Shown: positions 1 to 64,000 of the stretch, piece after piece | Position numbering within the stretch: the first letter of the stretch is position 1 | How the letters are laid out: every line of letters starts with the position of its first letter | Assembly: GCF_030389965.1 (NCBI RefSeq) | Contig: NZ_CP128399.1 | Span: forward strand, 2,346,934-2,410,933 | From: Candidatus Chlorohelix allophototropha | Lineage (GTDB): Bacteria; Chloroflexota; Chloroflexia; Chloroheliales; Chloroheliaceae | Length of the DNA: 64,000 nucleotides | Direction of reading: 5' to 3' | Notes under the pieces: model-generated | Told to the model about the DNA's origin: nothing | What the model saw: only the letters and a program-made list of their open reading frames with translations | Databases searched by the model: none | Made by a program: the position numbers and the translations under genes

Positions 1-1495
1 CCCCCAAACGGCGTAAATATCGCGCCAATTTGTTAACGCGCCTATTTAGCTGGCTATAGGTGAGCCGTTCGCTCTCAAAGACGGTTGCAAATGACTGGGG
101 GGCTTGTAGAACTTGCGCTTCAAATAAAGCAATGATACTGCTTTCGGATGAAAAGCTGGTTTTTGTTTCATTCCATTCTAAGGTGATGCGTTTACATTCG
201 GTGTCGCTAATAAGCTCTAACTCACTCAGCGGTAACTCCGGCGATTCTACAATATTTGCCAGCAGGGTATTAAACTGTGCTGCTATTCTGGCTATTTCGG
301 CGGCTTCAAAATCAGACGAATTATAATGCCATTGCAGCATTACCCTATTATTTTGCACTACACACTGAAGTTTGAGCTTAAATTTAGCAATATAACTATG
401 CCCTGAAAAATCGCTAAAAGCCTGTTCCCGTAAGTCAGGTACTTCCTCAAAAGAGAAAATAAAAGGAATTTGCGCTGTTTCATCGGTAAATTGTTCAGGG
501 CTAAAATATTCTTGCCAACGTATACACTGCTTCACCTGTTCAGAAATATCTTTGCAGCGCACCCTAAAAGGTGTCGTAGCCTGAAAGACATCTTTGATGG
601 GAATTGTCCGGGCTACCAGCCCAACTAAAGGTTCTAATTCATCATAAACTCGCCCATTATATTCATAACCGCTAACGCCTTGCTCACTCTGGGTTAAGCG
701 TCCTAATAGCGTTTGCCAAGCAGTAAATAGCAAATCCGAGAGGGATAAGCTGGATAAGTGGGCTAACTCAGCAATTTTTGTTGCCAACTCTTGCGCCAAC
801 TCAGCAGAAAGGCATGCAGACTCAAAATTAATTTGCTCAGGCTGGTTAAATTCCAAAGGAAGCTTTGCTTTAACAGGCGATTCGGTAAATTGTTTCTTCC
901 AAAAATTATCGGCTTCTTCTTTTTCAGGCTCTTCTAGTAAGGCGTTTTGCCACTCTGAAAACTGCACATACTGAATCGTTTCTTCAGGAGCGGATTGGTT
1001 TCTCGCAATAGTCTCATAATGCTGCGCAATTTCTTCAAAAATATTCCATAAAGAACGATAATCTGCACATAGGGCGGGGAGGGTTACAAGCAAGCTAAAA
1101 GCTTCCGGGTTCAGTTGTACCAGCACAAAACGGCATAAAGTACCATTTTCCAGATCGAAAGAAGCGTTCTTCTCTGTATCACAAAGCTTTGTAAGCGCAA
1201 CGTTTTGGTTTTCTAAACTCAATGCGGTGAAATCTTCTAGTCGAAAGAGTGGGGCAAGGTTTGGGAGAATAACCTGAACTGGAAGGCGCAATTCCGGCAC
1301 AGGACGGAAAACTGTTCTAAGTATCTCATGCTGTGCTACCAGCAAATCCAACGCTTTTATTAAAATATCAGGGTCAATTCTGCTTTCCCACCTAACAATT
1401 CCCTGTGCTGTAAATATCCGCTTGTTTTTTTGTAAAGCCCAAAGATAACGCTGTTGAGGAGAAAGTAGATAACCTCTGGTTGGCTCATTTTTCAT
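1..1495 (-). CDS. Non-ribosomal peptide synthetase, N-terminal part (cut by left edge)
   Basis: Translating the minus strand from an ATG at 1495 gives an open frame to base 1, about 498 residues. A GGAG box lies 7 bases before the ATG. The protein starts with LSPQQRYLWAL and HEILRTVF, typical of a condensation domain, and after residue ~430 passes into an adenylation domain start (LFEAQVLQAP, then LTYSQLNRRVNKLARYL). It should therefore be the first module of an NRPS, assembling a peptide in the cytoplasm on carrier domains beyond the edge. The usual HHxxxDG catalytic motif reads PALCADYRSL here, so both histidines are absent and the domain may not form peptide bonds. No product can be predicted from this part. 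Confidence 0.88.
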   Translation of the reverse strand, partial: MKNEPTRGYLLSPQQRYLWALQKNKRIFTAQGIVRWESRIDPDILIKALDLLVAQHEILRTVFRPVPELRLPVQVILPNLAPLFRLEDFTALSLENQNVALTKLCDTEKNASFDLENGTLCRFVLVQLNPEAFSLLVTLPALCADYRSLWNIFEEIAQHYETIARNQSAPEETIQYVQFSEWQNALLEEPEKEEADNFWKKQFTESPVKAKLPLEFNQPEQINFESACLSAELAQELATKIAELAHLSSLSLSDLLFTAWQTLLGRLTQSEQGVSGYEYNGRVYDELEPLVGLVARTIPIKDVFQATTPFRVRCKDISEQVKQCIRWQEYFSPEQFTDETAQIPFIFSFEEVPDLREQAFSDFSGHSYIAKFKLKLQCVVQNNRVMLQWHYNSSDFEAAEIARIAAQFNTLLANIVESPELPLSELELISDTECKRITLEWNETKTSFSSESSIIALFEAQVLQAPQSFATVFESERLTYSQLNRRVNKLARYLRRLG

Positions 1496-1698
1496 TACAT
1501 TTCTCCAATAATTGCAACTGGTATGGTTAAATGATTTTGTGATTATAATTCAGGAATATTCAACGTTACTCTGGAGAGTCAAGTACATCGGTGTGTTTAA
1601 CGTATTGGTTACTCCACAAATGGTCACTATTGTACGAGGTTTTGATGAAACAGTACAACATAATACGATCAGCCCTATATGAATAAAAAGGCACAATG

Positions 1699-1770
1699 TT
1701 GACAGTCAATATAGAGCCAAGTATAATTTTAAGAACAGGTTTGCCCATGTCTAAGGGTTCTGTACCTGTT
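1699..1770 (+). promoter_or_regulatory. Strong sigma70-type promoter with hairpin leader ahead of the peptide precursor gene
   Basis: TTGACA (1699-1704), a 17-base spacer and TATAAT (1722-1727) match the consensus exactly. The transcript would start near 1734 and have an untranslated leader of about 155 bases before the ATG at 1891. The leader opens with an inverted repeat, AACAGGT at 1734-1740 against ACCTGTT at 1764-1770. The stretch 1496-1890 contains no convincing gene and also must hold the promoter of the divergent NRPS. Whether the hairpin regulates is not known. Confidence 0.6.
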
Positions 1771-1890
1771 AGAAATATCACAACGTTTAACCTTTCCCGC
1801 GCGTATCACTCATACTGGACTGTTTCTTACCGAAACCGGAAACTTATACTTGGGTAATCTAATACTCGCCCATATTGGAGGTTTTTAGAT

Positions 1891-2178
1891 ATGGCTAATC
1901 AAAACGATTATAAGAAAGCAATTTTATCTCTGGCTGATGCCAACCCACAACTCGACAGAAAAATTTTGGAGCATGTAGCAGACCTTTACGATCCTAGTAC
2001 TGGAAAAGTATCAGCAGGTTCTGCTGAAATGAGCTTGGATGAACTGGATAGTGTAGCAGGTGGCACCAGTTTCTCACAATATCAGGGGGCTGTTTTGTCG
2101 TTAGGCTCCAAATTTCCCGGCTTGAACTCAGGCATACTTCAGCAAATTGCTAATACCAAACTGCACATGTGCTGGTAA
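1891..2178 (+). CDS. Double-glycine leader peptide precursor (putative RiPP or bacteriocin-like peptide)
   Basis: This 95-residue protein starts at an ATG preceded by TTGGAGG with good spacing. Residues 47-58 read MSLDELDSVAGG, the classic end of Nif11/double-glycine leaders, which are cut after GG. The presumed core (residues 59-95) is 37 residues long and ends with a single cysteine and a tryptophan. The core repeats the leader: Y64-A87 aligns without gaps to Y7-A30 with 10 identities in 24, so the gene may have arisen by internal duplication. A promoter and a terminator frame it as a single-gene transcript, with a clan CD protease gene next. No lanthipeptide, thiazole or radical SAM enzyme lies nearby. 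It could instead be a small structural or signal peptide. Confidence 0.7.
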   Translation: MANQNDYKKAILSLADANPQLDRKILEHVADLYDPSTGKVSAGSAEMSLDELDSVAGGTSFSQYQGAVLSLGSKFPGLNSGILQQIANTKLHMCW

Positions 2179-2225
2179 GCCAGTTTACGCGGGTATTTTT
2201 CCTAGTTAAGAACTTTTTTGAGGAT

Positions 2226-2256
2226 TTCCACCCTTCATATAGGGTGGAATTTCATT
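2226..2256 (+). terminator. Hairpin terminator after the peptide precursor gene
   Basis: TTCCACCCT (2226-2234) and AGGGTGGAA (2241-2249) form a perfect 9-bp stem around a 6-base loop, followed by a short T-rich tract. It lies 48 bases after the stop, so most transcripts of the peptide gene probably end here, with some reading through into the protease gene. Confidence 0.6.
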
Positions 2257-2346
2257 ACTTTTAGCGCCTGCAAAGAGTTATCGCAAGTTTAGGCTGTATA
2301 ACCCACACAGGCTTATTTACTTTTAGACCTTCCCTCCTCAAATTAC

Positions 2347-4650
2347 ATGCTAATGTCGCAAATAACCAACCCCCTGCTAATATTATGTCCTGATATAGCG
2401 GCGTATGAACTGGTAATTTCCAGCCTTGCGAACAAAGCGGCTGCCCTACAGTTTGTACCAGTGCTAGCGAATGATGCTAAACGCCTGAAAGGCTTCCCGC
2501 AAAACCAGCCAACACTTCATTTTTCTGAATGGACTGCACCTAACTATTATGAAGAAGCTCTATTCGGTAGCAATGAAAACCGGGTGTGTGCAGTGTTAGG
2601 GGAAGAACCCTCTTGTATGCTGGCAGCACGCTACCTTTGCCTCGCTACGGGCAAAACGCTGGTTAATTGTAGAAATGGGACTGATTGGACTGCTACACTT
2701 CGCAGGCTGGTGCTTGATAAAAACCTGACCAGCTTAACGCTCATTTTTCCTTCATGGCGTGATGCTAAACTTGAGCCGGGTCAATTGGTAGAGGTGCTAA
2801 ATTTCATGCGCCAGCCTGACTTGCTACCTTTTACATCGTCTCTATCTTACGGAATAATCACAGGTACTCAGCCCGAGGTTATTGCTATGCAGGTGGCTAA
2901 AGCGGTGTTGCAACCCTCAATCATTAAGGCATATCAAGCTAGTACAACTAGGGTAATTACCACCTATTATCAGGAAAATTTAAATACGCCAATTCCCCGT
3001 TTTGAGGAGGAATCCGGTCAGACTCCTTTGCAATTGTTTGATTACCAGAGCTATCAAGAAGGCAAGACTTGGCAGAACCTTAAACAGCCTTTTGAGGCAA
3101 TATTATTCAAAGGTCACGGGCGCAACTATTGCGCCTTGGATGGCTTGCTATGCGGCGCTAGACACTTGGCAGAAAACCCCTTCAGTTCCGTAAAATCCTG
3201 CGTTATAGGCATGCAATGTGCTGATCCTTCTTTCCCGCAGCTTGACCCGCGCCAATTCAATACTCCGGTTATGGTGATGGATAGTTGTGGCACAGGCAAT
3301 TGGGCTGCGTATGCTTGGGAAACAGGCATTCCTTCTCTGGCTTTTTACGCGATAGCTGGCGCGCCTTCGGCTGTTATCACGGAAGATGCGGTAACTATTA
3401 ACTCCGCCATAGATTATCTGGATAGTCTATGGGCTTTACAAACTGCCGATACGCTGGGTAATGCGACGGTTAGGTTTAATCATATTCGTCGCTCCGAAAA
3501 CGCTATACCGCCTTACTTCTTGATGGGAGACCCTGATATTCCGGCAGGCGCAGCGCGTTGGTCGGGTTGGGCGTATGAGTTTTCCAATTTACAGCCATTA
3601 CCGTCCCGACATCCCGGCGGTTTTAGCTGGGTTGCGGGCTTACCACCGTTGCAAGAGCCTTTTGTGCGAATACAGTTTCCGCCGCACCCCGGTGATAATT
3701 TGCTAACTTTTGCGTGGTCGCCCCAAAAAGAGGTTGAAGTCAATAGCTGCCGTTTCTACCAATTTGGAGAAGAGGCGGAAGCATGGGTCACATTCAATGC
3801 GCCTCTCGGTGCAAACACTATGCTTATCCTTGAGCGCATACCATGCCCTTCCCTTCCTAAAGGTTTGTTGGAAGCCGCCACCCAACTGCCCTTGACTTTT
3901 ACAAGTTGGAAGTCTCCGCTTGAAGAAGCAAAACTACCCTTACTACAAGCCGCCGAAACAATAATCGAGACCGCCCGCTTGCTGGATAAAATTAAAGGTG
4001 GTGCATTGGCTTCTTCTCCTGAGCATTTGCAGAGCATGCTTAGGCAAGCTCAATTAGAATGGATAAGCGCGCATGCCAGCGCGGTACAGGTTATGCTCAA
4101 ATCTGCTCCGAAAAGCCTGTGGCCCTTTAGCCTTTGGGAGGCTTATAACTATATGCCGGAACAAGTAGCTACACCTTGTCCGCATTGTGGCTTAGCTCCA
4201 ACGATTGTACGCACTTACCAATCGGGTCCGGTTAGTGGTCAAGTGCGACAGGAAATTGAATGCAAGCGTTGCGATATAGTGCAAGACCTTCCATTAGTGC
4301 AGGGCTATCCTCAGCTTAATATGCCAGTACCACAGGTTATCAGACCCGGTAGCGCCATAATTGAGCTTGAAATTGATAATTCCCTCGGTGAGGTTGATTG
4401 TCTTGGCGCTGGCGCAATTTTGATGGATCGTAGCGGTCATGGGGTAACAGCCAATCCGGAAATATTTACTGCGCTGGTAGCAAGGGGTAATAGTTTCAAA
4501 ACACAGGTAACGCTAACGCTCGATGGAAATCCTCCGATTTCGCACCAATACCGGGTACGTGCCTTACTGCTGCTTAACGGCAATTGGTTCTGGTTGTCCC
4601 GAACTGTAAGGGTATATGGGGTCGAAGAACCCGAATCTGGCGGCATCTAA
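2347..4650 (+). CDS. Clan CD cysteine protease-like protein (gingipain C25/CHAT type) with zinc ribbon
   Basis: The 767-residue protein carries a caspase/gingipain-like core. A beta strand ending in KGHG supplies His257, and TPVMVMDSCGTG supplies Cys314, the usual clan CD catalytic pair. The later YFLMGDPDIP motif is also common in C25 and CHAT proteins. Residues 1-230 match no family I can name. Near the C-terminus CPHC (Cys611, Cys614) and CKRC (Cys639, Cys642) form a zinc ribbon, followed by a beta-rich tail. No signal peptide is visible, so it should act in the cytosol. It follows the double-glycine peptide gene by 168 bases and precedes an M28 peptidase by 24, which suggests a role in maturing that peptide; this is inference. 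The start may be the second Met. Confidence 0.65.
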   Translation: MLMSQITNPLLILCPDIAAYELVISSLANKAAALQFVPVLANDAKRLKGFPQNQPTLHFSEWTAPNYYEEALFGSNENRVCAVLGEEPSCMLAARYLCLATGKTLVNCRNGTDWTATLRRLVLDKNLTSLTLIFPSWRDAKLEPGQLVEVLNFMRQPDLLPFTSSLSYGIITGTQPEVIAMQVAKAVLQPSIIKAYQASTTRVITTYYQENLNTPIPRFEEESGQTPLQLFDYQSYQEGKTWQNLKQPFEAILFKGHGRNYCALDGLLCGARHLAENPFSSVKSCVIGMQCADPSFPQLDPRQFNTPVMVMDSCGTGNWAAYAWETGIPSLAFYAIAGAPSAVITEDAVTINSAIDYLDSLWALQTADTLGNATVRFNHIRRSENAIPPYFLMGDPDIPAGAARWSGWAYEFSNLQPLPSRHPGGFSWVAGLPPLQEPFVRIQFPPHPGDNLLTFAWSPQKEVEVNSCRFYQFGEEAEAWVTFNAPLGANTMLILERIPCPSLPKGLLEAATQLPLTFTSWKSPLEEAKLPLLQAAETIIETARLLDKIKGGALASSPEHLQSMLRQAQLEWISAHASAVQVMLKSAPKSLWPFSLWEAYNYMPEQVATPCPHCGLAPTIVRTYQSGPVSGQVRQEIECKRCDIVQDLPLVQGYPQLNMPVPQVIRPGSAIIELEIDNSLGEVDCLGAGAILMDRSGHGVTANPEIFTALVARGNSFKTQVTLTLDGNPPISHQYRVRALLLLNGNWFWLSRTVRVYGVEEPESGGI

Positions 4651-4674
4651 ATTCAACCTAAATAAAGTTGCGTT

Positions 4675-7020
4675 ATGGAATTATTTACTCTTACCGATTT
4701 AAATCCTATTTTTTTCTTTCTGTTTTTGCTGGCATTAGGTGTATCACTTTCGTTGGGTTTGTACTTGCTAAAAATGCCGAAGCCTGTTCCTGCCACTGCA
4801 CCCCTCGATCTATTTTCCTCAGAACGTGCCATGCAACATCTGCAAGCTATTGGACGCGAGCCTCACCCTAGCGGAAGCCCAGAACATTGCCGGGTTGGAG
4901 ATTATTTACTGCTGGAATTACAAAAACTCGGTTTGGATTGTCAGGTTCAGGAAACTACTGCAGTTAATGATTCGCGTGGTTGTGGCAGAGTCCGTAATAT
5001 AATGGGGCGTTTACCGGGCGAAAATCCCTTAACAAAGATATTGATTTCGGCGCACTATGATACGGTTCCCCATAGTCCCGGCACAACCGATAATGGTGTG
5101 GCAGTGGCAACGCTATTGGAAACGGCAAGAGCTTTACAAAAACAACCAGCGTTACATAATGATATTGTATTTCTGTTTACCGATGGTGAAGAAGCCGGGC
5201 TTTTGGGAGCGCAAGCTTTTGTGGATAGCCATCCTTGGGCTAAACAGATCGGGCTGGTATTAAATTTTGATGCCAGAGGCACACGCGGACCACTTTTGAT
5301 GTATGAAACCAGCAATGACAACGGCACGCTCATTCGGGAATTTGCCAAAGCTGTGCCATTTCCGGTGGCTTCCTCCTTCTCATATGAAATATCAGAGCGT
5401 TTACCTACACATACCGACTTTGATGTTTTCAAAAAAGCCGGGTGGATGGGTTTGAGCTTCGCTTGTATCGGCAACCTATGCCAGTACCATACCATGCTTG
5501 ATAACCTAGAAAATTGTGACGAGCGTCTTTTGCAGCATGCGGGCAGTTATGCGCTAAGCTTACTCAAGCATTTTGGTAATATAAAACTGGAAAATTCCAA
5601 ACGCACCAACGCAACTTATTTCAACCTTTTCCGCTCTTTATTGATTCATTATCCTTCCTCGTGGAATACACCTATCGCGCTATTAGGGGGCGCGGGATTA
5701 GCTGCCACTGTTTACGCTGGATTTAACCTTAAATTATTATCTTTTCCGGGTCTGTTGTGGGGATTAATTCTATTTTTGCTAACTGTATTGGCGGTATCGG
5801 TTGTTACATGGCTTGGCTGGGAAACGCTTAAGCTACTGCATCCACAGTATCGGATATTACGTTTTGGCGATACCTATAATAGCCACCATTATTATTTAGC
5901 TTTTGTGCTGCTGGCGGTTGCGCTGACCAATTTGGCAAATGGATGGTTTTCTAGCAGTATCGGGGCTACAAATCTTTGTTTTGGTGTATTATCAGGTTGG
6001 GTTATCGCTTCTATAGTTATGAATCTTGTCGTACCTAGCGCGGGATATGTATTTGCTTTGCCCATATTAAGCAATCTGGCTGGGTTTGGTCTTATTTTTG
6101 CCCTGCGCAATTTTGCCTTTGACCCGCAGTTTTACCTTGCGCTTTATGGTATAAGTGTCATTCCCACCCTACTAATTCTACCCGCAACAATAGCATTAAT
6201 GTTTGAGGCGTTGGGTATCCGGCTGATGTTTGTGACGGTGATTCCGGTAGTATTTATTACCGGGTTGCTTGCGCCATTTTCAATTCTTTTAGCTGATTCC
6301 AATGGCTGGATTGTTTCTGGTATTCTATTTGTTGGCTGTGCGGTTTTTCTGGTGATCGGTAGTATGAGCGCTTCTTTCAACCAACAACGGCGCAAACCCG
6401 ATAATATCTTTTATGTAATGAACGCTGATACGGGGCAGGCGGTTTGGGGTAGCACCGATGCTCAACCGGATGAATGGACTGACCAGTTTTTTGGACAAGG
6501 TTATAACCTTGATACCTTTCCGGATTATTTTTCTGCCCCCTCCCAAATCGGACGTAAGGTACTACTGAGCCAAGCTCCGGCAGTAGCTTTGCAAGCCCCT
6601 CTTTGTGAGGTGTTGGGAAAAACCATTGAAGATGATTTAGTGGCTATTCGGCTCTGTATTCGTTCTCAACGGAATGCCCCTGTTATGAACCTATACATTA
6701 CCAATCCATCAATACTGGAATCTAGCGTAAACGGGATTCAGCTAGTTGAGACAATACAAGTAAAACCGATTTCACGTTGGGGTTTGCGCTTTGCCAACCC
6801 GCCTGAAGCCGGAATTGAATTGGTGTTGAAGGTGAAAAAGAATTTGCCCTTGACTTTACAGATTATTGACCAATCCTATGAACTACCCTCAATACCGGGG
6901 TTTGTGTTTAAACCGCGCTCTAACCATATAATGCCTGTGCCGTATATGGGCTTTATACCGGATTCTACGCTGGTAAAGAAAACTTTTGAGATAGGTTGGA
7001 ATGCACCAGTCGGGAGCTAG
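4675..7020 (+). CDS. Membrane-anchored M28 family metallopeptidase
   Basis: This 781-residue protein has an N-terminal membrane anchor (residues ~11-32) and then a zinc aminopeptidase domain with the M28 set: AHYDT (His127, Asp129), TDNG (Asp139), DGEEAGLLG (Glu172, Glu173), LNFDARG (Asp199) and a later CQYH histidine. From about residue 340 come several hydrophobic segments and then a soluble C-terminal domain, a layout like eukaryotic ERMP1/Fxna. The protease domain probably faces outside and removes N-terminal residues from peptides. It lies 24 bases after the clan CD protease gene and is probably cotranscribed with it. The natural substrate is unknown. Confidence 0.85.
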   Translation: MELFTLTDLNPIFFFLFLLALGVSLSLGLYLLKMPKPVPATAPLDLFSSERAMQHLQAIGREPHPSGSPEHCRVGDYLLLELQKLGLDCQVQETTAVNDSRGCGRVRNIMGRLPGENPLTKILISAHYDTVPHSPGTTDNGVAVATLLETARALQKQPALHNDIVFLFTDGEEAGLLGAQAFVDSHPWAKQIGLVLNFDARGTRGPLLMYETSNDNGTLIREFAKAVPFPVASSFSYEISERLPTHTDFDVFKKAGWMGLSFACIGNLCQYHTMLDNLENCDERLLQHAGSYALSLLKHFGNIKLENSKRTNATYFNLFRSLLIHYPSSWNTPIALLGGAGLAATVYAGFNLKLLSFPGLLWGLILFLLTVLAVSVVTWLGWETLKLLHPQYRILRFGDTYNSHHYYLAFVLLAVALTNLANGWFSSSIGATNLCFGVLSGWVIASIVMNLVVPSAGYVFALPILSNLAGFGLIFALRNFAFDPQFYLALYGISVIPTLLILPATIALMFEALGIRLMFVTVIPVVFITGLLAPFSILLADSNGWIVSGILFVGCAVFLVIGSMSASFNQQRRKPDNIFYVMNADTGQAVWGSTDAQPDEWTDQFFGQGYNLDTFPDYFSAPSQIGRKVLLSQAPAVALQAPLCEVLGKTIEDDLVAIRLCIRSQRNAPVMNLYITNPSILESSVNGIQLVETIQVKPISRWGLRFANPPEAGIELVLKVKKNLPLTLQIIDQSYELPSIPGFVFKPRSNHIMPVPYMGFIPDSTLVKKTFEIGWNAPVGS

Positions 7021-7151
7021 GGTTTAGGTGGATTATCAAGCCTTGAAAGAAAATAACTGCGAAAGTGATACCAAAAACCTTCCAGCGGCGAAAATACCCG
7101 GTAGCGTGAAATCTGTCCATTCATTTTAGATACTTTGCAAAAGGATGCAAT

Positions 7152-8033
7152 ATGCGCTTTATTATTTTGGGTGATTTGCACTATGCCACATATAGTAAAC
7201 CAGAAGTAGCAGCCGCCCGTGACCGCTTTTTTAATGCCTTTTTTGGTCAGGTAGCGGCACATCAGGCTGATATAGTTTTCGCGATCGGGGATGTTACCCA
7301 ACATGGCAGCTATGCCGAGTTGCAGAATCAGGACAAAATTGAGACATATGCGGGGTTGAAATTAGTAAGGTTAGTGGGAAACCACGATGCTGATAGCCTA
7401 GAAAAGGCTGAGTTAGCCCCCTATTTTTTGGGTGGCATGCGTTCGGTCGGTGAGGATGGGTTGTACACGGCTTTCACGTTGGGTGATGTGCGCTTTGTGT
7501 TGTTAGATACCGCCCGTGTTAAAGAAAGTCACACCGATTACGGTGGGATTATACACCTCCGGCAATTGACATGGCTAAAAAATGAAATCGCACAATTCAA
7601 TGCTGCGCTCTCACCCCGCTATCTGGCGGTTATGGCACACCACCCCATCACCAATACCACACATCGTAGCGAGAAGCCTATGTTGAGTATTTTGAATAGT
7701 TCGGAAGTCCAGCAAGTTTTGGCACAGGTGCAACGTAAACCCGCCTTCTACTTCTGCGGGCACAACCATAGTAATAGCATTTTTGGACCAGATGCAAACG
7801 GCTGGTATCATGTGCAGGCGGGTGCTCCCTTAGAAACAGAAGGCTATCGGGTAATAACGGTGAAGCGTGATTTTATAAAGGTAGAAACGGTTGATATAGA
7901 TTTCGGTGATTCAGCTTTGCGTGCCGATTTCGATTTGATTCGCTATAACTTCGATGACGATTTCACTATCCACGATTTCACCCTATTCTATGGCAATTCC
8001 ACAGACCGCGAGTTTGTTTTTGATGTGTCATAA
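7152..8033 (+). CDS. Calcineurin-like metallophosphoesterase
   Basis: A 293-residue cytosolic protein with the full metallophosphoesterase motif series: GDLHYA near the N-terminus, GDVTQHG, GNHDAD, AHHPI and GHNHS. These residues bind two metal ions that hydrolyse phosphomono- or phosphodiesters. The length and motif spacing resemble the CpdA/Icc-like group, some of which cut cyclic nucleotides, but the substrate cannot be read from sequence. It lies 131 bases downstream of the M28 gene on the same strand and may end that transcript. Confidence 0.85.
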   Translation: MRFIILGDLHYATYSKPEVAAARDRFFNAFFGQVAAHQADIVFAIGDVTQHGSYAELQNQDKIETYAGLKLVRLVGNHDADSLEKAELAPYFLGGMRSVGEDGLYTAFTLGDVRFVLLDTARVKESHTDYGGIIHLRQLTWLKNEIAQFNAALSPRYLAVMAHHPITNTTHRSEKPMLSILNSSEVQQVLAQVQRKPAFYFCGHNHSNSIFGPDANGWYHVQAGAPLETEGYRVITVKRDFIKVETVDIDFGDSALRADFDLIRYNFDDDFTIHDFTLFYGNSTDREFVFDVS

Positions 8034-8442
8034 TAAAGAACAAGGTTTAAAGTTCGCTAATACTTTGGCTGCGGAGAACATATCAGTTTTGGGGCGTTTT
8101 TACTTTTCATTTCCCTTACTTCCCTAGCGACCACTTTCTTAACACGAAAAACTGATGCATACCCAGCACAGCTTAAGTATTTACATATATGACAGCTTAA
8201 AGTACAATTTATAATAGGATATAGTTCTGGTGAAGGATTCAAATTACCCTATAAGGGATTTCTTGCGTCTTACTACTTTTATTTAGTTGACCAATCCTCA
8301 CTTAACCGCAATAGTGTTTCTCACGAATCCTGTGAGGCTAAAGTAAGACAGCATCGAGGTATTCCTCCAGAATTGATCAGATTGATGCCAAACTTCGCAA
8401 GATTACACCGCAAGCGGTGGGAAATTTACTCAGAGAAATTAA
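8034..8442. other. Intergenic stretch of 409 bases without a recognisable gene
   Basis: No frame here has a plausible start, ribosome site and protein-like composition. I looked for tRNA arms and found none. A small inverted repeat CTCAC/GTGAG lies near 8317-8334. The stretch presumably carries the terminator of the metallophosphoesterase gene and the promoter of the kinase gene that begins at 8443. Confidence 0.5.
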
Positions 8443-11400
8443 ATGGATCAAGTGAACCTGCACATTGACAATGAAGATCCAGCACTGACCCACAGTGAGT
8501 CTATCAACCCGATAGCAACTTTTCTAAATAATATACACGGAAGCATCTTTGTCCTTAGCTCGCATGGTGATTTTACACACCTGAACGTCGCTGCTGCCCA
8601 ATTACTCCAACGTAAGCAGGAAAAGTTACTGGGGAAAAATATCTGGGTCGAATTTCCCGTGCTAAATGATAATCAATTTAAATACAATTTCCAACTGGCA
8701 TTAGAAAAAAAACTGGCTTCCGAGTTTCAATTCTATTATCCGCCTTTGTTAAGCTGGCTAAATATTCAAATGTACCCTATGGAAGAAGGGTTACTGGTTA
8801 TACTGAAAAAAACTTCTGACAAAACCATTTCAGAACCCATTCCTGCCAAAGAAAATGAGGGTTTGCGGCGGTTCGATCGCGATGTCGGCGAAGATATTTT
8901 GATGCTCCAAACAGTTTTTGAGAATAGCCCTGATGGTCTAATATTCGGAACCACCCAAGGAAAGATTCTGGAAGTTAACCCGGCAACCTGTAAGATTCTT
9001 GGCTATACCAGAGAAGAGCTATTGCAATTAAGCAGAATCGATATTGTAGATATTGCCGACCCTCGTTTCAAGGAGTTTCTGGGTAAGCGTAACAAAGATG
9101 GCTATGCCTTTAGTGAATTGATACTCACACGAAAAAGTGGCGATAAATTTCTGGCAGAAGTGACCTCGAATATTTTTTATATTGCGAATGGTGAAGCGCG
9201 TGCCAGCCTGATATTTCGGGATATAAGCCAACGTAAGCGAGACGAGCAGACCTTACACGAAAGGGAAGAGCAATTTTACAAGGCTTTCAAATCTGCTCCA
9301 ATGGCGCTTTCCATCAGCACGCTGCATGAGGGATTATATATTGATGTAAATGATAGTTTTCTGGAAATAACCGAATATAGACGAGATGAAGTAATTGGAC
9401 GTAGTGTGTTCCAAGTATTAGGAATCAAGTTAGCTGAAAGAGAAGAATGGCTAAAGCAAGTCGCATCTTTTGGGGTACACAAAAATTTTGAAACTATTAT
9501 TACCAACAAAAACGGGCAGAAGCTTATTGTCATAGCCTCTACGAGCAAAGAAGTTATTAATGGCAAGGAATATCTTATCACATCATTCTATGATGTTACG
9601 GAATTGAAAAAAGCTCAAGAGACTTTGCAACAATCTAAAGAAAGATTTTTCGAAATATTCCACAATGCTCCGGTCTTAATTACAATCGCTAATGGCACAG
9701 ATGGCAGAATTTCAGAGGCAAACGATAAGTGGTTAAAAGCCACCGGGTATACCCGTGAAGAGACAATAGGGCATACCAGCACCGAACTTGGTATTTGGGA
9801 TAGTACTGAACGGAACACGGTGTATAGTGAACTGGAAAAATTCGGCACAGTTAATAATTTTGAAACAAAATTCAGAACTAAAAACGGCGAATTACGTGAT
9901 GTGTTGGTATCGTTCAGTGAAATTAAAATAAAGGAACAAGCTTATTTTCTGGGAATGGCGCTGGATATTACCGAGCGCAAAAAGCTGGAAGAAGCCTTGC
10001 ATCGTAGTGAAATTCGGTTCCAGGCATTTATGGAAAACAGCTCTACTTCTGCAATGATCGTAGATTATAACGGCGATATTCAATATGTGAACAATGCGTA
10101 CAAGCTAATGACCGGAATTGAACTAGAAAAACTAATTGGTCATAGCGCGTTTGAAATCTTCCCACCTGAATATGCCGACCAATATATAAAGCCTATAAGA
10201 CAAGTGCTGGAAACTGGAGTCCCAAAAGAAATATTTGAAACTTTCGTCAAGCCTGATGGTTGCATTGGTACAGCCTTAGTACATCTTTTCCCTATTCCCG
10301 ATTCAAACGGTGAGAAAGTTATTGGAGAAATTGCTGTTGATATTACTGAGCGAGTAAAGGCAGAGGAAGCGCTGCAAAATGAGAAAGAACGCCTTGATAT
10401 TACTCTGCGCTCGATTCGGGATGGGGTTGTGGTAGCCAACAGAGAAGGTAAAATTGAGATATTTAATCAGGCTGCCGAGAATATGACCGATTGGTTACAG
10501 GAGGAAGCGGTTGGGCAACCGTTGGATAAGGTTATCCAAATGGTAAACAGCAGAACGGGAGAACATTTAGAAAGCCAATTATTACAACAATTGCTGAATG
10601 GAGAAAGTGTTCAACAAGAAAACGAACACTATATATTAGTAGCCCGAAATGGAAATACACGTTATATTTCCTATCAGGGCGCTCCGTTGCTCAACAAAAA
10701 GGGGGATTTTCTAGGAACGGTGCTGGCTTTTCTCGATATTACCGATAAAAAGAAATTGACCGAAGAAAGGCTAAAAGCCCGTAACCTCGAATCGCTGGGA
10801 GTGCTGGCAGGGGGCATTGCTCATAATTTTAACAATATTCTTACAGCAATTCTCGGCAATATTTCTCTGGCAATGATGGAAACTGACGAAACCAGCTCGA
10901 ATTTTGAATATTTGCAAGAGGCTGAAAAGGCTTCATTCCGCGCCAAAGATATGGCACAACGTTTGGTTACCTTTGCCAAAGGGGGTTCACCTCACAAACA
11001 ATCAATCAGAATCCAGGATGTGGTTAAAGGCACAGTTCAGTTTATGCTACAAAGCACTAAATCTCACGCCGAGTTTGATTTAAGTGATGATACCTGGAAT
11101 ACTATGGTTGATCAGGGACAATTTAGCCAAGTAATTCAAAACTTGGTGCAAAATGCGCTCGATGCCATGCCAAATGGGGGAGTGCTGAATGTCCGTACCA
11201 CAAACATAATCCTCGAAGCAGAACAGATTCCCACGCTAAGCAGTGGCAAATATGTGCTTCTTACAATTCGTGATCAGGGTGTGGGTATTCCTGCTGATAA
11301 CATGTCGATGATTTTTGACCCTTATTTTACTACCAAAATTGCGGGTAGTGGATTGGGTTTATCCATATGTTACTCGATCATGAGAAAACATGATGGGCAA

Positions 11401-11877
11401 ATTGCGATAGAAAGTGAAGAAGGCAAAGGTACAATCGTTTCCCTATATCTTCCGGCTTTCATTAGACCCGGTACCGGAAAGCTCAGCACTTTAAGCACAT
11501 CACCTATTCGCTTGCGGCGAATTCTGTTTGTAGATGAGGAAGAAAGTACCAGAACTATAGTGAGTAAGTTGCTCATTAAGATAGGTTATGAAATAGAAAC
11601 AGTTGAAACAAGTGAAGCCGCAATTCAAGCTATCCAAACTGAGCAACCCTTTAATGCGGTCATACTCGAATTAGGTGGTTCAGGAAGCAACAGAGCTAAA
11701 AATTTAATCGAAATCGTGCATAAGCTCGACCCAAATATAAAATCTCTTGGAGTTACGGATTATATTAATGACCCAATAATGACGTATTACCGAGAATACG
11801 GTTTCGATGGTGCAATCTGCAAACCCTTTACACCATCACTTTTGGAACGAGCATTACACGAGATTTTAAAACCCTGA
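8443..11877 (+). CDS. Multi-PAS hybrid sensor histidine kinase with degenerate receiver domain
   Basis: The 1144-residue protein has no transmembrane segment, so it senses inside the cell. About six PAS domains fill residues ~20-770 (repeated motifs such as ILGYTREEL, DITERKKLEE). Then comes a kinase core with phospho-acceptor His794 in GGIAHNFNN, an N box (QNLVQNALDAMPNGG), DQGVGIP and GSGLGLSI ATP-binding boxes. The C-terminal receiver (from ~1030) keeps the acidic pair (VDEEES) and the lysine of CKPF, but the aspartate that should take the phosphoryl group is Glu1076 (AVILELGG). The receiver probably cannot be phosphorylated. No partner regulator is adjacent, and the ligand is unknown. Confidence 0.9.
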   Translation: MDQVNLHIDNEDPALTHSESINPIATFLNNIHGSIFVLSSHGDFTHLNVAAAQLLQRKQEKLLGKNIWVEFPVLNDNQFKYNFQLALEKKLASEFQFYYPPLLSWLNIQMYPMEEGLLVILKKTSDKTISEPIPAKENEGLRRFDRDVGEDILMLQTVFENSPDGLIFGTTQGKILEVNPATCKILGYTREELLQLSRIDIVDIADPRFKEFLGKRNKDGYAFSELILTRKSGDKFLAEVTSNIFYIANGEARASLIFRDISQRKRDEQTLHEREEQFYKAFKSAPMALSISTLHEGLYIDVNDSFLEITEYRRDEVIGRSVFQVLGIKLAEREEWLKQVASFGVHKNFETIITNKNGQKLIVIASTSKEVINGKEYLITSFYDVTELKKAQETLQQSKERFFEIFHNAPVLITIANGTDGRISEANDKWLKATGYTREETIGHTSTELGIWDSTERNTVYSELEKFGTVNNFETKFRTKNGELRDVLVSFSEIKIKEQAYFLGMALDITERKKLEEALHRSEIRFQAFMENSSTSAMIVDYNGDIQYVNNAYKLMTGIELEKLIGHSAFEIFPPEYADQYIKPIRQVLETGVPKEIFETFVKPDGCIGTALVHLFPIPDSNGEKVIGEIAVDITERVKAEEALQNEKERLDITLRSIRDGVVVANREGKIEIFNQAAENMTDWLQEEAVGQPLDKVIQMVNSRTGEHLESQLLQQLLNGESVQQENEHYILVARNGNTRYISYQGAPLLNKKGDFLGTVLAFLDITDKKKLTEERLKARNLESLGVLAGGIAHNFNNILTAILGNISLAMMETDETSSNFEYLQEAEKASFRAKDMAQRLVTFAKGGSPHKQSIRIQDVVKGTVQFMLQSTKSHAEFDLSDDTWNTMVDQGQFSQVIQNLVQNALDAMPNGGVLNVRTTNIILEAEQIPTLSSGKYVLLTIRDQGVGIPADNMSMIFDPYFTTKIAGSGLGLSICYSIMRKHDGQIAIESEEGKGTIVSLYLPAFIRPGTGKLSTLSTSPIRLRRILFVDEEESTRTIVSKLLIKIGYEIETVETSEAAIQAIQTEQPFNAVILELGGSGSNRAKNLIEIVHKLDPNIKSLGVTDYINDPIMTYYREYGFDGAICKPFTPSLLERALHEILKP

Positions 11878-11904
11878 AAAGCCTGTTAGAAGCAAGGATA
11901 TTCG

Positions 11905-12696
11905 CTATCTTCCCTCAAAACGTGGTTTGCGCTTTTCCATAAAGGCGCGGGCGCCCTCCTCAAAATCCTTGCTCTGGAAAAGCTGTACCAATACGGCATA
12001 AACATATTGGACATTACTCTCAAAGGTTTGATCAAGCCCTAAACGCATAGCGCGTTTGGTAGCCTGTATAGACAAGGGCGCGTTAGAAGCAATCTCAGCA
12101 GCAAGACTATAGCTCTCTTCCAACAAATTATCCGGTTCAATCACCCGGTTGACCAGACCAATAGCAAGGGCTTCATCTGCCGAAAGAGGAGCGCCACGTA
12201 AAAATATTTCGCTGGCTTTAGCCCAACCAACTATACGGGGCAACAACCATGTGCCGCCGCTCTCCGGCAGTACACCCAGTTGGGAAAAAGCAGGCGCGAG
12301 TTTTGCAGTAGTGGACATTAGGCGAATGTCACAGCCTAAAGTTAAATCCATCCCATACCCTGCTGCCGCGCCGTTAATGGCACATATAACCGGTTTATCA
12401 AGATTATGTAAAGCCAATGGAGGAGAATCATTGGGAATACTAACCGGGCTATCTTTAATCAGTGAGCGCAAACCTTTGCCGTCCGCCTCGTCTTTTAGGT
12501 CGTATCCAGCGCAAAAACCTCGCCCTGCCCCAGTTAGAACTACAACCCGAACTTCATTGTCCCGCGCCGCTTCTACCAGATAACGACTCAACATATCCAA
12601 CATTGAGATGCTTAAAGCATTGAGACGATCTGGGCGATTCAGGGTAATAGTCGCAATATAATCCTGCTTACTGTAAAGCACATGGTCTGAACTCAT
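11905..12696 (-). CDS. Enoyl-CoA hydratase/isomerase family protein
   Basis: A 263-residue crotonase-fold protein of normal family length. GAGRGFCAGYDL and NGAAAGYGMDL form the oxyanion hole, and LPESGGTWLLPR holds the likely catalytic glutamate. It would hydrate or isomerise an enoyl-CoA in fatty acid or branched-chain degradation. It stands alone on the minus strand, convergent with the kinase gene (27 bases apart) and divergent from glcD, so its exact pathway is not shown by context. Confidence 0.88.
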   Translation of the reverse strand: MSSDHVLYSKQDYIATITLNRPDRLNALSISMLDMLSRYLVEAARDNEVRVVVLTGAGRGFCAGYDLKDEADGKGLRSLIKDSPVSIPNDSPPLALHNLDKPVICAINGAAAGYGMDLTLGCDIRLMSTTAKLAPAFSQLGVLPESGGTWLLPRIVGWAKASEIFLRGAPLSADEALAIGLVNRVIEPDNLLEESYSLAAEIASNAPLSIQATKRAMRLGLDQTFESNVQYVYAVLVQLFQSKDFEEGARAFMEKRKPRFEGR

Positions 12697-12885
12697 TTGC
12701 TAATTCTCCTTTATTCTAAGCTCTGCTCTGCACATTAACGGATACTTACACCGATAAAGGGAAAAGTCAAGCCCCAATTTAAGAGGAGATTTTATTTACT
12801 TCTAAAATAAGCGGTACTGTGGTAAAATGGCGACAACTTCACCTTCATTCTGCAATAGAAACTGACGAAGGAGTCTCTTAACCCA

Positions 12886-14337
12886 ATGGATAAAGCACAA
12901 CTGGTTAAAGAGCTTATCAAGATTTTCGGCGAAGATAGTGTCTTGCACCATGTAGAAGATCTTATGGTGTATGAATATGACTTCTCTATTGATAGCAATC
13001 GCCCGGAAGCGGTGGTTTTGCCACGCAATACCGACCAGATTTCCCAACTAATGGATTTATGCGAAAAAAATAAAATTCCGGTAGTGCCACGCGGAGCGGG
13101 AACCGGCTTGAGCGGCGGCAGTATTGCGGTGCGAGGCGGGATAGTGGTTTCGCTGGCACGTATGAAGAAACTGGTAAAACACGAGCCTAAAAATCGCTAT
13201 ACGGTAGTTGAACCCGGCATGGTCAATTTTGACCTGAGCAACGAAATTGCCAGCACCGGCTATTTTTTTGCGCCAGACCCTGCCAGCCAACGCGCCAGCA
13301 CTATCGGCGGCAATATCGCGCTTAACGCCGGCGGTCCGCATTGCCTCGCGCATGGCTCTACCACCAATCATATATTAGGGCTTGAGCTTGTTCTGCCCGG
13401 TGGCGAGGTAGTAAAAACGGGTGGGGCTGCCCCTGACCGTCCCGGCTACGACCTGACCGGCTTCATTGTGGGTAGCGAAGGTACGCTCGGCATTGTAACC
13501 GAGGCGACCGTCAAAATTATGAAGATACCGGAAGCGGTACAAACCTTCCTCGCCCTTTTCCATACAATTGATGAAGCCTGTGAAGCAGTGGCGCAGGTCA
13601 TCGGCGCAGGCATAGTGCCTGCCGCGTTGGAAATGCTGGATAAGGTGATGATTGAGATGATAGAACGCGCCATGAACGCCGGATACCCACCCGATGCCGG
13701 GGCAGTTCTACTAATTGAGATAGACGGACTCAAAGAAGAATTAGGGGATTTACAGGATACCATAATAGATATTTGTCGCCGCACCGGTGCGTTTGACGTA
13801 AAATACGCCACCAGCGAGGAAGAACGACAGAAGTTATGGAAGGGGCGCAAAAGCGCCGCCGGTGCGCTTGGACAGGTTGCGCCTAATTTCTACCTACATG
13901 ATGGAGTTGTGCCGCGTACCAAATTACCTGAAGTTATGCACAAGGTGATGGAGATTGGGCGCGAATACAATCTAGTAGTGGCAAATATATTCCATGCCGG
14001 AGACGGCAACTTGCATCCGAGCCTGCTTTTCGATGCGCGAGAACCGGGCGTTATCGAAAGGGTCATTGAAGCAGGTGAGAAAATCCTGAAACTTTGCGTG
14101 GATGTAGGCGGAACCATTACCGGGGAACATGGCATCGGAACTGAAAAGCAAGAGTATATGACTTGGATATTCAGCGAAGCTGACCTTGAGACAATGCGCA
14201 AGGTCAAAGATGTTTTCAACCCGAATGATACCGCCAATCCCTGGAAAGTCTTTCCCACTCGCCAGAGTTGCGGCGAAGTTAGCTTGAAAATGCGCATACT
14301 GAAATCAAAACCGGGTATGGAAGAAGCTTGGATTTAA
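12886..14337 (+). CDS. glcD: Glycolate oxidase subunit GlcD (FAD-linked)
   Basis: The 483-residue protein is an FAD_binding_4 oxidase with the PP-loop PRGAGTGLSGG, the GGNIALNAGGP segment and C-terminal HAGDGNLHP and GEHGIG motifs typical of GlcD and D-lactate dehydrogenases. It oxidises glycolate to glyoxylate together with GlcE and GlcF, encoded next at gaps of 9 and 65 bases. With RuBisCO in the same window, the natural role is salvage of the 2-phosphoglycolate formed by the oxygenase reaction. A D-lactate dehydrogenase is the main alternative. A GAAGGAG ribosome site precedes the ATG. Confidence 0.85.
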   Translation: MDKAQLVKELIKIFGEDSVLHHVEDLMVYEYDFSIDSNRPEAVVLPRNTDQISQLMDLCEKNKIPVVPRGAGTGLSGGSIAVRGGIVVSLARMKKLVKHEPKNRYTVVEPGMVNFDLSNEIASTGYFFAPDPASQRASTIGGNIALNAGGPHCLAHGSTTNHILGLELVLPGGEVVKTGGAAPDRPGYDLTGFIVGSEGTLGIVTEATVKIMKIPEAVQTFLALFHTIDEACEAVAQVIGAGIVPAALEMLDKVMIEMIERAMNAGYPPDAGAVLLIEIDGLKEELGDLQDTIIDICRRTGAFDVKYATSEEERQKLWKGRKSAAGALGQVAPNFYLHDGVVPRTKLPEVMHKVMEIGREYNLVVANIFHAGDGNLHPSLLFDAREPGVIERVIEAGEKILKLCVDVGGTITGEHGIGTEKQEYMTWIFSEADLETMRKVKDVFNPNDTANPWKVFPTRQSCGEVSLKMRILKSKPGMEEAWI

Positions 14338-14346
14338 GGGTGATTC

Positions 14347-15693
14347 ATGAAAGCAACCGGAAATAAAAAGAAAACTCGCCCGACAGAGATAAAAAACTCG
14401 CCGGAAGCACACAAAGAAAAACTGGAAGAATTGGCAGTGGATGGGCAAATACCGAAAGCGGTTGCCTACCCTACCACTAATGAAGAAGCCTGCAATCTTC
14501 TCAGGGAAGCCGACTCAACTGGTAAGAAAGTCTCAATTCGAGGCGGCGGCACAAAGCAAAGAATCGGCAATTCTATAGAAGGGCTTGACCTTGTAATCTC
14601 AACCCACAAGCTTAATCAAATCCTTGAATATGAGCCTGCCGACCTGACTCTATGCGTGCAAGCAGGCGCAAACCTAGCGCAAGTGCAAAGTGAATTGGCA
14701 AAGCACGGGCAATTTCTGCCAATCGCCTCGCCTCTTTCCGCCAACGCCACTGTAGGGGGCGCAATTGCCAGCAACAGCAGCGGACCTACCCGCCTCCAGT
14801 ACGGCGCGGCGCGAGATTGGCTTATAGGGGTGCGTTTTGCGCTGGCAGATGGCACACTCGCCAAGGGTGGCGGGCGCGTGGTCAAGAACGTTGCCGGGTT
14901 TGATATGATGAAATTGATGATAGGTTCTATGGGTACGCTGGCAATGCTCTTAGAATTGAATCTCAAACTATTGCCCTTACCGAAAGCGCGTGCCACTGCC
15001 CTAATTCCTTTTAGCGCGGAGCATGAGGCTTGTGAAGCCGCTTTACGCATTATTGATAAAGGCATTTTTCCTACCGCTGAAACAGTGTTAGATTCTAAAG
15101 GCGCAGAGGCTCTAGGCTTGGACGCACGTACTATCCTTCTGATTGAAGTCAGAAATACGACACAAGCAGTGGAAAGACAAATGCGCGAAATCCAGCAATT
15201 AGTCTGGCAATTGAGCGGCGCGAAGGTAGAGCGTATAAACGATGAGGACAGCCAATCTAAGCTATGGTCACCTGTCACAGACTTCGCCTATCGCGCAGCA
15301 GTGAACGCCCCCAATACGTTCGTAATAAAGATAGGGGTCGTTCCTACTCAAGTGGCAATGCTTATCAGACAAGCGCATCAATCTGCTAAGATGAATAATA
15401 TTCAGGTTGAGTGTATGGCGCATGCCGGACACGGTATAATGTATGTGGTGGGCAACTATCCTGAAAAAGAGGAAGAATCAGCCTTGAAAGCTATTAAAGA
15501 GATTATTGCCAAAGCAGAATCAAATAGCGGTTCAGCGATAATAGAGCAAGCGCCACCAGCGCTCAAAGCGCAGTTTAAAGATATATGGGGCAATGCCTTG
15601 AGCCGTACTGAATTGCGGCTTATGCGCGAAATCAAGAAAAAACTCGATCCCAATCGTACTCTAAATCCCGGAAGGTTCGTTAATAGCATCTAA
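14347..15693 (+). CDS. glcE: Glycolate oxidase subunit GlcE-like (FAD-binding)
   Basis: This 448-residue protein is a second FAD_binding_4 member, with RGGGTKQRIG and GGAIASNSSGPTRL flavin-contact motifs and a VKNVAGFD segment characteristic of GlcE. It is longer than E. coli GlcE (about 350 residues) because of a basic N-terminal tail and a fuller C-terminal cap. It should be the second flavin subunit of the glycolate-oxidising complex and lies between glcD and glcF in the same transcript. Confidence 0.8.
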   Translation: MKATGNKKKTRPTEIKNSPEAHKEKLEELAVDGQIPKAVAYPTTNEEACNLLREADSTGKKVSIRGGGTKQRIGNSIEGLDLVISTHKLNQILEYEPADLTLCVQAGANLAQVQSELAKHGQFLPIASPLSANATVGGAIASNSSGPTRLQYGAARDWLIGVRFALADGTLAKGGGRVVKNVAGFDMMKLMIGSMGTLAMLLELNLKLLPLPKARATALIPFSAEHEACEAALRIIDKGIFPTAETVLDSKGAEALGLDARTILLIEVRNTTQAVERQMREIQQLVWQLSGAKVERINDEDSQSKLWSPVTDFAYRAAVNAPNTFVIKIGVVPTQVAMLIRQAHQSAKMNNIQVECMAHAGHGIMYVVGNYPEKEEESALKAIKEIIAKAESNSGSAIIEQAPPALKAQFKDIWGNALSRTELRLMREIKKKLDPNRTLNPGRFVNSI

Positions 15694-15758
15694 ACCTAAG
15701 CGCGGTTTTTGTTTCGCGCCATTGGTAATTTGACGGCTACTAGAAAGTGGACTGAGTG

Positions 15759-17159
15759 ATGGACACCGTAAAACTGGTTGACCTTGTGAAAGATAAACGC
15801 TTGCCCGGTTTCACCCAAGGGGAAGCCCCCAGCTACGATGATATGACGCGCTGTATCCATTGTGGGCTATGTCTGAACCAATGCCCTACCTACCGAGTCA
15901 CCGGCAACGAAACAGAGTCGCCACGCGGCAGGCTCTATCTGATGCGGGCTTTTGCGGAAGGGCGTATTTCCGGGCAAAGCGAATCTCTGCAAAAACATCT
16001 AAACCAGTGCCTACAATGCCGCGCTTGCGAAAGCGCCTGTCCTAGCGGTGTTAAATACGGGCATCTGGTAGAACTAACCTCTGCTGAAGTTGCTCAACAA
16101 ACGATTCAAAAGCAAAGCCGTAGCGAAAAGATCATCCGCTGGTTGGTATTCCGACAGCTATTCTCGAAACCAAAGAACCTAAGATATTTTGCGCTTGCCA
16201 CCCGCCTTTACCAGCGTTCATCTCTGCAAAAAATTAATCGCGCCGTGGGTTTCTTACGATTACCTGCTTTATCTAAAATAGGGCTTGGTAAACTCGCTGA
16301 GCTTGAAGAAACAATGCTTCCGCCCATCAGCAAACCATTGTTTGAGCCGCCAGAAGAAGGGAAAGTTCCCGCGCTTACCGAGCAAAAATATCGGGTGGCA
16401 CTGTTCAGCGGTTGCGTTATGAGCATCGCTTTCGCCAGCATTAATGAAGCCACCGTCAGAGTCTTGACCCGCAACTACTGTGAAGTGGTAGTACCCAAAA
16501 GCTTAAATTGCTGTGGCGCACTCCATGTACACAACGGAGACCGTGAATATGGCAAAGAAATGGCTATTCGCAACATCGAGGTGTTCGAGGAAAGCGAGCG
16601 CAAATTCGGCAAATTCGATGCCATTATCATCAATGCTGCCGGGTGTGGCGCTATGCTGAAGGAATACGGCGAATTGCTTAAAGCTGATAAGACAATGGCA
16701 GAACGTGCCGCAGCATTTTCGAGTAAGGTAAAAGATATTACCGAATTTCTGGCAAGTATTGAGCTTAATCGCAATTTTGGGCGTATTAATCGGCGTGTAA
16801 CTTATCAGGACGCATGCCATTTATTGCACGGACAGAAAATCCAGTCTCCGCCACGCTCACTGCTAAAGGCGATTCCGGGAATTGAACTGGTAGAGATGAA
16901 AGATAGCGACAAATGCTGTGGCAGCGCGGGGATTTACAATGTAACCAATTCTGAATTGAGCATGCAAATCCTCGATGAGAAAATGAATAATGTAGCGGAC
17001 GCACGCCCCCAATGTATTATCGTTGCCAACCCCGGTTGCCAGCTACAAATGAAATTGGGGGTAAAACGTGCCGGGCTAGAAAAAGGGGCGGGTAAACCGA
17101 TTGAGGTAGCACATATCATAGAATTACTAGACGAAGCCTACCTAGCGGCTGAAATTTAA
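15759..17159 (+). CDS. glcF: Glycolate oxidase iron-sulfur subunit GlcF
   Basis: A 466-residue protein with two 4Fe-4S motifs (CIHCGLCLNQCP and CLQCRACESACP) followed by two CCG domains (CCGALHVHNG and CCGSAGIYN). This is the GlcF/heterodisulfide reductase D layout. It would pass electrons from the flavin subunits to the quinone pool at the membrane face. The ATG at 15759 is preferred over the adjacent GTG at 15756. It is the last gene of the glcDEF set, and no phosphoglycolate phosphatase gene follows. Confidence 0.87.
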   Translation: MDTVKLVDLVKDKRLPGFTQGEAPSYDDMTRCIHCGLCLNQCPTYRVTGNETESPRGRLYLMRAFAEGRISGQSESLQKHLNQCLQCRACESACPSGVKYGHLVELTSAEVAQQTIQKQSRSEKIIRWLVFRQLFSKPKNLRYFALATRLYQRSSLQKINRAVGFLRLPALSKIGLGKLAELEETMLPPISKPLFEPPEEGKVPALTEQKYRVALFSGCVMSIAFASINEATVRVLTRNYCEVVVPKSLNCCGALHVHNGDREYGKEMAIRNIEVFEESERKFGKFDAIIINAAGCGAMLKEYGELLKADKTMAERAAAFSSKVKDITEFLASIELNRNFGRINRRVTYQDACHLLHGQKIQSPPRSLLKAIPGIELVEMKDSDKCCGSAGIYNVTNSELSMQILDEKMNNVADARPQCIIVANPGCQLQMKLGVKRAGLEKGAGKPIEVAHIIELLDEAYLAAEI

Positions 17160-17187
17160 GAATAACCGCCTATAAAATACCTAGTGG

Positions 17188-17216
17188 TTGACTTGATTAC
17201 TACCTAAACCTATAAT
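17188..17216 (+). promoter_or_regulatory. Promoter of the c-di-AMP receptor/acuC/usp cluster
   Basis: TTGACT (17188-17193), 17 bases and TATAAT (17211-17216) make a near-consensus promoter about 50 bases before the next ATG. The heptamer TAGTGGT overlaps it at 17182-17188 and recurs at 17228-17234, so a regulator could bind there. Confidence 0.6.
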
Positions 17217-17273
17217 GTGCCTGTACTTAGTGGTAGAATGATTGGGAAGTTCAATATTTAGGGGATTTCCATT

Positions 17274-17618
17274 ATGGGAATGAAACTTGTAGTAGCAATT
17301 GTACAAAATGATGATGCAGACGAGTTAATTGATGCGCTGACATCATCAGATTACCGTGCCACTAGATTAGCCAGCACTGGCGGGTTTCTACGTCAGGGAA
17401 ACACCACTATTATTGTTGGAATACCGGAAGAATCTGTTAACCAAGTGTTAAATATTGTTGCCGGGCATGCGCACCCTCATCATCAGAATGTCGTGCCAAA
17501 TCCTTTCCCTACTCTTACAAGTGTTACGCTGCAAGCCGCAAATGAAGAACCTCCCGAAGTACAAACTGCAAAAGCGACTGTTTTTGTGCTAGATCTCGAA
17601 CGCTACGAAAGAATCTGA
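17274..17618 (+). CDS. darA: Cyclic-di-AMP receptor, PII-like (DarA/PstA, YaaQ family)
   Basis: The 114-residue protein fits the DUF970/YaaQ family: MKLVVAIVQNDDAD, then LASTGGFLRQGNTTIIVG, the loop that binds c-di-AMP in PstA/DarA. Family members are trimers that change shape on binding c-di-AMP, the second messenger for potassium and osmotic control. A promoter lies close upstream and an acuC-like gene follows 10 bases later. The C-terminal part is longer and more hydrophilic than the short family members. Confidence 0.85.
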   Translation: MGMKLVVAIVQNDDADELIDALTSSDYRATRLASTGGFLRQGNTTIIVGIPEESVNQVLNIVAGHAHPHHQNVVPNPFPTLTSVTLQAANEEPPEVQTAKATVFVLDLERYERI

Positions 17619-17628
17619 GTATTATATA

Positions 17629-18768
17629 ATGACAAATGAGAATTTAGGGCAATCAAAGAAACTAGCCATAGTGTACGGCCCGGAGTTACTCAACTATGAT
17701 TTTGGACCGGAACATCCTTTTGGTTCAAAACGCGGGAAAGTTACATGGGAACTTCTCAAAGCCTTAGGCATTCCTGAACGAGAAGATGTATTAAATCTCA
17801 ATACCAGAGAAGCATCAAACGAAGAATTGCGCTTGTTCCATACACAGGATTATATTGATTTTGTGGAGAGTGCATGCAAGCGTGGGTTTGGGTATCTGGA
17901 TGGCGGCGATACGCCCGCAATGCTAGGCGGGTTTGAAGCTGCAAAAACCGTAGTAGGTAGTAGTTGGAGTATTTGCGAAGCGGTAATGAAGGGGCAAGCG
18001 CGTTACGGGGCTACCATCGTGGGCGGTTTGCATCACTCTTTTCCGGGACGTGCCTCTGGCTTTTGTGTCTTTAATGACCTAGCAGTCAGCATACAGCTAT
18101 TACGGCGCGAGTTCAAACTAAAAAGAGTAGCCTATATAGACATAGATGCGCATCACGGTGATGGGGTGATGTACGGTTTCTATGAAGACCCGAATGTAAT
18201 CTTCATTGATTTTCATGAAGATGGACGCTACCTATTCCCCGGTACAGGTGCAATCCATGAATTAGGGCGCGGAATCGCTACTGGTACTAAATTCAACATG
18301 CCCATGCCACCCTATAGCGGTGACCAGAGTTTTATACGAGCTTGGGATTCGTTAGTACCGCAATTGCTGCACGACCTCAAGCCCGAATTTATCTTGCTTC
18401 AAATGGGAGTGGACGGACACGGTGGCGACCCTCTGACTGAATTGAATTATTCCTCTGCCAGTTATAAACATATCATTCGTTCCCTGCGCGAACAAGCTGA
18501 AGAAATTTGTAATGGGCGGTTAGCTTTATTCGGCGGGGGTGGTTACAACCTAGAGTCGTGTGCTCTACGTTGGACTGAAATGATTGCGACCTTGATTGAC
18601 GCTGAATTGCCGGATTTTCTACCGGATATTTGGCGCACACATTATAAAGAAATTACAGGGGAAGAAGCCCCGGTAACATTTCAAGAAGATTCCACCGGAG
18701 ACAACACTCTTGTCAGAGTGTCTGAAATGGTGGATTGGTTTCGCATGAAAGGGTATTTACTCGCATGA
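17629..18768 (+). CDS. acuC: Histone deacetylase-family protein (AcuC-like)
   Basis: A 379-residue arginase/deacetylase-fold protein with the zinc site motif DIDAHHGDG, the HHSFPGRASGFCVFND segment and a GGGGYN loop near the end. Family members remove acetyl groups from lysine; AcuC in Bacillus reactivates acetyl-CoA synthetase. It lies 10 bases after the c-di-AMP receptor gene and its stop overlaps the start of the next gene (ATGA), so the three are translationally coupled. No acetyl-CoA synthetase is nearby. Confidence 0.85.
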   Translation: MTNENLGQSKKLAIVYGPELLNYDFGPEHPFGSKRGKVTWELLKALGIPEREDVLNLNTREASNEELRLFHTQDYIDFVESACKRGFGYLDGGDTPAMLGGFEAAKTVVGSSWSICEAVMKGQARYGATIVGGLHHSFPGRASGFCVFNDLAVSIQLLRREFKLKRVAYIDIDAHHGDGVMYGFYEDPNVIFIDFHEDGRYLFPGTGAIHELGRGIATGTKFNMPMPPYSGDQSFIRAWDSLVPQLLHDLKPEFILLQMGVDGHGGDPLTELNYSSASYKHIIRSLREQAEEICNGRLALFGGGGYNLESCALRWTEMIATLIDAELPDFLPDIWRTHYKEITGEEAPVTFQEDSTGDNTLVRVSEMVDWFRMKGYLLA

Positions 18769-19223
18769 TTAAGCGAATCTTGCTTGCCTACGATGGCAGC
18801 CTTGGGTCGCAAATTGCGGCACAACACGCTGCTGAAATTGCTACACACTTTAATGCTGAAGTAACCATTTTGACTGTAGGCGGTCCGCTCTTTGGAGGAG
18901 TTAGCAAAGATGCCCCTATCGCACATATGAACGAAGCAGACTATGAAAAAGTGGCAGATGAAGGTCTTGCGATTCTAGCGGACAAAAAGGTACGTGCCCA
19001 TAAAAGATTCCGCTGGATTGACCCGGCTGATGAAATTTTGCACGAAGCTTTGGAAGGGGGCTACGACCTGATTGTTATGGGGCATCGCAGCGCACATAGC
19101 AGTATTCGACGGGATGAAGGCATGCTCGGCAGTGTCGCTATTAAAGTAATTAATCATGCTCCTTGCTCAGTTATGATTGTGCGCCCTGATTCAAATCTCC
19201 AGCATCGAAGCAATATCGTTTAG
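18765..19223 (+). CDS. Universal stress protein (UspA family)
   Basis: 152 residues from the ATG at 18765, which overlaps the acuC stop. The sequence has MIKRILLAYDGS at the N-terminus and the ATP-binding loop GHRSAHSSIRRDEGMLGS, followed by VINHAPCSVMIV. These are the hallmarks of ATP-binding UspA proteins, which help cells endure starvation or redox stress. It sits third in the c-di-AMP receptor operon. Confidence 0.88.
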   Translation: MIKRILLAYDGSLGSQIAAQHAAEIATHFNAEVTILTVGGPLFGGVSKDAPIAHMNEADYEKVADEGLAILADKKVRAHKRFRWIDPADEILHEALEGGYDLIVMGHRSAHSSIRRDEGMLGSVAIKVINHAPCSVMIVRPDSNLQHRSNIV

Positions 19224-19235
19224 CGGGGGTTCAGC

Positions 19236-20498
19236 TTGTACGAAATCAAACCAGAACGGCAGCTAGAATTATTGCGTTGGCTTATATCCTTTCAGGATGC
19301 CCAGTGGTTGATAAAGACCACTGCGGTCTTGGGAGGGGCTGAGGCGCTTAAGCTAAATAGCAAAGTTCGGAATGCGCTAGGCAAAACCGAAATGAAAGCT
19401 GTTCTGGCGTTGGTTGGTAAAAGCAAAGCCGATAACCTAGCCGACGCTTTTGAGATTCTCAAAACTTTCCTGAATCTAGCGTATGGAGAACGCGGGTGGA
19501 AGGGTGAATTTCGCCTCTTTTCCGATCACCAGGCTGAGATTGAGGTTTCTTCTTGGATCTTAACCGATAACCTGCGTAAAGCCACCAATTCCGGTATTGA
19601 AGCATTCAGCTTTGCGATCGAGGTGCTTTGGAATAGCTGGTTTGAGATGTTATTACCTGATACGCATGTTGAGATTTCCTCTAAGCTGTCAGGCACAAAT
19701 GGACGCACCAGCGACCTGTTCTCTATTACTTGTTTTAGTGAATCATTTGACATTCCGCCCCAACCTGCCGTTGTAAATCCAGCGGTATCCGAATCGAATC
19801 CGGTGGCGGCGGCGCTACAAATCCCGCTTGATGATGAGAAACCAGGAACTACTCCTGTACCTCCCGCCAATACGCTAGTAGATTACACTACTTATACACC
19901 ACCGATTGAGAGCAGGCACACGCCTCCTGTGTCGCCAACTGAGCAATTTGATAGCAAGTCAATCCCGCTTCCTGCGCCAATGCAAGGAGGAACATTATCG
20001 CAAAGGCTAGCTAACAAGCGCATTGGTAGTAATGAAATAAACCCCGAACCTTCGCACACCAATGAAAAAACGTCTGCAAATATTGTGCCGTTATATGACC
20101 CAAATGAAGCCCGTCCGCTGTATTCGGTTGATTTAGAGCGGAAAACCAAAGATGCGATAGGGCGGAGTGAACTCAAACGCAACAAACTGATGCAAAAACT
20201 TTTCCTCTCCAAAGAAGCGCGTGAATTGTTGGAAAACGCAGCGGATGAGGCAATTGTTCCGGCTTTTAATCTCGCAGCAGGTATCGAGAGCATTTTACAG
20301 AACCTGATTGTAGAGCGTAATCATAAGACTCCCGGCTATATCAGCGAAGAAGTGCATGTTATTGGCGGGGCAAATGGTGATTTACAAATTCTTGTAGGCA
20401 AGCGAGTTTTTAGCGCAGTGAGTGAAGTGCCACCCGGACATATCCGAGAATTGCTGAATGAAGCAGTAGCGCGTTGGGGCGAAAGCGCAGCAGGCTAA
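19236..20498 (+). CDS. Hypothetical protein, two folded ends joined by a Pro/Ser/Thr-rich linker
   Basis: The 420-residue protein starts at a TTG preceded by a GGGGG ribosome site, 12 bases after the usp stop. Residues 1-165 look like a helical domain rich in aromatics (LLRWLISFQDAQWLIK, VLWNSWFEMLLP). Residues ~170-270 are rich in Pro, Thr and Ser and probably disordered. The C-terminus is helical again (LFLSKEARELLENAADEA) and ends in a compact alpha/beta segment. I do not recognise the family. Its position suggests a partner of the stress and c-di-AMP genes before it. Confidence 0.7.
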   Translation: MYEIKPERQLELLRWLISFQDAQWLIKTTAVLGGAEALKLNSKVRNALGKTEMKAVLALVGKSKADNLADAFEILKTFLNLAYGERGWKGEFRLFSDHQAEIEVSSWILTDNLRKATNSGIEAFSFAIEVLWNSWFEMLLPDTHVEISSKLSGTNGRTSDLFSITCFSESFDIPPQPAVVNPAVSESNPVAAALQIPLDDEKPGTTPVPPANTLVDYTTYTPPIESRHTPPVSPTEQFDSKSIPLPAPMQGGTLSQRLANKRIGSNEINPEPSHTNEKTSANIVPLYDPNEARPLYSVDLERKTKDAIGRSELKRNKLMQKLFLSKEARELLENAADEAIVPAFNLAAGIESILQNLIVERNHKTPGYISEEVHVIGGANGDLQILVGKRVFSAVSEVPPGHIRELLNEAVARWGESAAG

Positions 20499-20539
20499 TA
20501 AAACAGACAAGAGGCTTATAGCCCCTTGCCCGAAATAAA

Positions 20540-21649
20540 CTAAAGACCTTCCATAGTTTCGGTCAAAATTCGATCTACAACCTTTTTAAAATCCCCGGTT
20601 TCGTGAAAAGTAGCGAGTTGGCGGTCAGCGCTGGTTCCGCCTTTAATGAGAGTGCGAACATAGTCAATTTCCCTGCGGCTACCTAACTCGTCAACCACTT
20701 CATCTACAAATTCCAGTAGTTCATTCAACAAATTATGCGCGCTGACTTCTTCTTGCTTACCAAGGTCAAGCATATTCCCCTCAGTACCATAGCGCACAGC
20801 CCGCCATTTATTTTCCATTATCAAGGCGCGGCTATAACGTCGCCAGCCGATATTTTGCTCACGCAATTTATAAAGTTTGGTACAAACCGCTTGAATTAAC
20901 GCGGCTAAAGCCAAAGTTTCTTCCATTCGGGTTGGCATATCGCAGATACGCACTTCAATTGTGGTAAATTGAGGATGAGGTCGAACATCCCACCAGATTT
21001 TCTTGCCATCATCAATACAATGAGTATCCACCAGTGTTTGTACGTAGCTGTCAAAAGCGGCAAAACTTTCAAATTCTTCGGGTATGCCAGTACGAGGGAA
21101 ACGTCCGAATACCACCGACCGGAATGATTTCAGCCCGGTATTGCGCCCCATCCAGAAGGGGGAACTGGTGGAAAGCGCCAATATATGAGGCAAGAAGTAG
21201 CGCAATTCGTTCATTATTTGTACGGCAAGGTCGCGGTCTTCTATACCGACATGCACATGCATTCCGAAAATCAATATCTCGCGAATAACATCCTGTAACT
21301 CTTCTTCCAAAATATGGTATCGCTCATGGTGAGTGATTGGCTGAGTCTGCCAACTTGTAAAGGGATGAGTACCGGCAGCGCCAATGGCGAGACCATGCTT
21401 GAAAGCAAGTTCTGCCAAAGTATATCTATTGCGAGTCAAATGCTCACGCGCCTCTGTAATGTTTTTGCAGATAGGGGTAACCGTTTCTACACAACTCATT
21501 AACATTTCAGGCTTGATATTGTCGCCCAATATAGGAGTGCCAACCGCAATAATTTCAGCATTGCGGGGGCTTAACTCGCGTGTGGTAGGATCTACCAATT
21601 GGAACTCTTCCTCGATACCTAATGTAAAGGAAGGTGTAGGGCGTCGCAT
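20540..21649 (-). CDS. Carboxylate-amine ligase, GCS2 family (YbdK-like glutamate-cysteine ligase homologue)
   Basis: A 369-residue protein with the GIEEEFQLVD opening, MHVHVG and WWDVRPHPQFTTIEVR motifs of the GCS2 family, which joins a carboxylate to an amine using ATP. YbdK members have weak gamma-glutamylcysteine synthetase activity, but their real substrates are mostly unknown. It is the last gene of a minus-strand cluster with two ATP-grasp ligases and an esterase, only 16 bases after the preceding gene, so it probably makes one amide bond of a small product. Confidence 0.85.
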   Translation of the reverse strand: MRRPTPSFTLGIEEEFQLVDPTTRELSPRNAEIIAVGTPILGDNIKPEMLMSCVETVTPICKNITEAREHLTRNRYTLAELAFKHGLAIGAAGTHPFTSWQTQPITHHERYHILEEELQDVIREILIFGMHVHVGIEDRDLAVQIMNELRYFLPHILALSTSSPFWMGRNTGLKSFRSVVFGRFPRTGIPEEFESFAAFDSYVQTLVDTHCIDDGKKIWWDVRPHPQFTTIEVRICDMPTRMEETLALAALIQAVCTKLYKLREQNIGWRRYSRALIMENKWRAVRYGTEGNMLDLGKQEEVSAHNLLNELLEFVDEVVDELGSRREIDYVRTLIKGGTSADRQLATFHETGDFKKVVDRILTETMEGL

Positions 21650-21665
21650 ACTTTACTCCATTTTA

Positions 21666-23075
21666 TTACTCAATAACAAAAGTTGGTACAGTACTTCCGG
21701 TTCCTGCTGTAACATTTAGCAGCGATGCGGCAGACAGGCGCGTCAGCAACCCTGCTACTTCACCGTCAAAAATATAAGGGTCACAATCTACCAGTCGTTC
21801 CGCTAAAACAGTCTCACCATTATTCAACACGGGATACAGTTCTTTTGCCACCTTAACTTTCTCCTGCACCACAAACGGTTCGGTCAAGGCTGCGTCAAAA
21901 GCCGCTTCCCACGAAGCAGCGTCACTCTCCCAACCAATGGTAATACCCTTGCCACCGTACTCGTCATTCGGTTTCAGAACCAGCCTGTCCCTATTGTGCA
22001 TAACAAAAGCGCGCAGGTCAATTTCTTCACCTTTGTAGGAGGTTTTTCCTTCGCGCACCCGTCTTGTCCATGGCACATGCTTCCCAATCAGTTCAAGTTG
22101 GAGTGAAGAAAAGTAACGATGATTTTGCTCATCAGTTAAAAGCCCGAAAATCATCTTCTTATGAAAGATTTTGCAGCGGAAACTGTTAATCATGCAAACC
22201 GCGCCATCCTCGTAGGCTTTGAAAACCGGTTTGCACTCCGCTGCCCGTTCGATTAGCTCGCTTCCTAATACCCGCTTTAAAATTAGATCTATTTCATAAT
22301 CATCTTTACGCAATTTACCATTAGTATAGGTTAATTCACGCGGGTCACAGATGATGGCTTTCACACCGCGCTGTGCAAAATGCTCTTGCAAAAGCTCAAA
22401 CTCGGTGCGGGTTGGCACATCATCCCAATCTACTATCGCTATTTGTGGCACTCGTTGCGGACGAGTTCCCAAATATTCACGATAGTTATTCAACAACATA
22501 TCCAGCAATCTTGGCTTCACATCGATGTGGCTAAGCTGATATTTCTCGGTGAATTTTTTCATCACAGGCAAGGTGGTGAATAGTTCCGAGAGACCATCCT
22601 CATAGGTTGCGCCTGCGGGGGATTCGGCATTATACTCAACAAAGTGCATCGTCAAACCATCAGCATCAACGCTCAGGAAGCTGTCAAGACGGCTGTGCGC
22701 GCTCAAACGCTTATAGCCGGTATCAAACGCCATCAAGCGATGTTCTTCTTCTGTCAAGCCCACATCTTCCAGCAATCGCTCAGCTTCGGCTTTATCACTA
22801 CCAAGCATAACATCGCCTAGGCATGAAATTGCCCCGGTCAACGCTTTGCACACTTCACGAATATAATTGAAATGAACCCTAGTGGTAAAATGAGGACGTA
22901 AAACGTTGCAAAGGGGCTTACCCCCAAAGGTTAGCTTTCGGGGTGGCATGCCATCCACCAGCAGTTGCCAGCTATTGGCAGTAAGCTCAGGGCTGCTGGT
23001 TATCAATGAGTGATAATAATCTACAGCTTCTTCAAGCCGCGCCGCTTCTTGCTTGATTTGCCGATTTGCATCCAT
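21666..23075 (-). CDS. Circularly permuted ATP-grasp protein
   Basis: This 469-residue protein resembles the circularly permuted ATP-grasp group (DUF404/407 and relatives). Visible marks are the VLKPNDEYGGKGITIGW nucleotide loop, FVVQEKV, and a C-terminal LLTRLSAASLLNVTAGTGS segment. Such enzymes are predicted to link carboxylates to amines through acyl-phosphates. It lies between another ATP-grasp gene and the GCS2 gene. The substrate is unknown. Confidence 0.82.
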   Translation of the reverse strand: MDANRQIKQEAARLEEAVDYYHSLITSSPELTANSWQLLVDGMPPRKLTFGGKPLCNVLRPHFTTRVHFNYIREVCKALTGAISCLGDVMLGSDKAEAERLLEDVGLTEEEHRLMAFDTGYKRLSAHSRLDSFLSVDADGLTMHFVEYNAESPAGATYEDGLSELFTTLPVMKKFTEKYQLSHIDVKPRLLDMLLNNYREYLGTRPQRVPQIAIVDWDDVPTRTEFELLQEHFAQRGVKAIICDPRELTYTNGKLRKDDYEIDLILKRVLGSELIERAAECKPVFKAYEDGAVCMINSFRCKIFHKKMIFGLLTDEQNHRYFSSLQLELIGKHVPWTRRVREGKTSYKGEEIDLRAFVMHNRDRLVLKPNDEYGGKGITIGWESDAASWEAAFDAALTEPFVVQEKVKVAKELYPVLNNGETVLAERLVDCDPYIFDGEVAGLLTRLSAASLLNVTAGTGSTVPTFVIE

Positions 23076-23095
23076 TCTCTACCCCCAATCGAAGG

Positions 23096-23117
23096 AGCGG
23101 GGTATTTTTACCCCGCT
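23096..23117. terminator. Perfect hairpin inside the ATP-grasp cluster
   Basis: AGCGGGGTA (23096-23104) and TACCCCGCT (23109-23117) form a 9-bp GC-rich stem with a TTTT loop in the 55-base gap between the two ATP-grasp genes. On the minus strand, which carries the operon, no U-tract follows, so it may tune readthrough or protect the message rather than end it. On the plus strand it is followed by TTTT. Confidence 0.5.
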
Positions 23118-23130
23118 TTTAACTGTTCTA

Positions 23131-24111
23131 TTACTTTGAGTCTTGCACACGAGCAACTCTACCACCAAGAAGTGCATCCCAGCGATAACGTACCGGTTGA
23201 GGTTTGCGTTTGCCAGTGGCATAATCAATCACCAGATCGGTCATCGCTCCCATAACCCAATCAAAATAGATTTCGCCTACGCTCCAGTAATCCATATCCG
23301 GCGCAGGATTCAGGAAGTCAATAGCATAGGGTACGCCGTCACGAATTGCAAACTCAAGCGTGTTCATATCATAACCGAGCGCTTCGCATAATACCTGACA
23401 ATCACGTACAATGCGGTCGTGCAATTCTTTCGAAAGATAATTGGGGTCAACTATGTATTTACGCTCAGACGGGTCATAAGGCATTACCTTAATATTATCA
23501 CGACCGATAGCATAACAGCGCACATATTGGCGGAATTCAATAGCTTCTTGCAAAATCATTGTAAGCTCACCGGTTTGGTTGTAGCAACGCCACAATTGGT
23601 CCAAATCATGCACCTTATACACATTCTTCCAACCGCCCCCGGTTGCCGGTTTTAAGAAAGCCGGAAGCCCTGTATAAGCTACCACTTCATCCCACGGCAA
23701 GGGATAGGCTAAATTTCTCAGCGACTCGTCAACAATTCCTTCAACATACGCCTTGTTAGGTAGCACTACTGTTTTGGGGTGTGCTACCCCTAGTTTAGTG
23801 GCAATTGTTGACTCAATATATTTATCGTCAGCAGTCCACCAGAAAGGGTTGTTGATAACAATAGCTCCTTGAAGCACTGCGTTTTTCAAGTAGCTACGAT
23901 AGTAAGGGACTTCATGGCTGATACGGTCAATGATAACCTTGTACTCACATGGCTCATCCATGTAAGAACCGCCGAGAGAAACCATCTCGGCAACAACCCC
24001 TGCATTTCTCGAATTAACGCTGTCTATGAAAGCCTGCGGAAAAGTGCTTTCCCGCCCAACTATTAGACCAACTTTCAGCGGTTCTTTTACTTTCTTTGCT
24101 TTGCTTGCCAT
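23131..24111 (-). CDS. ATP-grasp ligase (RimK/D-Ala-D-Ala ligase-like fold)
   Basis: From the ATG at 24111 the protein has 326 residues; GGAGAAGG lies 2 bases upstream of this ATG, which makes it a better start than the TTG at 24123. The middle has the ATP-grasp pattern: FLKPATGGGWKNVYK loop, LQEAIE hinge, and a metal site in LEFAIRDGVPYAIDFLNPAPD. Such enzymes join an acyl-phosphate to an amine. It is the second gene of the minus-strand cluster, 17 bases after the esterase gene. The substrate is unknown. Confidence 0.8.
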   Translation of the reverse strand: MASKAKKVKEPLKVGLIVGRESTFPQAFIDSVNSRNAGVVAEMVSLGGSYMDEPCEYKVIIDRISHEVPYYRSYLKNAVLQGAIVINNPFWWTADDKYIESTIATKLGVAHPKTVVLPNKAYVEGIVDESLRNLAYPLPWDEVVAYTGLPAFLKPATGGGWKNVYKVHDLDQLWRCYNQTGELTMILQEAIEFRQYVRCYAIGRDNIKVMPYDPSERKYIVDPNYLSKELHDRIVRDCQVLCEALGYDMNTLEFAIRDGVPYAIDFLNPAPDMDYWSVGEIYFDWVMGAMTDLVIDYATGKRKPQPVRYRWDALLGGRVARVQDSK

Positions 24112-24128
24112 TTCCTTCTCCAATGATC

Positions 24129-24842
24129 TTATAAATACTTACGAATCTGTGCTCTCCAAGCAGGCCAATCATGGTCGTAGCCACCCCAAATATCAAGACG
24201 GTGTGGTATACCCTTTAACTCCAGGATTCCGGCAAGTTGTCTTGTTTCGTAAAGGCAAACTGGTACATCCCATTCGCCCGCGATTAGAATAATTTCCTGC
24301 CTACGCAGTTTATTGGCAAAGTCTCCTTCACCTAACCCTCCGATATAATCCACCGGTACGTTATAGTAAACATCATTGTTAACAAAGCCGTCCAAATAGG
24401 TATGGACGTTATAGCGCCCGCTTTGCGCTACAATCTTGCGGATAACTTCTGGATGCCGGAATCCATAATTGATACTTTGAAATGCGCCAAAACTACATCC
24501 AGTTGTCATAATAAAATCGTTCTGGTTTTTATTTCTGATAAATGGCAAAACCTCTTCGGTCACATAACGGTCATAGGCAAGGTGGCGGCTGATTCGCTCT
24601 GAAGGCGAAACTTGGTTGTTATACCAGCTTTCATTATCAACGCTATCAATGCAATATAGCTGTAGCCAGCCATTATCCAGCCTATCCCGTAGGACTTCGA
24701 CCATTTCGCTATCTTCGTACTGGTAAAAACGTCCCATTGAGGTTGGAAATACTATCACTGGAGCACCAGCATGCCCAAAAACCAGTAATTCCATGCGACG
24801 TCCGAGGCTGGAACTGTACCATTGGTGGTATTCTCTATTCAT
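24129..24842 (-). CDS. Esterase-like alpha/beta hydrolase
   Basis: 237 residues from the ATG at 24842. The fold shows the nucleophile elbow GCSFGAFQ with the serine, an acid in AGEWDVP and a histidine in GGYDHDW, all in the usual order for the putative-esterase (EstD/FrmB-like) group. There is no signal peptide. As the first gene of the ATP-grasp cluster it may hydrolyse or transfer an acyl group of the product made by the three ligases. An upstream ATG (24896) would add 18 residues without a good ribosome site. Confidence 0.78.
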   Translation of the reverse strand: MNREYHQWYSSSLGRRMELLVFGHAGAPVIVFPTSMGRFYQYEDSEMVEVLRDRLDNGWLQLYCIDSVDNESWYNNQVSPSERISRHLAYDRYVTEEVLPFIRNKNQNDFIMTTGCSFGAFQSINYGFRHPEVIRKIVAQSGRYNVHTYLDGFVNNDVYYNVPVDYIGGLGEGDFANKLRRQEIILIAGEWDVPVCLYETRQLAGILELKGIPHRLDIWGGYDHDWPAWRAQIRKYL

Positions 24843-25367
24843 ATTCTTCTTTCTGGCTGAACGGATTCCAAGACAAAACCTTGCAGAATTTAACATTCAG
24901 GTGGGAAATTGTCAACCTACACAAATTATATAGGTGTGCATCAGTTTTTCGCATTACAAAAACAGGATTAAGAGAATATAAAGCCCGACCGACCTTCATT
25001 TGACGCTAGGGAAATGGTTTGATCTAGGTCGCCAAAGCTTTTTTTCTTCTTTTTCAGCCGGGGATGGGGCAGTTTCTGTTTTTATTTCTGGCATAAGGGC
25101 TAAAGTAGAATGTGCAATAAGTTTATACATTTATAATGTTTCATTAACTTGAGCAAGTTTAGCGTAGAGCCGCTTGCAAAATACAAGAAGCAGAAGGTCA
25201 GACCAAAAGATGGCGTACTCACCAACAGGCGCAGGAATCAAAAATAACACTGCTGAAACGACAACGGCAATATATTGTGGCAATTAAAAATTGTGAAAGC
25301 CTGAACCTTTGGGTTATAATCGCTCTGATAATGCTAGATAGTGGTTATGTAATCAAAGAGGAACTAA
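24843..25367. other. Long divergent intergenic region between the ATP-grasp cluster and panC
   Basis: This stretch should hold the promoter of the minus-strand cluster and that of panC. A 44-codon frame on the minus strand (25130 to 24996, product rich in Lys, Glu and Pro) exists but lacks a ribosome site, so I do not call it a gene. I see no RNA gene here. Confidence 0.5.
25291..25320 (+). promoter_or_regulatory. Likely panC promoter
   Basis: TTGTGA (25291-25296), 18 bases and TATAAT (25315-25320) lie 48 bases before the panC ATG. The -10 box is perfect and the -35 box partial. Confidence 0.5.
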
Positions 25368-26216
25368 ATGGAGCTTATTACGAGTGTGGCGGAGATGGCG
25401 CTTGCCACCTCAAACTGGCAGGCTGTCGGCTTGAAAGTTGGATTAGTACCGACAATGGGATACCTGCATGAAGGGCATATTTCTTTAGCGAAACGTGCCA
25501 GAGCAGAGAATGATAAGGTAGTAGCCAGTATTTTTGTTAATCCCCTGCAATTTGGTCCTAAAGAAGATTTCAGCCGCTATCCTCGTGATCTCGAACGAGA
25601 TTTGAATCTCCTCGAAGGCGCAGGAGTAGATGCAGTTTTTCATCCAACCCCGCAGGAAATGTATCCAGAAGGTTTTAATGCCTCGATTGAGGTGTTGGGT
25701 ATTACTGATGTGCTGGAAGGCGCGCACCGCCCCGGTCACTTCAAAGGTGTAACCACAGTAGTGGCTAAACTCTTTAATATTGTATCCCCTTGTAAGGCTT
25801 ATTTTGGTCAGAAAGATGCACAGCAGGTCGCGGTTATCAAGAAAATGGTGCGAGATCTAAACTTCCCCCTTGAAATTGTGATTTGCCCCACTCTTCGAGA
25901 AGCGGACGGCTTGGCGATGAGCAGTCGTAATATATATCTTAGTGTGGATGAACGCAAGGCAGCAACAGTTTTATACCGTGCGTTAACAGCGGCGCAAACC
26001 GCTTTTGAGAACGGTAATAGACAAGGCGATGCTTTACGAAAGCTAATGAACGAGGTTATAAGCTCTGAAACGCTGGCAAAACCGGATTATGTGAGTGTGG
26101 CAAATCCTGAAGACCTACGTGAATATGCCGGATTAATACCAACCGGAAAAGGGGTTTTGCTTTCGATGGCGGTACGTTTTGGTTCAACCCGGCTAATCGA
26201 TAACTTCCAACTGTAG
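25368..26216 (+). CDS. panC: Pantothenate synthetase
   Basis: The 282-residue protein has the PanC signatures VPTMGYLHEGH, IFVNPLQFGPKEDF, GHFKGVTTVV, YFGQKDAQQ and MSSRN. It joins pantoate and beta-alanine with ATP to make pantothenate, the precursor of coenzyme A. The length is normal for the family. It is a single gene here, with no panB or panD beside it. Confidence 0.96.
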   Translation: MELITSVAEMALATSNWQAVGLKVGLVPTMGYLHEGHISLAKRARAENDKVVASIFVNPLQFGPKEDFSRYPRDLERDLNLLEGAGVDAVFHPTPQEMYPEGFNASIEVLGITDVLEGAHRPGHFKGVTTVVAKLFNIVSPCKAYFGQKDAQQVAVIKKMVRDLNFPLEIVICPTLREADGLAMSSRNIYLSVDERKAATVLYRALTAAQTAFENGNRQGDALRKLMNEVISSETLAKPDYVSVANPEDLREYAGLIPTGKGVLLSMAVRFGSTRLIDNFQL

Positions 26217-26227
26217 TGGGTTGCTAA

Positions 26228-26632
26228 TTAATAACGTCGCGCTGCGTAATGAATGGCGTTAACCAATTCTTCCCCGCTAAAGGGCTTTACCAAGAAAGAA
26301 GAAGCGCCTGATTGCAATGCGCGATGATGATAACTTTCTTCATCCTGTACCGACATAATTATTACCGCAATTGAGGGGATGCGGGTTCTAATCTGCCGAG
26401 TGGCGGTTAGCCCGTCCATCTCCGGTAGATTAATGTCCATCAAAATTACATCTGGTCTAAGTTGGAAAGCAAGGTCAATAGCCTGCTTGCCGGTTCCGGC
26501 AGAACCAACGACCGCAATGTCATCCTCAAAACCCAACAAATTTATCAAGTTATGCCGAGTGCCTTTTGAATCCTCAGCCACTACAATCTTGATTTTATTA
26601 CCTAAATTAGAGGTATTAAGCGGACCTGACAT
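26228..26632 (-). CDS. Stand-alone response regulator receiver
   Basis: 134 residues forming only a receiver domain. The acidic pair is in VVAEDSKG, the phospho-acceptor aspartate in VILMDINLPEMDG, the switch serine in IIMSVQDE and the lysine in LVKPFSG. There is no output domain, so it should act by protein contact, as CheY or Spo0F do. No kinase gene is adjacent; it is convergent with panC at 11 bases. Confidence 0.88.
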   Translation of the reverse strand: MSGPLNTSNLGNKIKIVVAEDSKGTRHNLINLLGFEDDIAVVGSAGTGKQAIDLAFQLRPDVILMDINLPEMDGLTATRQIRTRIPSIAVIIMSVQDEESYHHRALQSGASSFLVKPFSGEELVNAIHYAARRY

Positions 26633-26890
26633 GTTGTTTACGGCGAACTTGCCGCTTCCTCCTTCTTAAATGAAAACTAAAACAACTTATAATGAGTATA
26701 GCAAAATTCTGGATTAATTTCATTAGTTAATAGCCTGAGAATTTGTTAATGCAAAAAATGGAGAATTTCTGGTAGAAAACCCGTTGCATTATGCTGTAAT
26801 GCCTTGAGAATAGCGCTGAATTGCCTTAATATTAAGAGGATTTATTACTCTGGCTTAAGTTGTGGCGATTAAAGAGAAAGGCTTTTGTAA

Positions 26891-27235
26891 ATGTCATTAG
26901 AACCTTATCATCCAATTGATGCGGATGCTGCGGAAGAATTGATCGCAAAGGGTGTGAAGGTGATAGATGTGCGGCAGCCTTACGAATATGGCTACGACCA
27001 CATTGAGCAAGCCGTACTGGTATCGATTGACGGTCTTTACTCATTTTCTCAAGCGCTGAACCAACTAAATCTTTCTAAAGATGAGCCGTTAATATTTGTA
27101 TGTGAAATGGGTCAGCGTAGCACTGCGGCTTGTGAGGTAGCGGCAATTGCAGGGTACACCAATATATATAATCTCTCAGGTGGCATGAATATGTGGCGTT
27201 ATTCCGGTAAAATGGTAGTAAAAGGGCAAAAATAG
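26891..27235 (+). CDS. Rhodanese-domain protein
   Basis: A single-domain rhodanese of 114 residues with the active cysteine Cys71 in FVCEMGQRS, the usual six-residue loop, and IDVRQPYEYGYDHI near the N-terminus. Such proteins carry sulfane sulfur, or bind a protein partner. The promoter region upstream (26633-26890) shows nothing else. No sulfur-metabolism gene lies next to it. Confidence 0.88.
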   Translation: MSLEPYHPIDADAAEELIAKGVKVIDVRQPYEYGYDHIEQAVLVSIDGLYSFSQALNQLNLSKDEPLIFVCEMGQRSTAACEVAAIAGYTNIYNLSGGMNMWRYSGKMVVKGQK

Positions 27236-27700
27236 TTATTGAGTAGGTTCTTCGCCACGCTTCGAGGCTTTTCGGGCGTTTTGATCCCGGTTTCTACCAT
27301 TTACGATATCTTTAGCTTCTCGTATAACCTGTGCGAGAAGTTTTTTATTTTGGGCTTTATCTTCCGCAAATTCCGGGTCATTCATACTTGCATCTATCGT
27401 TTGGTTGATGACGATATCCACCACTTGCAAGACTTCTTCGGTGATTGAGCGGTTATCAAAGCCCTCGTAGAGCGAGCCTACCAGAACATTACTTGCAAAT
27501 TCAGCAATTAATTCTGGTTGCGACTGCCCTTTCTGACTTATCTGAACCAAGTTTCCGAGTAGGTGGTATAGCCTTTCTCTTAAATCTTCAATCGGCACAT
27601 CTGCAAAAGCAAAGCTATACATCACTTTAATGGAGGTAGCAGCTTTATCTACAATTTTATCTTCGTTTTTTTGGAGTATATTAGCCAGTGTATTGGGCAT
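27236..27700 (-). CDS. Hypothetical helical protein, resembling RsbRD N-terminal region
   Basis: 154 residues, predicted mostly helical, with the opening MPNTLANILQKNEDKIVDKA similar to the four-helix N-terminal part of RsbR-type stressosome proteins, and a charged C-terminal tail. Residues that would mark an enzyme are not visible. Its stop directly abuts the rhodanese stop. The protein at 36772-37209 has a similar opening and may be a distant relative. The family link is weak. Confidence 0.6.
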   Translation of the reverse strand: MPNTLANILQKNEDKIVDKAATSIKVMYSFAFADVPIEDLRERLYHLLGNLVQISQKGQSQPELIAEFASNVLVGSLYEGFDNRSITEEVLQVVDIVINQTIDASMNDPEFAEDKAQNKKLLAQVIREAKDIVNGRNRDQNARKASKRGEEPTQ

Positions 27701-27717
27701 AGCAACAAATCTCCGGT

Positions 27718-28146
27718 TTATTTTATCAAGCGAATTCCCAACTTGGCAGCGGCTTCTTCTACTGAACCTTCCCGTAAAACCTTGGTTTCTTTTTCTTTAT
27801 CAGGGTTACCGGGTAATGAAATCAGCGAAGGTGATTCGGCTGTTTCATCTGTGAAATCGTCCGGCAAGGGTAGATTATTCTCATTCGAGAGATGGTTATC
27901 CGCTCTTAATAATGAGTTTAGATAATCTTGAAAACTACTAGCCTCTAGTTCCGGTTGTCCAATGAACTCAAGAGTTCGTAAAGTTTCGAGGGTTTGCATG
28001 ATGTCGCGGAATTTATCCATGCTTAACAGAACCGCCGAGGCTTGATTATTTCGTTTAATAATGAAGTGTGTTTCGCCACTATCCAGCATGTCGAGCAAGT
28101 GAGATAATTCGGCGCGTAGTTGTGTTGTTGTAATTTCTTTACCCAT
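27718..28146 (-). CDS. Phd/YefM-type antitoxin-like protein without toxin partner
   Basis: 142 residues. The first 50 (ITTTQLRAELSHLLDMLDSG, then FIIKRNNQASAVLLSMDKF) match the Phd/YefM DNA-binding fold, which represses its own operon and neutralises a toxin through its C-terminus. The C-terminal half here is long and acidic and resembles no toxin-binding tail I know. Neighbours are an HTH protein upstream and the helical protein downstream; neither looks like a PIN, Doc or RelE toxin. It may be an orphan regulator. Confidence 0.7.
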   Translation of the reverse strand: MGKEITTTQLRAELSHLLDMLDSGETHFIIKRNNQASAVLLSMDKFRDIMQTLETLRTLEFIGQPELEASSFQDYLNSLLRADNHLSNENNLPLPDDFTDETAESPSLISLPGNPDKEKETKVLREGSVEEAAAKLGIRLIK

Positions 28147-28201
28147 AATATGCCTATTGGATAGTTCTAAAAATGATCTCTGACCTCATTTATATTCTTA
28201 C

Positions 28202-28639
28202 TTACTTTGATTTGCTGGTTTCGTCTATTATTTTGATTAGTGACTCAAGTTTGGAAATAGCTTCTGTAGCTACTTTACGCATGCTTACAAATGTTACCGG
28301 ATCAATTTCCTTTGCCCAAAGTCGCATATCAGATTCACTGAGTTCATTCCATTTGGCATCCTGCTGTATGCGCAATTTGATCTTACGCACAGGATCATTT
28401 TTCTGAACCGTCCGCGGGTCAGGTGGTTCTTCTTCCTTTGTAGGTAGAATTCCCAGAACCGCTGCCAGTGCATCAACATCAGCAGTACGCACAAAGGGAT
28501 TACCGGATTTCCCACCGAAACTTTTCAGTTTACCTTCTTGAATGTATTGCAGCACAGTCTGACGGTCAGTTTTGAGGTTAGCGGCGGCTTCTACTGCATC
28601 CATAAAAGCAGGTCTAATAATCTTGGAATCATTGCTCAT
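28202..28639 (-). CDS. Small protein with excisionase-like helix-turn-helix
   Basis: 145 residues. The first 50 contain a MerR/excisionase-like winged helix pattern (AAANLKTDRQTVLQYIQEGKL, next PFVRTADVDALAAVLG). The rest is charged and helical, ending in a probable coiled coil. It lies 55 bases upstream of the Phd-like gene on the same strand and may regulate that small transcript. No phage or integrase gene is near, so a role in excision is unlikely. Confidence 0.6.
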   Translation of the reverse strand: MSNDSKIIRPAFMDAVEAAANLKTDRQTVLQYIQEGKLKSFGGKSGNPFVRTADVDALAAVLGILPTKEEEPPDPRTVQKNDPVRKIKLRIQQDAKWNELSESDMRLWAKEIDPVTFVSMRKVATEAISKLESLIKIIDETSKSK

Positions 28640-28730
28640 GTTTTTTTGTTACGTTCAATCTATGAAATACTCCAGCAGTTTGAGGTATCATATCCGAAAT
28701 TGGATTATTAAGCAACCATAATTGAGGTTA

Positions 28731-30821
28731 CTATTCATTTACCAGCTTCCAGAGTCGCATAATTTCGGAGACACTCCATGCTTGAGCTATACAACCCAAA
28801 GGTCGGTGCGGTGGTTCAGCATCGAACACCTCGTTGATAGTACCGATTCCACCTTCTTTGAGACAATTTTGGAGGGGTAACAGGTAATTTCGAGCTGCTT
28901 TTTTATCCTTGAAAACCCGAAGATGCGCTTCAACAAAAGCCCCCAGCAACCATGCCCATACAGTACCATTATGATAGGCTTCATCTCTTTGTGCTTGATT
29001 TCCGGTATAACGTGCCTTATAACGTGGATCGTTCCGGTTAAGTGTTCGCAAACCGTAAGGCGTTAATAGCTCACGTTCGCAAATACTAATTATACTTTTA
29101 GCCTGCTTGACTAATTCTTCGGTTTCAAGACTCGCATAGGGGCTAAACGGCAAGGAAAGGGCGAACAGTTGGTTGGGACGAATCGAAGAATCATGCTTGA
29201 GTGAATTAATATTGGGGGCAGGCGCGTTTTCTGAATCTATCACGTCGAATAAATAACCGCCTTCTTTGTTCCAGAACTTTCCCAGAAAAGAGCGGCGGGC
29301 TTTATTGTACAAAGTATTATAGGTCTGGGTAGTTTTTAAATTAAGTTTACTCGCGAAATAATTCATAATTCCTAGCGCATTACACCAGAGCGCATTGATA
29401 CATACGGGTTTTCCATGACGAGGTGTTACGACCCAGTTGCCGATTTTTACGTCCATCCAAGTGAGTTGTATCCCCGGTTCTCCGGCATGCAATAATCCAT
29501 CACTGGGGTCAACCCTGATGCTGTAACGAGTTCCGCGCAGATGCCATTGTATAATTTCTTCAAGACTAGGGAACAATTCGCTAACCAGTTTTGAGTCGGA
29601 AGTTGCTTGGTAATAAGAATATATTGCTTGGAAGAACCAAAGAGTGGCATCGGCAGTGTTATATTCAAGTTTTTCCCCTATATCAGGAAAACGGTTTGGT
29701 AACATCCCTTCGCTTAAGTAGGCATTGAAGGTGCGCAGTATCGCGGAAGCTTCCCCAAAACGCCCGGTACTAAGTGTTAAACCCGGTAGCGCAATCATTG
29801 TATCGCGCCCCCAATCGGTAAACCAATGATACCCGGCAATTATAGTCAAGCCTTTTTCGTCCGCTTTTAGAACCTGCTCTACCGAAGGGCGTGCTACTAT
29901 AAACTGATCGCTGGCGGCAGCAAGGCATTTGCCAAATTCATCGAGTTTGCTAAACGACTGTATTCCCAACATCCTACGTTGCTGGTTTTTTAGTGAGACT
30001 TCAAAATCCTCTTCCGGTGCATCCCCCAATGAGGCTACTAATCCTGCCGACTTACCCGGTTTCAATTCAACGGCATAGATTTGTGGTCCAAACAAATCTT
30101 CCAAATGATCTTGCCCACGTTCCATTTCAGCGCGATGGTAGAAGTTATAAAACCAATATCCAGTTTGAGTAGCAGACCAACCCTTCTCATTTTCAAAGCG
30201 AATCTGTAATGGTAAACCCGATTCTTTCCTGTAATATTTAAATCCGGAATTATTTTCCAAAATATCACAGTACCAGCGCAGTTCAAGATTAGCGTGAGCT
30301 TCGTCATGAGAATTTTTACGATTTATCAAGGGGCGCAAATGTAGCTCAAGCTTATCGCCTTGCTCTATTCCTTCCAGCCGATAACGTACATAGGTTGCGT
30401 TATAGCCGTTTGCCATCCAGACTATTTTTATGAGTCGGTAATTACCTACTTCATAGTGAAATTCGACCGACCAGTAATTTTGGATAAATTGCTTTAAATA
30501 TCTATCACCATGTGGGTCGGCAACCTCATTTGACCATTCATTAACCTCCAGTGGATACACTACCCCATTTATTACTAGCTCTTCGTCAATTTTAGACAAA
30601 AGCACCGTGCGTTCGGTAGGTATCTTCTCGGCAGCCACCAGCAAGCCATGATAGCGGCGAGTATTTGCGCCAAAGATTGAAGCGCTAGCCCAGCCCCCCA
30701 ACCCATTGGTAAGTAGCCATTCCCGGTCAAGCCCACCTTCCAGATCTTTCCAGTCCCCAGGTTTCAGTACCACCCGTGCCATTTGCGGGTACTCTCTATC
30801 TTGCGAACTCAAATAGCCCAC
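28731..30821 (-). CDS. Glycogen debranching enzyme (amylo-alpha-1,6-glucosidase type)
   Basis: A 696-residue protein with a bacterial GDE N-terminal domain (TNGLGGWASASIFGANTRRY) and a C-terminal alpha/alpha barrel with WFTDWGRDTMIALPGL and AYHNGTVWAWLLG motifs, as in GH133 and archaeal-type debranching enzymes. It removes alpha-1,6-linked glucose stubs from glycogen in the cytosol. It is downstream of, and overlaps by 13 bases, the Bax1-like gene, so the two are cotranscribed. A GH13 enzyme at 59585 may serve the same polymer. Confidence 0.92.
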   Translation of the reverse strand: MGYLSSQDREYPQMARVVLKPGDWKDLEGGLDREWLLTNGLGGWASASIFGANTRRYHGLLVAAEKIPTERTVLLSKIDEELVINGVVYPLEVNEWSNEVADPHGDRYLKQFIQNYWSVEFHYEVGNYRLIKIVWMANGYNATYVRYRLEGIEQGDKLELHLRPLINRKNSHDEAHANLELRWYCDILENNSGFKYYRKESGLPLQIRFENEKGWSATQTGYWFYNFYHRAEMERGQDHLEDLFGPQIYAVELKPGKSAGLVASLGDAPEEDFEVSLKNQQRRMLGIQSFSKLDEFGKCLAAASDQFIVARPSVEQVLKADEKGLTIIAGYHWFTDWGRDTMIALPGLTLSTGRFGEASAILRTFNAYLSEGMLPNRFPDIGEKLEYNTADATLWFFQAIYSYYQATSDSKLVSELFPSLEEIIQWHLRGTRYSIRVDPSDGLLHAGEPGIQLTWMDVKIGNWVVTPRHGKPVCINALWCNALGIMNYFASKLNLKTTQTYNTLYNKARRSFLGKFWNKEGGYLFDVIDSENAPAPNINSLKHDSSIRPNQLFALSLPFSPYASLETEELVKQAKSIISICERELLTPYGLRTLNRNDPRYKARYTGNQAQRDEAYHNGTVWAWLLGAFVEAHLRVFKDKKAARNYLLPLQNCLKEGGIGTINEVFDAEPPHRPLGCIAQAWSVSEIMRLWKLVNE

Positions 30822-32245
30822 CGTTCTAGTGCTTCCATTACTTGCCCCAATCTTGGAACGCCTTTGAAAAATATTACGGGATACACTGGCTCTTGCCCAT
30901 CTTTACTAAAATGTTCTCGCCCACAACGAGTTCGTTCACTGACCATTACTATTAGGTCGCGCCTACCTGCTCTATTAAGTTTTGCAATCTTTCGTTCCAG
31001 ATACTGTGGTTGCCAAAACCCCATTATTTCAAGCAATGCGCGCCGCCCATCGGTATGTTCAAATGAAAAATCAGGTATCATAACCGTGTCAAAAACCGGA
31101 ATAATGCGATCCTCACGCTGGATAGCCCATCCTTTGCGCTCTTTCTGCTTTCCGGTTCCGAATTTTTCCTCGAAAGAAATAGCCAGGCTTTGCTCTAATT
31201 GGCTATCAAACTCACCGCTCCCTTTGAAATGGCTCCGTAGGTGCGGTTGCGGCTTTAGCTTGAACAAGGCGTTTTTTCCAAACCCTGTAACCAATTCGGC
31301 TTCAAGTTCCCAATCTGCTTCACATAGTAGCAAAGCCGGTAAGAACCGGGCAAACTGGATTCCATAACGCCGATCGGTACGCGCTAGAAAAGGCGAAACT
31401 GCGCCTTCCAGCAAGATTTCGTAGCCTTCTATTGAGCTTTCATTACCCTCAATCCCACTTTTCGAATAGAGTGGTCGAGTTTCATGCATCAAACCAAAGA
31501 GCTTGATGAATTTAAATAGGTCTTTATAATTGTCACGTACTCGGATTATCAGACGAGGTGCAAGATATAGTACCCCGCGCAGCAATTCGACATTATAACG
31601 ATTAAGTAAGTTTTCAACGGTTAGTTCCGCTGATAGTGCTATTAGCTTGTGTCTGCCCGCCAGATCAGAAAAAAGGACATCGCCAACACGCAATGGCTCA
31701 TCAGAGTTATTCAAGCTAAAACCGCTCTGGTGCGCGATACTACGCAATATCGTTTCTTTTTTGCTCTCTGGTAGCAGTTGAGCAAGCAGAGTTTCATCAT
31801 GGCTGGCTACAGCTTTTGTAATTTTACCAGAACTGCCTGTTAAAGCTACTTTTAGAGCAGGATTAGCGAAAGGGCTAAATTCAGGTTTTACAACCTCACG
31901 CCACACTGCCAATCGCAAACGGCTCAGTTGCGCTAGTTCGCTTTGCTCATCTTCGTTTTCAGCTTCATTCGGTTGCCCTGTGATGGAACGGAATTCTGTA
32001 AAACTATCACAGATAACTTTTGCCAAACCATCTATTTCACGATAATCTAGCCGCGCGCCAGTAAAACGCGCCAGTCTTAAATCCAACTCGTCTCGACTAA
32101 CATTTTGTTTTACGGCTTCCTGAAAAAGCCCGATCAGGTTCTGGGCACGTTGAGAATCGTCTCCCAATTGTGGACGCATCTGTTTGACAGTGGCAATACC
32201 ACCGTTGATGTGCAATCGTGCCATCACCTGTGCCAGTTTTAGCAT
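30809..32245 (-). CDS. DUF790 protein, Bax1-like nuclease
   Basis: The 478-residue protein matches the DUF790/Bax1 family: an N-terminal region with VMARLHINGGIA, a central NLLNRYNVELLRGVLY segment, and a C-terminal PD-(D/E)xK nuclease-like core with PDFSFE, LLEIMGFW and YLERKIAKL. In archaea Bax1 pairs with the XPB helicase and cuts bubble DNA in repair. XPB is not encoded beside it here. Its stop overlaps the start of the debranching gene, an odd operon partner. Confidence 0.8.
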   Translation of the reverse strand: MLKLAQVMARLHINGGIATVKQMRPQLGDDSQRAQNLIGLFQEAVKQNVSRDELDLRLARFTGARLDYREIDGLAKVICDSFTEFRSITGQPNEAENEDEQSELAQLSRLRLAVWREVVKPEFSPFANPALKVALTGSSGKITKAVASHDETLLAQLLPESKKETILRSIAHQSGFSLNNSDEPLRVGDVLFSDLAGRHKLIALSAELTVENLLNRYNVELLRGVLYLAPRLIIRVRDNYKDLFKFIKLFGLMHETRPLYSKSGIEGNESSIEGYEILLEGAVSPFLARTDRRYGIQFARFLPALLLCEADWELEAELVTGFGKNALFKLKPQPHLRSHFKGSGEFDSQLEQSLAISFEEKFGTGKQKERKGWAIQREDRIIPVFDTVMIPDFSFEHTDGRRALLEIMGFWQPQYLERKIAKLNRAGRRDLIVMVSERTRCGREHFSKDGQEPVYPVIFFKGVPRLGQVMEALERWAI

Positions 32246-32331
32246 AGGCTATATCCATTTACTTGTAGTTTGCGAACTATGGTTGTTTCTATTATAGCAG
32301 ATGTAAAGAAATATAAATTTTTCTCTGCTAT

Positions 32332-33663
32332 TTAGCCCATTACAATTATGTTAGTAGCCTGCTGTGGAAAAAGGGTTTCAATCAAAATCCTGCTACGTTC
32401 GTTAGTTGGGTAGCAATCAGCAAAGGCGTAAATTAACTCGCTAAGGCTGCGATGACCAAATAGTAACTGTAAAAAAGTTAAGTATGGAAAAAGCGCATCG
32501 CCATCTTCAAAACTTTGAGGCTGGTAGGCTCTAATATCAGTCAGTTTGCCTTTTTCAAAAGTTAATTGCAAGTGGCTTACATAAAAATTCAACTTTAATG
32601 TACCCGAAAAACCTTCAAAGACACTACCGCTCAATCGTTTTTCTAATATTGGAGCAATCCGGCGTAAAAAGTCCGGCAAATCTGCCACCCGTATGTACCA
32701 AGCATACGGCTTGTTAAGCTTCTCAAGTTGTTTTCCCAATGCTTCATATACCGGGCTGGTTTCGCCTAGTGAGAAGATAGCTGCCTCGAAAGGTTTTTCC
32801 CGCCCCTTATTTCGTTCATTGGTCATTTCATTCAATACTCTTGTAAGATACTCACAAACAATTCTTATTGGATGACCGGACATTACCGCAACTTCGCATA
32901 TATTGTAAGAATAGGTTTCTCCCGGCAAAGTGTTAAAATAACCTACCGGAACACCTTCCAAGGTTTCGATAAGCCAATACTTACGAAAGAACAGATACTT
33001 TTCATCGGTGAGGCTAATTTCGCGCTGCCAATCGGCATCGTTTCGCACCCGCCAAATCGGCTGGTCTTTACAGTAAGATTCATACAAAGTTGTTAAAACC
33101 GGGATGTCGTTTGGGGTGACGGGGCGATATCGATATTGCTCGGTTTCACCTTCAGCAAGTTTGCTTATATTGCGAAAATAAAAAAACTTATAACCGTTAA
33201 GGTTAAGCGCCATCTCATAGCCAAATTGTCGGTAATACCACGGGATACCGGTTATTGCCTGAATGATTTCACCCTTAGCCTTGCTAATAGCATGAATGGC
33301 TTCAAACTGGGCGCGTATTAGACCTTTGCGCCGATACTCAGGGTCAGTTCCAACTATTTCAGGTTGTCCAACTTTCATTTCAATCCCATTGAATGACCAG
33401 ATTTGTGAAATCAGACAGAGCGTTGAAACTATTTTACAATCCTGTTTTTGATCCACTACTACCAGAAAATCATCCGGGGAAACACTTGGATAATCTCCCT
33501 TTATTAGCGCAAGTGTCCAGTGCTTTACTCTTTCTTCTGGCTTACCCGGTTGCCCATGAATTATAGAATTGAAGTTGGCAATTGCTTCAGCATCGGCTAA
33601 GGTAGCTTGCCTTAACAACAAACCATCACCAAGCTCTTTGGGTAATGTGTACTCAATTGACAT
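32332..33663 (-). CDS. GNAT-family N-acetyltransferase
   Basis: 443 residues, much longer than a single GNAT domain. Residues ~10-170 form the acetyltransferase, with acetyl-CoA loop DPEYRRKGLIRAQFEAI and substrate wall GIPWYYRQFGYEM. The remainder resembles a second, degenerate GNAT half plus a sterol-carrier-like end, as in Eis-type enzymes. Substrate unknown. AGGAGATATAAGA precedes the ATG. It faces the penicillin-binding protein gene divergently. Confidence 0.8.
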   Translation of the reverse strand: MSIEYTLPKELGDGLLLRQATLADAEAIANFNSIIHGQPGKPEERVKHWTLALIKGDYPSVSPDDFLVVVDQKQDCKIVSTLCLISQIWSFNGIEMKVGQPEIVGTDPEYRRKGLIRAQFEAIHAISKAKGEIIQAITGIPWYYRQFGYEMALNLNGYKFFYFRNISKLAEGETEQYRYRPVTPNDIPVLTTLYESYCKDQPIWRVRNDADWQREISLTDEKYLFFRKYWLIETLEGVPVGYFNTLPGETYSYNICEVAVMSGHPIRIVCEYLTRVLNEMTNERNKGREKPFEAAIFSLGETSPVYEALGKQLEKLNKPYAWYIRVADLPDFLRRIAPILEKRLSGSVFEGFSGTLKLNFYVSHLQLTFEKGKLTDIRAYQPQSFEDGDALFPYLTFLQLLFGHRSLSELIYAFADCYPTNERSRILIETLFPQQATNIIVMG

Positions 33664-33754
33664 TCTTATATCTCCTAAACTAAATTGATTAGCTGTGTAT
33701 AGTATATCATAATTTAGTAATTGCTCAAATTTTTACCTATCAAAATAATTTAAG

Positions 33755-33785
33755 TTGTACCATAATCGAACATATATGTTATAAT
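33755..33785 (+). promoter_or_regulatory. Possible promoter of the penicillin-binding protein gene
   Basis: TTGTAC (33755-33760), 19 bases and TATAAT (33780-33785) lie 48 bases before the ATG at 33834. The spacer is longer than ideal. Confidence 0.4.
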
Positions 33786-33833
33786 CTGGGCGGTGAAGTT
33801 GGTAATTCTCAAGAATACAAAGCTGGCAATGGT

Positions 33834-36605
33834 ATGGACCAGTCCTCAAACGGAAACAATCGCTCCCATAAAAATGGCGTAAAAGGCAAGATTATTCCAC
33901 CTAGAAGTAATCGCCCTACTCCACTACCGGTTCCGGGGCGCCGAAGCGCTAAACCAGCTTACCCTTTTTATGGTGTTTATTCCTCAAATCGTGTTCCCGC
34001 TTGGATTCTTAGAAAGAAAAACCGCCGTCCCCCGCGTGGCGGCAAAATTACTGTCCTTGTCCTGATATTATCCTTGGCTATTGGCTTCATTCTTATTGCT
34101 GGATTATTTCTTGCTATAGCCGGGTTGGGCAGTGGGGCGGCAATCTTGACTTATTCCTCCTATGCCAAAGGGTTGAGCCTTGATAAGGAATATGCCCTGA
34201 CATTTGAAACAACCCGAATTTACGACCGCAACGGCGTTTTACTTTTTGAGAAACAGCCCGAAGCCGGAGCACGCGATTTTATATCATTTAAAGAAATTCC
34301 TAAAGTATTGGTAGATGCTACCGTGGCTGCTGAAGACCCCACTTTCTTTGAAAATCAGGGGGTTGATATGTATGCCATCTTAAGAGCAGTTTATATAAAT
34401 CTTTCAAAGCAGGGTAGCTCTGGAGCCAGCACTATTACCCAACAGGTAGCGCGTTTGTTGTATTTACCACCGGAAGAACGCTATACTCCCACTTTTGAGC
34501 GTAAATTTCGCGAACTTATTCTGGCGACAATGATCACGGAGAAATTTACCAAAGAACAGGTTCTCGAAAAGTACCTCAATAATATTTACTATGGCAACCT
34601 AGCCTACGGGATTGAAGCTGCGGCTGAGGGTTACTTTGGTAAGACGGCAAAAGAACTCACACTGGCAGAAGCCAGTATGTTAGCAGGATTGCCGCAATTA
34701 CCAAGCCAGTATGACCCCACAATAAATTATGATTTGGCACGTTTGCGGCAAAAACGTGTGCTTGAATTAATGGTTAAATATGAAAAAATCACCGATCAGG
34801 AAGCGGCAGATGCGTATGCCTATGATATAAAAGCACACCTGCAAGACCGCCGCGCCAAAACCAATACGATGCGAGCACCCCATTTCGTAAATTATATTCT
34901 GTCCGAACTTTCCAGCGATACTGGTTTAAAACAATTAACCGACGCGGGCGTTCTAATCAGTCCCGAGGATTGGGAACTTGGCGGTTTTGATATTTACACC
35001 ACTATAGATGTACGGTTGGTGGATGAAGCCGAGAAAATTGCTCGAAAACGGGTTGATGAACTCAAACAGCAAAAAGCCAGCAACGCAGCTTTGGTAGCAA
35101 TGCGCCCTTCTACCGGAGAAGTGCTTTCAATGGTAGGGAGCATTGATTTTTATAACAATGCAATAAACGGACAATTTAATGCAGCAGTTTCTTACCGTCA
35201 GCCCGGTTCATCAATAAAGCCTGTAACCTATGCCGCAGCAATGACCAAAGGTTGGACGGCAGCCACTGTAATTGCCGATACGCAGACGAATTTCCCCTCT
35301 GGCAATGGTCAGGCTTATTCTCCGGTTAATTCCAACGGCAAGTTTCTAGGACCTGTGACGCTTCGCAACTCCCTTGGTTCCTCCTTGAATGTTCCGGCAG
35401 TTAAAACGCTCCAGTTTGATGGAATCCAATACATGATGGATCTTGCCAAAGATATGGGCGTTCAGTTCCAGAAAGGTCCTGAATTTTATGGTCTGACCTT
35501 AACTCTTGGTGGTGGTGAGGTACGCTTGCTGGATTTAACAGGAGCTTACTCAGTATTTGCCAACGCGGGGAAAAAGGTTGACCCTGTATTCGTTCTTAAG
35601 ATTACGAAACGCGATAAGCTGGTATATGAATTCAAGCCGGAGGATGTTAAACCGCGTCAGATTCTTTCGCCGCAAATCTCTTACGTTATTACCAATATTT
35701 TGAGCGATAATGAAGCCCGCTTGCTGGTTTTCTCACGTTCCAATCCACTAACATTATCGCGCCCTGCCGCTGCAAAAACAGGTACTACCAACGACTTTAA
35801 AGATAGTTGGACGGTGGGTTACACTCCAGACCTTACGGTAGGGGTCTGGATCGGCAATAATGATAATAGTTCAATGTTAGCGGTTGCCGGTAGTATTGGC
35901 GGTGGCTATGTTTGGCATGATTTCATGGAAACGGTGTATGGTACGCCAGAACTCAAAGCGGCAATCGAGCAAAAAGACAAGCCGCTAAAGCTTAACTTCG
36001 ATAAACCCGATGGGCTTGTCACTGTAAAAGTCTGTGTGGATAGTGGGCTTTTGCCTAATGACAATCCGATTTATGATTGTCCTGACAAGCGTGATGAGAT
36101 TTTCCCGGTTGAATTCGCTCCCAAAACAAAATCAACCTTACATCAACGTGTAAAAATCCCCAAGAAACAATTACCATCGGGTGTTACAACCCCTCCTACT
36201 ACAACTACGACTCCCTCTGGTACTGGTACACCTAGTTCGGGTGATATAAAAATAGATGATCCGAATTACTGTGTTGCCGGAGATACTTACCCGCCTGACG
36301 CGGTTGAGGAGAGAATATTCTTTAACTATCCACCGGAATTGAAGGAATGGGGAATAAGAAATAACAGATTGCCGCCACCAACACAATCTTGCCTGCCATA
36401 TGTTGCGCCGATTGCTACGCTAACACCGGATGCATTTCCAACGGCACAACCGGGAACCGCTTACCCGGGACTTACAAACCCAGCCATACCGACGAGTGGT
36501 ACGCTGCCGGTTCAAACCCCAACTACCCTACGCCCTGAGACACCAACTGCTGTTCCCACTAACCGAAGCCAGACACCGCTGCCGACTCCAACCAAATCTG
36601 GCTGA
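33834..36605 (+). CDS. Class A penicillin-binding protein (PBP1A-like)
   Basis: 923 residues: a basic cytosolic tail, one membrane helix (~70-100), a GT51 glycosyltransferase domain (EDPTFFENQG, STITQQVARL, KYLNNIYYGN) and a transpeptidase domain with GSSIKP, SLN and AKTGTT motifs. The C-terminal ~160 residues are rich in Pro and Thr. It polymerises and crosslinks peptidoglycan outside the membrane, so the cell has a peptidoglycan wall. It is a single gene. Confidence 0.94.
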   Translation: MDQSSNGNNRSHKNGVKGKIIPPRSNRPTPLPVPGRRSAKPAYPFYGVYSSNRVPAWILRKKNRRPPRGGKITVLVLILSLAIGFILIAGLFLAIAGLGSGAAILTYSSYAKGLSLDKEYALTFETTRIYDRNGVLLFEKQPEAGARDFISFKEIPKVLVDATVAAEDPTFFENQGVDMYAILRAVYINLSKQGSSGASTITQQVARLLYLPPEERYTPTFERKFRELILATMITEKFTKEQVLEKYLNNIYYGNLAYGIEAAAEGYFGKTAKELTLAEASMLAGLPQLPSQYDPTINYDLARLRQKRVLELMVKYEKITDQEAADAYAYDIKAHLQDRRAKTNTMRAPHFVNYILSELSSDTGLKQLTDAGVLISPEDWELGGFDIYTTIDVRLVDEAEKIARKRVDELKQQKASNAALVAMRPSTGEVLSMVGSIDFYNNAINGQFNAAVSYRQPGSSIKPVTYAAAMTKGWTAATVIADTQTNFPSGNGQAYSPVNSNGKFLGPVTLRNSLGSSLNVPAVKTLQFDGIQYMMDLAKDMGVQFQKGPEFYGLTLTLGGGEVRLLDLTGAYSVFANAGKKVDPVFVLKITKRDKLVYEFKPEDVKPRQILSPQISYVITNILSDNEARLLVFSRSNPLTLSRPAAAKTGTTNDFKDSWTVGYTPDLTVGVWIGNNDNSSMLAVAGSIGGGYVWHDFMETVYGTPELKAAIEQKDKPLKLNFDKPDGLVTVKVCVDSGLLPNDNPIYDCPDKRDEIFPVEFAPKTKSTLHQRVKIPKKQLPSGVTTPPTTTTTPSGTGTPSSGDIKIDDPNYCVAGDTYPPDAVEERIFFNYPPELKEWGIRNNRLPPPTQSCLPYVAPIATLTPDAFPTAQPGTAYPGLTNPAIPTSGTLPVQTPTTLRPETPTAVPTNRSQTPLPTPTKSG

Positions 36606-36622
36606 AAAAAGGGCAAAAAAAT

Positions 36623-36707
36623 ATGCGTCACCCACCCATTACGCACAGCTTACGGCTGCTACTTTCCAGTCCTGACCGGGTTCACAGGCTCCTGCCGGAT
36701 GACGCAT
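36623..36707 (-). ncRNA. ffs: Signal recognition particle RNA, small bacterial (4.5S) type
   Basis: On the minus strand the segment is closed by ATGCGTCA at one end and TGACGCAT at the other. It contains CCGGTCAGG, then the conserved domain IV bulge GGAAAGTAGCAGCCGTAAGC. This is the signature of SRP RNA, which binds Ffh and guides ribosomes to the membrane. A run of seven T lies directly after (minus strand 36620-36614) and ends transcription. Its length of about 85 bases fits the small 4.5S form without an Alu domain. It lies tail to tail with the penicillin-binding protein gene. Confidence 0.88.
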
Positions 36708-36771
36708 TAAGAATATTACACCTATCGCTTGCTAAAGTCAAATTTTTCGGGTTCTAATTTTGAGATGAATT

Positions 36772-37209
36772 TTAATTATGGCGAGGCTGGAAGATTAAAG
36801 AGCTATTGGAAACAAGTTGCACCAATAATATTAAGCTATCCATCCTAACTTCTAATTTCTTAACCATACGATGCTTTGGGCTTAGCTCTCTCGTCATAAT
36901 TTGTTTAAGAATTTCGCTAAGATTGGTGAGTTCGATTATAACCTGAGCGGTAAATTCAAAACTGGAAGTGGCAAGTTCGGAGTTATAAGAGGAGAAGTGG
37001 CGCCGGATTGAATCTATCAACCGCGCCACTTCTTTTCTGTCTCGATTTTGGATATATGCCAGCACTCCTGATAGGGCTATTTCGGCTCTTTCTGAAAGAG
37101 CCGTTTCACTTTCTATCTTTTGCCGTTGCTTAAGCAGTGCTTCTACCTGTTTGGAAATTATTTCCTCCCTATGATTTTGCAACTGCCTAATCAAAGATAC
37201 GTCCGGCAT
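36772..37209 (-). CDS. Hypothetical helical protein cotranscribed with rbcL
   Basis: 145 residues, all-helical by composition, with a start (LIRQLQNHREEIISKQVEALLK) similar to RsbRD-type four-helix regions and a C-terminal hydrophobic helix (SLILLVQLVSNSSLIF). It begins 20 bases after the rbcL stop on the same strand, so it should be expressed with RuBisCO. I do not recognise it as a known assembly factor such as RbcX, Raf1 or Acm2. Function unknown. Confidence 0.65.
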   Translation of the reverse strand: MPDVSLIRQLQNHREEIISKQVEALLKQRQKIESETALSERAEIALSGVLAYIQNRDRKEVARLIDSIRRHFSSYNSELATSSFEFTAQVIIELTNLSEILKQIMTRELSPKHRMVKKLEVRMDSLILLVQLVSNSSLIFQPRHN

Positions 37210-37229
37210 ACTTCCCTTTCCCGCTACTT

Positions 37230-38705
<1,476 letters not shown>

Positions 38706-38805
38706 TCAATAATGTGCCAGCGAGCATATGATTGCCAGCCGGTATAAATTTCCAAAAATTATCGTCTTGTTTTTCTTTACAGCAGCGCTTTATTTGTATG
38801 GAAAA

Positions 38806-38875
38806 ACTATAACATATATTACTTATAGTTTCCAGACCCAGAAATTGATATTTTCTATAGATTATTCTCTATAGA
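38806..38875 (-). promoter_or_regulatory. rbcL promoter/operator region with repeated palindromes
   Basis: The 192-base gap before rbcL has an inverted repeat ACTATAA (38806-38812)/TTATAGT (38823-38829) and two identical palindromes TCTATAGA at 38854-38861 and 38868-38875. A possible minus-strand promoter, TGGAAA, 17 bases, TATAGT, overlaps the inverted repeat. LysR-type regulators bind such AT-rich dyads (T-N11-A), so CbbR binding is likely but unproved. Confidence 0.45.
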
Positions 38876-38882
38876 TGGGATA

Positions 38883-39563
38883 TCAAGCCGGTAGCGCTGT
38901 TTTGCATGCTGTCCGTAACTCGGCAACCGTCTCTCTAACTCCACGCTGCTTGTTAAACACAGCCGAACCTGCCACAATTACATTAGCGCCTGCTTCAACT
39001 ACTTCACGTATATTAGAAGCGTTAATGCCGCCATCAACTTCAAGTTCTACGTCGGGCTTTACCTTTGAGATTAGCTCCCAACAACGTCTGATTTTATCAA
39101 CAGAAGTTTTAATGAACGCTTGACCGCCAAAACCCGGGTTAACGCTCATAATTAAAACCAAGTCGATGTAGGGTAGAATTTCTTCCAGTACGGAAAGAGG
39201 AGTGGAGGGATTGAGCGATACACCTGCTCTGGCTCCGCAAGCATGTATTTGCTGTACAGTGCGATGCAGATGTGGGCAAGTTTCCGCATGTACAGTAATG
39301 ATATTGGAACCGGCTTTTGCAAAGCTCTCAATGTAACGTTCTGGCTTTTCGATCATCAAATGCGTGTCGAAGGTAGCAGTGGTAACTCCTCTAATCGCCT
39401 CTACAATCAGTGGTCCAATTGTAATATTAGGAACGAAATGCCCATCCATAACATCAATGTGAATATAATCTGCGCCTGCCTGTATTACCTCCTCAACTTG
39501 ACTGCCAAGTCGGGCAAAGTCGGCAGAGAGAATTGAAGGAGCTAACTTAAAACTATTGGGCAT
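38883..39563 (-). CDS. rpe: Ribulose-phosphate 3-epimerase
   Basis: 226 residues from the ATG at 39563, chosen over a GTG at 39572 because an AGAGG box fits it. Motifs [32 protein letters not shown] and VDGGI are complete. It interconverts ribulose and xylulose 5-phosphate, feeding phosphoribulokinase. It lies after gap but separated by 217 bases, so it may have its own promoter. Confidence 0.95.
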
Positions 39564-39690
39564 TGTAAGCACCTCTCGAACTTAATCAGGTAAAGCCAGC
39601 GTCATTGCCGTTGCCTGGCTATTTAAATTTTGGATAAGCCAAATGAGGTTTAGGCTGAGTTTTTATCTCGCGGAAGATATTCTATGAATT

Positions 39691-39736
39691 ATCCTGAGAT
39701 TAGCCGGAACAATAGATTCCAGTTTCATCTCAGGAT
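39691..39736. repeat. Inverted repeat between gap and rpe
   Basis: ATCCTGAGAT (39691-39700) and ATCTCAGGAT (39727-39736) are exact inverted 10-mers, 26 bases apart, in the 217-base gap on the minus-strand transcript. It may act as a partial terminator, an mRNA-stability element or an operator that sets rpe and rbcL apart from the upstream cbb genes. Confidence 0.5.
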
Positions 39737-39780
39737 AGATCTGTTTATGACTTTTATACTTCGTGGAGATTACTAAACTA

Positions 39781-40884
39781 CTATAATGGCGGGCTTTCGG
39801 GAGCGAACCCACCCATTACTAGCGCTCTATCCAGACCTTCTTTCTCGACTGAATAGGTGCGATGAGGCGCTTCGGCATCTCCTTCGTGCGCTTGGATATA
39901 GGCAGCCAAATCTACGATACGGCTGGCGTAGCCCCATTCGTTGTCGTACCAAACCACTATTCTGGCAAGATTCTCACTCTCCATAATCGCGGTGCTGGCT
40001 CCGTCCACAACTCCAGAATGGCTATCACCTCTGAAATCGCTGGAAACAAGTTCAAGGTTGGTAAAGCCCATAATACCCTTTAACTCGCCTTCTGCGGCAT
40101 CCTGTAGCACTTTGTTAATCTCTTTAACGTTGGTTTTGCGTTCGAGATTTACTGCCAAATCCACCAACGAAACCGTCAGAGTTGGAACGCGATAAGACAT
40201 ACCGTTTAGTCGTCCCGCCAGAGCCGGTATTACTGTGCCTAACGCTTTGGTAGCGCCGGTAGAAGTAGGGATGATGTTAGCTGCCCCTGCTCTGGCACGT
40301 CGCGGATCTTTGTGGCTACGATCAAGGATACGCTGATCGTTGGTATATGAATGGATGGTGGACATCATTCCACTTCTGATTCCGAACTCGCGATGTAAGA
40401 CATTAGCTACAGGTGCGAGTGCGTTGGTGGTGCAGGATGCCGCCGAAACGATTTCGTGACTATCGGGATGGTAGTCGGTTTCGTTTACGCCCATTACAAT
40501 CGTGATATCTGCGCCATTACTAGGTGCGGTTATCAATACTCTTTCAGCCCCAGCCTGTATATGGGCGGCGGCTTTATCGGCATTGGTAAAAACACCAGTT
40601 GACTCGATTACTAGATCAACCCCATAATCCTTCCAGGGGATTTCCAGAGGATTGGTATGGGAGCTAATCTCGATTGGATGCCCATTGACAACAATTTTGT
40701 TATTTAATACTTCCACACGTCCTGCAAATGGCCCGTAAGTCGAGTCATATTGAAGCATGTGGGCATTAATATCAGCCTCGCCTCGATCATTAATTGCTAC
40801 TATATCGAGGTCAATGCCGCGAGCGATAGCGGATCGTATGATTAGTCGCCCGATCCGTCCAAAACCGTTAATTCCTATTCGCAT
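39781..40884 (-). CDS. gap: Glyceraldehyde-3-phosphate dehydrogenase
   Basis: 367 residues, somewhat longer than usual (about 335) through a C-terminal tail. GINGFGRIGR begins the Rossmann fold and SAASCTTNALAPV holds the catalytic cysteine. In the CBB cycle it reduces 1,3-bisphosphoglycerate. The AINDRGE segment keeps the aspartate that usually favours NAD, but cofactor use cannot be settled by eye. It follows the transketolase gene by 28 bases. Confidence 0.95.
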   Translation of the reverse strand: MRIGINGFGRIGRLIIRSAIARGIDLDIVAINDRGEADINAHMLQYDSTYGPFAGRVEVLNNKIVVNGHPIEISSHTNPLEIPWKDYGVDLVIESTGVFTNADKAAAHIQAGAERVLITAPSNGADITIVMGVNETDYHPDSHEIVSAASCTTNALAPVANVLHREFGIRSGMMSTIHSYTNDQRILDRSHKDPRRARAGAANIIPTSTGATKALGTVIPALAGRLNGMSYRVPTLTVSLVDLAVNLERKTNVKEINKVLQDAAEGELKGIMGFTNLELVSSDFRGDSHSGVVDGASTAIMESENLARIVVWYDNEWGYASRIVDLAAYIQAHEGDAEAPHRTYSVEKEGLDRALVMGGFAPESPPL

Positions 40885-40912
40885 TCTTATTCCTCCGGAA
40901 ATAAAATGCTGC

Positions 40913-42943
40913 TTATTTTTTTACCAATTCAAGAGCTTTTGCTACAACATTGTCCGGAGTGAAACCGAACTCACGCAACAGTACTTTATATGGAGCAGAT
41001 GCTCCAAAATGTTCTAAGCTGATAACTTCCCCATCAATTCCGACGAAGCGTTCCCAGCCCTGCGCAATAGCTGTTTCCACTGCAAGACGCGACCTGATCG
41101 CAGAAGGCAAAATAGCTTCGCGATACTCTTTGGTTTGTGCCAAAAATAACTCCATGCTGAGCATTGATACAACTCGTGTCGAGATGCCCTGTGCTTCCAG
41201 CAAGAGTCGTGCTTCAAGGCACAATGAAACTTCCGAACCGCTACCTAGCAGGATTAGTTCGGGATTACCGTTGTTGGCATCTGCCACTACATAAGCACCC
41301 TGTTCTGCCGTTCCCGGTCCGGTTGCTTTAGCGGCTACCGGAAGATTCTGGCGACTGAGTATTATTGTAGATGGTCCGTTCTTTCGCTTCAAAGCAATCC
41401 GCCATGCTTCGATTGTTTCGTTTGCATCTGCCGGACGCAAAACCACCAAATTGGGTATTGCGCGTAACGCAGCGATTTGTTCAATCGGCTGGTGGGTAGG
41501 CCCATCCTCACCCAACCCGATGCTATCGTGGGTGAAAATATATATTACGGGCTGATGCATCAGGGCGGAAAGCCTTATCGCCGGGCGAACATAGTCTGAG
41601 AATATCAAGAAGGTTGCGCCATAAGGACGTAAACCTCCATATAAAGACATTCCATTTAATGCCGCGCCCATCCCAAATTCACGTATACCAAAGTGTAAAT
41701 TTCGCCCGCTGTAATCGCTAGAGCTATAATCACCAAAACCTTTTAATTCCGTGTTATTGGAAGGAGCAAGGTCGGCTGAGCCACCCAGCAAAGCGGGCAG
41801 TTTCGGCGCTAAGGCGTTCAAAGCTTTGCCGGATGCTACGCGGGTAGCAACCTCGGTTCCGACAGCAAACTCAGGCAAATTCTCATCCCAACCATCCGGT
41901 AGAGCGCCTGATAACAGCGCGTTCCATTCGGCGCTAAGATCAGGATATTCTTGCGAATATGTAGTTAGCTTTGCCAGCCACTCAGCCTGCAATTGTGCGC
42001 CTTTCCCGACTGCCTGCCTGAAAAATGCCAGAGCTTCATCAGGTACAAAGAATGGCTCAGTTGAAGGGTAGCCTAACGCTTGTTTGGTTAGTTTAACTTC
42101 TTCCTCGCCCAAAGGTGCGCCATGAGATTCATGGCTACCATGTTTATTCGGGCTACCATATCCAATTTCAGTGCGTACTGCAATTAGCGTAGGGCGATCT
42201 TCGACTGATTGTGCTTCAATAACAGCACGATCAATTGCTTCAAGGTCGTTACCATCTGAAACACGTCCCACATGCCAACCGTAGCTCTCGAAGCGTGCCA
42301 GCACATCCTCACTGCTGGAAACTTCTATGTCACCCTCGATGGTAATATGGTTATCATCCCAAAGACAGATCAACTTGCCCAACTTCAGATGCCCTGCAAG
42401 CGAACCGGCTTCGTGCGAGATGCCTTCCATCAGGTCACCATCAGAGCAAATCACATAGGTATAGTGATCTACCAGAGTGTTTCCTTCTCGGTTGAAACGC
42501 GCAGCTTTCCAACGCTCCGCCATTGCCATACCGACTGCTGTTGCCAGACCCTGCCCAAGTGGACCGGTTGTGGTTTCAACTCCGGCGGTAAGCCCATACT
42601 CCGGGTGACCGGGAGTAAGACTTCCCCATTGCCTGAAGGCTTTTAGCTGTTCGAGTGGTAAATCGAAACCATTCAGGTACAACAGGCTATATAATAACAT
42701 AGATGCGTGTCCGGCAGATAGTACAAACCTATCCCGATTAGGCCACTGCGGGTCAGCAGGATTATAGCGCATATGTTTGGTCCAAAGCACGTATGCCATG
42801 GGAGCCATACCTAAAGGGGCGCCGGGGTGCCCGGAATTTGCCTTTTGCACCCCATCGATAGCCAACGCTCTGATTGTGTTTACACACAAATCCTCAAAAG
42901 CGCTGTTTTTCGTTACTTGGCTTACCTGTTCGGATACGCTCAT
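40913..42943 (-). CDS. tkt: Transketolase
   Basis: 676 residues, full length for the family. [17 protein letters not shown], the thiamine diphosphate motif [13 protein letters not shown] and the central [14 protein letters not shown] are present. It moves two-carbon units between sugar phosphates in the regeneration phase of the cycle. Its start overlaps the prk stop by 4 bases, so the two are translationally coupled. Confidence 0.96.
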
Positions 42944-43917
42944 CTAGCGAAACCTCCAACCGGCAAAGGACCGGAACCAGGCTTGGCGCCGGGATTGCGT
43001 GCTCTCAACAGGTGATAAACTAGGAACAATTGGGTTAAGGCAAGAGGGTGACTACGGCGGGTAACTAGACCAGCGGTATATTGACCCAATTCCTCTTCCA
43101 AATTATGTCCGGTCAGATGGAGTTCATCAATGATATAGCGCTCTAGTTTCAGAGCTTTTTCTTCGGTGATAAATCCAAAAATATCAACAAACTCGGCGAC
43201 TTTTCCGCTCTCACGACCCATAGACAGACGCACACCACCGGAGCCATCAGGGCGAGTTACAACCTTGCTAAAATCAGGGTGCTGCAAGTTACCAGTCATG
43301 GTGAGCTTCACATTTAAGAAGGAATCTGAGCCACCTTCATTATTCGGGTCAGGGTAAAAGCGCACAATGGTATCGGCAAAGGCTCTCTGTGGGCGAATAA
43401 ACTCTTGTGAATCTGGCTCACGTTTATCTAGGTCTGCCAACACTGCTTCTTCGGTATAACCACGCTTGGTGGTATCGCGGGTTATCTTCCAACGCCGTCG
43501 CAAATCTTCAGATGGATCTAGGAAGAGGCGAATATCAAACACATCGCGCATCTCTTTGGTGTAATAGGCAAGCAAGCCGTCAATAATGACGTACTCGGCG
43601 GGCTGGATATAGACAGGTGGGTCAAAATCACCACGGCTGTGATTATAAACCGGCTTAAGGATCGGCTTACCTTCTTTGAGCAGTTTCAAATGCTGCTCCA
43701 TAATATCCATATAGTTGCAATCGGGGTGTAATGGAGTCAAATCCACGACCTTGCGCTGCTGGCGATTGTATTTGTGGTAGTCATCCACGCAGATAACCGT
43801 CACTCGCTCAGGACCTAACAATTGCTCAATACCCTGAGTAAGGGTAGTTTTGCCGGTTGCACTATCACCTACAACCCCTAACATTACCGGTCTTTTTGTT
43901 GAAACATCCAATTCCAT
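42940..43917 (-). CDS. prk: Phosphoribulokinase
   Basis: 325 residues. The Walker A loop GDSATGKTT begins at residue 17, and [13 protein letters not shown] and [11 protein letters not shown] are typical of the cyanobacterial/plant-like class rather than the short proteobacterial one. It phosphorylates ribulose 5-phosphate, the step unique to the CBB cycle. It lies between the glpX-like gene (18 bases) and tkt (4-base overlap). Confidence 0.95.
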
Positions 43918-43935
43918 TCTTTCTTACCCCTTTCC

Positions 43936-44967
43936 TTATCCAATTACAAACCCGGATGGGTCTTCGACCACAGTTACCGGATTATTTGAGACTAATTGCC
44001 ATAACCTATTCCAGTTATGTTCGGTTTTGATGTGCTTTAAATTCACATCAGTACCAGAACTAAGCATCAATGAATGCGTGAATGCCCCGCTGCCTCTATA
44101 TTTTACTCCTGCAAGTAGTACGCTATCGGTTATACCTGTAGCTGCAAAATATAATTCTTGTCCCTGTACCAAAGTATCGAGATCTAGAATTCTTTCTAGA
44201 TCAATGTTGGCATCAATTGCATGTGTGTATTCTACCGGATTTTGTGGAGCTAGACGCGCCAGCATTTCCCCGCCCATCGCTTTGAGAGCACAGGCACTGA
44301 TGAGAGTTCCGGTAGAACTGGCAATACCTGCCAACATATCGATCCCATAACCGCGTAATCCCACTAGCAAGCCCAATTTGATTTCACCTTCGTCAAAAAG
44401 GATTACTTTAGCGCCAAGAGATCTTACGGTTTCAATCGTAGTCCGATTAAATTGCTTGTTAAGGATGGCTACGTTTAAGGCTGAAATTTCCTTACCAAGC
44501 TTTTCAGCTACCTTATTAAGATTTGTTGCCAAAGAAGCATTAAGATTAATTACCCCTTTGGCAGCAGCCCCTACTGCTAACCGTTCTATATTTTGTACTG
44601 GATTAGTAGAGAAAAGACTGTTTTTCCCTGCCAAAGCTGCTACCGAAATGGCATTAGGCATACCTTTTGCCAGTGCTTCCATACTTTCGAGTGGAAGAAT
44701 GATAAGGTCTTTTTCGGTGCTACCAGCTACCCCAATTTTCCGATTAGTATTCGAATAGCTACTATTTTCGGGGGTTAGCACTACCATATTTTCAATTGCC
44801 AGCTTTTCGAGGGAACGAAACATTTCTTCGGTCGCAGCCTGATAAGCTGCGTCTGCATTCCCTCTTCCAAACCACCTAGACGCTTCAAGGGCAGCCATTT
44901 CGGTAACCTTTACCAACTCCAAACCTAAGTGGTTAGTTCGATTATTTGCCCTGAAAGCGTTTGTCAT
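43936..44967 (-). CDS. GlpX-family protein lacking the known metal ligands (possible pseudoenzyme)
   Basis: 343 residues that align almost without gaps to class II fructose-1,6-bisphosphatase GlpX across most of its length (FGRGNADAA; LAKGMPNAISV; AATGITDS). Yet each metal ligand of E. coli GlpX is changed: Asp33 to Tyr42, Glu57 to Pro66 (GEGE became TPEN), Asp85 to Leu (DPIEGT became LPLESM) and Glu213 to Gly. The fold should remain but phosphatase activity by the usual mechanism looks unlikely. Its start overlaps the aldolase stop by 4 bases, so it is made with the cycle enzymes. It may be regulatory or structural, or may have a new activity. Confidence 0.8.
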   Translation of the reverse strand: MTNAFRANNRTNHLGLELVKVTEMAALEASRWFGRGNADAAYQAATEEMFRSLEKLAIENMVVLTPENSSYSNTNRKIGVAGSTEKDLIILPLESMEALAKGMPNAISVAALAGKNSLFSTNPVQNIERLAVGAAAKGVINLNASLATNLNKVAEKLGKEISALNVAILNKQFNRTTIETVRSLGAKVILFDEGEIKLGLLVGLRGYGIDMLAGIASSTGTLISACALKAMGGEMLARLAPQNPVEYTHAIDANIDLERILDLDTLVQGQELYFAATGITDSVLLAGVKYRGSGAFTHSLMLSSGTDVNLKHIKTEHNWNRLWQLVSNNPVTVVEDPSGFVIG

Positions 44968-45974
44968 ACTGCAACTGCCTCTGTTTTATATGTTTTATGC
45001 CAACCTTCTGTAATAGGCAGGTTGGTGTAACGTTCATTCCAAGGTGTCGCCCGATAATTGGCTATAGCGTTCAAAATTCCCAAACGGCTTATAGCGGTAG
45101 TTTCTAGGAAGTTCTGCCGTTCCTCAGCAGTTTCTAGAGTCATACCTTCTTGCCAAATGGCGCGACCTACCAAAAACCCACTTGCGCCCTCTTCACAGGC
45201 AATCTCGACTAAGCGCTGGAAGGTATCGAAGTTTTCGGCTGCGCTGAGAATTACCCAAGGAACCGGAGAAATTGCAGTCAACTCGCGGCAATAAGCCCGC
45301 ATCTTGCTCTCATCTTTTTCAAAATGTGGGTCAGAAGGAAACTCAGCTTTCAATAAATCGATACCTAAGCCAGACAAGCGGCGGGCTGATTCGAGCACAA
45401 CTTGCGGCTTGTCAGCGGCAAATTCAGCCGATTCCTTTTTCTGTCCTTTAATTATTGGATAAGACATCGGCTCAAGTAAGAGAGCGATGTCGTGCTGGCG
45501 GCATTCTTCGGCTACTCTAACCACTAATTCTTCTTGTTGAGCGGCTACTGACGAATTCGGGTGATAATAAAGCAACAACTTTACTGCGGCTGCTCCCATA
45601 CTCTTGATTTTTGGTATGCTCCAGCCTTCGGTAATCGGGGTAATACGGGCTTCATCCGTGCCTTCATAGCCCGATTCTTCCAATGAGACAAGCAACCCGA
45701 TGTTACCAGGAAGCGCACCGGAAGCAACTATCTGGCTAGCTCCATACACAGGGTCAACGAGAATGGCGCTGGAATGAGGGGCAAAAACACGGGTCATTCG
45801 AAGCTTTTCGGTCACCACTTCATTGTAACCAACTTTGATATTCGGCATGGCAGCTTGAAGGGATTTTTTCAACGAGCCACGATGATCAATTGCGGTTACG
45901 GTAATGATGCCTTTTTCGTTAGACATCTGCTGCATTCCGCGAATTTTCCCAATGTATGTTGCACTGATACTCAT
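44964..45974 (-). CDS. Class I aldolase, DeoC/LacD family (tagatose/fructose-bisphosphate aldolase)
   Basis: 336 residues from the ATG at 45974, which has a GGAG box 8 bases upstream (a TTG at 45977 is less likely). AIDHRGSL, VKLLLYYHP and LLKAEFP match LacD-type aldolases; by analogy with LacD the lysine of LLKAEFP forms the Schiff base. As first gene of the cbb operon it probably makes fructose and sedoheptulose bisphosphates, a job usually done by a class II CbbA. The overlap with the next start suggests tight coupling. Confidence 0.82.
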   Translation of the reverse strand: MSISATYIGKIRGMQQMSNEKGIITVTAIDHRGSLKKSLQAAMPNIKVGYNEVVTEKLRMTRVFAPHSSAILVDPVYGASQIVASGALPGNIGLLVSLEESGYEGTDEARITPITEGWSIPKIKSMGAAAVKLLLYYHPNSSVAAQQEELVVRVAEECRQHDIALLLEPMSYPIIKGQKKESAEFAADKPQVVLESARRLSGLGIDLLKAEFPSDPHFEKDESKMRAYCRELTAISPVPWVILSAAENFDTFQRLVEIACEEGASGFLVGRAIWQEGMTLETAEERQNFLETTAISRLGILNAIANYRATPWNERYTNLPITEGWHKTYKTEAVAV

Positions 45975-46001
45975 CAACCATTCTCCTTAGTTTTCTGAAT
46001 T

Positions 46002-46129
46002 ATTATATATATATACTGGTAAATGAAAATCAACAAGTATCATTAAGATTTGACAGTAGACTTGGTGAAAGTTATGCTATTTCAGCAGTGATTTAGGAAT
46101 GCTCTAAGAATAACAATTCTTATGCATAA
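46002..46129. promoter_or_regulatory. Divergent promoter region between the cbb operon and cbbR1
   Basis: On the plus strand TTGACA (46050-46055), 17 bases and TATGCT (46073-46078) should drive the LysR gene. Downstream lie the dyad AAGAAT-AACA-ATTCTT (46106-46121) and the palindrome TTATGCATAA (46120-46129), good places for autoregulation. On the minus strand TTGATT (46033-46028) followed by an AT run around 46002-46010 is a weaker candidate for the cbb operon. Confidence 0.5.
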
Positions 46130-46171
46130 TGTCCAATACATAAACATTCCTTTATTCATAGGATAAGGTAA

Positions 46172-47071
46172 ATGAATTATACTTTGCATCAGTTAAAAGT
46201 TTTCTATACTGTTTCAAATTGTGGAAGCTATACAAAAGCGGCGCAACAACTGGGTTTACAGCAGCCAACCGTTTCTGAACAGGTCAGCACCCTTGAAAAA
46301 ACCTTCGGGCTTGATTTAATCGAGCGGATTCATGGCGGCTTGCGTCTTACCGATGCTGGAAAGGTTTTATACCAATCGGTGCAACATGTTCTCGGTGTAT
46401 CTGATGATTTAGGACGGATTGTAGAACAGCTACGTGGGCAAAGTACCGGAACTGTACGAGTTTGTGCGGATACAACTGTGGGCACAAGCGCTATACCCGA
46501 TGTTATCAGCAAGTTTCAACGATTACATTCTGGTATTCAAATAATTCTCGAAGTAGTAAATCGGGCTAAGGTAATTGAAAGACTCGAAGAAGGTAAGGTA
46601 GATCTGGCGGTTATGGGAAGACCACCCGACCTAAGAGGCTTGGAAGTGGAAATATTTTTACCGAATGAACTTCTCATGGTGGCTTCGGTGCGTCATCGTT
46701 TGGCATACCAGCTTAAATTGCCGCTCAGCGCAATTTCTGACGAGCGTTTTCTGGTGCGTGAAAGTGGCTCTGGTACTAGAACGGCGCTGATAGAATTACT
46801 TGAAACTGTGGGTATTAAACCTAAAATTGCAATGGTCTTGAGCCATAACGAAGCGATTAAGCAGGCAGTTATTGCCGATCTCGGAATTGCGCTAATGTCT
46901 CGGAATGTGCTTGAACAGGAACTCAAACTGGGTTTGATGACAATTCTCGACCTAGAAGGTTTGCCGATTATCCGACGCTGGCACGTTGTGTCGCCGCCGG
47001 GAAAACTGGTTTCTCCGGCTACGCGCGAGTTCAGGCAATTTTTAAAAAATTACCAGCCTAATTCAAAGTAG
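46172..47071 (+). CDS. cbbR: LysR-type regulator, CbbR-like (first of three)
   Basis: 299 residues. The N-terminal helix-turn-helix (LHQLKVFYTVSNCGSYTKAA) is followed by the effector domain with VRESGSGTR, a motif of the CbbR/CysB side of the family. It lies divergent to the cbb operon, the classical CbbR position, and should sense a cycle metabolite or NADPH. Its stop overlaps the next LysR gene tail to tail by 14 bases. Confidence 0.85.
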   Translation: MNYTLHQLKVFYTVSNCGSYTKAAQQLGLQQPTVSEQVSTLEKTFGLDLIERIHGGLRLTDAGKVLYQSVQHVLGVSDDLGRIVEQLRGQSTGTVRVCADTTVGTSAIPDVISKFQRLHSGIQIILEVVNRAKVIERLEEGKVDLAVMGRPPDLRGLEVEIFLPNELLMVASVRHRLAYQLKLPLSAISDERFLVRESGSGTRTALIELLETVGIKPKIAMVLSHNEAIKQAVIADLGIALMSRNVLEQELKLGLMTILDLEGLPIIRRWHVVSPPGKLVSPATREFRQFLKNYQPNSK

Positions 47072-47972
47072 AATTGAAAATTCTGCCCCAATCCAGCAGG
47101 TAATCTTTAAGTACAGTTGCTGCCAGAGAAAGTTTGCGACCCTCGCGGCAAGCAATACACCAGCGCCGTCTTATTGGGAAGCCTTGAACTTGGAGTACTT
47201 TAAGGCTACCAGCCGCTACCTCAACCTCGATAGCTTGCTTAGGAAGCACAGTAATACCCATTTCTACAGCAACGCCCCGCTTTATAGCTTCAATACTACC
47301 CAATTCTACTAAGGTTTTGAATTCTACACCCAGTTCCTTTAGTACATTTTCCACATCAAGGCGTGTGCCAGACCCACTTTCCCTGATCAAAAGCGGTTCT
47401 TCCGAAAGCTCCGGTAATTTATATTGTCGTTGAACTTTATGCAAGTGATACTCAGGAGAAGCTACTACCACCAATTCATTTGGTAGAAACGGTTCTATAG
47501 AAAGCTCGTTTGTATGCTCTACAATACCCATTACTGCCAAATCAGCTTGATTGTTCAATAGCTGACGCTCTACCTGATGTCGGTTATTGATTTCTAGAAA
47601 TAGTTCAATGTTAGGATAGCGCCGGTGATATTCACCCAATAAGGCAGGGACAATATAAATTCCAGCAGTGGTAGTGGCGGCTAACTGCACCGAACCGACC
47701 TTCATAGATTTAATATCAGTGACTACTTGATTGATAGAATCGTATTTTTCTAGGAATACAGTTACCTGTTCGTACAAAACTTGCCCTTCGGCAGTCAGAA
47801 TAACCCCCCGTCCATATCGCGTAAAGAGACTGAAGCCAAGATTTTTTTCCAAGCTGGCAATTTGAGCGGATAGGGCAGGCTGCGAAATAAATAACTCAGC
47901 AGCAGCGCGTGAGTAATTTTCGTATTTTGCTACGGTTAGGAACATTCGCAAATGGTGCAGATTGAATTCCAT
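47058..47972 (-). CDS. LysR-type regulator, CbbR-like (second of three)
   Basis: 304 residues with the usual winged helix (LHHLRMFLTVAKYENYSRAA) and IRESGSGTR in the effector domain. It begins 2 bases after the end of the third LysR gene and forms a two-gene transcript with it. It differs enough from its neighbours to be an old duplicate. Confidence 0.85.
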   Translation of the reverse strand: MEFNLHHLRMFLTVAKYENYSRAAAELFISQPALSAQIASLEKNLGFSLFTRYGRGVILTAEGQVLYEQVTVFLEKYDSINQVVTDIKSMKVGSVQLAATTTAGIYIVPALLGEYHRRYPNIELFLEINNRHQVERQLLNNQADLAVMGIVEHTNELSIEPFLPNELVVVASPEYHLHKVQRQYKLPELSEEPLLIRESGSGTRLDVENVLKELGVEFKTLVELGSIEAIKRGVAVEMGITVLPKQAIEVEVAAGSLKVLQVQGFPIRRRWCIACREGRKLSLAATVLKDYLLDWGRIFNSTLN

Positions 47973-47974
47973 CT

Positions 47975-48880
47975 TTATCCTCTCATAGATAAAGCCAACT
48001 CTAGAAAAGCGCGGGATGGCGGAGATAAGCGCTTTCGCTCAAGATGTACCAAATACCATTGTCGTTCTACCGGAAATCCTTGCACATCGAGTGTAACCAG
48101 TTTTCCGCTCGCTAATTCTAGTTCAAGAGTTGCCGAAGAAATGACCGCAACCCCAATTCCGGCGGCTACTGCCTGTTTTATCGCACCGTTATTACTAAGC
48201 TCCATTACTATTTGCATTCCTACCCCGTGCTGAGAAAAGATTTTTTCAGTGGAAGCACGTGTACCTGAGCCAGATTCTCGAACGATAAATGTTTCCTTGC
48301 TGAGTTCTTCTACAGGAATATCTTTGCGACCTGCCAAACGGTGTTCTGGATCGGCGATAACCACCAGTTTGTTCGAGCGTAAATGCAGGGCAGTCAGTTC
48401 TGGGGTCTCCAAAGTATGCCCCATAACCGCTAAATCAGCTTGATGCGAGAAAAGCTGATCTTGCACCGATGAACGGTTAACCACTTGCAAGCTAATTTTG
48501 ATTTGGGGATAACGGCGTTTAAATTCGCCTAAAATTGCAGGGACAATATAAACACCCGCCGTTGTATCAGCCGCGATTCGCAGCCTGCCGCGCTCCATCC
48601 CCTGTAACTCTTCGATCACCAGCATTGCTTCGTCCATCTGGTTTAGTATCTGACGCGCATAGCGATATAGCTCTTCACCGGCATCTGTCAGGCTGAATTT
48701 TCGCCCGGTCTGCTCAAAGAGGGACACGCCTCTTAAAGTATCCTCAAGTTTTTGAACTTGCATTGATACGCTTGGCTGGCTAAGGTATAATACATCTGCT
48801 GCTTTCGAAAAGCTTCGCTGCTCCACAACTGTAATAAATATAAACAATTGGTGTAGGGTGGGGTAATTTACTCTTTCCAT
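47975..48880 (-). CDS. LysR-type regulator, CbbR-like (third of three)
   Basis: 301 residues, N-terminal LHQLFIFITVVEQRSFSKAA and effector motif VRESGSGTR. It is divergent from rbcS across 127 bases, so it most likely controls rbcS-cbbX and itself. It is the first gene of a minus-strand pair with the second LysR gene. Confidence 0.85.
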   Translation of the reverse strand: MERVNYPTLHQLFIFITVVEQRSFSKAADVLYLSQPSVSMQVQKLEDTLRGVSLFEQTGRKFSLTDAGEELYRYARQILNQMDEAMLVIEELQGMERGRLRIAADTTAGVYIVPAILGEFKRRYPQIKISLQVVNRSSVQDQLFSHQADLAVMGHTLETPELTALHLRSNKLVVIADPEHRLAGRKDIPVEELSKETFIVRESGSGTRASTEKIFSQHGVGMQIVMELSNNGAIKQAVAAGIGVAVISSATLELELASGKLVTLDVQGFPVERQWYLVHLERKRLSPPSRAFLELALSMRG

Positions 48881-48881
48881 T

Positions 48882-48928
48882 ATAATTCCTGAGTATTATA
48901 GACATTAGTTTATGGGAATTATTATAAT
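48882..48928 (+). promoter_or_regulatory. rbcS-cbbX promoter with flanking inverted repeat
   Basis: A candidate promoter, TAGACA (48899-48904), 18 bases, TATAAT (48923-48928), lies 80 bases before rbcS. It is bracketed by exact inverted octamers ATAATTCC (48882-48889) and GGAATTAT (48915-48922), one of which touches the -10 box and the other the start of the divergent LysR gene. This is the arrangement expected for a LysR-controlled divergent promoter. Confidence 0.5.
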
Positions 48929-49007
48929 CTACTCTTTGTATTTATACAACATCTATGATAAATTTTATTCACGGCAATAACATAATTTTGAAAGGATACG
49001 TGAGCTT

Positions 49008-49316
49008 ATGAAGCTTGAAACTTTCTCTTACCTACCTCCTATGAATGAGGCGATGCTAAGAAGCCAGATCCAATATATGATCGATAAAGGCTATGCGCCT
49101 GCTATCGAGTATAGTGAGACTGTCGATACTTACAATAGCTATTGGAGCATGTGGGGCTTACCGATGTTCGAGATACGTGACGCGGCAGCGGTAGTTTATG
49201 AGCTTAAGGCTTGCCAGAAAGCCAATGACAATTGCTATATCAAGATTAATGGCTTTGATCCGTCAACACAGGCTCAAGCGATCAGTTTTGTTGCTTATAC
49301 GCCAAACAAGGGGTAG
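49008..49316 (+). CDS. cbbS: RuBisCO small subunit, short red-like form
   Basis: 102 residues. ETFSYLPPM, YWSMWGLPMFEIRDAAAV, YELKAC and YIKINGFD match RbcS, most closely the red-type (IC/ID) sequences. It ends at FVAYTPNKG, just where red-type subunits continue for about 30 residues into the beta E-beta F hairpin; the stop is followed 7 bases later by cbbX, so the extension was not simply lost to a frameshift. It completes the hexadecameric enzyme with the large subunit at 37230. AAAGGA lies upstream. Confidence 0.92.
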   Translation: MKLETFSYLPPMNEAMLRSQIQYMIDKGYAPAIEYSETVDTYNSYWSMWGLPMFEIRDAAAVVYELKACQKANDNCYIKINGFDPSTQAQAISFVAYTPNKG

Positions 49317-49323
49317 TAAATAA

Positions 49324-50247
49324 GTGGAATCAACGCTTCTGCAAAATGATGAAACCAACCAACCGCCCGAACAAGTAATGGTAGATCTGCCGCAATCCAA
49401 CCGTGACCGTCAGATTCACCGGATATTACAAGATTTTGATACCGGGATGATCGGGTTACAAGCTGTGAAAACCAGAATACGCGAGATTTCTGCATTCCTG
49501 TTAATAGATCGGATGCGTGAACAGGTTGGTTTAAATGCAGAACGCCCGGTGCTTCATATGAGCTTTACTGGCAGACCAGGCACCGGGAAAACCACTGTTG
49601 CCATGAAAATGGCGAGTATCCTTTATGAGTTGGGTTATATCAGGCGAAATCACGTAGTGGTTGTTACTCGCGATGACTTAGTAGGTCAGTATGTTGGACA
49701 TACCGCTCCCAAAACTAAAGATGTTCTCAAAAAAGCAATGGGCGGGGTATTGTTCATCGATGAAGCTTATTATCTTTATCGACGGGAAAATGAAAGAGAC
49801 TACGGTCAGGAAGCCATCGAAGTTTTATTGCAGGTGATGGAAAATCAACGCGATGATTTGGTGGTTATTATGGCAGGGTACAAAGACCGGATGGCTGAGT
49901 TTTTCGCATCAAATCCGGGAGTACGCTCACGTATATCCCATCACATTGATTTCCCTGATTATAACCTTGATGAGCTAATGCAAATCTCAGATTTAATGCT
50001 CAAACAGCAGATGTATTATCTAGATTCTGCGGCAGTTGAACCTTATCGGCAGCTGGTAGCATCTCAAATGGAGTTAGCCCATTTCTCCAATGCTCGTACA
50101 ATCAGAAATTTGATTGACCTGCTAAAACTTCGACATGCCAACCGCCTGTTCATTGCAAACAAATCGGTTACTAAGGATGATCTGGCTAGATTGGATTTGC
50201 CTGATATCCCGAACGAGAGCTTAATTGAAACAGGTTCGGACAATTAA
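49324..50247 (+). CDS. cbbX: RuBisCO activase CbbX (AAA+)
   Basis: 307 residues from a GTG start preceded by a purine-rich GGGG box. The AAA+ core has Walker A GRPGTGKTT (83-91), Walker B VLFIDEAY (142-149), an RSRI arginine finger and the GQYVGHT pore loop of CbbX. It frees inhibited red-type RuBisCO by pulling on the large-subunit C-terminus with ATP. It follows rbcS by 7 bases. Its presence supports a red-like RuBisCO. Confidence 0.94.
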   Translation: MESTLLQNDETNQPPEQVMVDLPQSNRDRQIHRILQDFDTGMIGLQAVKTRIREISAFLLIDRMREQVGLNAERPVLHMSFTGRPGTGKTTVAMKMASILYELGYIRRNHVVVVTRDDLVGQYVGHTAPKTKDVLKKAMGGVLFIDEAYYLYRRENERDYGQEAIEVLLQVMENQRDDLVVIMAGYKDRMAEFFASNPGVRSRISHHIDFPDYNLDELMQISDLMLKQQMYYLDSAAVEPYRQLVASQMELAHFSNARTIRNLIDLLKLRHANRLFIANKSVTKDDLARLDLPDIPNESLIETGSDN

Positions 50248-50376
50248 TTTGTTCCAAACCTATTTTACATTGCTACAAACAAGCTGATTTCATTGCATCA
50301 AACAACACTCGCAGCACAGCGTTACTGAATATCAAAATAAACTAACCTTCCTAAATGTCTAACCTATATACCTAAA

Positions 50377-50417
50377 AGAGCGCATTCTTCTCTAAACGAA
50401 GCGGCGTTCTTTTTTTG
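50377..50417 (+). terminator. Terminator after rbcS-cbbX
   Basis: AGAGCGC (50377-50383) pairs with GCGTTCT (50404-50410) with one G-U pair, an inner CTTC/GAAG stem, and a run of seven T directly after. It lies 130 bases after the cbbX stop. Confidence 0.65.
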
Positions 50418-50430
50418 TCATCCTCAATCC

Positions 50431-50480
50431 TTGACAACTGACCAACGGTCAGTTATACTTTATATGACCAACGGTCAGTT
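50431..50480 (+). promoter_or_regulatory. Promoter with two TetR-type operators
   Basis: TTGACA (50431-50436), 17 bases and TATACT (50454-50459) form a strong promoter. The spacer is filled by the dyad AACTGACC-AAC-GGTCAGTT (50436-50454), and a second copy with the core TGACC-AAC-GGTCA is at 50465-50477, just past the -10 box. A TetR dimer on either would block transcription of the dehydrogenase gene; the TetR gene lies downstream at 51381. Confidence 0.75.
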
Positions 50481-50513
50481 AAATTCACTAGATTTTGACA
50501 GAGGATAAAATAA

Positions 50514-51305
50514 ATGAGCAACCAAAGTAAAACAGCGCTTATAACCGGAGCTTCCAGTGGTTTTGGAGTGGAATTTGCCGGATTTTTCGCGAAAGATGGG
50601 CATGATCTGGTTTTAGTGGCACGTAACGAAAGCGTTATGCTACAGCAAGCGGCAGCATTGAGCGCAAAATATGGAGTAAAGGTTAAAGTTTTACCTAAAG
50701 ACCTTTCTCGTCCTGAAGCGCCACAGGAAATATTTGATCAACTACACGCTGATAATATTACGGTTGATATTTTGGTTAATAATGCTGGCTACGCGACCTA
50801 TGGTAATTTTGTAGAATTAAATCTTAACGGAGAGTTAGATATGATGCAGGTAAATATGCAAGCTCTAACTCACCTGACCCGTTTGTTTCTGCCCGGTATG
50901 GTTGCACGCAGATTCGGTAAAATACTGAATATCGCGTCAACTGCTGCCTTCCAACCGGGTCCCTTGATGGCGGTTTATTATGCTACCAAAGCTTTTGTAT
51001 TGTCTTTTTCCGAAGCTTTATATAATGAGCTAAGCGGAACGGGCGTAACGGTAACGGTACTTTGCCCCGGTCCTAGCCAGACCGGGTTTCAGAAGCGCGC
51101 TGCAATGGAAAAATCAAAGTTGGTTAGCGGCAAAAAGATAATGGATGCTACAACTGTAGCCCGTATCGGCTATGACGCACTGAATAAAGGGAAGATGACG
51201 GTTATTCCCGGTTTCCGCAACACTTTTATGATACAAATTGTTCGCTTTACACCCAGAAAAATGGTGCTCGGTATTGTCAGAAACATGCAAGAACGTACCC
51301 ATTGA
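50514..51305 (+). CDS. Short-chain dehydrogenase/reductase
   Basis: 263 residues. TGASSGFG binds the cofactor, NNAGYATYG is the next family motif, and YYATK holds the catalytic tyrosine and lysine. ARNE after the second strand suggests NADP(H). It is close to the DltE/YqjQ-like SDR group; the substrate is unknown. A TetR-type operator pair controls it and a terminator separates it from the TetR gene. Confidence 0.9.
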   Translation: MSNQSKTALITGASSGFGVEFAGFFAKDGHDLVLVARNESVMLQQAAALSAKYGVKVKVLPKDLSRPEAPQEIFDQLHADNITVDILVNNAGYATYGNFVELNLNGELDMMQVNMQALTHLTRLFLPGMVARRFGKILNIASTAAFQPGPLMAVYYATKAFVLSFSEALYNELSGTGVTVTVLCPGPSQTGFQKRAAMEKSKLVSGKKIMDATTVARIGYDALNKGKMTVIPGFRNTFMIQIVRFTPRKMVLGIVRNMQERTH

Positions 51306-51326
51306 GCTAATCTAAAAACGTTATTG

Positions 51327-51359
51327 CCTTCCTTATTTTCTACTATAAGGAAGGTTTTT
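51327..51359 (+). terminator. Terminator after the dehydrogenase gene
   Basis: CCTTCCTTAT (51327-51336) and ATAAGGAAGG (51345-51354) form a perfect 10-bp stem followed by five T. It lies 22 bases after the stop and 22 bases before the TetR start, so some readthrough must occur or the TetR gene has its own promoter. Confidence 0.75.
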
Positions 51360-51380
51360 GCTATTTAAGGAGAAATTGTG

Positions 51381-52022
51381 ATGAGGAGGGCGCGTAGCGA
51401 AGACCAGAAACAAACTCGCCGAGAGGAACTACTTAATAGGGCGAAGGAACTTTTTTCCGCATCCTCTTTCGAGTCGGTAACAATGGCGGACGTAGCTTTA
51501 AAAGCAGGCGTAGCGAAAGGTACACTATTTTTATATTTCAAAAGTAAAGAGGAGCTATTTTTGGAGGTACTTGAGCAATTATTGGAAGAGTGGTTCACCG
51601 AAATTGATTCGATGCTACCTGCTACCAATTCGGTGGATGATGTGAGCCGCTTGCTCTGCCAATCCCTTGAGAATCGTGCCATATTGACCCGTTTGCTGGC
51701 AATCCTTCATACCACACTGGAAACAAATCTTGCGTTTGATAGGTTGGTTAGTTTCAAACTTTTCCTACGCGATCATCTGCTTGCTACCGGCAATTTGCTT
51801 GAGCAAAGGCTGCAATTTCTTAAGCCGGGTGAGGGTGCTGTGCTACTTTTGCAGATTGATGCATTGATTATCGGATTAGGGCATCTTTCCAATCCCGGTG
51901 AAATTGCCTTGAAGGTGTTAGAAAAACCGGAACTAGCGACACTGAAAGTGGATTTCAGCTTGCAACTTTCCCACACCCTCAAAGTATTTCTACGTGGTCT
52001 TGAAGCTGAGGCTAAAGGCTGA
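51381..52022 (+). CDS. TetR-family transcriptional regulator
   Basis: 213 residues from the ATG at 51381 (AAGGAG 8 bases upstream). The N-terminal helix-turn-helix (MADVALKAGVAKGTLFLYF) is canonical; the ligand domain is unspecific. It probably represses the upstream dehydrogenase through the two operators at 50436-50480, in the usual neighbour-control pattern. Its end overlaps the convergent ybaK gene by 11 bases. Confidence 0.88.
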   Translation: MRRARSEDQKQTRREELLNRAKELFSASSFESVTMADVALKAGVAKGTLFLYFKSKEELFLEVLEQLLEEWFTEIDSMLPATNSVDDVSRLLCQSLENRAILTRLLAILHTTLETNLAFDRLVSFKLFLRDHLLATGNLLEQRLQFLKPGEGAVLLLQIDALIIGLGHLSNPGEIALKVLEKPELATLKVDFSLQLSHTLKVFLRGLEAEAKG

Positions 52023-52491
52023 TTGGTATTGCTTCGACCAAAGCAATAAATGGTTCGGGCGGAACCTGAATATTGATTCCGCGCTGTCCGCCACTTATAT
52101 AAATATTTTCCATGATCAAGGCAATTTCATCAATATAAACCCTCCAGCCTTTTTGCATCAACGCCAGTGGTGAAATTCCACCGATTACTAGCCCGGTAAG
52201 ACTCTCCGCTTCTTTTTTGGTAGCCATCCGCACTTTTTTCTCACCGATTGCCAGCCCTAACCCTTTCAAGTTAAGCTCTTGGATAGAAGGTATCAAGACC
52301 AAAACCGGCTTGCTTTTACCACTTTCAGGTAATACTACCAGCGTTTTAAAGACCGTTTCCGGCACTGCACCGATAAGCTCTGCTACTTCCTCGGCAGTAT
52401 GGAAATCGGCTGAATAGGTGAAAACCTCATAGGGAATATTAGCCGCCTCGAGGATACGAGTTGCATTATTTTTGACGGTATTTTTTGCCAT
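52012..52491 (-). CDS. ybaK: YbaK/EbsC-type Cys-tRNA(Pro) deacylase
   Basis: 159 residues with the YbaK features: an early YEVFTYSADFHTAEEVAE segment, VFKTLVVL, a lysine-rich KVRMATKKEA and GGISPLA. It clears mischarged Cys-tRNA(Pro) in the cytosol. The length is standard. It precedes an alcohol dehydrogenase gene read on the same strand from upstream (13 bases apart). Confidence 0.9.
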   Translation of the reverse strand: MAKNTVKNNATRILEAANIPYEVFTYSADFHTAEEVAELIGAVPETVFKTLVVLPESGKSKPVLVLIPSIQELNLKGLGLAIGEKKVRMATKKEAESLTGLVIGGISPLALMQKGWRVYIDEIALIMENIYISGGQRGINIQVPPEPFIALVEAIPISL

Positions 52492-52504
52492 ATTATGAAC
52501 CGAT

Positions 52505-53608
52505 TTACCACAATATCTTGAGCACTTTTTCTAATTGATCGGGCGGTAGCAACGGGAACGGTCCCGAAGTTGAAGCTATTTCTGCTAGATTTATTTCGGT
52601 CAAGCCTACATCCTTCAGGTGTTGTGGTAATCCCAAATCCTGTACAAGTTTGTACACCGCTGCGGCGGCTGCCTTTGCCAAACCGACTTCCTCAGTAATT
52701 CCGGCACGATCAAGCTCAAGTACCCTTGCTATCTTTGCCAAAGCAGCAGCATGTTTCTCGACCATTAGATACATTACTGGAGCAAGTGTTATACACGAAG
52801 TTATACCGTGCGGAACATCAAAACTTGCGCCGATTCGCCTTCCCAAATTATGGCTCAATCCCATAGCAGCGCTCATCGAACTGAAAAAGCTCATCCATGC
52901 AGCTACCTGTAACTCACCTCGGACAGCCGTATCTTCAGGATTGGCTTTGCATTTCGGTAGATAAGCGAAAAGCTTGTGGATTGCCTCAAGCGCAAGGACA
53001 TCATTAATGGGGTGGGCACCGGGCGCGTAAAGAGTTTCAACCGCATGGTCGAGCGCTCTGATTCCGGTGGAAAGCCATAAAACTAGCGGGGTAGAAAGCG
53101 TTAGTTCAGGGTCAAGAATTACGGTGTGCGGCACAGCCCTAGGATTAACGAAACCTGTTTTCATCTTGAGGGCTTCGTCGGTTACGCCCACTATATGGGT
53201 AAATTCGGCGGCAGAGAGGGTAGTCGGTATTGCCACATGCGGCGGCATCTTACCATGTTCTTTAAAAAGCTCAAGCGCAATGGCTTTAGTGCCATCTATC
53301 GGGCTACCACCGCCGACGCTCACCAACGCATCAATCTTATGTTGCCGAGCGATTTCTAGAGCGCGTTCTAGGTCGCTTTTTGGCGTATGCTGTCGAATCC
53401 CTGAGAAAGTAGCAATATGGTACTCGCCAAGATATGCTTCAATCTTCTTAACTACATCGGTTTGGGTAGCTAGTGTTTGACCTGTGACAATCAACACACG
53501 TTTCCCGCCAAGCCGTATGACTTCTTCTGACAGGCGGTGTGCACTACCTGCCCCAAAGATAACATGCTCCATCGGCAGATAATAAAAATCACCTTTAAGT
53601 TCGCTCAT
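52505..53608 (-). CDS. Iron-containing alcohol dehydrogenase (maleylacetate reductase-like)
   Basis: 367 residues. VSVGGGSPIDGTKAIA binds the nucleotide, and DHAVE, LSHNLGRRIGA and FDVPHG hold the metal-binding His and Asp of the iron-ADH family. The wording is closest to maleylacetate reductases, but no aromatic degradation genes are nearby, so the substrate is open. It is followed by ybaK. Confidence 0.87.
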   Translation of the reverse strand: MSELKGDFYYLPMEHVIFGAGSAHRLSEEVIRLGGKRVLIVTGQTLATQTDVVKKIEAYLGEYHIATFSGIRQHTPKSDLERALEIARQHKIDALVSVGGGSPIDGTKAIALELFKEHGKMPPHVAIPTTLSAAEFTHIVGVTDEALKMKTGFVNPRAVPHTVILDPELTLSTPLVLWLSTGIRALDHAVETLYAPGAHPINDVLALEAIHKLFAYLPKCKANPEDTAVRGELQVAAWMSFFSSMSAAMGLSHNLGRRIGASFDVPHGITSCITLAPVMYLMVEKHAAALAKIARVLELDRAGITEEVGLAKAAAAAVYKLVQDLGLPQHLKDVGLTEINLAEIASTSGPFPLLPPDQLEKVLKILW

Positions 53609-53658
53609 TTTCCCCTCTTTGCCCTAAATGTGAATTATAATTTCGAGTTGCTTTACAA

Positions 53659-54156
53659 TTATAGTTCCTTATCATGCCCTGATTTATTGGGTATCTTATT
53701 AGAGTTATTGCCGTTTTGCACTTTGCGTTCGACCGGTCTTAATACTCGCAGCGTGAACCAGCCCATAAAAGCAACAACAGTCGCCATAACCAACATTCCA
53801 ACGCCTGCTAACATCCCAACTGCCGCCGTTACCCAGATGCTGGCAGCAGTGGTTAATCCCCCCACCCTGCTTTCATTACGCCAGATTGTACCTGCGCCAA
53901 GAAAACCGATTCCGGTGATAATCTGGGCGGCTACACGGGCAGGGTCACCCACAGTTCCAAGATTGTTGAAACCGTATAGCGATACCAACATAAAAGCGGT
54001 TGAACCAAGCCCTACCAATATATGAGTACGTAATCCGGCAGGAACATGGGTTTGTTCACGTTCCCAACCTATAAAAGCGGATAGCAGATAGGCTATAACC
54101 AGCCTGAAAGTCATTTGAATATCAAGGGGAAGTCCTTCGAGGAATTTTAAATCCAT
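53659..54156 (-). CDS. MgtC/SapB family membrane protein
   Basis: 165 residues from the ATG at 54156, which has GAGGAAGAGG 6 bases upstream. Four hydrophobic segments and the motifs LLSAFIGWERE, GLRTHILVGLGSTAF and GFLGAGTIWR identify the MgtC N-terminal membrane domain. It lacks the C-terminal ACT-like domain of Salmonella MgtC. Relatives act in low-magnesium growth or membrane-potential control. It stands alone. Confidence 0.9.
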   Translation of the reverse strand: MDLKFLEGLPLDIQMTFRLVIAYLLSAFIGWEREQTHVPAGLRTHILVGLGSTAFMLVSLYGFNNLGTVGDPARVAAQIITGIGFLGAGTIWRNESRVGGLTTAASIWVTAAVGMLAGVGMLVMATVVAFMGWFTLRVLRPVERKVQNGNNSNKIPNKSGHDKEL

Positions 54157-54289
54157 TTTGTGCCTCTTCCTCAAAAATCAGGAGATTATAATTGGTGTTG
54201 TCATTTTGGTAGTGCCGCATAACGACGTGAAAACAGCACCTTAACAACAAAAGACTTGAAAATAAGCGTCCCTCAAGTCTAATTCTGGC

Positions 54290-54427
54290 ATGAAAACAAA
54301 TCAACTAAAACCAGAAAAACCGATGGACGTGGCGGAGCACTTCTGCCCCAATCCAAATTGTCCTACGGTCGGTCTAAAAGGTCAAGGCAACCGACCTGAA
54401 ACCGCTTCTGAAGCAAAATTTCCTTGA
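54290..54427 (+). pseudogene. 45-residue frame resembling the zinc-finger start of a transposase
   Basis: The short frame contains HFCPNPNCPTVG and GLKGQGN, which recalls the N-terminal zinc finger of IS1-like or related transposases (CPNPxC...G..G.GN). It stops after 45 codons and no transposase body or inverted repeats follow before the next gene. It may be a scrap of an old insertion sequence or a small zinc-binding protein. A weak TTGAAA/TAATTC promoter lies just upstream. Confidence 0.35.
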
Positions 54428-54445
54428 ATTGATGTAGCGCAGATA

Positions 54446-54473
54446 TTGACACCTGTGCTAACAAGGCTATAAT
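54446..54473 (+). promoter_or_regulatory. Consensus promoter of a small membrane protein gene
   Basis: TTGACA (54446-54451), 16 bases, TATAAT (54468-54473): both boxes perfect. It starts a transcript with about 110 untranslated bases before the ATG at 54592, which supports the next small gene. Confidence 0.6.
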
Positions 54474-54591
54474 TAAATTACATGATATTCACTGACTGTC
54501 CTCAATTTTGACTCGCACATCTGTACAACCAAAGGCTCACCTCTATAGATCTACCCGATAAGGTATTAACTAGAAGAGAGGCTACTTTATT

Positions 54592-54765
54592 ATGGATGAC
54601 AAACAGGATACAAGAAACCTGCAACGTTATCTGTTACTGGCGTTGTTTGCATTTTCGCTGTTGCTGGTAACATTCCTTATTTTCGCGAATCTATATCAGG
54701 ACACTTTCTTTAATTTCCTTACACCCGGTCAGCGTCCTCTGAATCAGTGGCCACGCTATCGGTAA
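54592..54765 (+). CDS. Small single-pass membrane protein, 57 residues
   Basis: The frame starts with polar MDDKQDTRNLQRY, then has one long hydrophobic helix (residues ~14-33, LLLALFAFSLLLVTFLIF) and a polar end with FLTPGQRPLNQWPRY. An AGAGAGG box lies 10 bases before the ATG. A consensus promoter upstream and a hairpin downstream frame it, so I take it as a real gene. No homologue comes to mind; the C-terminus is outside or inside depending on the tail charge, which is mixed. Confidence 0.55.
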   Translation: MDDKQDTRNLQRYLLLALFAFSLLLVTFLIFANLYQDTFFNFLTPGQRPLNQWPRYR

Positions 54766-54783
54766 CCTGAAGAAATAAAATTG

Positions 54784-54802
54784 GGCGGGATTATTGCCCG
54801 CC
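54784..54802. terminator. Bidirectional hairpin between the small membrane gene and uvrC
   Basis: GGCGGG (54784-54789) and CCCGCC (54797-54802) form a GC stem. On the minus strand it is followed by AATTTTATTT, so it best ends the uvrC transcript; on the plus strand it lies 18 bases after the stop of the small gene. Confidence 0.55.
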
Positions 54803-54848
54803 TCTCTGTTTAATCAAAAGTTTTATAACTTTAGTGTTTTCGTGTGTC

Positions 54849-56879
54849 CTACAAATATTCGCGGAGTTTTGCCAACGCCGCTTTATTCATACCCTCTAGG
54901 GCGAGCAATTCTTCGTCACTGGCGTTTTTGATTTTCGCGGCGGTTCCAAAGGCTTTCAACAAAGCTTGTTTGCGGCGTGGTCCGATTCCGGGAACTTCAT
55001 CCAAGGTGGATTTATAAGCCTCTTTGCTACGTACCTGACGGTGGAAAGTAATCGCGAAACGGTGCGCCTCATCGCGAATACGCTGCACCAGATAAAGCGA
55101 CTCGCTGTTGCGTGGCAGATACACCGAGAGCGGTTTGCCCGGCTGGAAAATTTCGTCATGCTGTTTGGCAAGCCCCACCACCGGAATATCTTCCATCTCC
55201 AATTCTTTCATGACCGCCACCGCTGCACTCAACTGCCCTTTGCCCCCATCAATAATCACCAGATCGGGCAAAATTTGCCAGCTATAATCCACCTTGCTTT
55301 TGGCTTTTAACTCCGGTTTGGACTTCTTGCCCTTTTTCGCTTCCTTGCCGGGATGCCCACGCACGCCCCAATTGGCATCATGGGGGTCTTGCACTTCCAA
55401 CCCTGCCTCTTGCCCGGTAAGCTCAAGCGCACCGTTAATAACGTCAAGTTGCGCCAAGGCTGCCTTTTCCTCTTCGCTTGCCATTTCGTTCATCTCGTCA
55501 ACGGTTTTGGCGCGTTTGAAGCGGCGACTGAGTACCTCCTGCATCGAGGCGTAATCGTTTGCCCCTTCCACCGTCTTGATTTTAAACTTACGGTAATCGG
55601 ACTTTTTGGGACTACCATCCTCAAACACCACCATGCTCGCTACCGAATTTGTACCTTGCGTATTGGAAATATCGTAGCACTCGATACGGCGCGGGCGAGC
55701 GGATAAGCCTAAAGCCTTTTGTAATTCGTTCAAGGCAAAGGTGGTTTTCTGCTCATCGTTCAACCATTTCAGACGGTTCTGTTGCAAAGCCTCAGTAGCA
55801 TTTTGCGCCACCATTTGCACCAGCGCCTGCTTGTCGCCCGAATCTGGCACTAACAATTCCACCGAACTACCCGCCCTCGCGCTCAGCCACTCCTTCACCA
55901 CTTCCAAATCGGAAGGGATATTTTGCAACAGCATGCGGGTTGGTATATAGGTCGCTTCGCTATAATACTGGGTGATAAAGCTGGTTAGAATTTCACTCGG
56001 TGTCTCGTCTTGCGTACCCTTCATAAAGAAGTGTTCCCGCCCTACCAATTTACCGCGCCGGATAAAGAAGATTTGCACTGCTGCCTCGCCCTCGTCCAGC
56101 GCTATTGCAATTACATCCTCATCATAAGTGTGATTGCTCACCACCTTTTGCTGCTCTGTCACCTGCCTCACCGAGATTAATTGGTCGCGGAAGCGAGCGG
56201 CGCGTTCAAAATGTAACTCCTCGGCGGCAGCCTCCATTTTTGCTTCCAGTTGTTGAACCACTTCATCGCTTTTGCCTTCTAGAAACATGATGACCTGATT
56301 GATAGCGCCGTTATATTCGGCTTTATCGGCGAACCCGGCGCAAGGGCCTAAGCAACGATGGATGAAATAGTCGAGACAGGGACGATCCTCCTTGCCATTA
56401 ATAGTCAGGTCGCAATTGCGGTAGGGAAACAGCTTTTGCAATACCTGTACCGTGCGATAAGCAGAACCATTACCCGCAAAGGGTCCGAAATAACGCGCCC
56501 CATCGTCCAGTACCTTGCGTACAATAATGGTACGCGCCCAGTCCTCGTTTACCGTAACCTTGATATAGGGGTAGGTTTTGTCATCCTTGAGCAGAATGTT
56601 ATATTTGGGGCGATGTAGTTTGATGAGGGTATTCTCAAGGTTTAAGGCTTCCCGCTCGGTATCCACCACGATATACTCAAAATCGTGGATGCGCCTGACC
56701 ATCTCCTCTACTTTGGGAGTCTGCCCATTGAGCGAACCAAAGTAGCTCGAAACGCGGTTGCGCAGCGAAATTGCCTTGCCCACATAGATAATATTATTGC
56801 CCTCGTCGCGCATTATATATACGCCGGGTTTGTGCGGCAGGGATTTTACTTTCTCATCCAGATAAGTTTCGCGGCTCAT
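54849..56879 (-). CDS. uvrC: Excinuclease ABC subunit C
   Basis: 676 residues. An N-terminal GIY-YIG nuclease (GVYIMRDEGNNIIYVGKA), a UvrB-binding motif (EAAAEELHFERAARFRDQL), a central RNase H-like nuclease with CYDISNTQG and VIIDGGKGQ, and a C-terminal helix-hairpin-helix pair (VPGIGPRRKQALLKAFG). It makes both cuts in nucleotide excision repair. It is about 60 residues longer than usual because of a lysine-rich insertion at ~460-540. It heads a minus-strand row and is 3 bases from the downstream side of the hydrolase gene. Confidence 0.96.
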   Translation of the reverse strand: MSRETYLDEKVKSLPHKPGVYIMRDEGNNIIYVGKAISLRNRVSSYFGSLNGQTPKVEEMVRRIHDFEYIVVDTEREALNLENTLIKLHRPKYNILLKDDKTYPYIKVTVNEDWARTIIVRKVLDDGARYFGPFAGNGSAYRTVQVLQKLFPYRNCDLTINGKEDRPCLDYFIHRCLGPCAGFADKAEYNGAINQVIMFLEGKSDEVVQQLEAKMEAAAEELHFERAARFRDQLISVRQVTEQQKVVSNHTYDEDVIAIALDEGEAAVQIFFIRRGKLVGREHFFMKGTQDETPSEILTSFITQYYSEATYIPTRMLLQNIPSDLEVVKEWLSARAGSSVELLVPDSGDKQALVQMVAQNATEALQQNRLKWLNDEQKTTFALNELQKALGLSARPRRIECYDISNTQGTNSVASMVVFEDGSPKKSDYRKFKIKTVEGANDYASMQEVLSRRFKRAKTVDEMNEMASEEEKAALAQLDVINGALELTGQEAGLEVQDPHDANWGVRGHPGKEAKKGKKSKPELKAKSKVDYSWQILPDLVIIDGGKGQLSAAVAVMKELEMEDIPVVGLAKQHDEIFQPGKPLSVYLPRNSESLYLVQRIRDEAHRFAITFHRQVRSKEAYKSTLDEVPGIGPRRKQALLKAFGTAAKIKNASDEELLALEGMNKAALAKLREYL

Positions 56880-56882
56880 GCT

Positions 56883-57689
56883 CTATTTCAATTCCTTCAA
56901 AAAAGTTACCAACGCCCGGTTGAAAAATTCGGGGTTCTCCAGATTTGCCATATGCCCGGCGTGCGGTACTGCGCTGAACTGCCAGTCGGGGATAGCCTGC
57001 GCCATTGCCTTAGCCTTATCCAAAGGCATTAGCTTATCATCTACACCGTGAATAATAAGAGCCGGAACTTTAATCTGCGACAATAGGGGAGTCGAATCCG
57101 GACGTTCCGCCAAACCGGGCAAGGTCGCAATAATCGTTTCTGGATGGATGCGCTCGATTATGCCCGATAATTGCGCCACCAAATCGGGCTTGTCGCGGTA
57201 GGTTTCGGGCGCGAACAGTCCCGGAATCATGCTTTCGGCAATCGCCCCCGAGCCTTTCTGACGCACCGCTTCCAGCGTTTTGTAGCGCAGGTTGCGCCCT
57301 TCCGACGTATCGGGATCGGCTTTGGTATCGGCAAGAATCATGGCGCGGATTCTTTGTGGGTACAAGCGATAGAAGGCGAAAGTGATATAGCCGCCCATTG
57401 AAAACCCCAACATTGTTGCCTTTTCTATTTTGAGATGATCGAGTAACGCTGCCACATCCACCGCTAATGCTTCCATTGTATTCACATCGCCGGGTGCAAT
57501 TCCGCTTTTGCCAAAGCCTCGCAAATCAGGCGCAAGCACGCGCCAGCCCGCTTTCGAGAAATAATCAAGCTGTGACAGCCACATAGTATGGTCGAACGGA
57601 AAACCATGCAGCAACAACAAAGGCTCACCCATACCCGCTTCCACCCAGAACATCTCCACCCCGTTGATTTGCGCCTTCTTCTCTGACAT
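56883..57689 (-). CDS. Alpha/beta hydrolase
   Basis: 268 residues. LHGFPFDHTMW forms the oxyanion loop, GFSMGGYI the nucleophile serine, HGVDDKLMP the acid and PHAGHMANLENP the histidine. It resembles 3-oxoadipate enol-lactonase or general esterases, which cannot be told apart here. It is immediately upstream of uvrC (3 bases), with the Nudix gene 18 bases before it. Confidence 0.88.
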   Translation of the reverse strand: MSEKKAQINGVEMFWVEAGMGEPLLLLHGFPFDHTMWLSQLDYFSKAGWRVLAPDLRGFGKSGIAPGDVNTMEALAVDVAALLDHLKIEKATMLGFSMGGYITFAFYRLYPQRIRAMILADTKADPDTSEGRNLRYKTLEAVRQKGSGAIAESMIPGLFAPETYRDKPDLVAQLSGIIERIHPETIIATLPGLAERPDSTPLLSQIKVPALIIHGVDDKLMPLDKAKAMAQAIPDWQFSAVPHAGHMANLENPEFFNRALVTFLKELK

Positions 57690-57707
57690 CTCTATGATCT
57701 CCTTAGC

Positions 57708-58328
57708 TTAAACCAGCTTGTCCAGTTCAAATAATTCTTGCCAGTGCCCCTGCTTAATTTCCCCCAGAAAATTGTGCAGGATAAAAGCGGTTGCGCCCCA
57801 GATTACGTAATTGCGGTAGGTGTAAAAAACCATCTGACGCGAATGTCCGTTTATCCGCCAAGTCTCCAGCGTAAAGGCGCGGGGTTGCAGCAATTCAGGC
57901 AAAGGCACATGAAATATTTCACCCACTTCATAACCGTCCGGGATAAAGTTCAAAACTTGCGCCGGATTATGCGGTATCGCCACAAAAGGATGTACCATGA
58001 AATTGCTGACCACCGTATCGGCTGCCGGGAGTACACCCAAAATCTTCAAGTCGGCGGGGTTTATCCCAAGCTCCTCCTGAGCTTCGCGCAAGGCAGTAAC
58101 ATCTAGAGTAACATCTTCAGGGTCGAAACTGCCGCCGGGGAAACTGATTTGCCCTTTGTGGTTACGCACCTTCTGGCTACGCCGGATAAACAAAACATTG
58201 GGTTCACCCTCTAGCAACCGCACCAGCACCAGTATGGCAGCAGGTCGGCGCGTAGTGCCGGACGGTTTGAAATCGCGCTGCGGTACATCAATCGCGCTAT
58301 CCTGCGCCTTTTTCTCTACTTCTCGCAT
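57708..58328 (-). CDS. Nudix hydrolase, CoA pyrophosphatase-like
   Basis: 206 residues. The Nudix box is FPGGSFDPED with TALREAQEELGI, and the end has GATAFILHNFL, as in the NudL/YeaB CoA-diphosphatase group. It would split coenzyme A or a derivative to a 3'-phospho-AMP and phosphopantetheine. It belongs to the minus-strand row leading to uvrC. Confidence 0.87.
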   Translation of the reverse strand: MREVEKKAQDSAIDVPQRDFKPSGTTRRPAAILVLVRLLEGEPNVLFIRRSQKVRNHKGQISFPGGSFDPEDVTLDVTALREAQEELGINPADLKILGVLPAADTVVSNFMVHPFVAIPHNPAQVLNFIPDGYEVGEIFHVPLPELLQPRAFTLETWRINGHSRQMVFYTYRNYVIWGATAFILHNFLGEIKQGHWQELFELDKLV

Positions 58329-58374
58329 ATTTTTACTACCTCGGAAAAATTATAAAACTCCGGTCAAGCCACCC

Positions 58375-59040
58375 CTACCGCCGCGAAACGCAACGATTCT
58401 CCGCTACGTAGTAGCGCCAAGGCAAATCCTGACCCTGCGAAATACCGATGCGGGTGGTACTCACTATCTGGAAAGAGGGAAGGCGTATTTCGGGTGGCGG
58501 TTGCGCGATAAAAAGCGTTTCGCTTTGTAACCCTAGCCCGTTTAATGTACCATTGATTCCCAACGCAGCGGTCAATTTGCCGGGACCGTTCGCCAAATTG
58601 CGCTCTTCCGGCTTCACCTTCAACTCGTCCAATCGCCGCCGTTGACGCATCAAATCAAGACCCGCAACGGGTTGCAAGGCGCGCACCAACGCGGCTGCCG
58701 GAAAATCGTTGCGCTCGGTAACGGTATTAAACATCCAGTGGTTGCCATAGGTGAAATAGACATAGGCGTGACCGGGTGCGCCCCACATAGTTTCGTTGCG
58801 GGGAGTGCGCCCCTTGTAAGCGTGACAAGCCGGGTCGCCTTGTCCCACATAACCCTCGGTTTCCACAATTAGCCCTGCCGCGCTGCCTTCGTAGGTGTGG
58901 CATACCAATACCATTCCCAAAAGCTGTTGCGCTACTTCAAGTGTAGGGGCGTTGTAAAATTCCGGCGGCAATTTATGTTGTTCAAAGTAAGTCAACAGCG
59001 CGGTTTCTTCGCTTGCCCTTAAGTTATAGTTATAAACCAC
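58375..59040 (-). CDS. 3-methyladenine DNA glycosylase (AAG/MPG family)
   Basis: 221 residues with ETEGYVGQGDPACHAYKG, RNETMWGAPGHAYVYF, YGNHWMFN and NGPGKLTAALGI, the AAG-fold set. It removes alkylated purines in base excision repair. It lies in a row with uvrC, so the row is in part a repair transcript. The start overlaps the preceding gene's end by 11 bases. Confidence 0.92.
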   Translation of the reverse strand: MVYNYNLRASEETALLTYFEQHKLPPEFYNAPTLEVAQQLLGMVLVCHTYEGSAAGLIVETEGYVGQGDPACHAYKGRTPRNETMWGAPGHAYVYFTYGNHWMFNTVTERNDFPAAALVRALQPVAGLDLMRQRRRLDELKVKPEERNLANGPGKLTAALGINGTLNGLGLQSETLFIAQPPPEIRLPSFQIVSTTRIGISQGQDLPWRYYVAENRCVSRR

Positions 59041-59500
59041 GCTGTTGCCAGAAATCTGCGAGTTGGCTTCTGGTTAAATCTTCTTCTGCACCGGACAGAT
59101 AATAGCCGGAAGAATGTTGCAACAGGTCGTTGCTCGCTCCCAAAAACGCTAGATTGTCACTGGTACGCAGAATTTCAAGAAAATAAGCCAGATAGCCTTT
59201 TTCGCCCAGCAGCACCAGCGCAGCGCGACTGTAAAAAGCGGTGGCACGCGCCGAAGCCCATGCTTGCCATTTCCGCTCCCAAGCGTCTGAATCATCTATT
59301 TCGCCCGAAGGTTTGCCGCGTGCGTACACTGTATCCGCACCGCTACGCAGGTCGTTTAGGGCGCGAACCAAAGTCCTATACAAGGATTCAGCAACCTTCG
59401 CTTCGGACAAAGTAGGGGCTTTGCGCTGCCAGCTATCGCGCAAAGCGCACTGCTCTAAGCAATTTTCAAAAAATCTATCGGGGCTGGAATAAACCAACAT
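59030..59500 (-). CDS. Hypothetical protein
   Basis: 156 residues, mainly helical, with aromatic pairs (WQRK, WERKWQAWASARA) and no motif I recognise. Its end overlaps the glycosylase start by 11 bases, which suggests translational coupling. A repair accessory role is only a guess from position. Confidence 0.65.
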   Translation of the reverse strand: MLVYSSPDRFFENCLEQCALRDSWQRKAPTLSEAKVAESLYRTLVRALNDLRSGADTVYARGKPSGEIDDSDAWERKWQAWASARATAFYSRAALVLLGEKGYLAYFLEILRTSDNLAFLGASNDLLQHSSGYYLSGAEEDLTRSQLADFWQQRGL

Positions 59501-59584
59501 AAGCGCATGCTCTCCGTTTCGTTTGTTATAAAATTAGTCTAGCAGCCGTGTCAATTGAGCTTAGCTGAATTTTTATAAATCTAA

Positions 59585-61459
59585 TCACTTCATTATAAAA
59601 ATATAGCCGTAATTAGAAGGAACTATCACCTTCTTACGTTCTCCCACCGCTTGAACCTGAATCTCATTCGGCGGGTTACCATCGGACAGGCGTTGCCGGT
59701 CATCAATCATTTCGCGATAGATTCCCACCAGCGGGAACGGCACTTCAAGCTCGCGATCAAAGTCGGAAAAGTTTAAAAATACCATTGCCACCTGTTCGAG
59801 TTCCTGACCGTTAGCAGGGGCGTGCCTATGGTAAGCTATCACACCATCGCTTGGTCTCGAATCACTAAAATAATAATAAGACTCCCGGCTGCGAAGGGCG
59901 CGACAATCACGCCGGAGGGTGCCCAATATTCGGTATAGCCGAATAAGCGAACGCCCGGCTACATCATAGAAATGCTCCCAGTGAACCTCCCGTTTGAAAC
60001 CAATCCGAGCGTTGCCTGCTCCCGGCAGCGTGTAATTCTCGGCAATCTCCTGCCCCTGCCAAAGCATTGGGATTCCCTGACAGGTGTAAAGAGCTATTGC
60101 ATAGGGCTGTAATTTGTAAAATTTTGAGCGGTCTCCAAATCGAACATCGCCCTGTACATTACTAGGCTCTAGTCCTACCGAAGCAATTAAGCGGTCGTGG
60201 TCGTGCGACTCAAGATATTGGAAAGGCGCAACTGCCATCGGGATAGTGTTAATATCGGGATAACCGGAGAAGCGCGTATCCAACAGATGGGCAAAATCGG
60301 CATCCACATAGTTAAATTTAGCCATATCGGCTACTTTGTTTAACAAACCATCTTGCCAAGTGGAATTGGAATAAGTGTCATGAATAATCCCACGCGGGTT
60401 ATATAGGTCTTCGGCACACTGAATCACGCGGCTATAGTTTCCAGTGCCTTGAAATCGTTCAAAAGACTGCGACAGTAAATAAGTCTGGTAAACCAGCGTC
60501 CCGTAGTCCTTTAAGGGATTATTATTATAAAATCCCGCCACATTGTCATAGCGGAAGCCGTCAATGTGATATTCCCGTAGCCAGTGGTAATTAGCAGCCA
60601 AAAAATACTGCAAGGTGAAGGGTTTGGTAAAATCGGCTTTTGGTCCGTAGTCGCCATCCTGACCGATCATAGGGCTTTCCTTGCCGGTAGCCTGATAAAG
60701 CTGCTTATAGGCAAATTCAGGTGCGACATGCTGGTAAACCACATCCAGAATTACGGCGATTCCGTTCAGGTGGCAGGCGTTGACTAGACGCTTAAGCCCT
60801 TGTACCCCACCGCAACGCTCGTTCGGTGCAAAGTAATGTAAGGGACCATAACCCCAGTCAAAATCCAGTTTTGGGCTGGTAACAGGCATTAATTCCAGCG
60901 TATTCACCCCTAGCGATTTTAAGTAGGCGATACGCTCTATGACGCCATCAAAGGTGACGTTAAATTCCTCCACCTGTAATTCGTACACCACCAAATCATC
61001 AATCTCAGGCACTTTGAAATCCTTGTCGCCCCAAGCGAAACTGTCGGATATGTCGGGAAAATCAAAAGCTCCCAGTTCTCCCACATCAGTTGATAGGGCA
61101 AAAGGGTCGGTGAACCATTCGACCACTACCTGTCCGGCTTTCCGTAGCTGGTAACGATACAAGTAACGACCCGGTTCACCAAAATGAGTCATGGCGGGTG
61201 GGGTTGGAGGCAATTTTAGATTTTCTGTTAGGTTAACAGTAGCTTGCCAAAGATCAAGAGGGCTTCCGGGAACCCACTGCAAAGCCACATCGCGGGGAGG
61301 AATATCCGGGGTAAAGCGATCCTCTTTGTGGATTATCCTAACTATCACTTGGTATTGTTCGTCAGGTCGAATGCCGGGTAAGTAAAGTCCAAAAGTGGCG
61401 ACCGGGTTATCATCGGCATCTGCCTGTACCGAAACGCTAATTTCCTTGAAATTAATCAT
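59585..61459 (-). CDS. GH13 family alpha-glucan enzyme
   Basis: 624 residues: an N-terminal beta domain (CBM48-like, ~1-150) then a TIM-barrel with the GH13 regions VILDVVYQHV, IDGFRYDNV (nucleophile aspartate), QCAEDLYN (acid glutamate) and LESHDHD. It could be a branching enzyme, a trehalohydrolase or a debranching hydrolase; the order of loops is closest to branching-type enzymes. It is a single minus-strand gene and divergent from a glycosyltransferase gene. Confidence 0.85.
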   Translation of the reverse strand: MINFKEISVSVQADADDNPVATFGLYLPGIRPDEQYQVIVRIIHKEDRFTPDIPPRDVALQWVPGSPLDLWQATVNLTENLKLPPTPPAMTHFGEPGRYLYRYQLRKAGQVVVEWFTDPFALSTDVGELGAFDFPDISDSFAWGDKDFKVPEIDDLVVYELQVEEFNVTFDGVIERIAYLKSLGVNTLELMPVTSPKLDFDWGYGPLHYFAPNERCGGVQGLKRLVNACHLNGIAVILDVVYQHVAPEFAYKQLYQATGKESPMIGQDGDYGPKADFTKPFTLQYFLAANYHWLREYHIDGFRYDNVAGFYNNNPLKDYGTLVYQTYLLSQSFERFQGTGNYSRVIQCAEDLYNPRGIIHDTYSNSTWQDGLLNKVADMAKFNYVDADFAHLLDTRFSGYPDINTIPMAVAPFQYLESHDHDRLIASVGLEPSNVQGDVRFGDRSKFYKLQPYAIALYTCQGIPMLWQGQEIAENYTLPGAGNARIGFKREVHWEHFYDVAGRSLIRLYRILGTLRRDCRALRSRESYYYFSDSRPSDGVIAYHRHAPANGQELEQVAMVFLNFSDFDRELEVPFPLVGIYREMIDDRQRLSDGNPPNEIQVQAVGERKKVIVPSNYGYIFIMK

Positions 61460-61572
61460 CCTTTGTCTCCTGCAATAATAAACCAGAGAGTGCCAGTGAC
61501 TGCATCAAATTTCAAGATAGAGGACAAACTTTGTGGTATATTTTACCTCAAAGAAATAAAAAAGCTAATCAT

Positions 61573-63141
61573 ATGTCAAATTCTGCGGAGTATATTTCGC
61601 AAGAAGTTCATACAAAAACTAAACGCGCTTTGCAACCTAATTGGCGGTTCTGGTTTTGCATACTTACCCTCCTGATTGCCGGGCAGAATATTGCACATTT
61701 GGTAAGCAATGCCCTTGCGCCAATGCAACTGGATTACAGCGAAGGACTGCTGCTCGGTGGCGTGGAGCAAATCTTGCGAGAGCCAAACCCTGCCGCCCTT
61801 TATAATTTCAAGCCAGATTTCTACGATGCTACGGTGTTGGCTTACCCGCCCCTATTTCCCTACCTTTCTGCCTTATTAGCTCGTCTTATGACGTTAGTTC
61901 TGGGGGTAAGCGGGTGGCTCGTACCCCTTTATGCTATGCGGTTGTTGTCGTTTACCGGACTGAGCTTAACCACTTATTTCATCTATAAATTGGCGCGGCT
62001 CTATAACCCAAGCCGCTTGGTTAGCCTTACTGTCGCTAGCCTTTTCCTGTGTGCTCATCCGGTAATTTTCTGGGGCAGCACCGGACGAGTGGATGCGTTG
62101 GGAATCAGCCTGATACTTGCCGGACTATATGCCACCCTTAAAAGCTTGAAGGCGCAAGAAAATCCGGGCTTAAACCTGTTACTACTTAAACCCCTGCCGT
62201 TATTCTGGCTGGCATTTTTCACAAAGCAATCTTTGGTTGCCGCTCCGTTGGCGCTTGCGCTTTACCTGTTTCTGGCAAGACGAAGACGGCACGCGCTTAT
62301 TTTTGGCGGTATTTATACGCTTGCGGTTGGGTTGGGTGTGTTGGCGCTGTCGTTACTTACCGATGGACGCTATCTCTTCTTTATTACGATGGAGCGTTAT
62401 ACCCCGTTTGCGCTCGACCAGATGCTAGGTAACTGGATTCTATTCCTGCTGCTACAAGCGCCTATTATTACAGTGGTGGTGTGGCTATCACTGCCAATTG
62501 TCAGGCATCAAAACGCTTTGAGACTGCCTTTACTGTGGGGTGGGCTGGCTGCTACTACCGCACTGACCGTTGGTAAAACCGGCGCGGCAGACTATTATTT
62601 CTTTGAAGCTGTTGCCGCATTATGTGTACTGGCAGGGTGTCTGCTACTTCCCGCGACCGTGTTCAAATCGCGTCGGTGGGTATGGCGAGTAGCTACTGGC
62701 TTGCAGATATTGGTGCTGTTGGCTTCAATGATTCCGGTGGTGTACCAGCCCAACAATTATGATTACCTGAAAGAGCCGTTTCAACAAGCTGTTAGTTATG
62801 TAAAGCAATATAGTGACACAAATGAAAAGCTCTTTATCGAACTGAGCGGTTCAGCTTTTGCAGCAGGACGCGGCGAACTGGTGTTTGATCATTTTATTTT
62901 TCGCCAGCTTGCCAGAGTTGGGCAACGCGATGGACAGTTATTGATAGAAGATGTAAAGCAGCATAATTTCAAAATGATGCTCTTTGGTTTCGATGTTCTT
63001 CATGAAGAACGCAATGGGGCGTATCGCTGGCCCGAAGGATTTGAACAAACTGTGCGCCAGCATTACCGCTTGATAGATACTTTACGAGGCAGCGAAGGGC
63101 AGGATTACGCCTGGATTCTAATACCCAAAGAGGGGGAATAA
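61573..63141 (+). CDS. Multi-spanning glycosyltransferase-like membrane protein (GT-C type)
   Basis: 522 residues from the ATG at 61573. About ten hydrophobic helices and a luminal first-loop motif LDYSEG, which is where GT39/ArnT-type enzymes keep a catalytic acidic residue. Such enzymes move a sugar from a polyprenyl-phosphate carrier to a protein or lipid. Upstream in-frame codons add 14 residues but no better ribosome site. A similar gene follows. Confidence 0.8.
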   Translation: MSNSAEYISQEVHTKTKRALQPNWRFWFCILTLLIAGQNIAHLVSNALAPMQLDYSEGLLLGGVEQILREPNPAALYNFKPDFYDATVLAYPPLFPYLSALLARLMTLVLGVSGWLVPLYAMRLLSFTGLSLTTYFIYKLARLYNPSRLVSLTVASLFLCAHPVIFWGSTGRVDALGISLILAGLYATLKSLKAQENPGLNLLLLKPLPLFWLAFFTKQSLVAAPLALALYLFLARRRRHALIFGGIYTLAVGLGVLALSLLTDGRYLFFITMERYTPFALDQMLGNWILFLLLQAPIITVVVWLSLPIVRHQNALRLPLLWGGLAATTALTVGKTGAADYYFFEAVAALCVLAGCLLLPATVFKSRRWVWRVATGLQILVLLASMIPVVYQPNNYDYLKEPFQQAVSYVKQYSDTNEKLFIELSGSAFAAGRGELVFDHFIFRQLARVGQRDGQLLIEDVKQHNFKMMLFGFDVLHEERNGAYRWPEGFEQTVRQHYRLIDTLRGSEGQDYAWILIPKEGE

Positions 63142-63253
63142 AACAGTTAGTACCCAAATTCTAAAAGCAACCAATAAAGATAGTGCGCCCCAACTCAATA
63201 GCGATTCACATTGGCGCTGGCGTTGGATAATTTTCACGCTAAGCCTGACCGTA

Positions 63254-64000
63254 TTGCCATTGGTTTGGGCATGGCTGGTTACGCCAGCAGGTCAGCAATT
63301 TACCGGGCTGCTCTTTAACGCCAACGATGGCAATACCTATCTGGCGAAAATGGAAGAAGGGCGACAGGGCGCATGGGTGTTCCATTTGGCACATACCAGC
63401 GAACAGGGGGGCAATGGAGCAATTACCTTTGTGTTCTACCTGCTATTAGGCAAGATAGCCGGGCTTCTCCACCTCTCCAATATTCTGGTTTTCCATCTTG
63501 CACGGGTATTGGGGGGATGGTTGCTTTTAGAAGTTAGTTATCGTTTCATCACCTTACTCTTTAATGAAATAGTTCGGCAAAGGTTGGCTTTTCAGTTGGT
63601 TTGTGTGGCATCCGGCTTTGGTTGGTTGCTGGTAGCCTTTGGCGTAAATGCGCCGGATTTCTGGGTGGCAGAGGGTTATACCTTTCTGAGCATTTTCGCT
63701 AACCCCCATTTCCCATTGGCTACGGCATTATTAATACTTGTGATAATCGAAACGCTATTGGGGCTTGAACAGCGGCAATGGTTGTATTATTTTAAAGCGG
63801 CAATTGCAACACTGATTTTAGGGTTTGTGCATCCCTTCCTGCTGATTACGCTTGCCGGAGTGCTGGCGGTTTATTGGTTTTGGTTGTCTCTCGCAAACCG
63901 CCGCCCGGATTGGTGGGGCATGCTTGGGCTAATATTGGTGGGGCTGACGGGTACGCCCGGACCTTTCCTGACATGGTGGGGCACAGAAAACGACCCGCTC
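63254..64000 (+). CDS. Second GT-C-like membrane protein (cut by right edge)
   Basis: The plus-strand frame open from 63122 to the edge encodes hydrophobic helices with NANDGNTYLAKM in the first loop, a likely acidic active-site motif, then further membrane segments. No ATG, GTG or TTG lies in frame between the stop at 63119 and a TTG at 63254, although the residues before it already read like a helix (WIIFTLSLTVLPLVW). The true start is therefore uncertain and may use a rare codon. Confidence 0.65.
   Translation, partial: MPLVWAWLVTPAGQQFTGLLFNANDGNTYLAKMEEGRQGAWVFHLAHTSEQGGNGAITFVFYLLLGKIAGLLHLSNILVFHLARVLGGWLLLEVSYRFITLLFNEIVRQRLAFQLVCVASGFGWLLVAFGVNAPDFWVAEGYTFLSIFANPHFPLATALLILVIIETLLGLEQRQWLYYFKAAIATLILGFVHPFLLITLAGVLAVYWFWLSLANRRPDWWGMLGLILVGLTGTPGPFLTWWGTENDPL

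Follow-up and report, generated by a model that had tools for sequence, protein, structure and literature searches.

The CBB operon of 'Candidatus Chlorohelix allophototropha' L227-S17 contains a gene of the GlpX family whose product, here called GlpX*, has lost nearly all of its catalytic residues, although the protein is well preserved in other respects. Judged from the alignments, this loss is real, selective and at an unexpected place. GlpX* is a pseudoenzyme by the usual definition as far as its residues tell, i.e. the product of an intact gene and a homologue without the conserved catalytic motifs. The best explanation, to which we give an even chance, is that it keeps the fold but not the known hydrolytic mechanism and serves as a non-catalytic subunit, with the intact GlpX of the same cell as the most likely partner.

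The window, i.e. the whole 64-kb stretch analyzed, comprises positions 2,346,934-2,410,933 of a contig of 2,961,161 bases, in a genome of 6.09 Mb and five contigs. Five circular replicons have been reported for this strain, with a chromosome 1 of 2.96 Mb (PMC10972752). The operon is on the minus strand and begins with a LacD-type class I aldolase gene (44964..45977; profile matches and motif reading). Next come glpX* (43936..44967, 343 aa), prk for phosphoribulokinase (42940..43917; profile matches) and tkt for transketolase (40913..42943; Pfam match). They are followed by gap for glyceraldehyde-3-phosphate dehydrogenase (39781..40884) and rpe for ribulose-phosphate 3-epimerase (38883..39572), both named by sequence and by matching genes of other CBB clusters, and by rbcL for the large subunit of form I Rubisco (37230..38690; profile matches). 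The stop of the aldolase gene and the start of glpX* share 4 bp (ATGA), which bears out the coupling of the two genes mentioned in the preliminary description. Between the end of glpX* and the start of prk there are 18 bp, which hold a stretch resembling a ribosome site, GGAAAGGGG. GlpX* is presumably co-expressed with the aldolase, phosphoribulokinase and the Rubisco large subunit.

Directly 3′ of rbcL there is a 145-aa ORF (36772-37209, minus strand) that had no NCBIfam match. On the other side of the operon, profile matches identified three CbbR-like regulator genes of the LysR family (46172..48880; one on the plus strand, two on the minus strand), and beyond them are rbcS and cbbX (49008..50247), on the plus strand and so opposite to the operon. 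The rbcS gene (49008-49316) is therefore about 10 kb from rbcL, on the other strand and with the three LysR genes in between. In most of the other Chloroflexota clusters examined, unlike here, rbcL and rbcS are adjacent.

GlpX* is a full-length GlpX homologue and belongs to the PF03320 fold family. It matched Pfam PF03320 (FBPase_glpX) with 268.8 bits against a gathering score of 27, its residues 13-317 aligning with positions 2-307 of the 307 in the profile. Against NCBIfam TIGR00330, the equivalog model of class II FBPase, it scored 189.2 bits, under the cut-off of 259.3; the intact GlpX of the same genome scored 382.2 bits. Taken with the sequence at its metal ligands, Thr90 and substrate site, this score places GlpX* outside class II FBPase. 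The fold model suggested in the preliminary description, an AlphaFold prediction from a homologue alignment of mostly canonical or near-canonical GlpX proteins, had the GlpX fold with a mean pLDDT of 87.4 and a pTM of 0.86. The core had a pLDDT near 97, and residues 61-80, the loop of Glu57, a mean of about 58-62. The best match among solved structures was 7txb (VIA Z 43.3). The closest ones were all GlpX enzymes (Z 36.4-43.3, rmsd 1.4-3.6 Å), and inositol monophosphatases were far below them (Z 12.9). GlpX* is thus like the class II FBPases and bifunctional F/SBPases (GlpX; PDB 3d1r, 6ayu, 3roj, 5a5l) in whole-chain fold and length, but it has other residues in place of the catalytic Thr, of four metal ligands, and of Tyr119 and Arg166.

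The catalytic site of the Mycobacterium tuberculosis enzyme consists of Asp27, Glu51, Asp79, Asp82, Thr84, Tyr114, Arg159, Arg161, Asp183 and Glu208 (PMC5892879). The Escherichia coli equivalents, in the same order, are Asp33, Glu57, Asp85, Glu88, Thr90, Tyr119, Lys164, Arg166, Asp188 and Glu213, for which the corresponding residues in GlpX* are Y, P, L, E, M, N, K, F, E and G. Seven of the ten are lost, one is changed conservatively (D188 to Glu) and only two (E88 and K164) are identical. These losses were read from phmmer comparisons with the GlpX chains in PDB, from a MAFFT alignment and from a broader alignment. Following the minus strand, Tyr42 (44842..44844) occupies the slot of metal ligand Asp33. 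TPEN (aa 65-68; 44764..44775) stands for GEGE, with Pro66 in the Glu57 slot, in a loop of low confidence in the alignments and model. LPLESM (aa 91-96; 44680..44697) stands for DPIEGT, with Asp85 replaced by Leu91, Thr90 by Met96, and Glu88 retained as E94. Asn126 (44590..44592) is found in the slot of substrate-site Tyr119, and KQF (aa 171-173; 44449..44457) replaces K/R-P-R (164-166), the substrate phosphate site (PMC10289334), R166 having become F173. Further on, EGE (aa 193-195; 44383..44391) replaces DGD (186-188), and Gly220 (44308..44310) takes the place of metal ligand Glu213. In addition, K29 became A38 and D61 is lost.

All three comparisons agreed with the four ligand changes first described (Asp33 to Tyr, Glu57 to Pro, Asp85 to Leu and Glu213 to Gly), with an uncertainty of one residue in the register of Glu57, and the two motif changes were as described. 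The Glu57 loop is the sole place of doubtful register: E67 of GlpX* is one residue off the slot, and some alignments have a gap there. The preliminary description went slightly too far in stating that every known metal ligand was lost; D33, E57, D85 and E213 are replaced, but E88 is retained as E94, and its M. tuberculosis counterpart, Asp82, binds Mg2+ (PMC5892879). If GlpX* were still an active bisphosphatase whose ligands had moved (to E67, E94, E193, E195 and others), it could make use of this metal-ligand position and of E67, which adjoins the slot of Glu57 in the loop whose register is uncertain. However, none of the residues that replace D33, D85, E213 and Thr90 is a usual ligand of Mg2+ or Mn2+, and the T84A mutant of the M. 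tuberculosis enzyme, altered at the position of Thr90, was inactive (PMC5892879), so we consider relocation extremely improbable. Because Thr90, both metal sites and the phosphate-site Arg are lost, hydrolysis by the known mechanism is very unlikely in GlpX*, and on these residues we are nearly certain that it does not take place.

We compared GlpX* with many GlpX proteins, as had been proposed. In a set of 110 (Chloroflexota plus E. coli), 74 had all ten catalytic residues, and GlpX* had the lowest score, 2/10. A GlpX gene in the CBB operon is common to this genome, Thermus, Meiothermus, Calditrichota and other Chloroflexota. When 14 GlpX genes in prk-containing clusters of other bacteria (Thermus, Meiothermus, Actinomycetota, Calditrichota) were scored, 13 had 10/10 and the remaining one had 9/10. 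Two Chloroflexaceae-like genomes have an operon of class II aldolase (named from sequence), glpX (10/10), rbcL, rbcS, cbbX, tkt, prk and rpe. By these sequences, the slot of glpX* beside the aldolase gene is a normal CBB slot, filled elsewhere by an enzyme with an intact site. Another Chloroflexota CBB cluster of similar layout (L096:11347-12387) had two glpX genes, one with 10/10 and one with D33N and D188F.

The preliminary description had also considered the gene to be conserved elsewhere, for which we found no support. No homologue of GlpX* above about 40% identity turned up in 158 genomes of the class, 400 genomes of the phylum or plasmids, nor in a scan for its peptides across 84,980 species, which required exact 8-mers and has low sensitivity under about 70% identity. 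Similarly, the literature searched yielded no GlpX-family pseudoenzyme.

The genome search for an intact FBPase/SBPase, likewise proposed, revealed one second GlpX (G000:C1:261391-262314; 463.3 bits) with all ten catalytic residues. It is about 32% identical to GlpX*, and the two genes are 2.1 Mb apart. By its sequence it is likely to be the FBPase/SBPase of the cell, which therefore need not rely on GlpX* for this activity. Neither class I FBPase (PF00316) nor FBPase_3 (PF01950) had a match in the genome, with positive controls, and compensation by another FBPase class was rejected on this result. The operon aldolase has the Glu and the Lys of the LacD motifs (LLEPMSYP and LLKAEFP), which we take to be its catalytic residues. 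As these are kept, only the phosphatase of the aldolase-phosphatase pair seems to have gone dead. The genome has four matches to the DeoC/LacD family, the operon aldolase included, and none to class II aldolase (PF01116). A search with PF00274 (class I aldolase) was uninformative, as its controls were also silent.

The gene was said to be intact and not an obvious pseudogene, and our results agree on both points. The tblastn comparison with five GlpX proteins returned one continuous open frame, without stop or frameshift; a frameshift or sequencing error was ruled out by this frame together with four separate loss sites with intact flanks. We then took the 94 alignment columns in which canonical GlpX proteins are conserved to 95% or more. 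GlpX* retains only 4 of the 31 invariant residues in active-site stretches and 41 of the 63 elsewhere (Fisher P = 2e-6, descriptive only, as the stretches were picked by us around the catalytic residues). Thus, as described, the catalytic and metal residues were lost on a retained GlpX framework, to which the structural match (Z 43) also testifies. Other divergent GlpX paralogues had no such bias toward the active site. When neutral drift of the frame was simulated with substitutions only, 0.2% of the copies were still open at 70% identity and none of 1000 at 60%. The concentration of losses at the active site, the intact frame and the translational coupling argue for a maintained pseudoenzyme.

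It might be argued that GlpX* is a relic, a former F/SBPase of the CBB operon that became redundant through the second GlpX and is drifting, its frame open by chance or through polarity on prk. Its very long branch, its occurrence in a single known genome and its GC3 of 0.358, the lowest among the operon genes, would fit, and stops in an operon gene can lower downstream expression, which would give some selection for openness alone. Against this, framework residues are selectively kept, the predicted fold has high confidence, the codon use is inside the range of the neighbors, and there are no stops at a divergence where neutral frames close. A relic is therefore improbable. Frame openness, residue bias and model together favour selection on the fold without catalysis; this falls short of proof because no orthologue is known and GlpX* is a singleton.

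GlpX* was not the only degenerate GlpX protein found. At 30 loci in the Chloroflexia (e.g. L047:2646-3647, L049:2646-3641 and L123:3943-4953) there are paralogues that have R, L, Q or V at the position of Thr90 and in which K29, E59 and D61 are mostly changed. Of these genes, 27 are directly downstream of a SulP-STAS-rhodanese gene. The SulP-linked paralogues retain most metal-site and phosphate-site residues (8-9/10) and score above or just under the FBPase cut-off of TIGR00330 in spite of having no catalytic threonine. They may regulate a transporter for sulfate or bicarbonate; the literature searched contained no paper on them. They share the GlpX fold and the replaced Thr90 with GlpX*, and a maximum-likelihood tree places both together. 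They differ from it in their 8-9/10 residues and SulP neighbor, GlpX* having 2/10 and the aldolase and prk genes as neighbors. The only SulP match in the genome of GlpX* is at C1:952958, not adjoining glpX*.

All four of the other genomes examined from the family of this organism also have a second GlpX paralogue, which has lost D33, D85 and T90 (L039:2756-3793, L040:2662-3720, L041:2782-3828 and L042:2689-3822). In the one locus whose neighbors were examined, these were genes with PI3/4-kinase-like and O-antigen-ligase-like domains. The three losses are common to GlpX*, but these paralogues have a separate origin, beside the housekeeping GlpX of the family, and keep E57, Tyr119 and other residues. 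An AU test rejected GlpX* as a recent duplicate of them (P = 0.004).

In a tree built without the catalytic columns, GlpX* was placed beside the SulP-linked clade with support of 95/86. After GlpX proteins of CBB operons were added, this grouping had 92/95 and both were near the Thermus-type CBB GlpX. The branch of GlpX* was very long in these trees, and without the SulP-linked clade its position was unsupported. AU tests did not reject a grouping of GlpX* with the intact GlpX from CBB operons of Chloroflexota (P = 0.15 and 0.32); a grouping with the housekeeping GlpX of its own family barely escaped rejection (P = 0.05 and 0.09). These trees give little backing to recent duplication of the housekeeping gene as the source. 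GlpX* may derive from a CBB-operon GlpX or from the SulP-linked clade; the placement with the clade is not firm.

Judging from its residues and its operon, GlpX* most likely serves the CBB cycle as a non-catalytic subunit or as a regulator, with a partner that we infer. Class II FBPases are 222 tetramers (PMC5892879), which could take in a dead paralogue, and the intact GlpX is for this reason the likeliest partner: GlpX* would enter its tetramers as a non-catalytic subunit and change their activity or their sensitivity to metabolites. Dead paralogues activate deoxyhypusine synthase (PMC3663545) and AdoMet decarboxylase (PMC5201418) in trypanosomes. Like GlpX*, the trypanosomatid DHSp and the AdoMetDC prozyme are dead paralogues beside an active member of the same oligomeric enzyme family; activation was measured there, whereas for GlpX* it is only proposed. 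Since the intact GlpX is so distant in sequence and in the genome, hetero-assembly with it is conjecture. GlpX* also has other residues at positions that line the central channel of the tetramer in the M. tuberculosis enzyme (Y279 to R, E301 to K and Y303 to E), changes that may speak against tetramers of mixed composition or a site for an AMP-type effector.

A homo-oligomer of GlpX* that binds a metabolite, the aldolase or phosphoribulokinase would be a close alternative, by our assessment nearly as likely as the mixed tetramer. In its strict form, GlpX* would act independently of the intact GlpX, either as a homotetramer binding a sugar phosphate or other metabolite without hydrolysis, or as a scaffold for aldolase and phosphoribulokinase. 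The tight coupling of glpX* to the genes of these two enzymes is consistent with it, as are E88, K164 and the acidic residues 193 and 195 still in the pocket, and the SulP-linked paralogues show that non-standard GlpX proteins are retained outside the FBPase role. However, the R-P-R phosphate site and Tyr119 are gone, which makes GlpX-like binding of sugar bisphosphates unlikely, and the partner is only postulated. This strict form seems to us possible, though doubtful. The preliminary description also raised a new activity, e.g. a phosphate-sugar reaction without the two-metal mechanism. The pocket was indeed replaced and not truncated, and some pseudoenzymes proved to have other activities (PMC10211241), but most of the new residues are neutral or hydrophobic ones (Y, P, L, M, N, F, G), and without close relatives no newly conserved set of polar residues is demonstrable. 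We regard a new activity as unlikely.

These findings bear on annotation. Pipelines based on Pfam would label glpX* as the FBPase/SBPase of the operon, although the enzyme at work is, almost surely, the intact GlpX encoded 2.1 Mb away. The SulP-linked paralogues, above or just under the FBPase cut-off without the catalytic Thr, present the same hazard. More tentatively, GlpX* may be a dedicated non-catalytic subunit for control of the Calvin cycle in Chloroflexota with type I reaction centres. It would then belong to a wider, unrecognised set of non-catalytic GlpX-fold sensors or regulators of carbon flux in the Chloroflexia, including the SulP-linked paralogues and those of its own family. 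Should GlpX* be produced and associate with a CBB enzyme, it would control the Calvin cycle at an unusual level, and this in a lineage relevant to the origin of photosynthesis.
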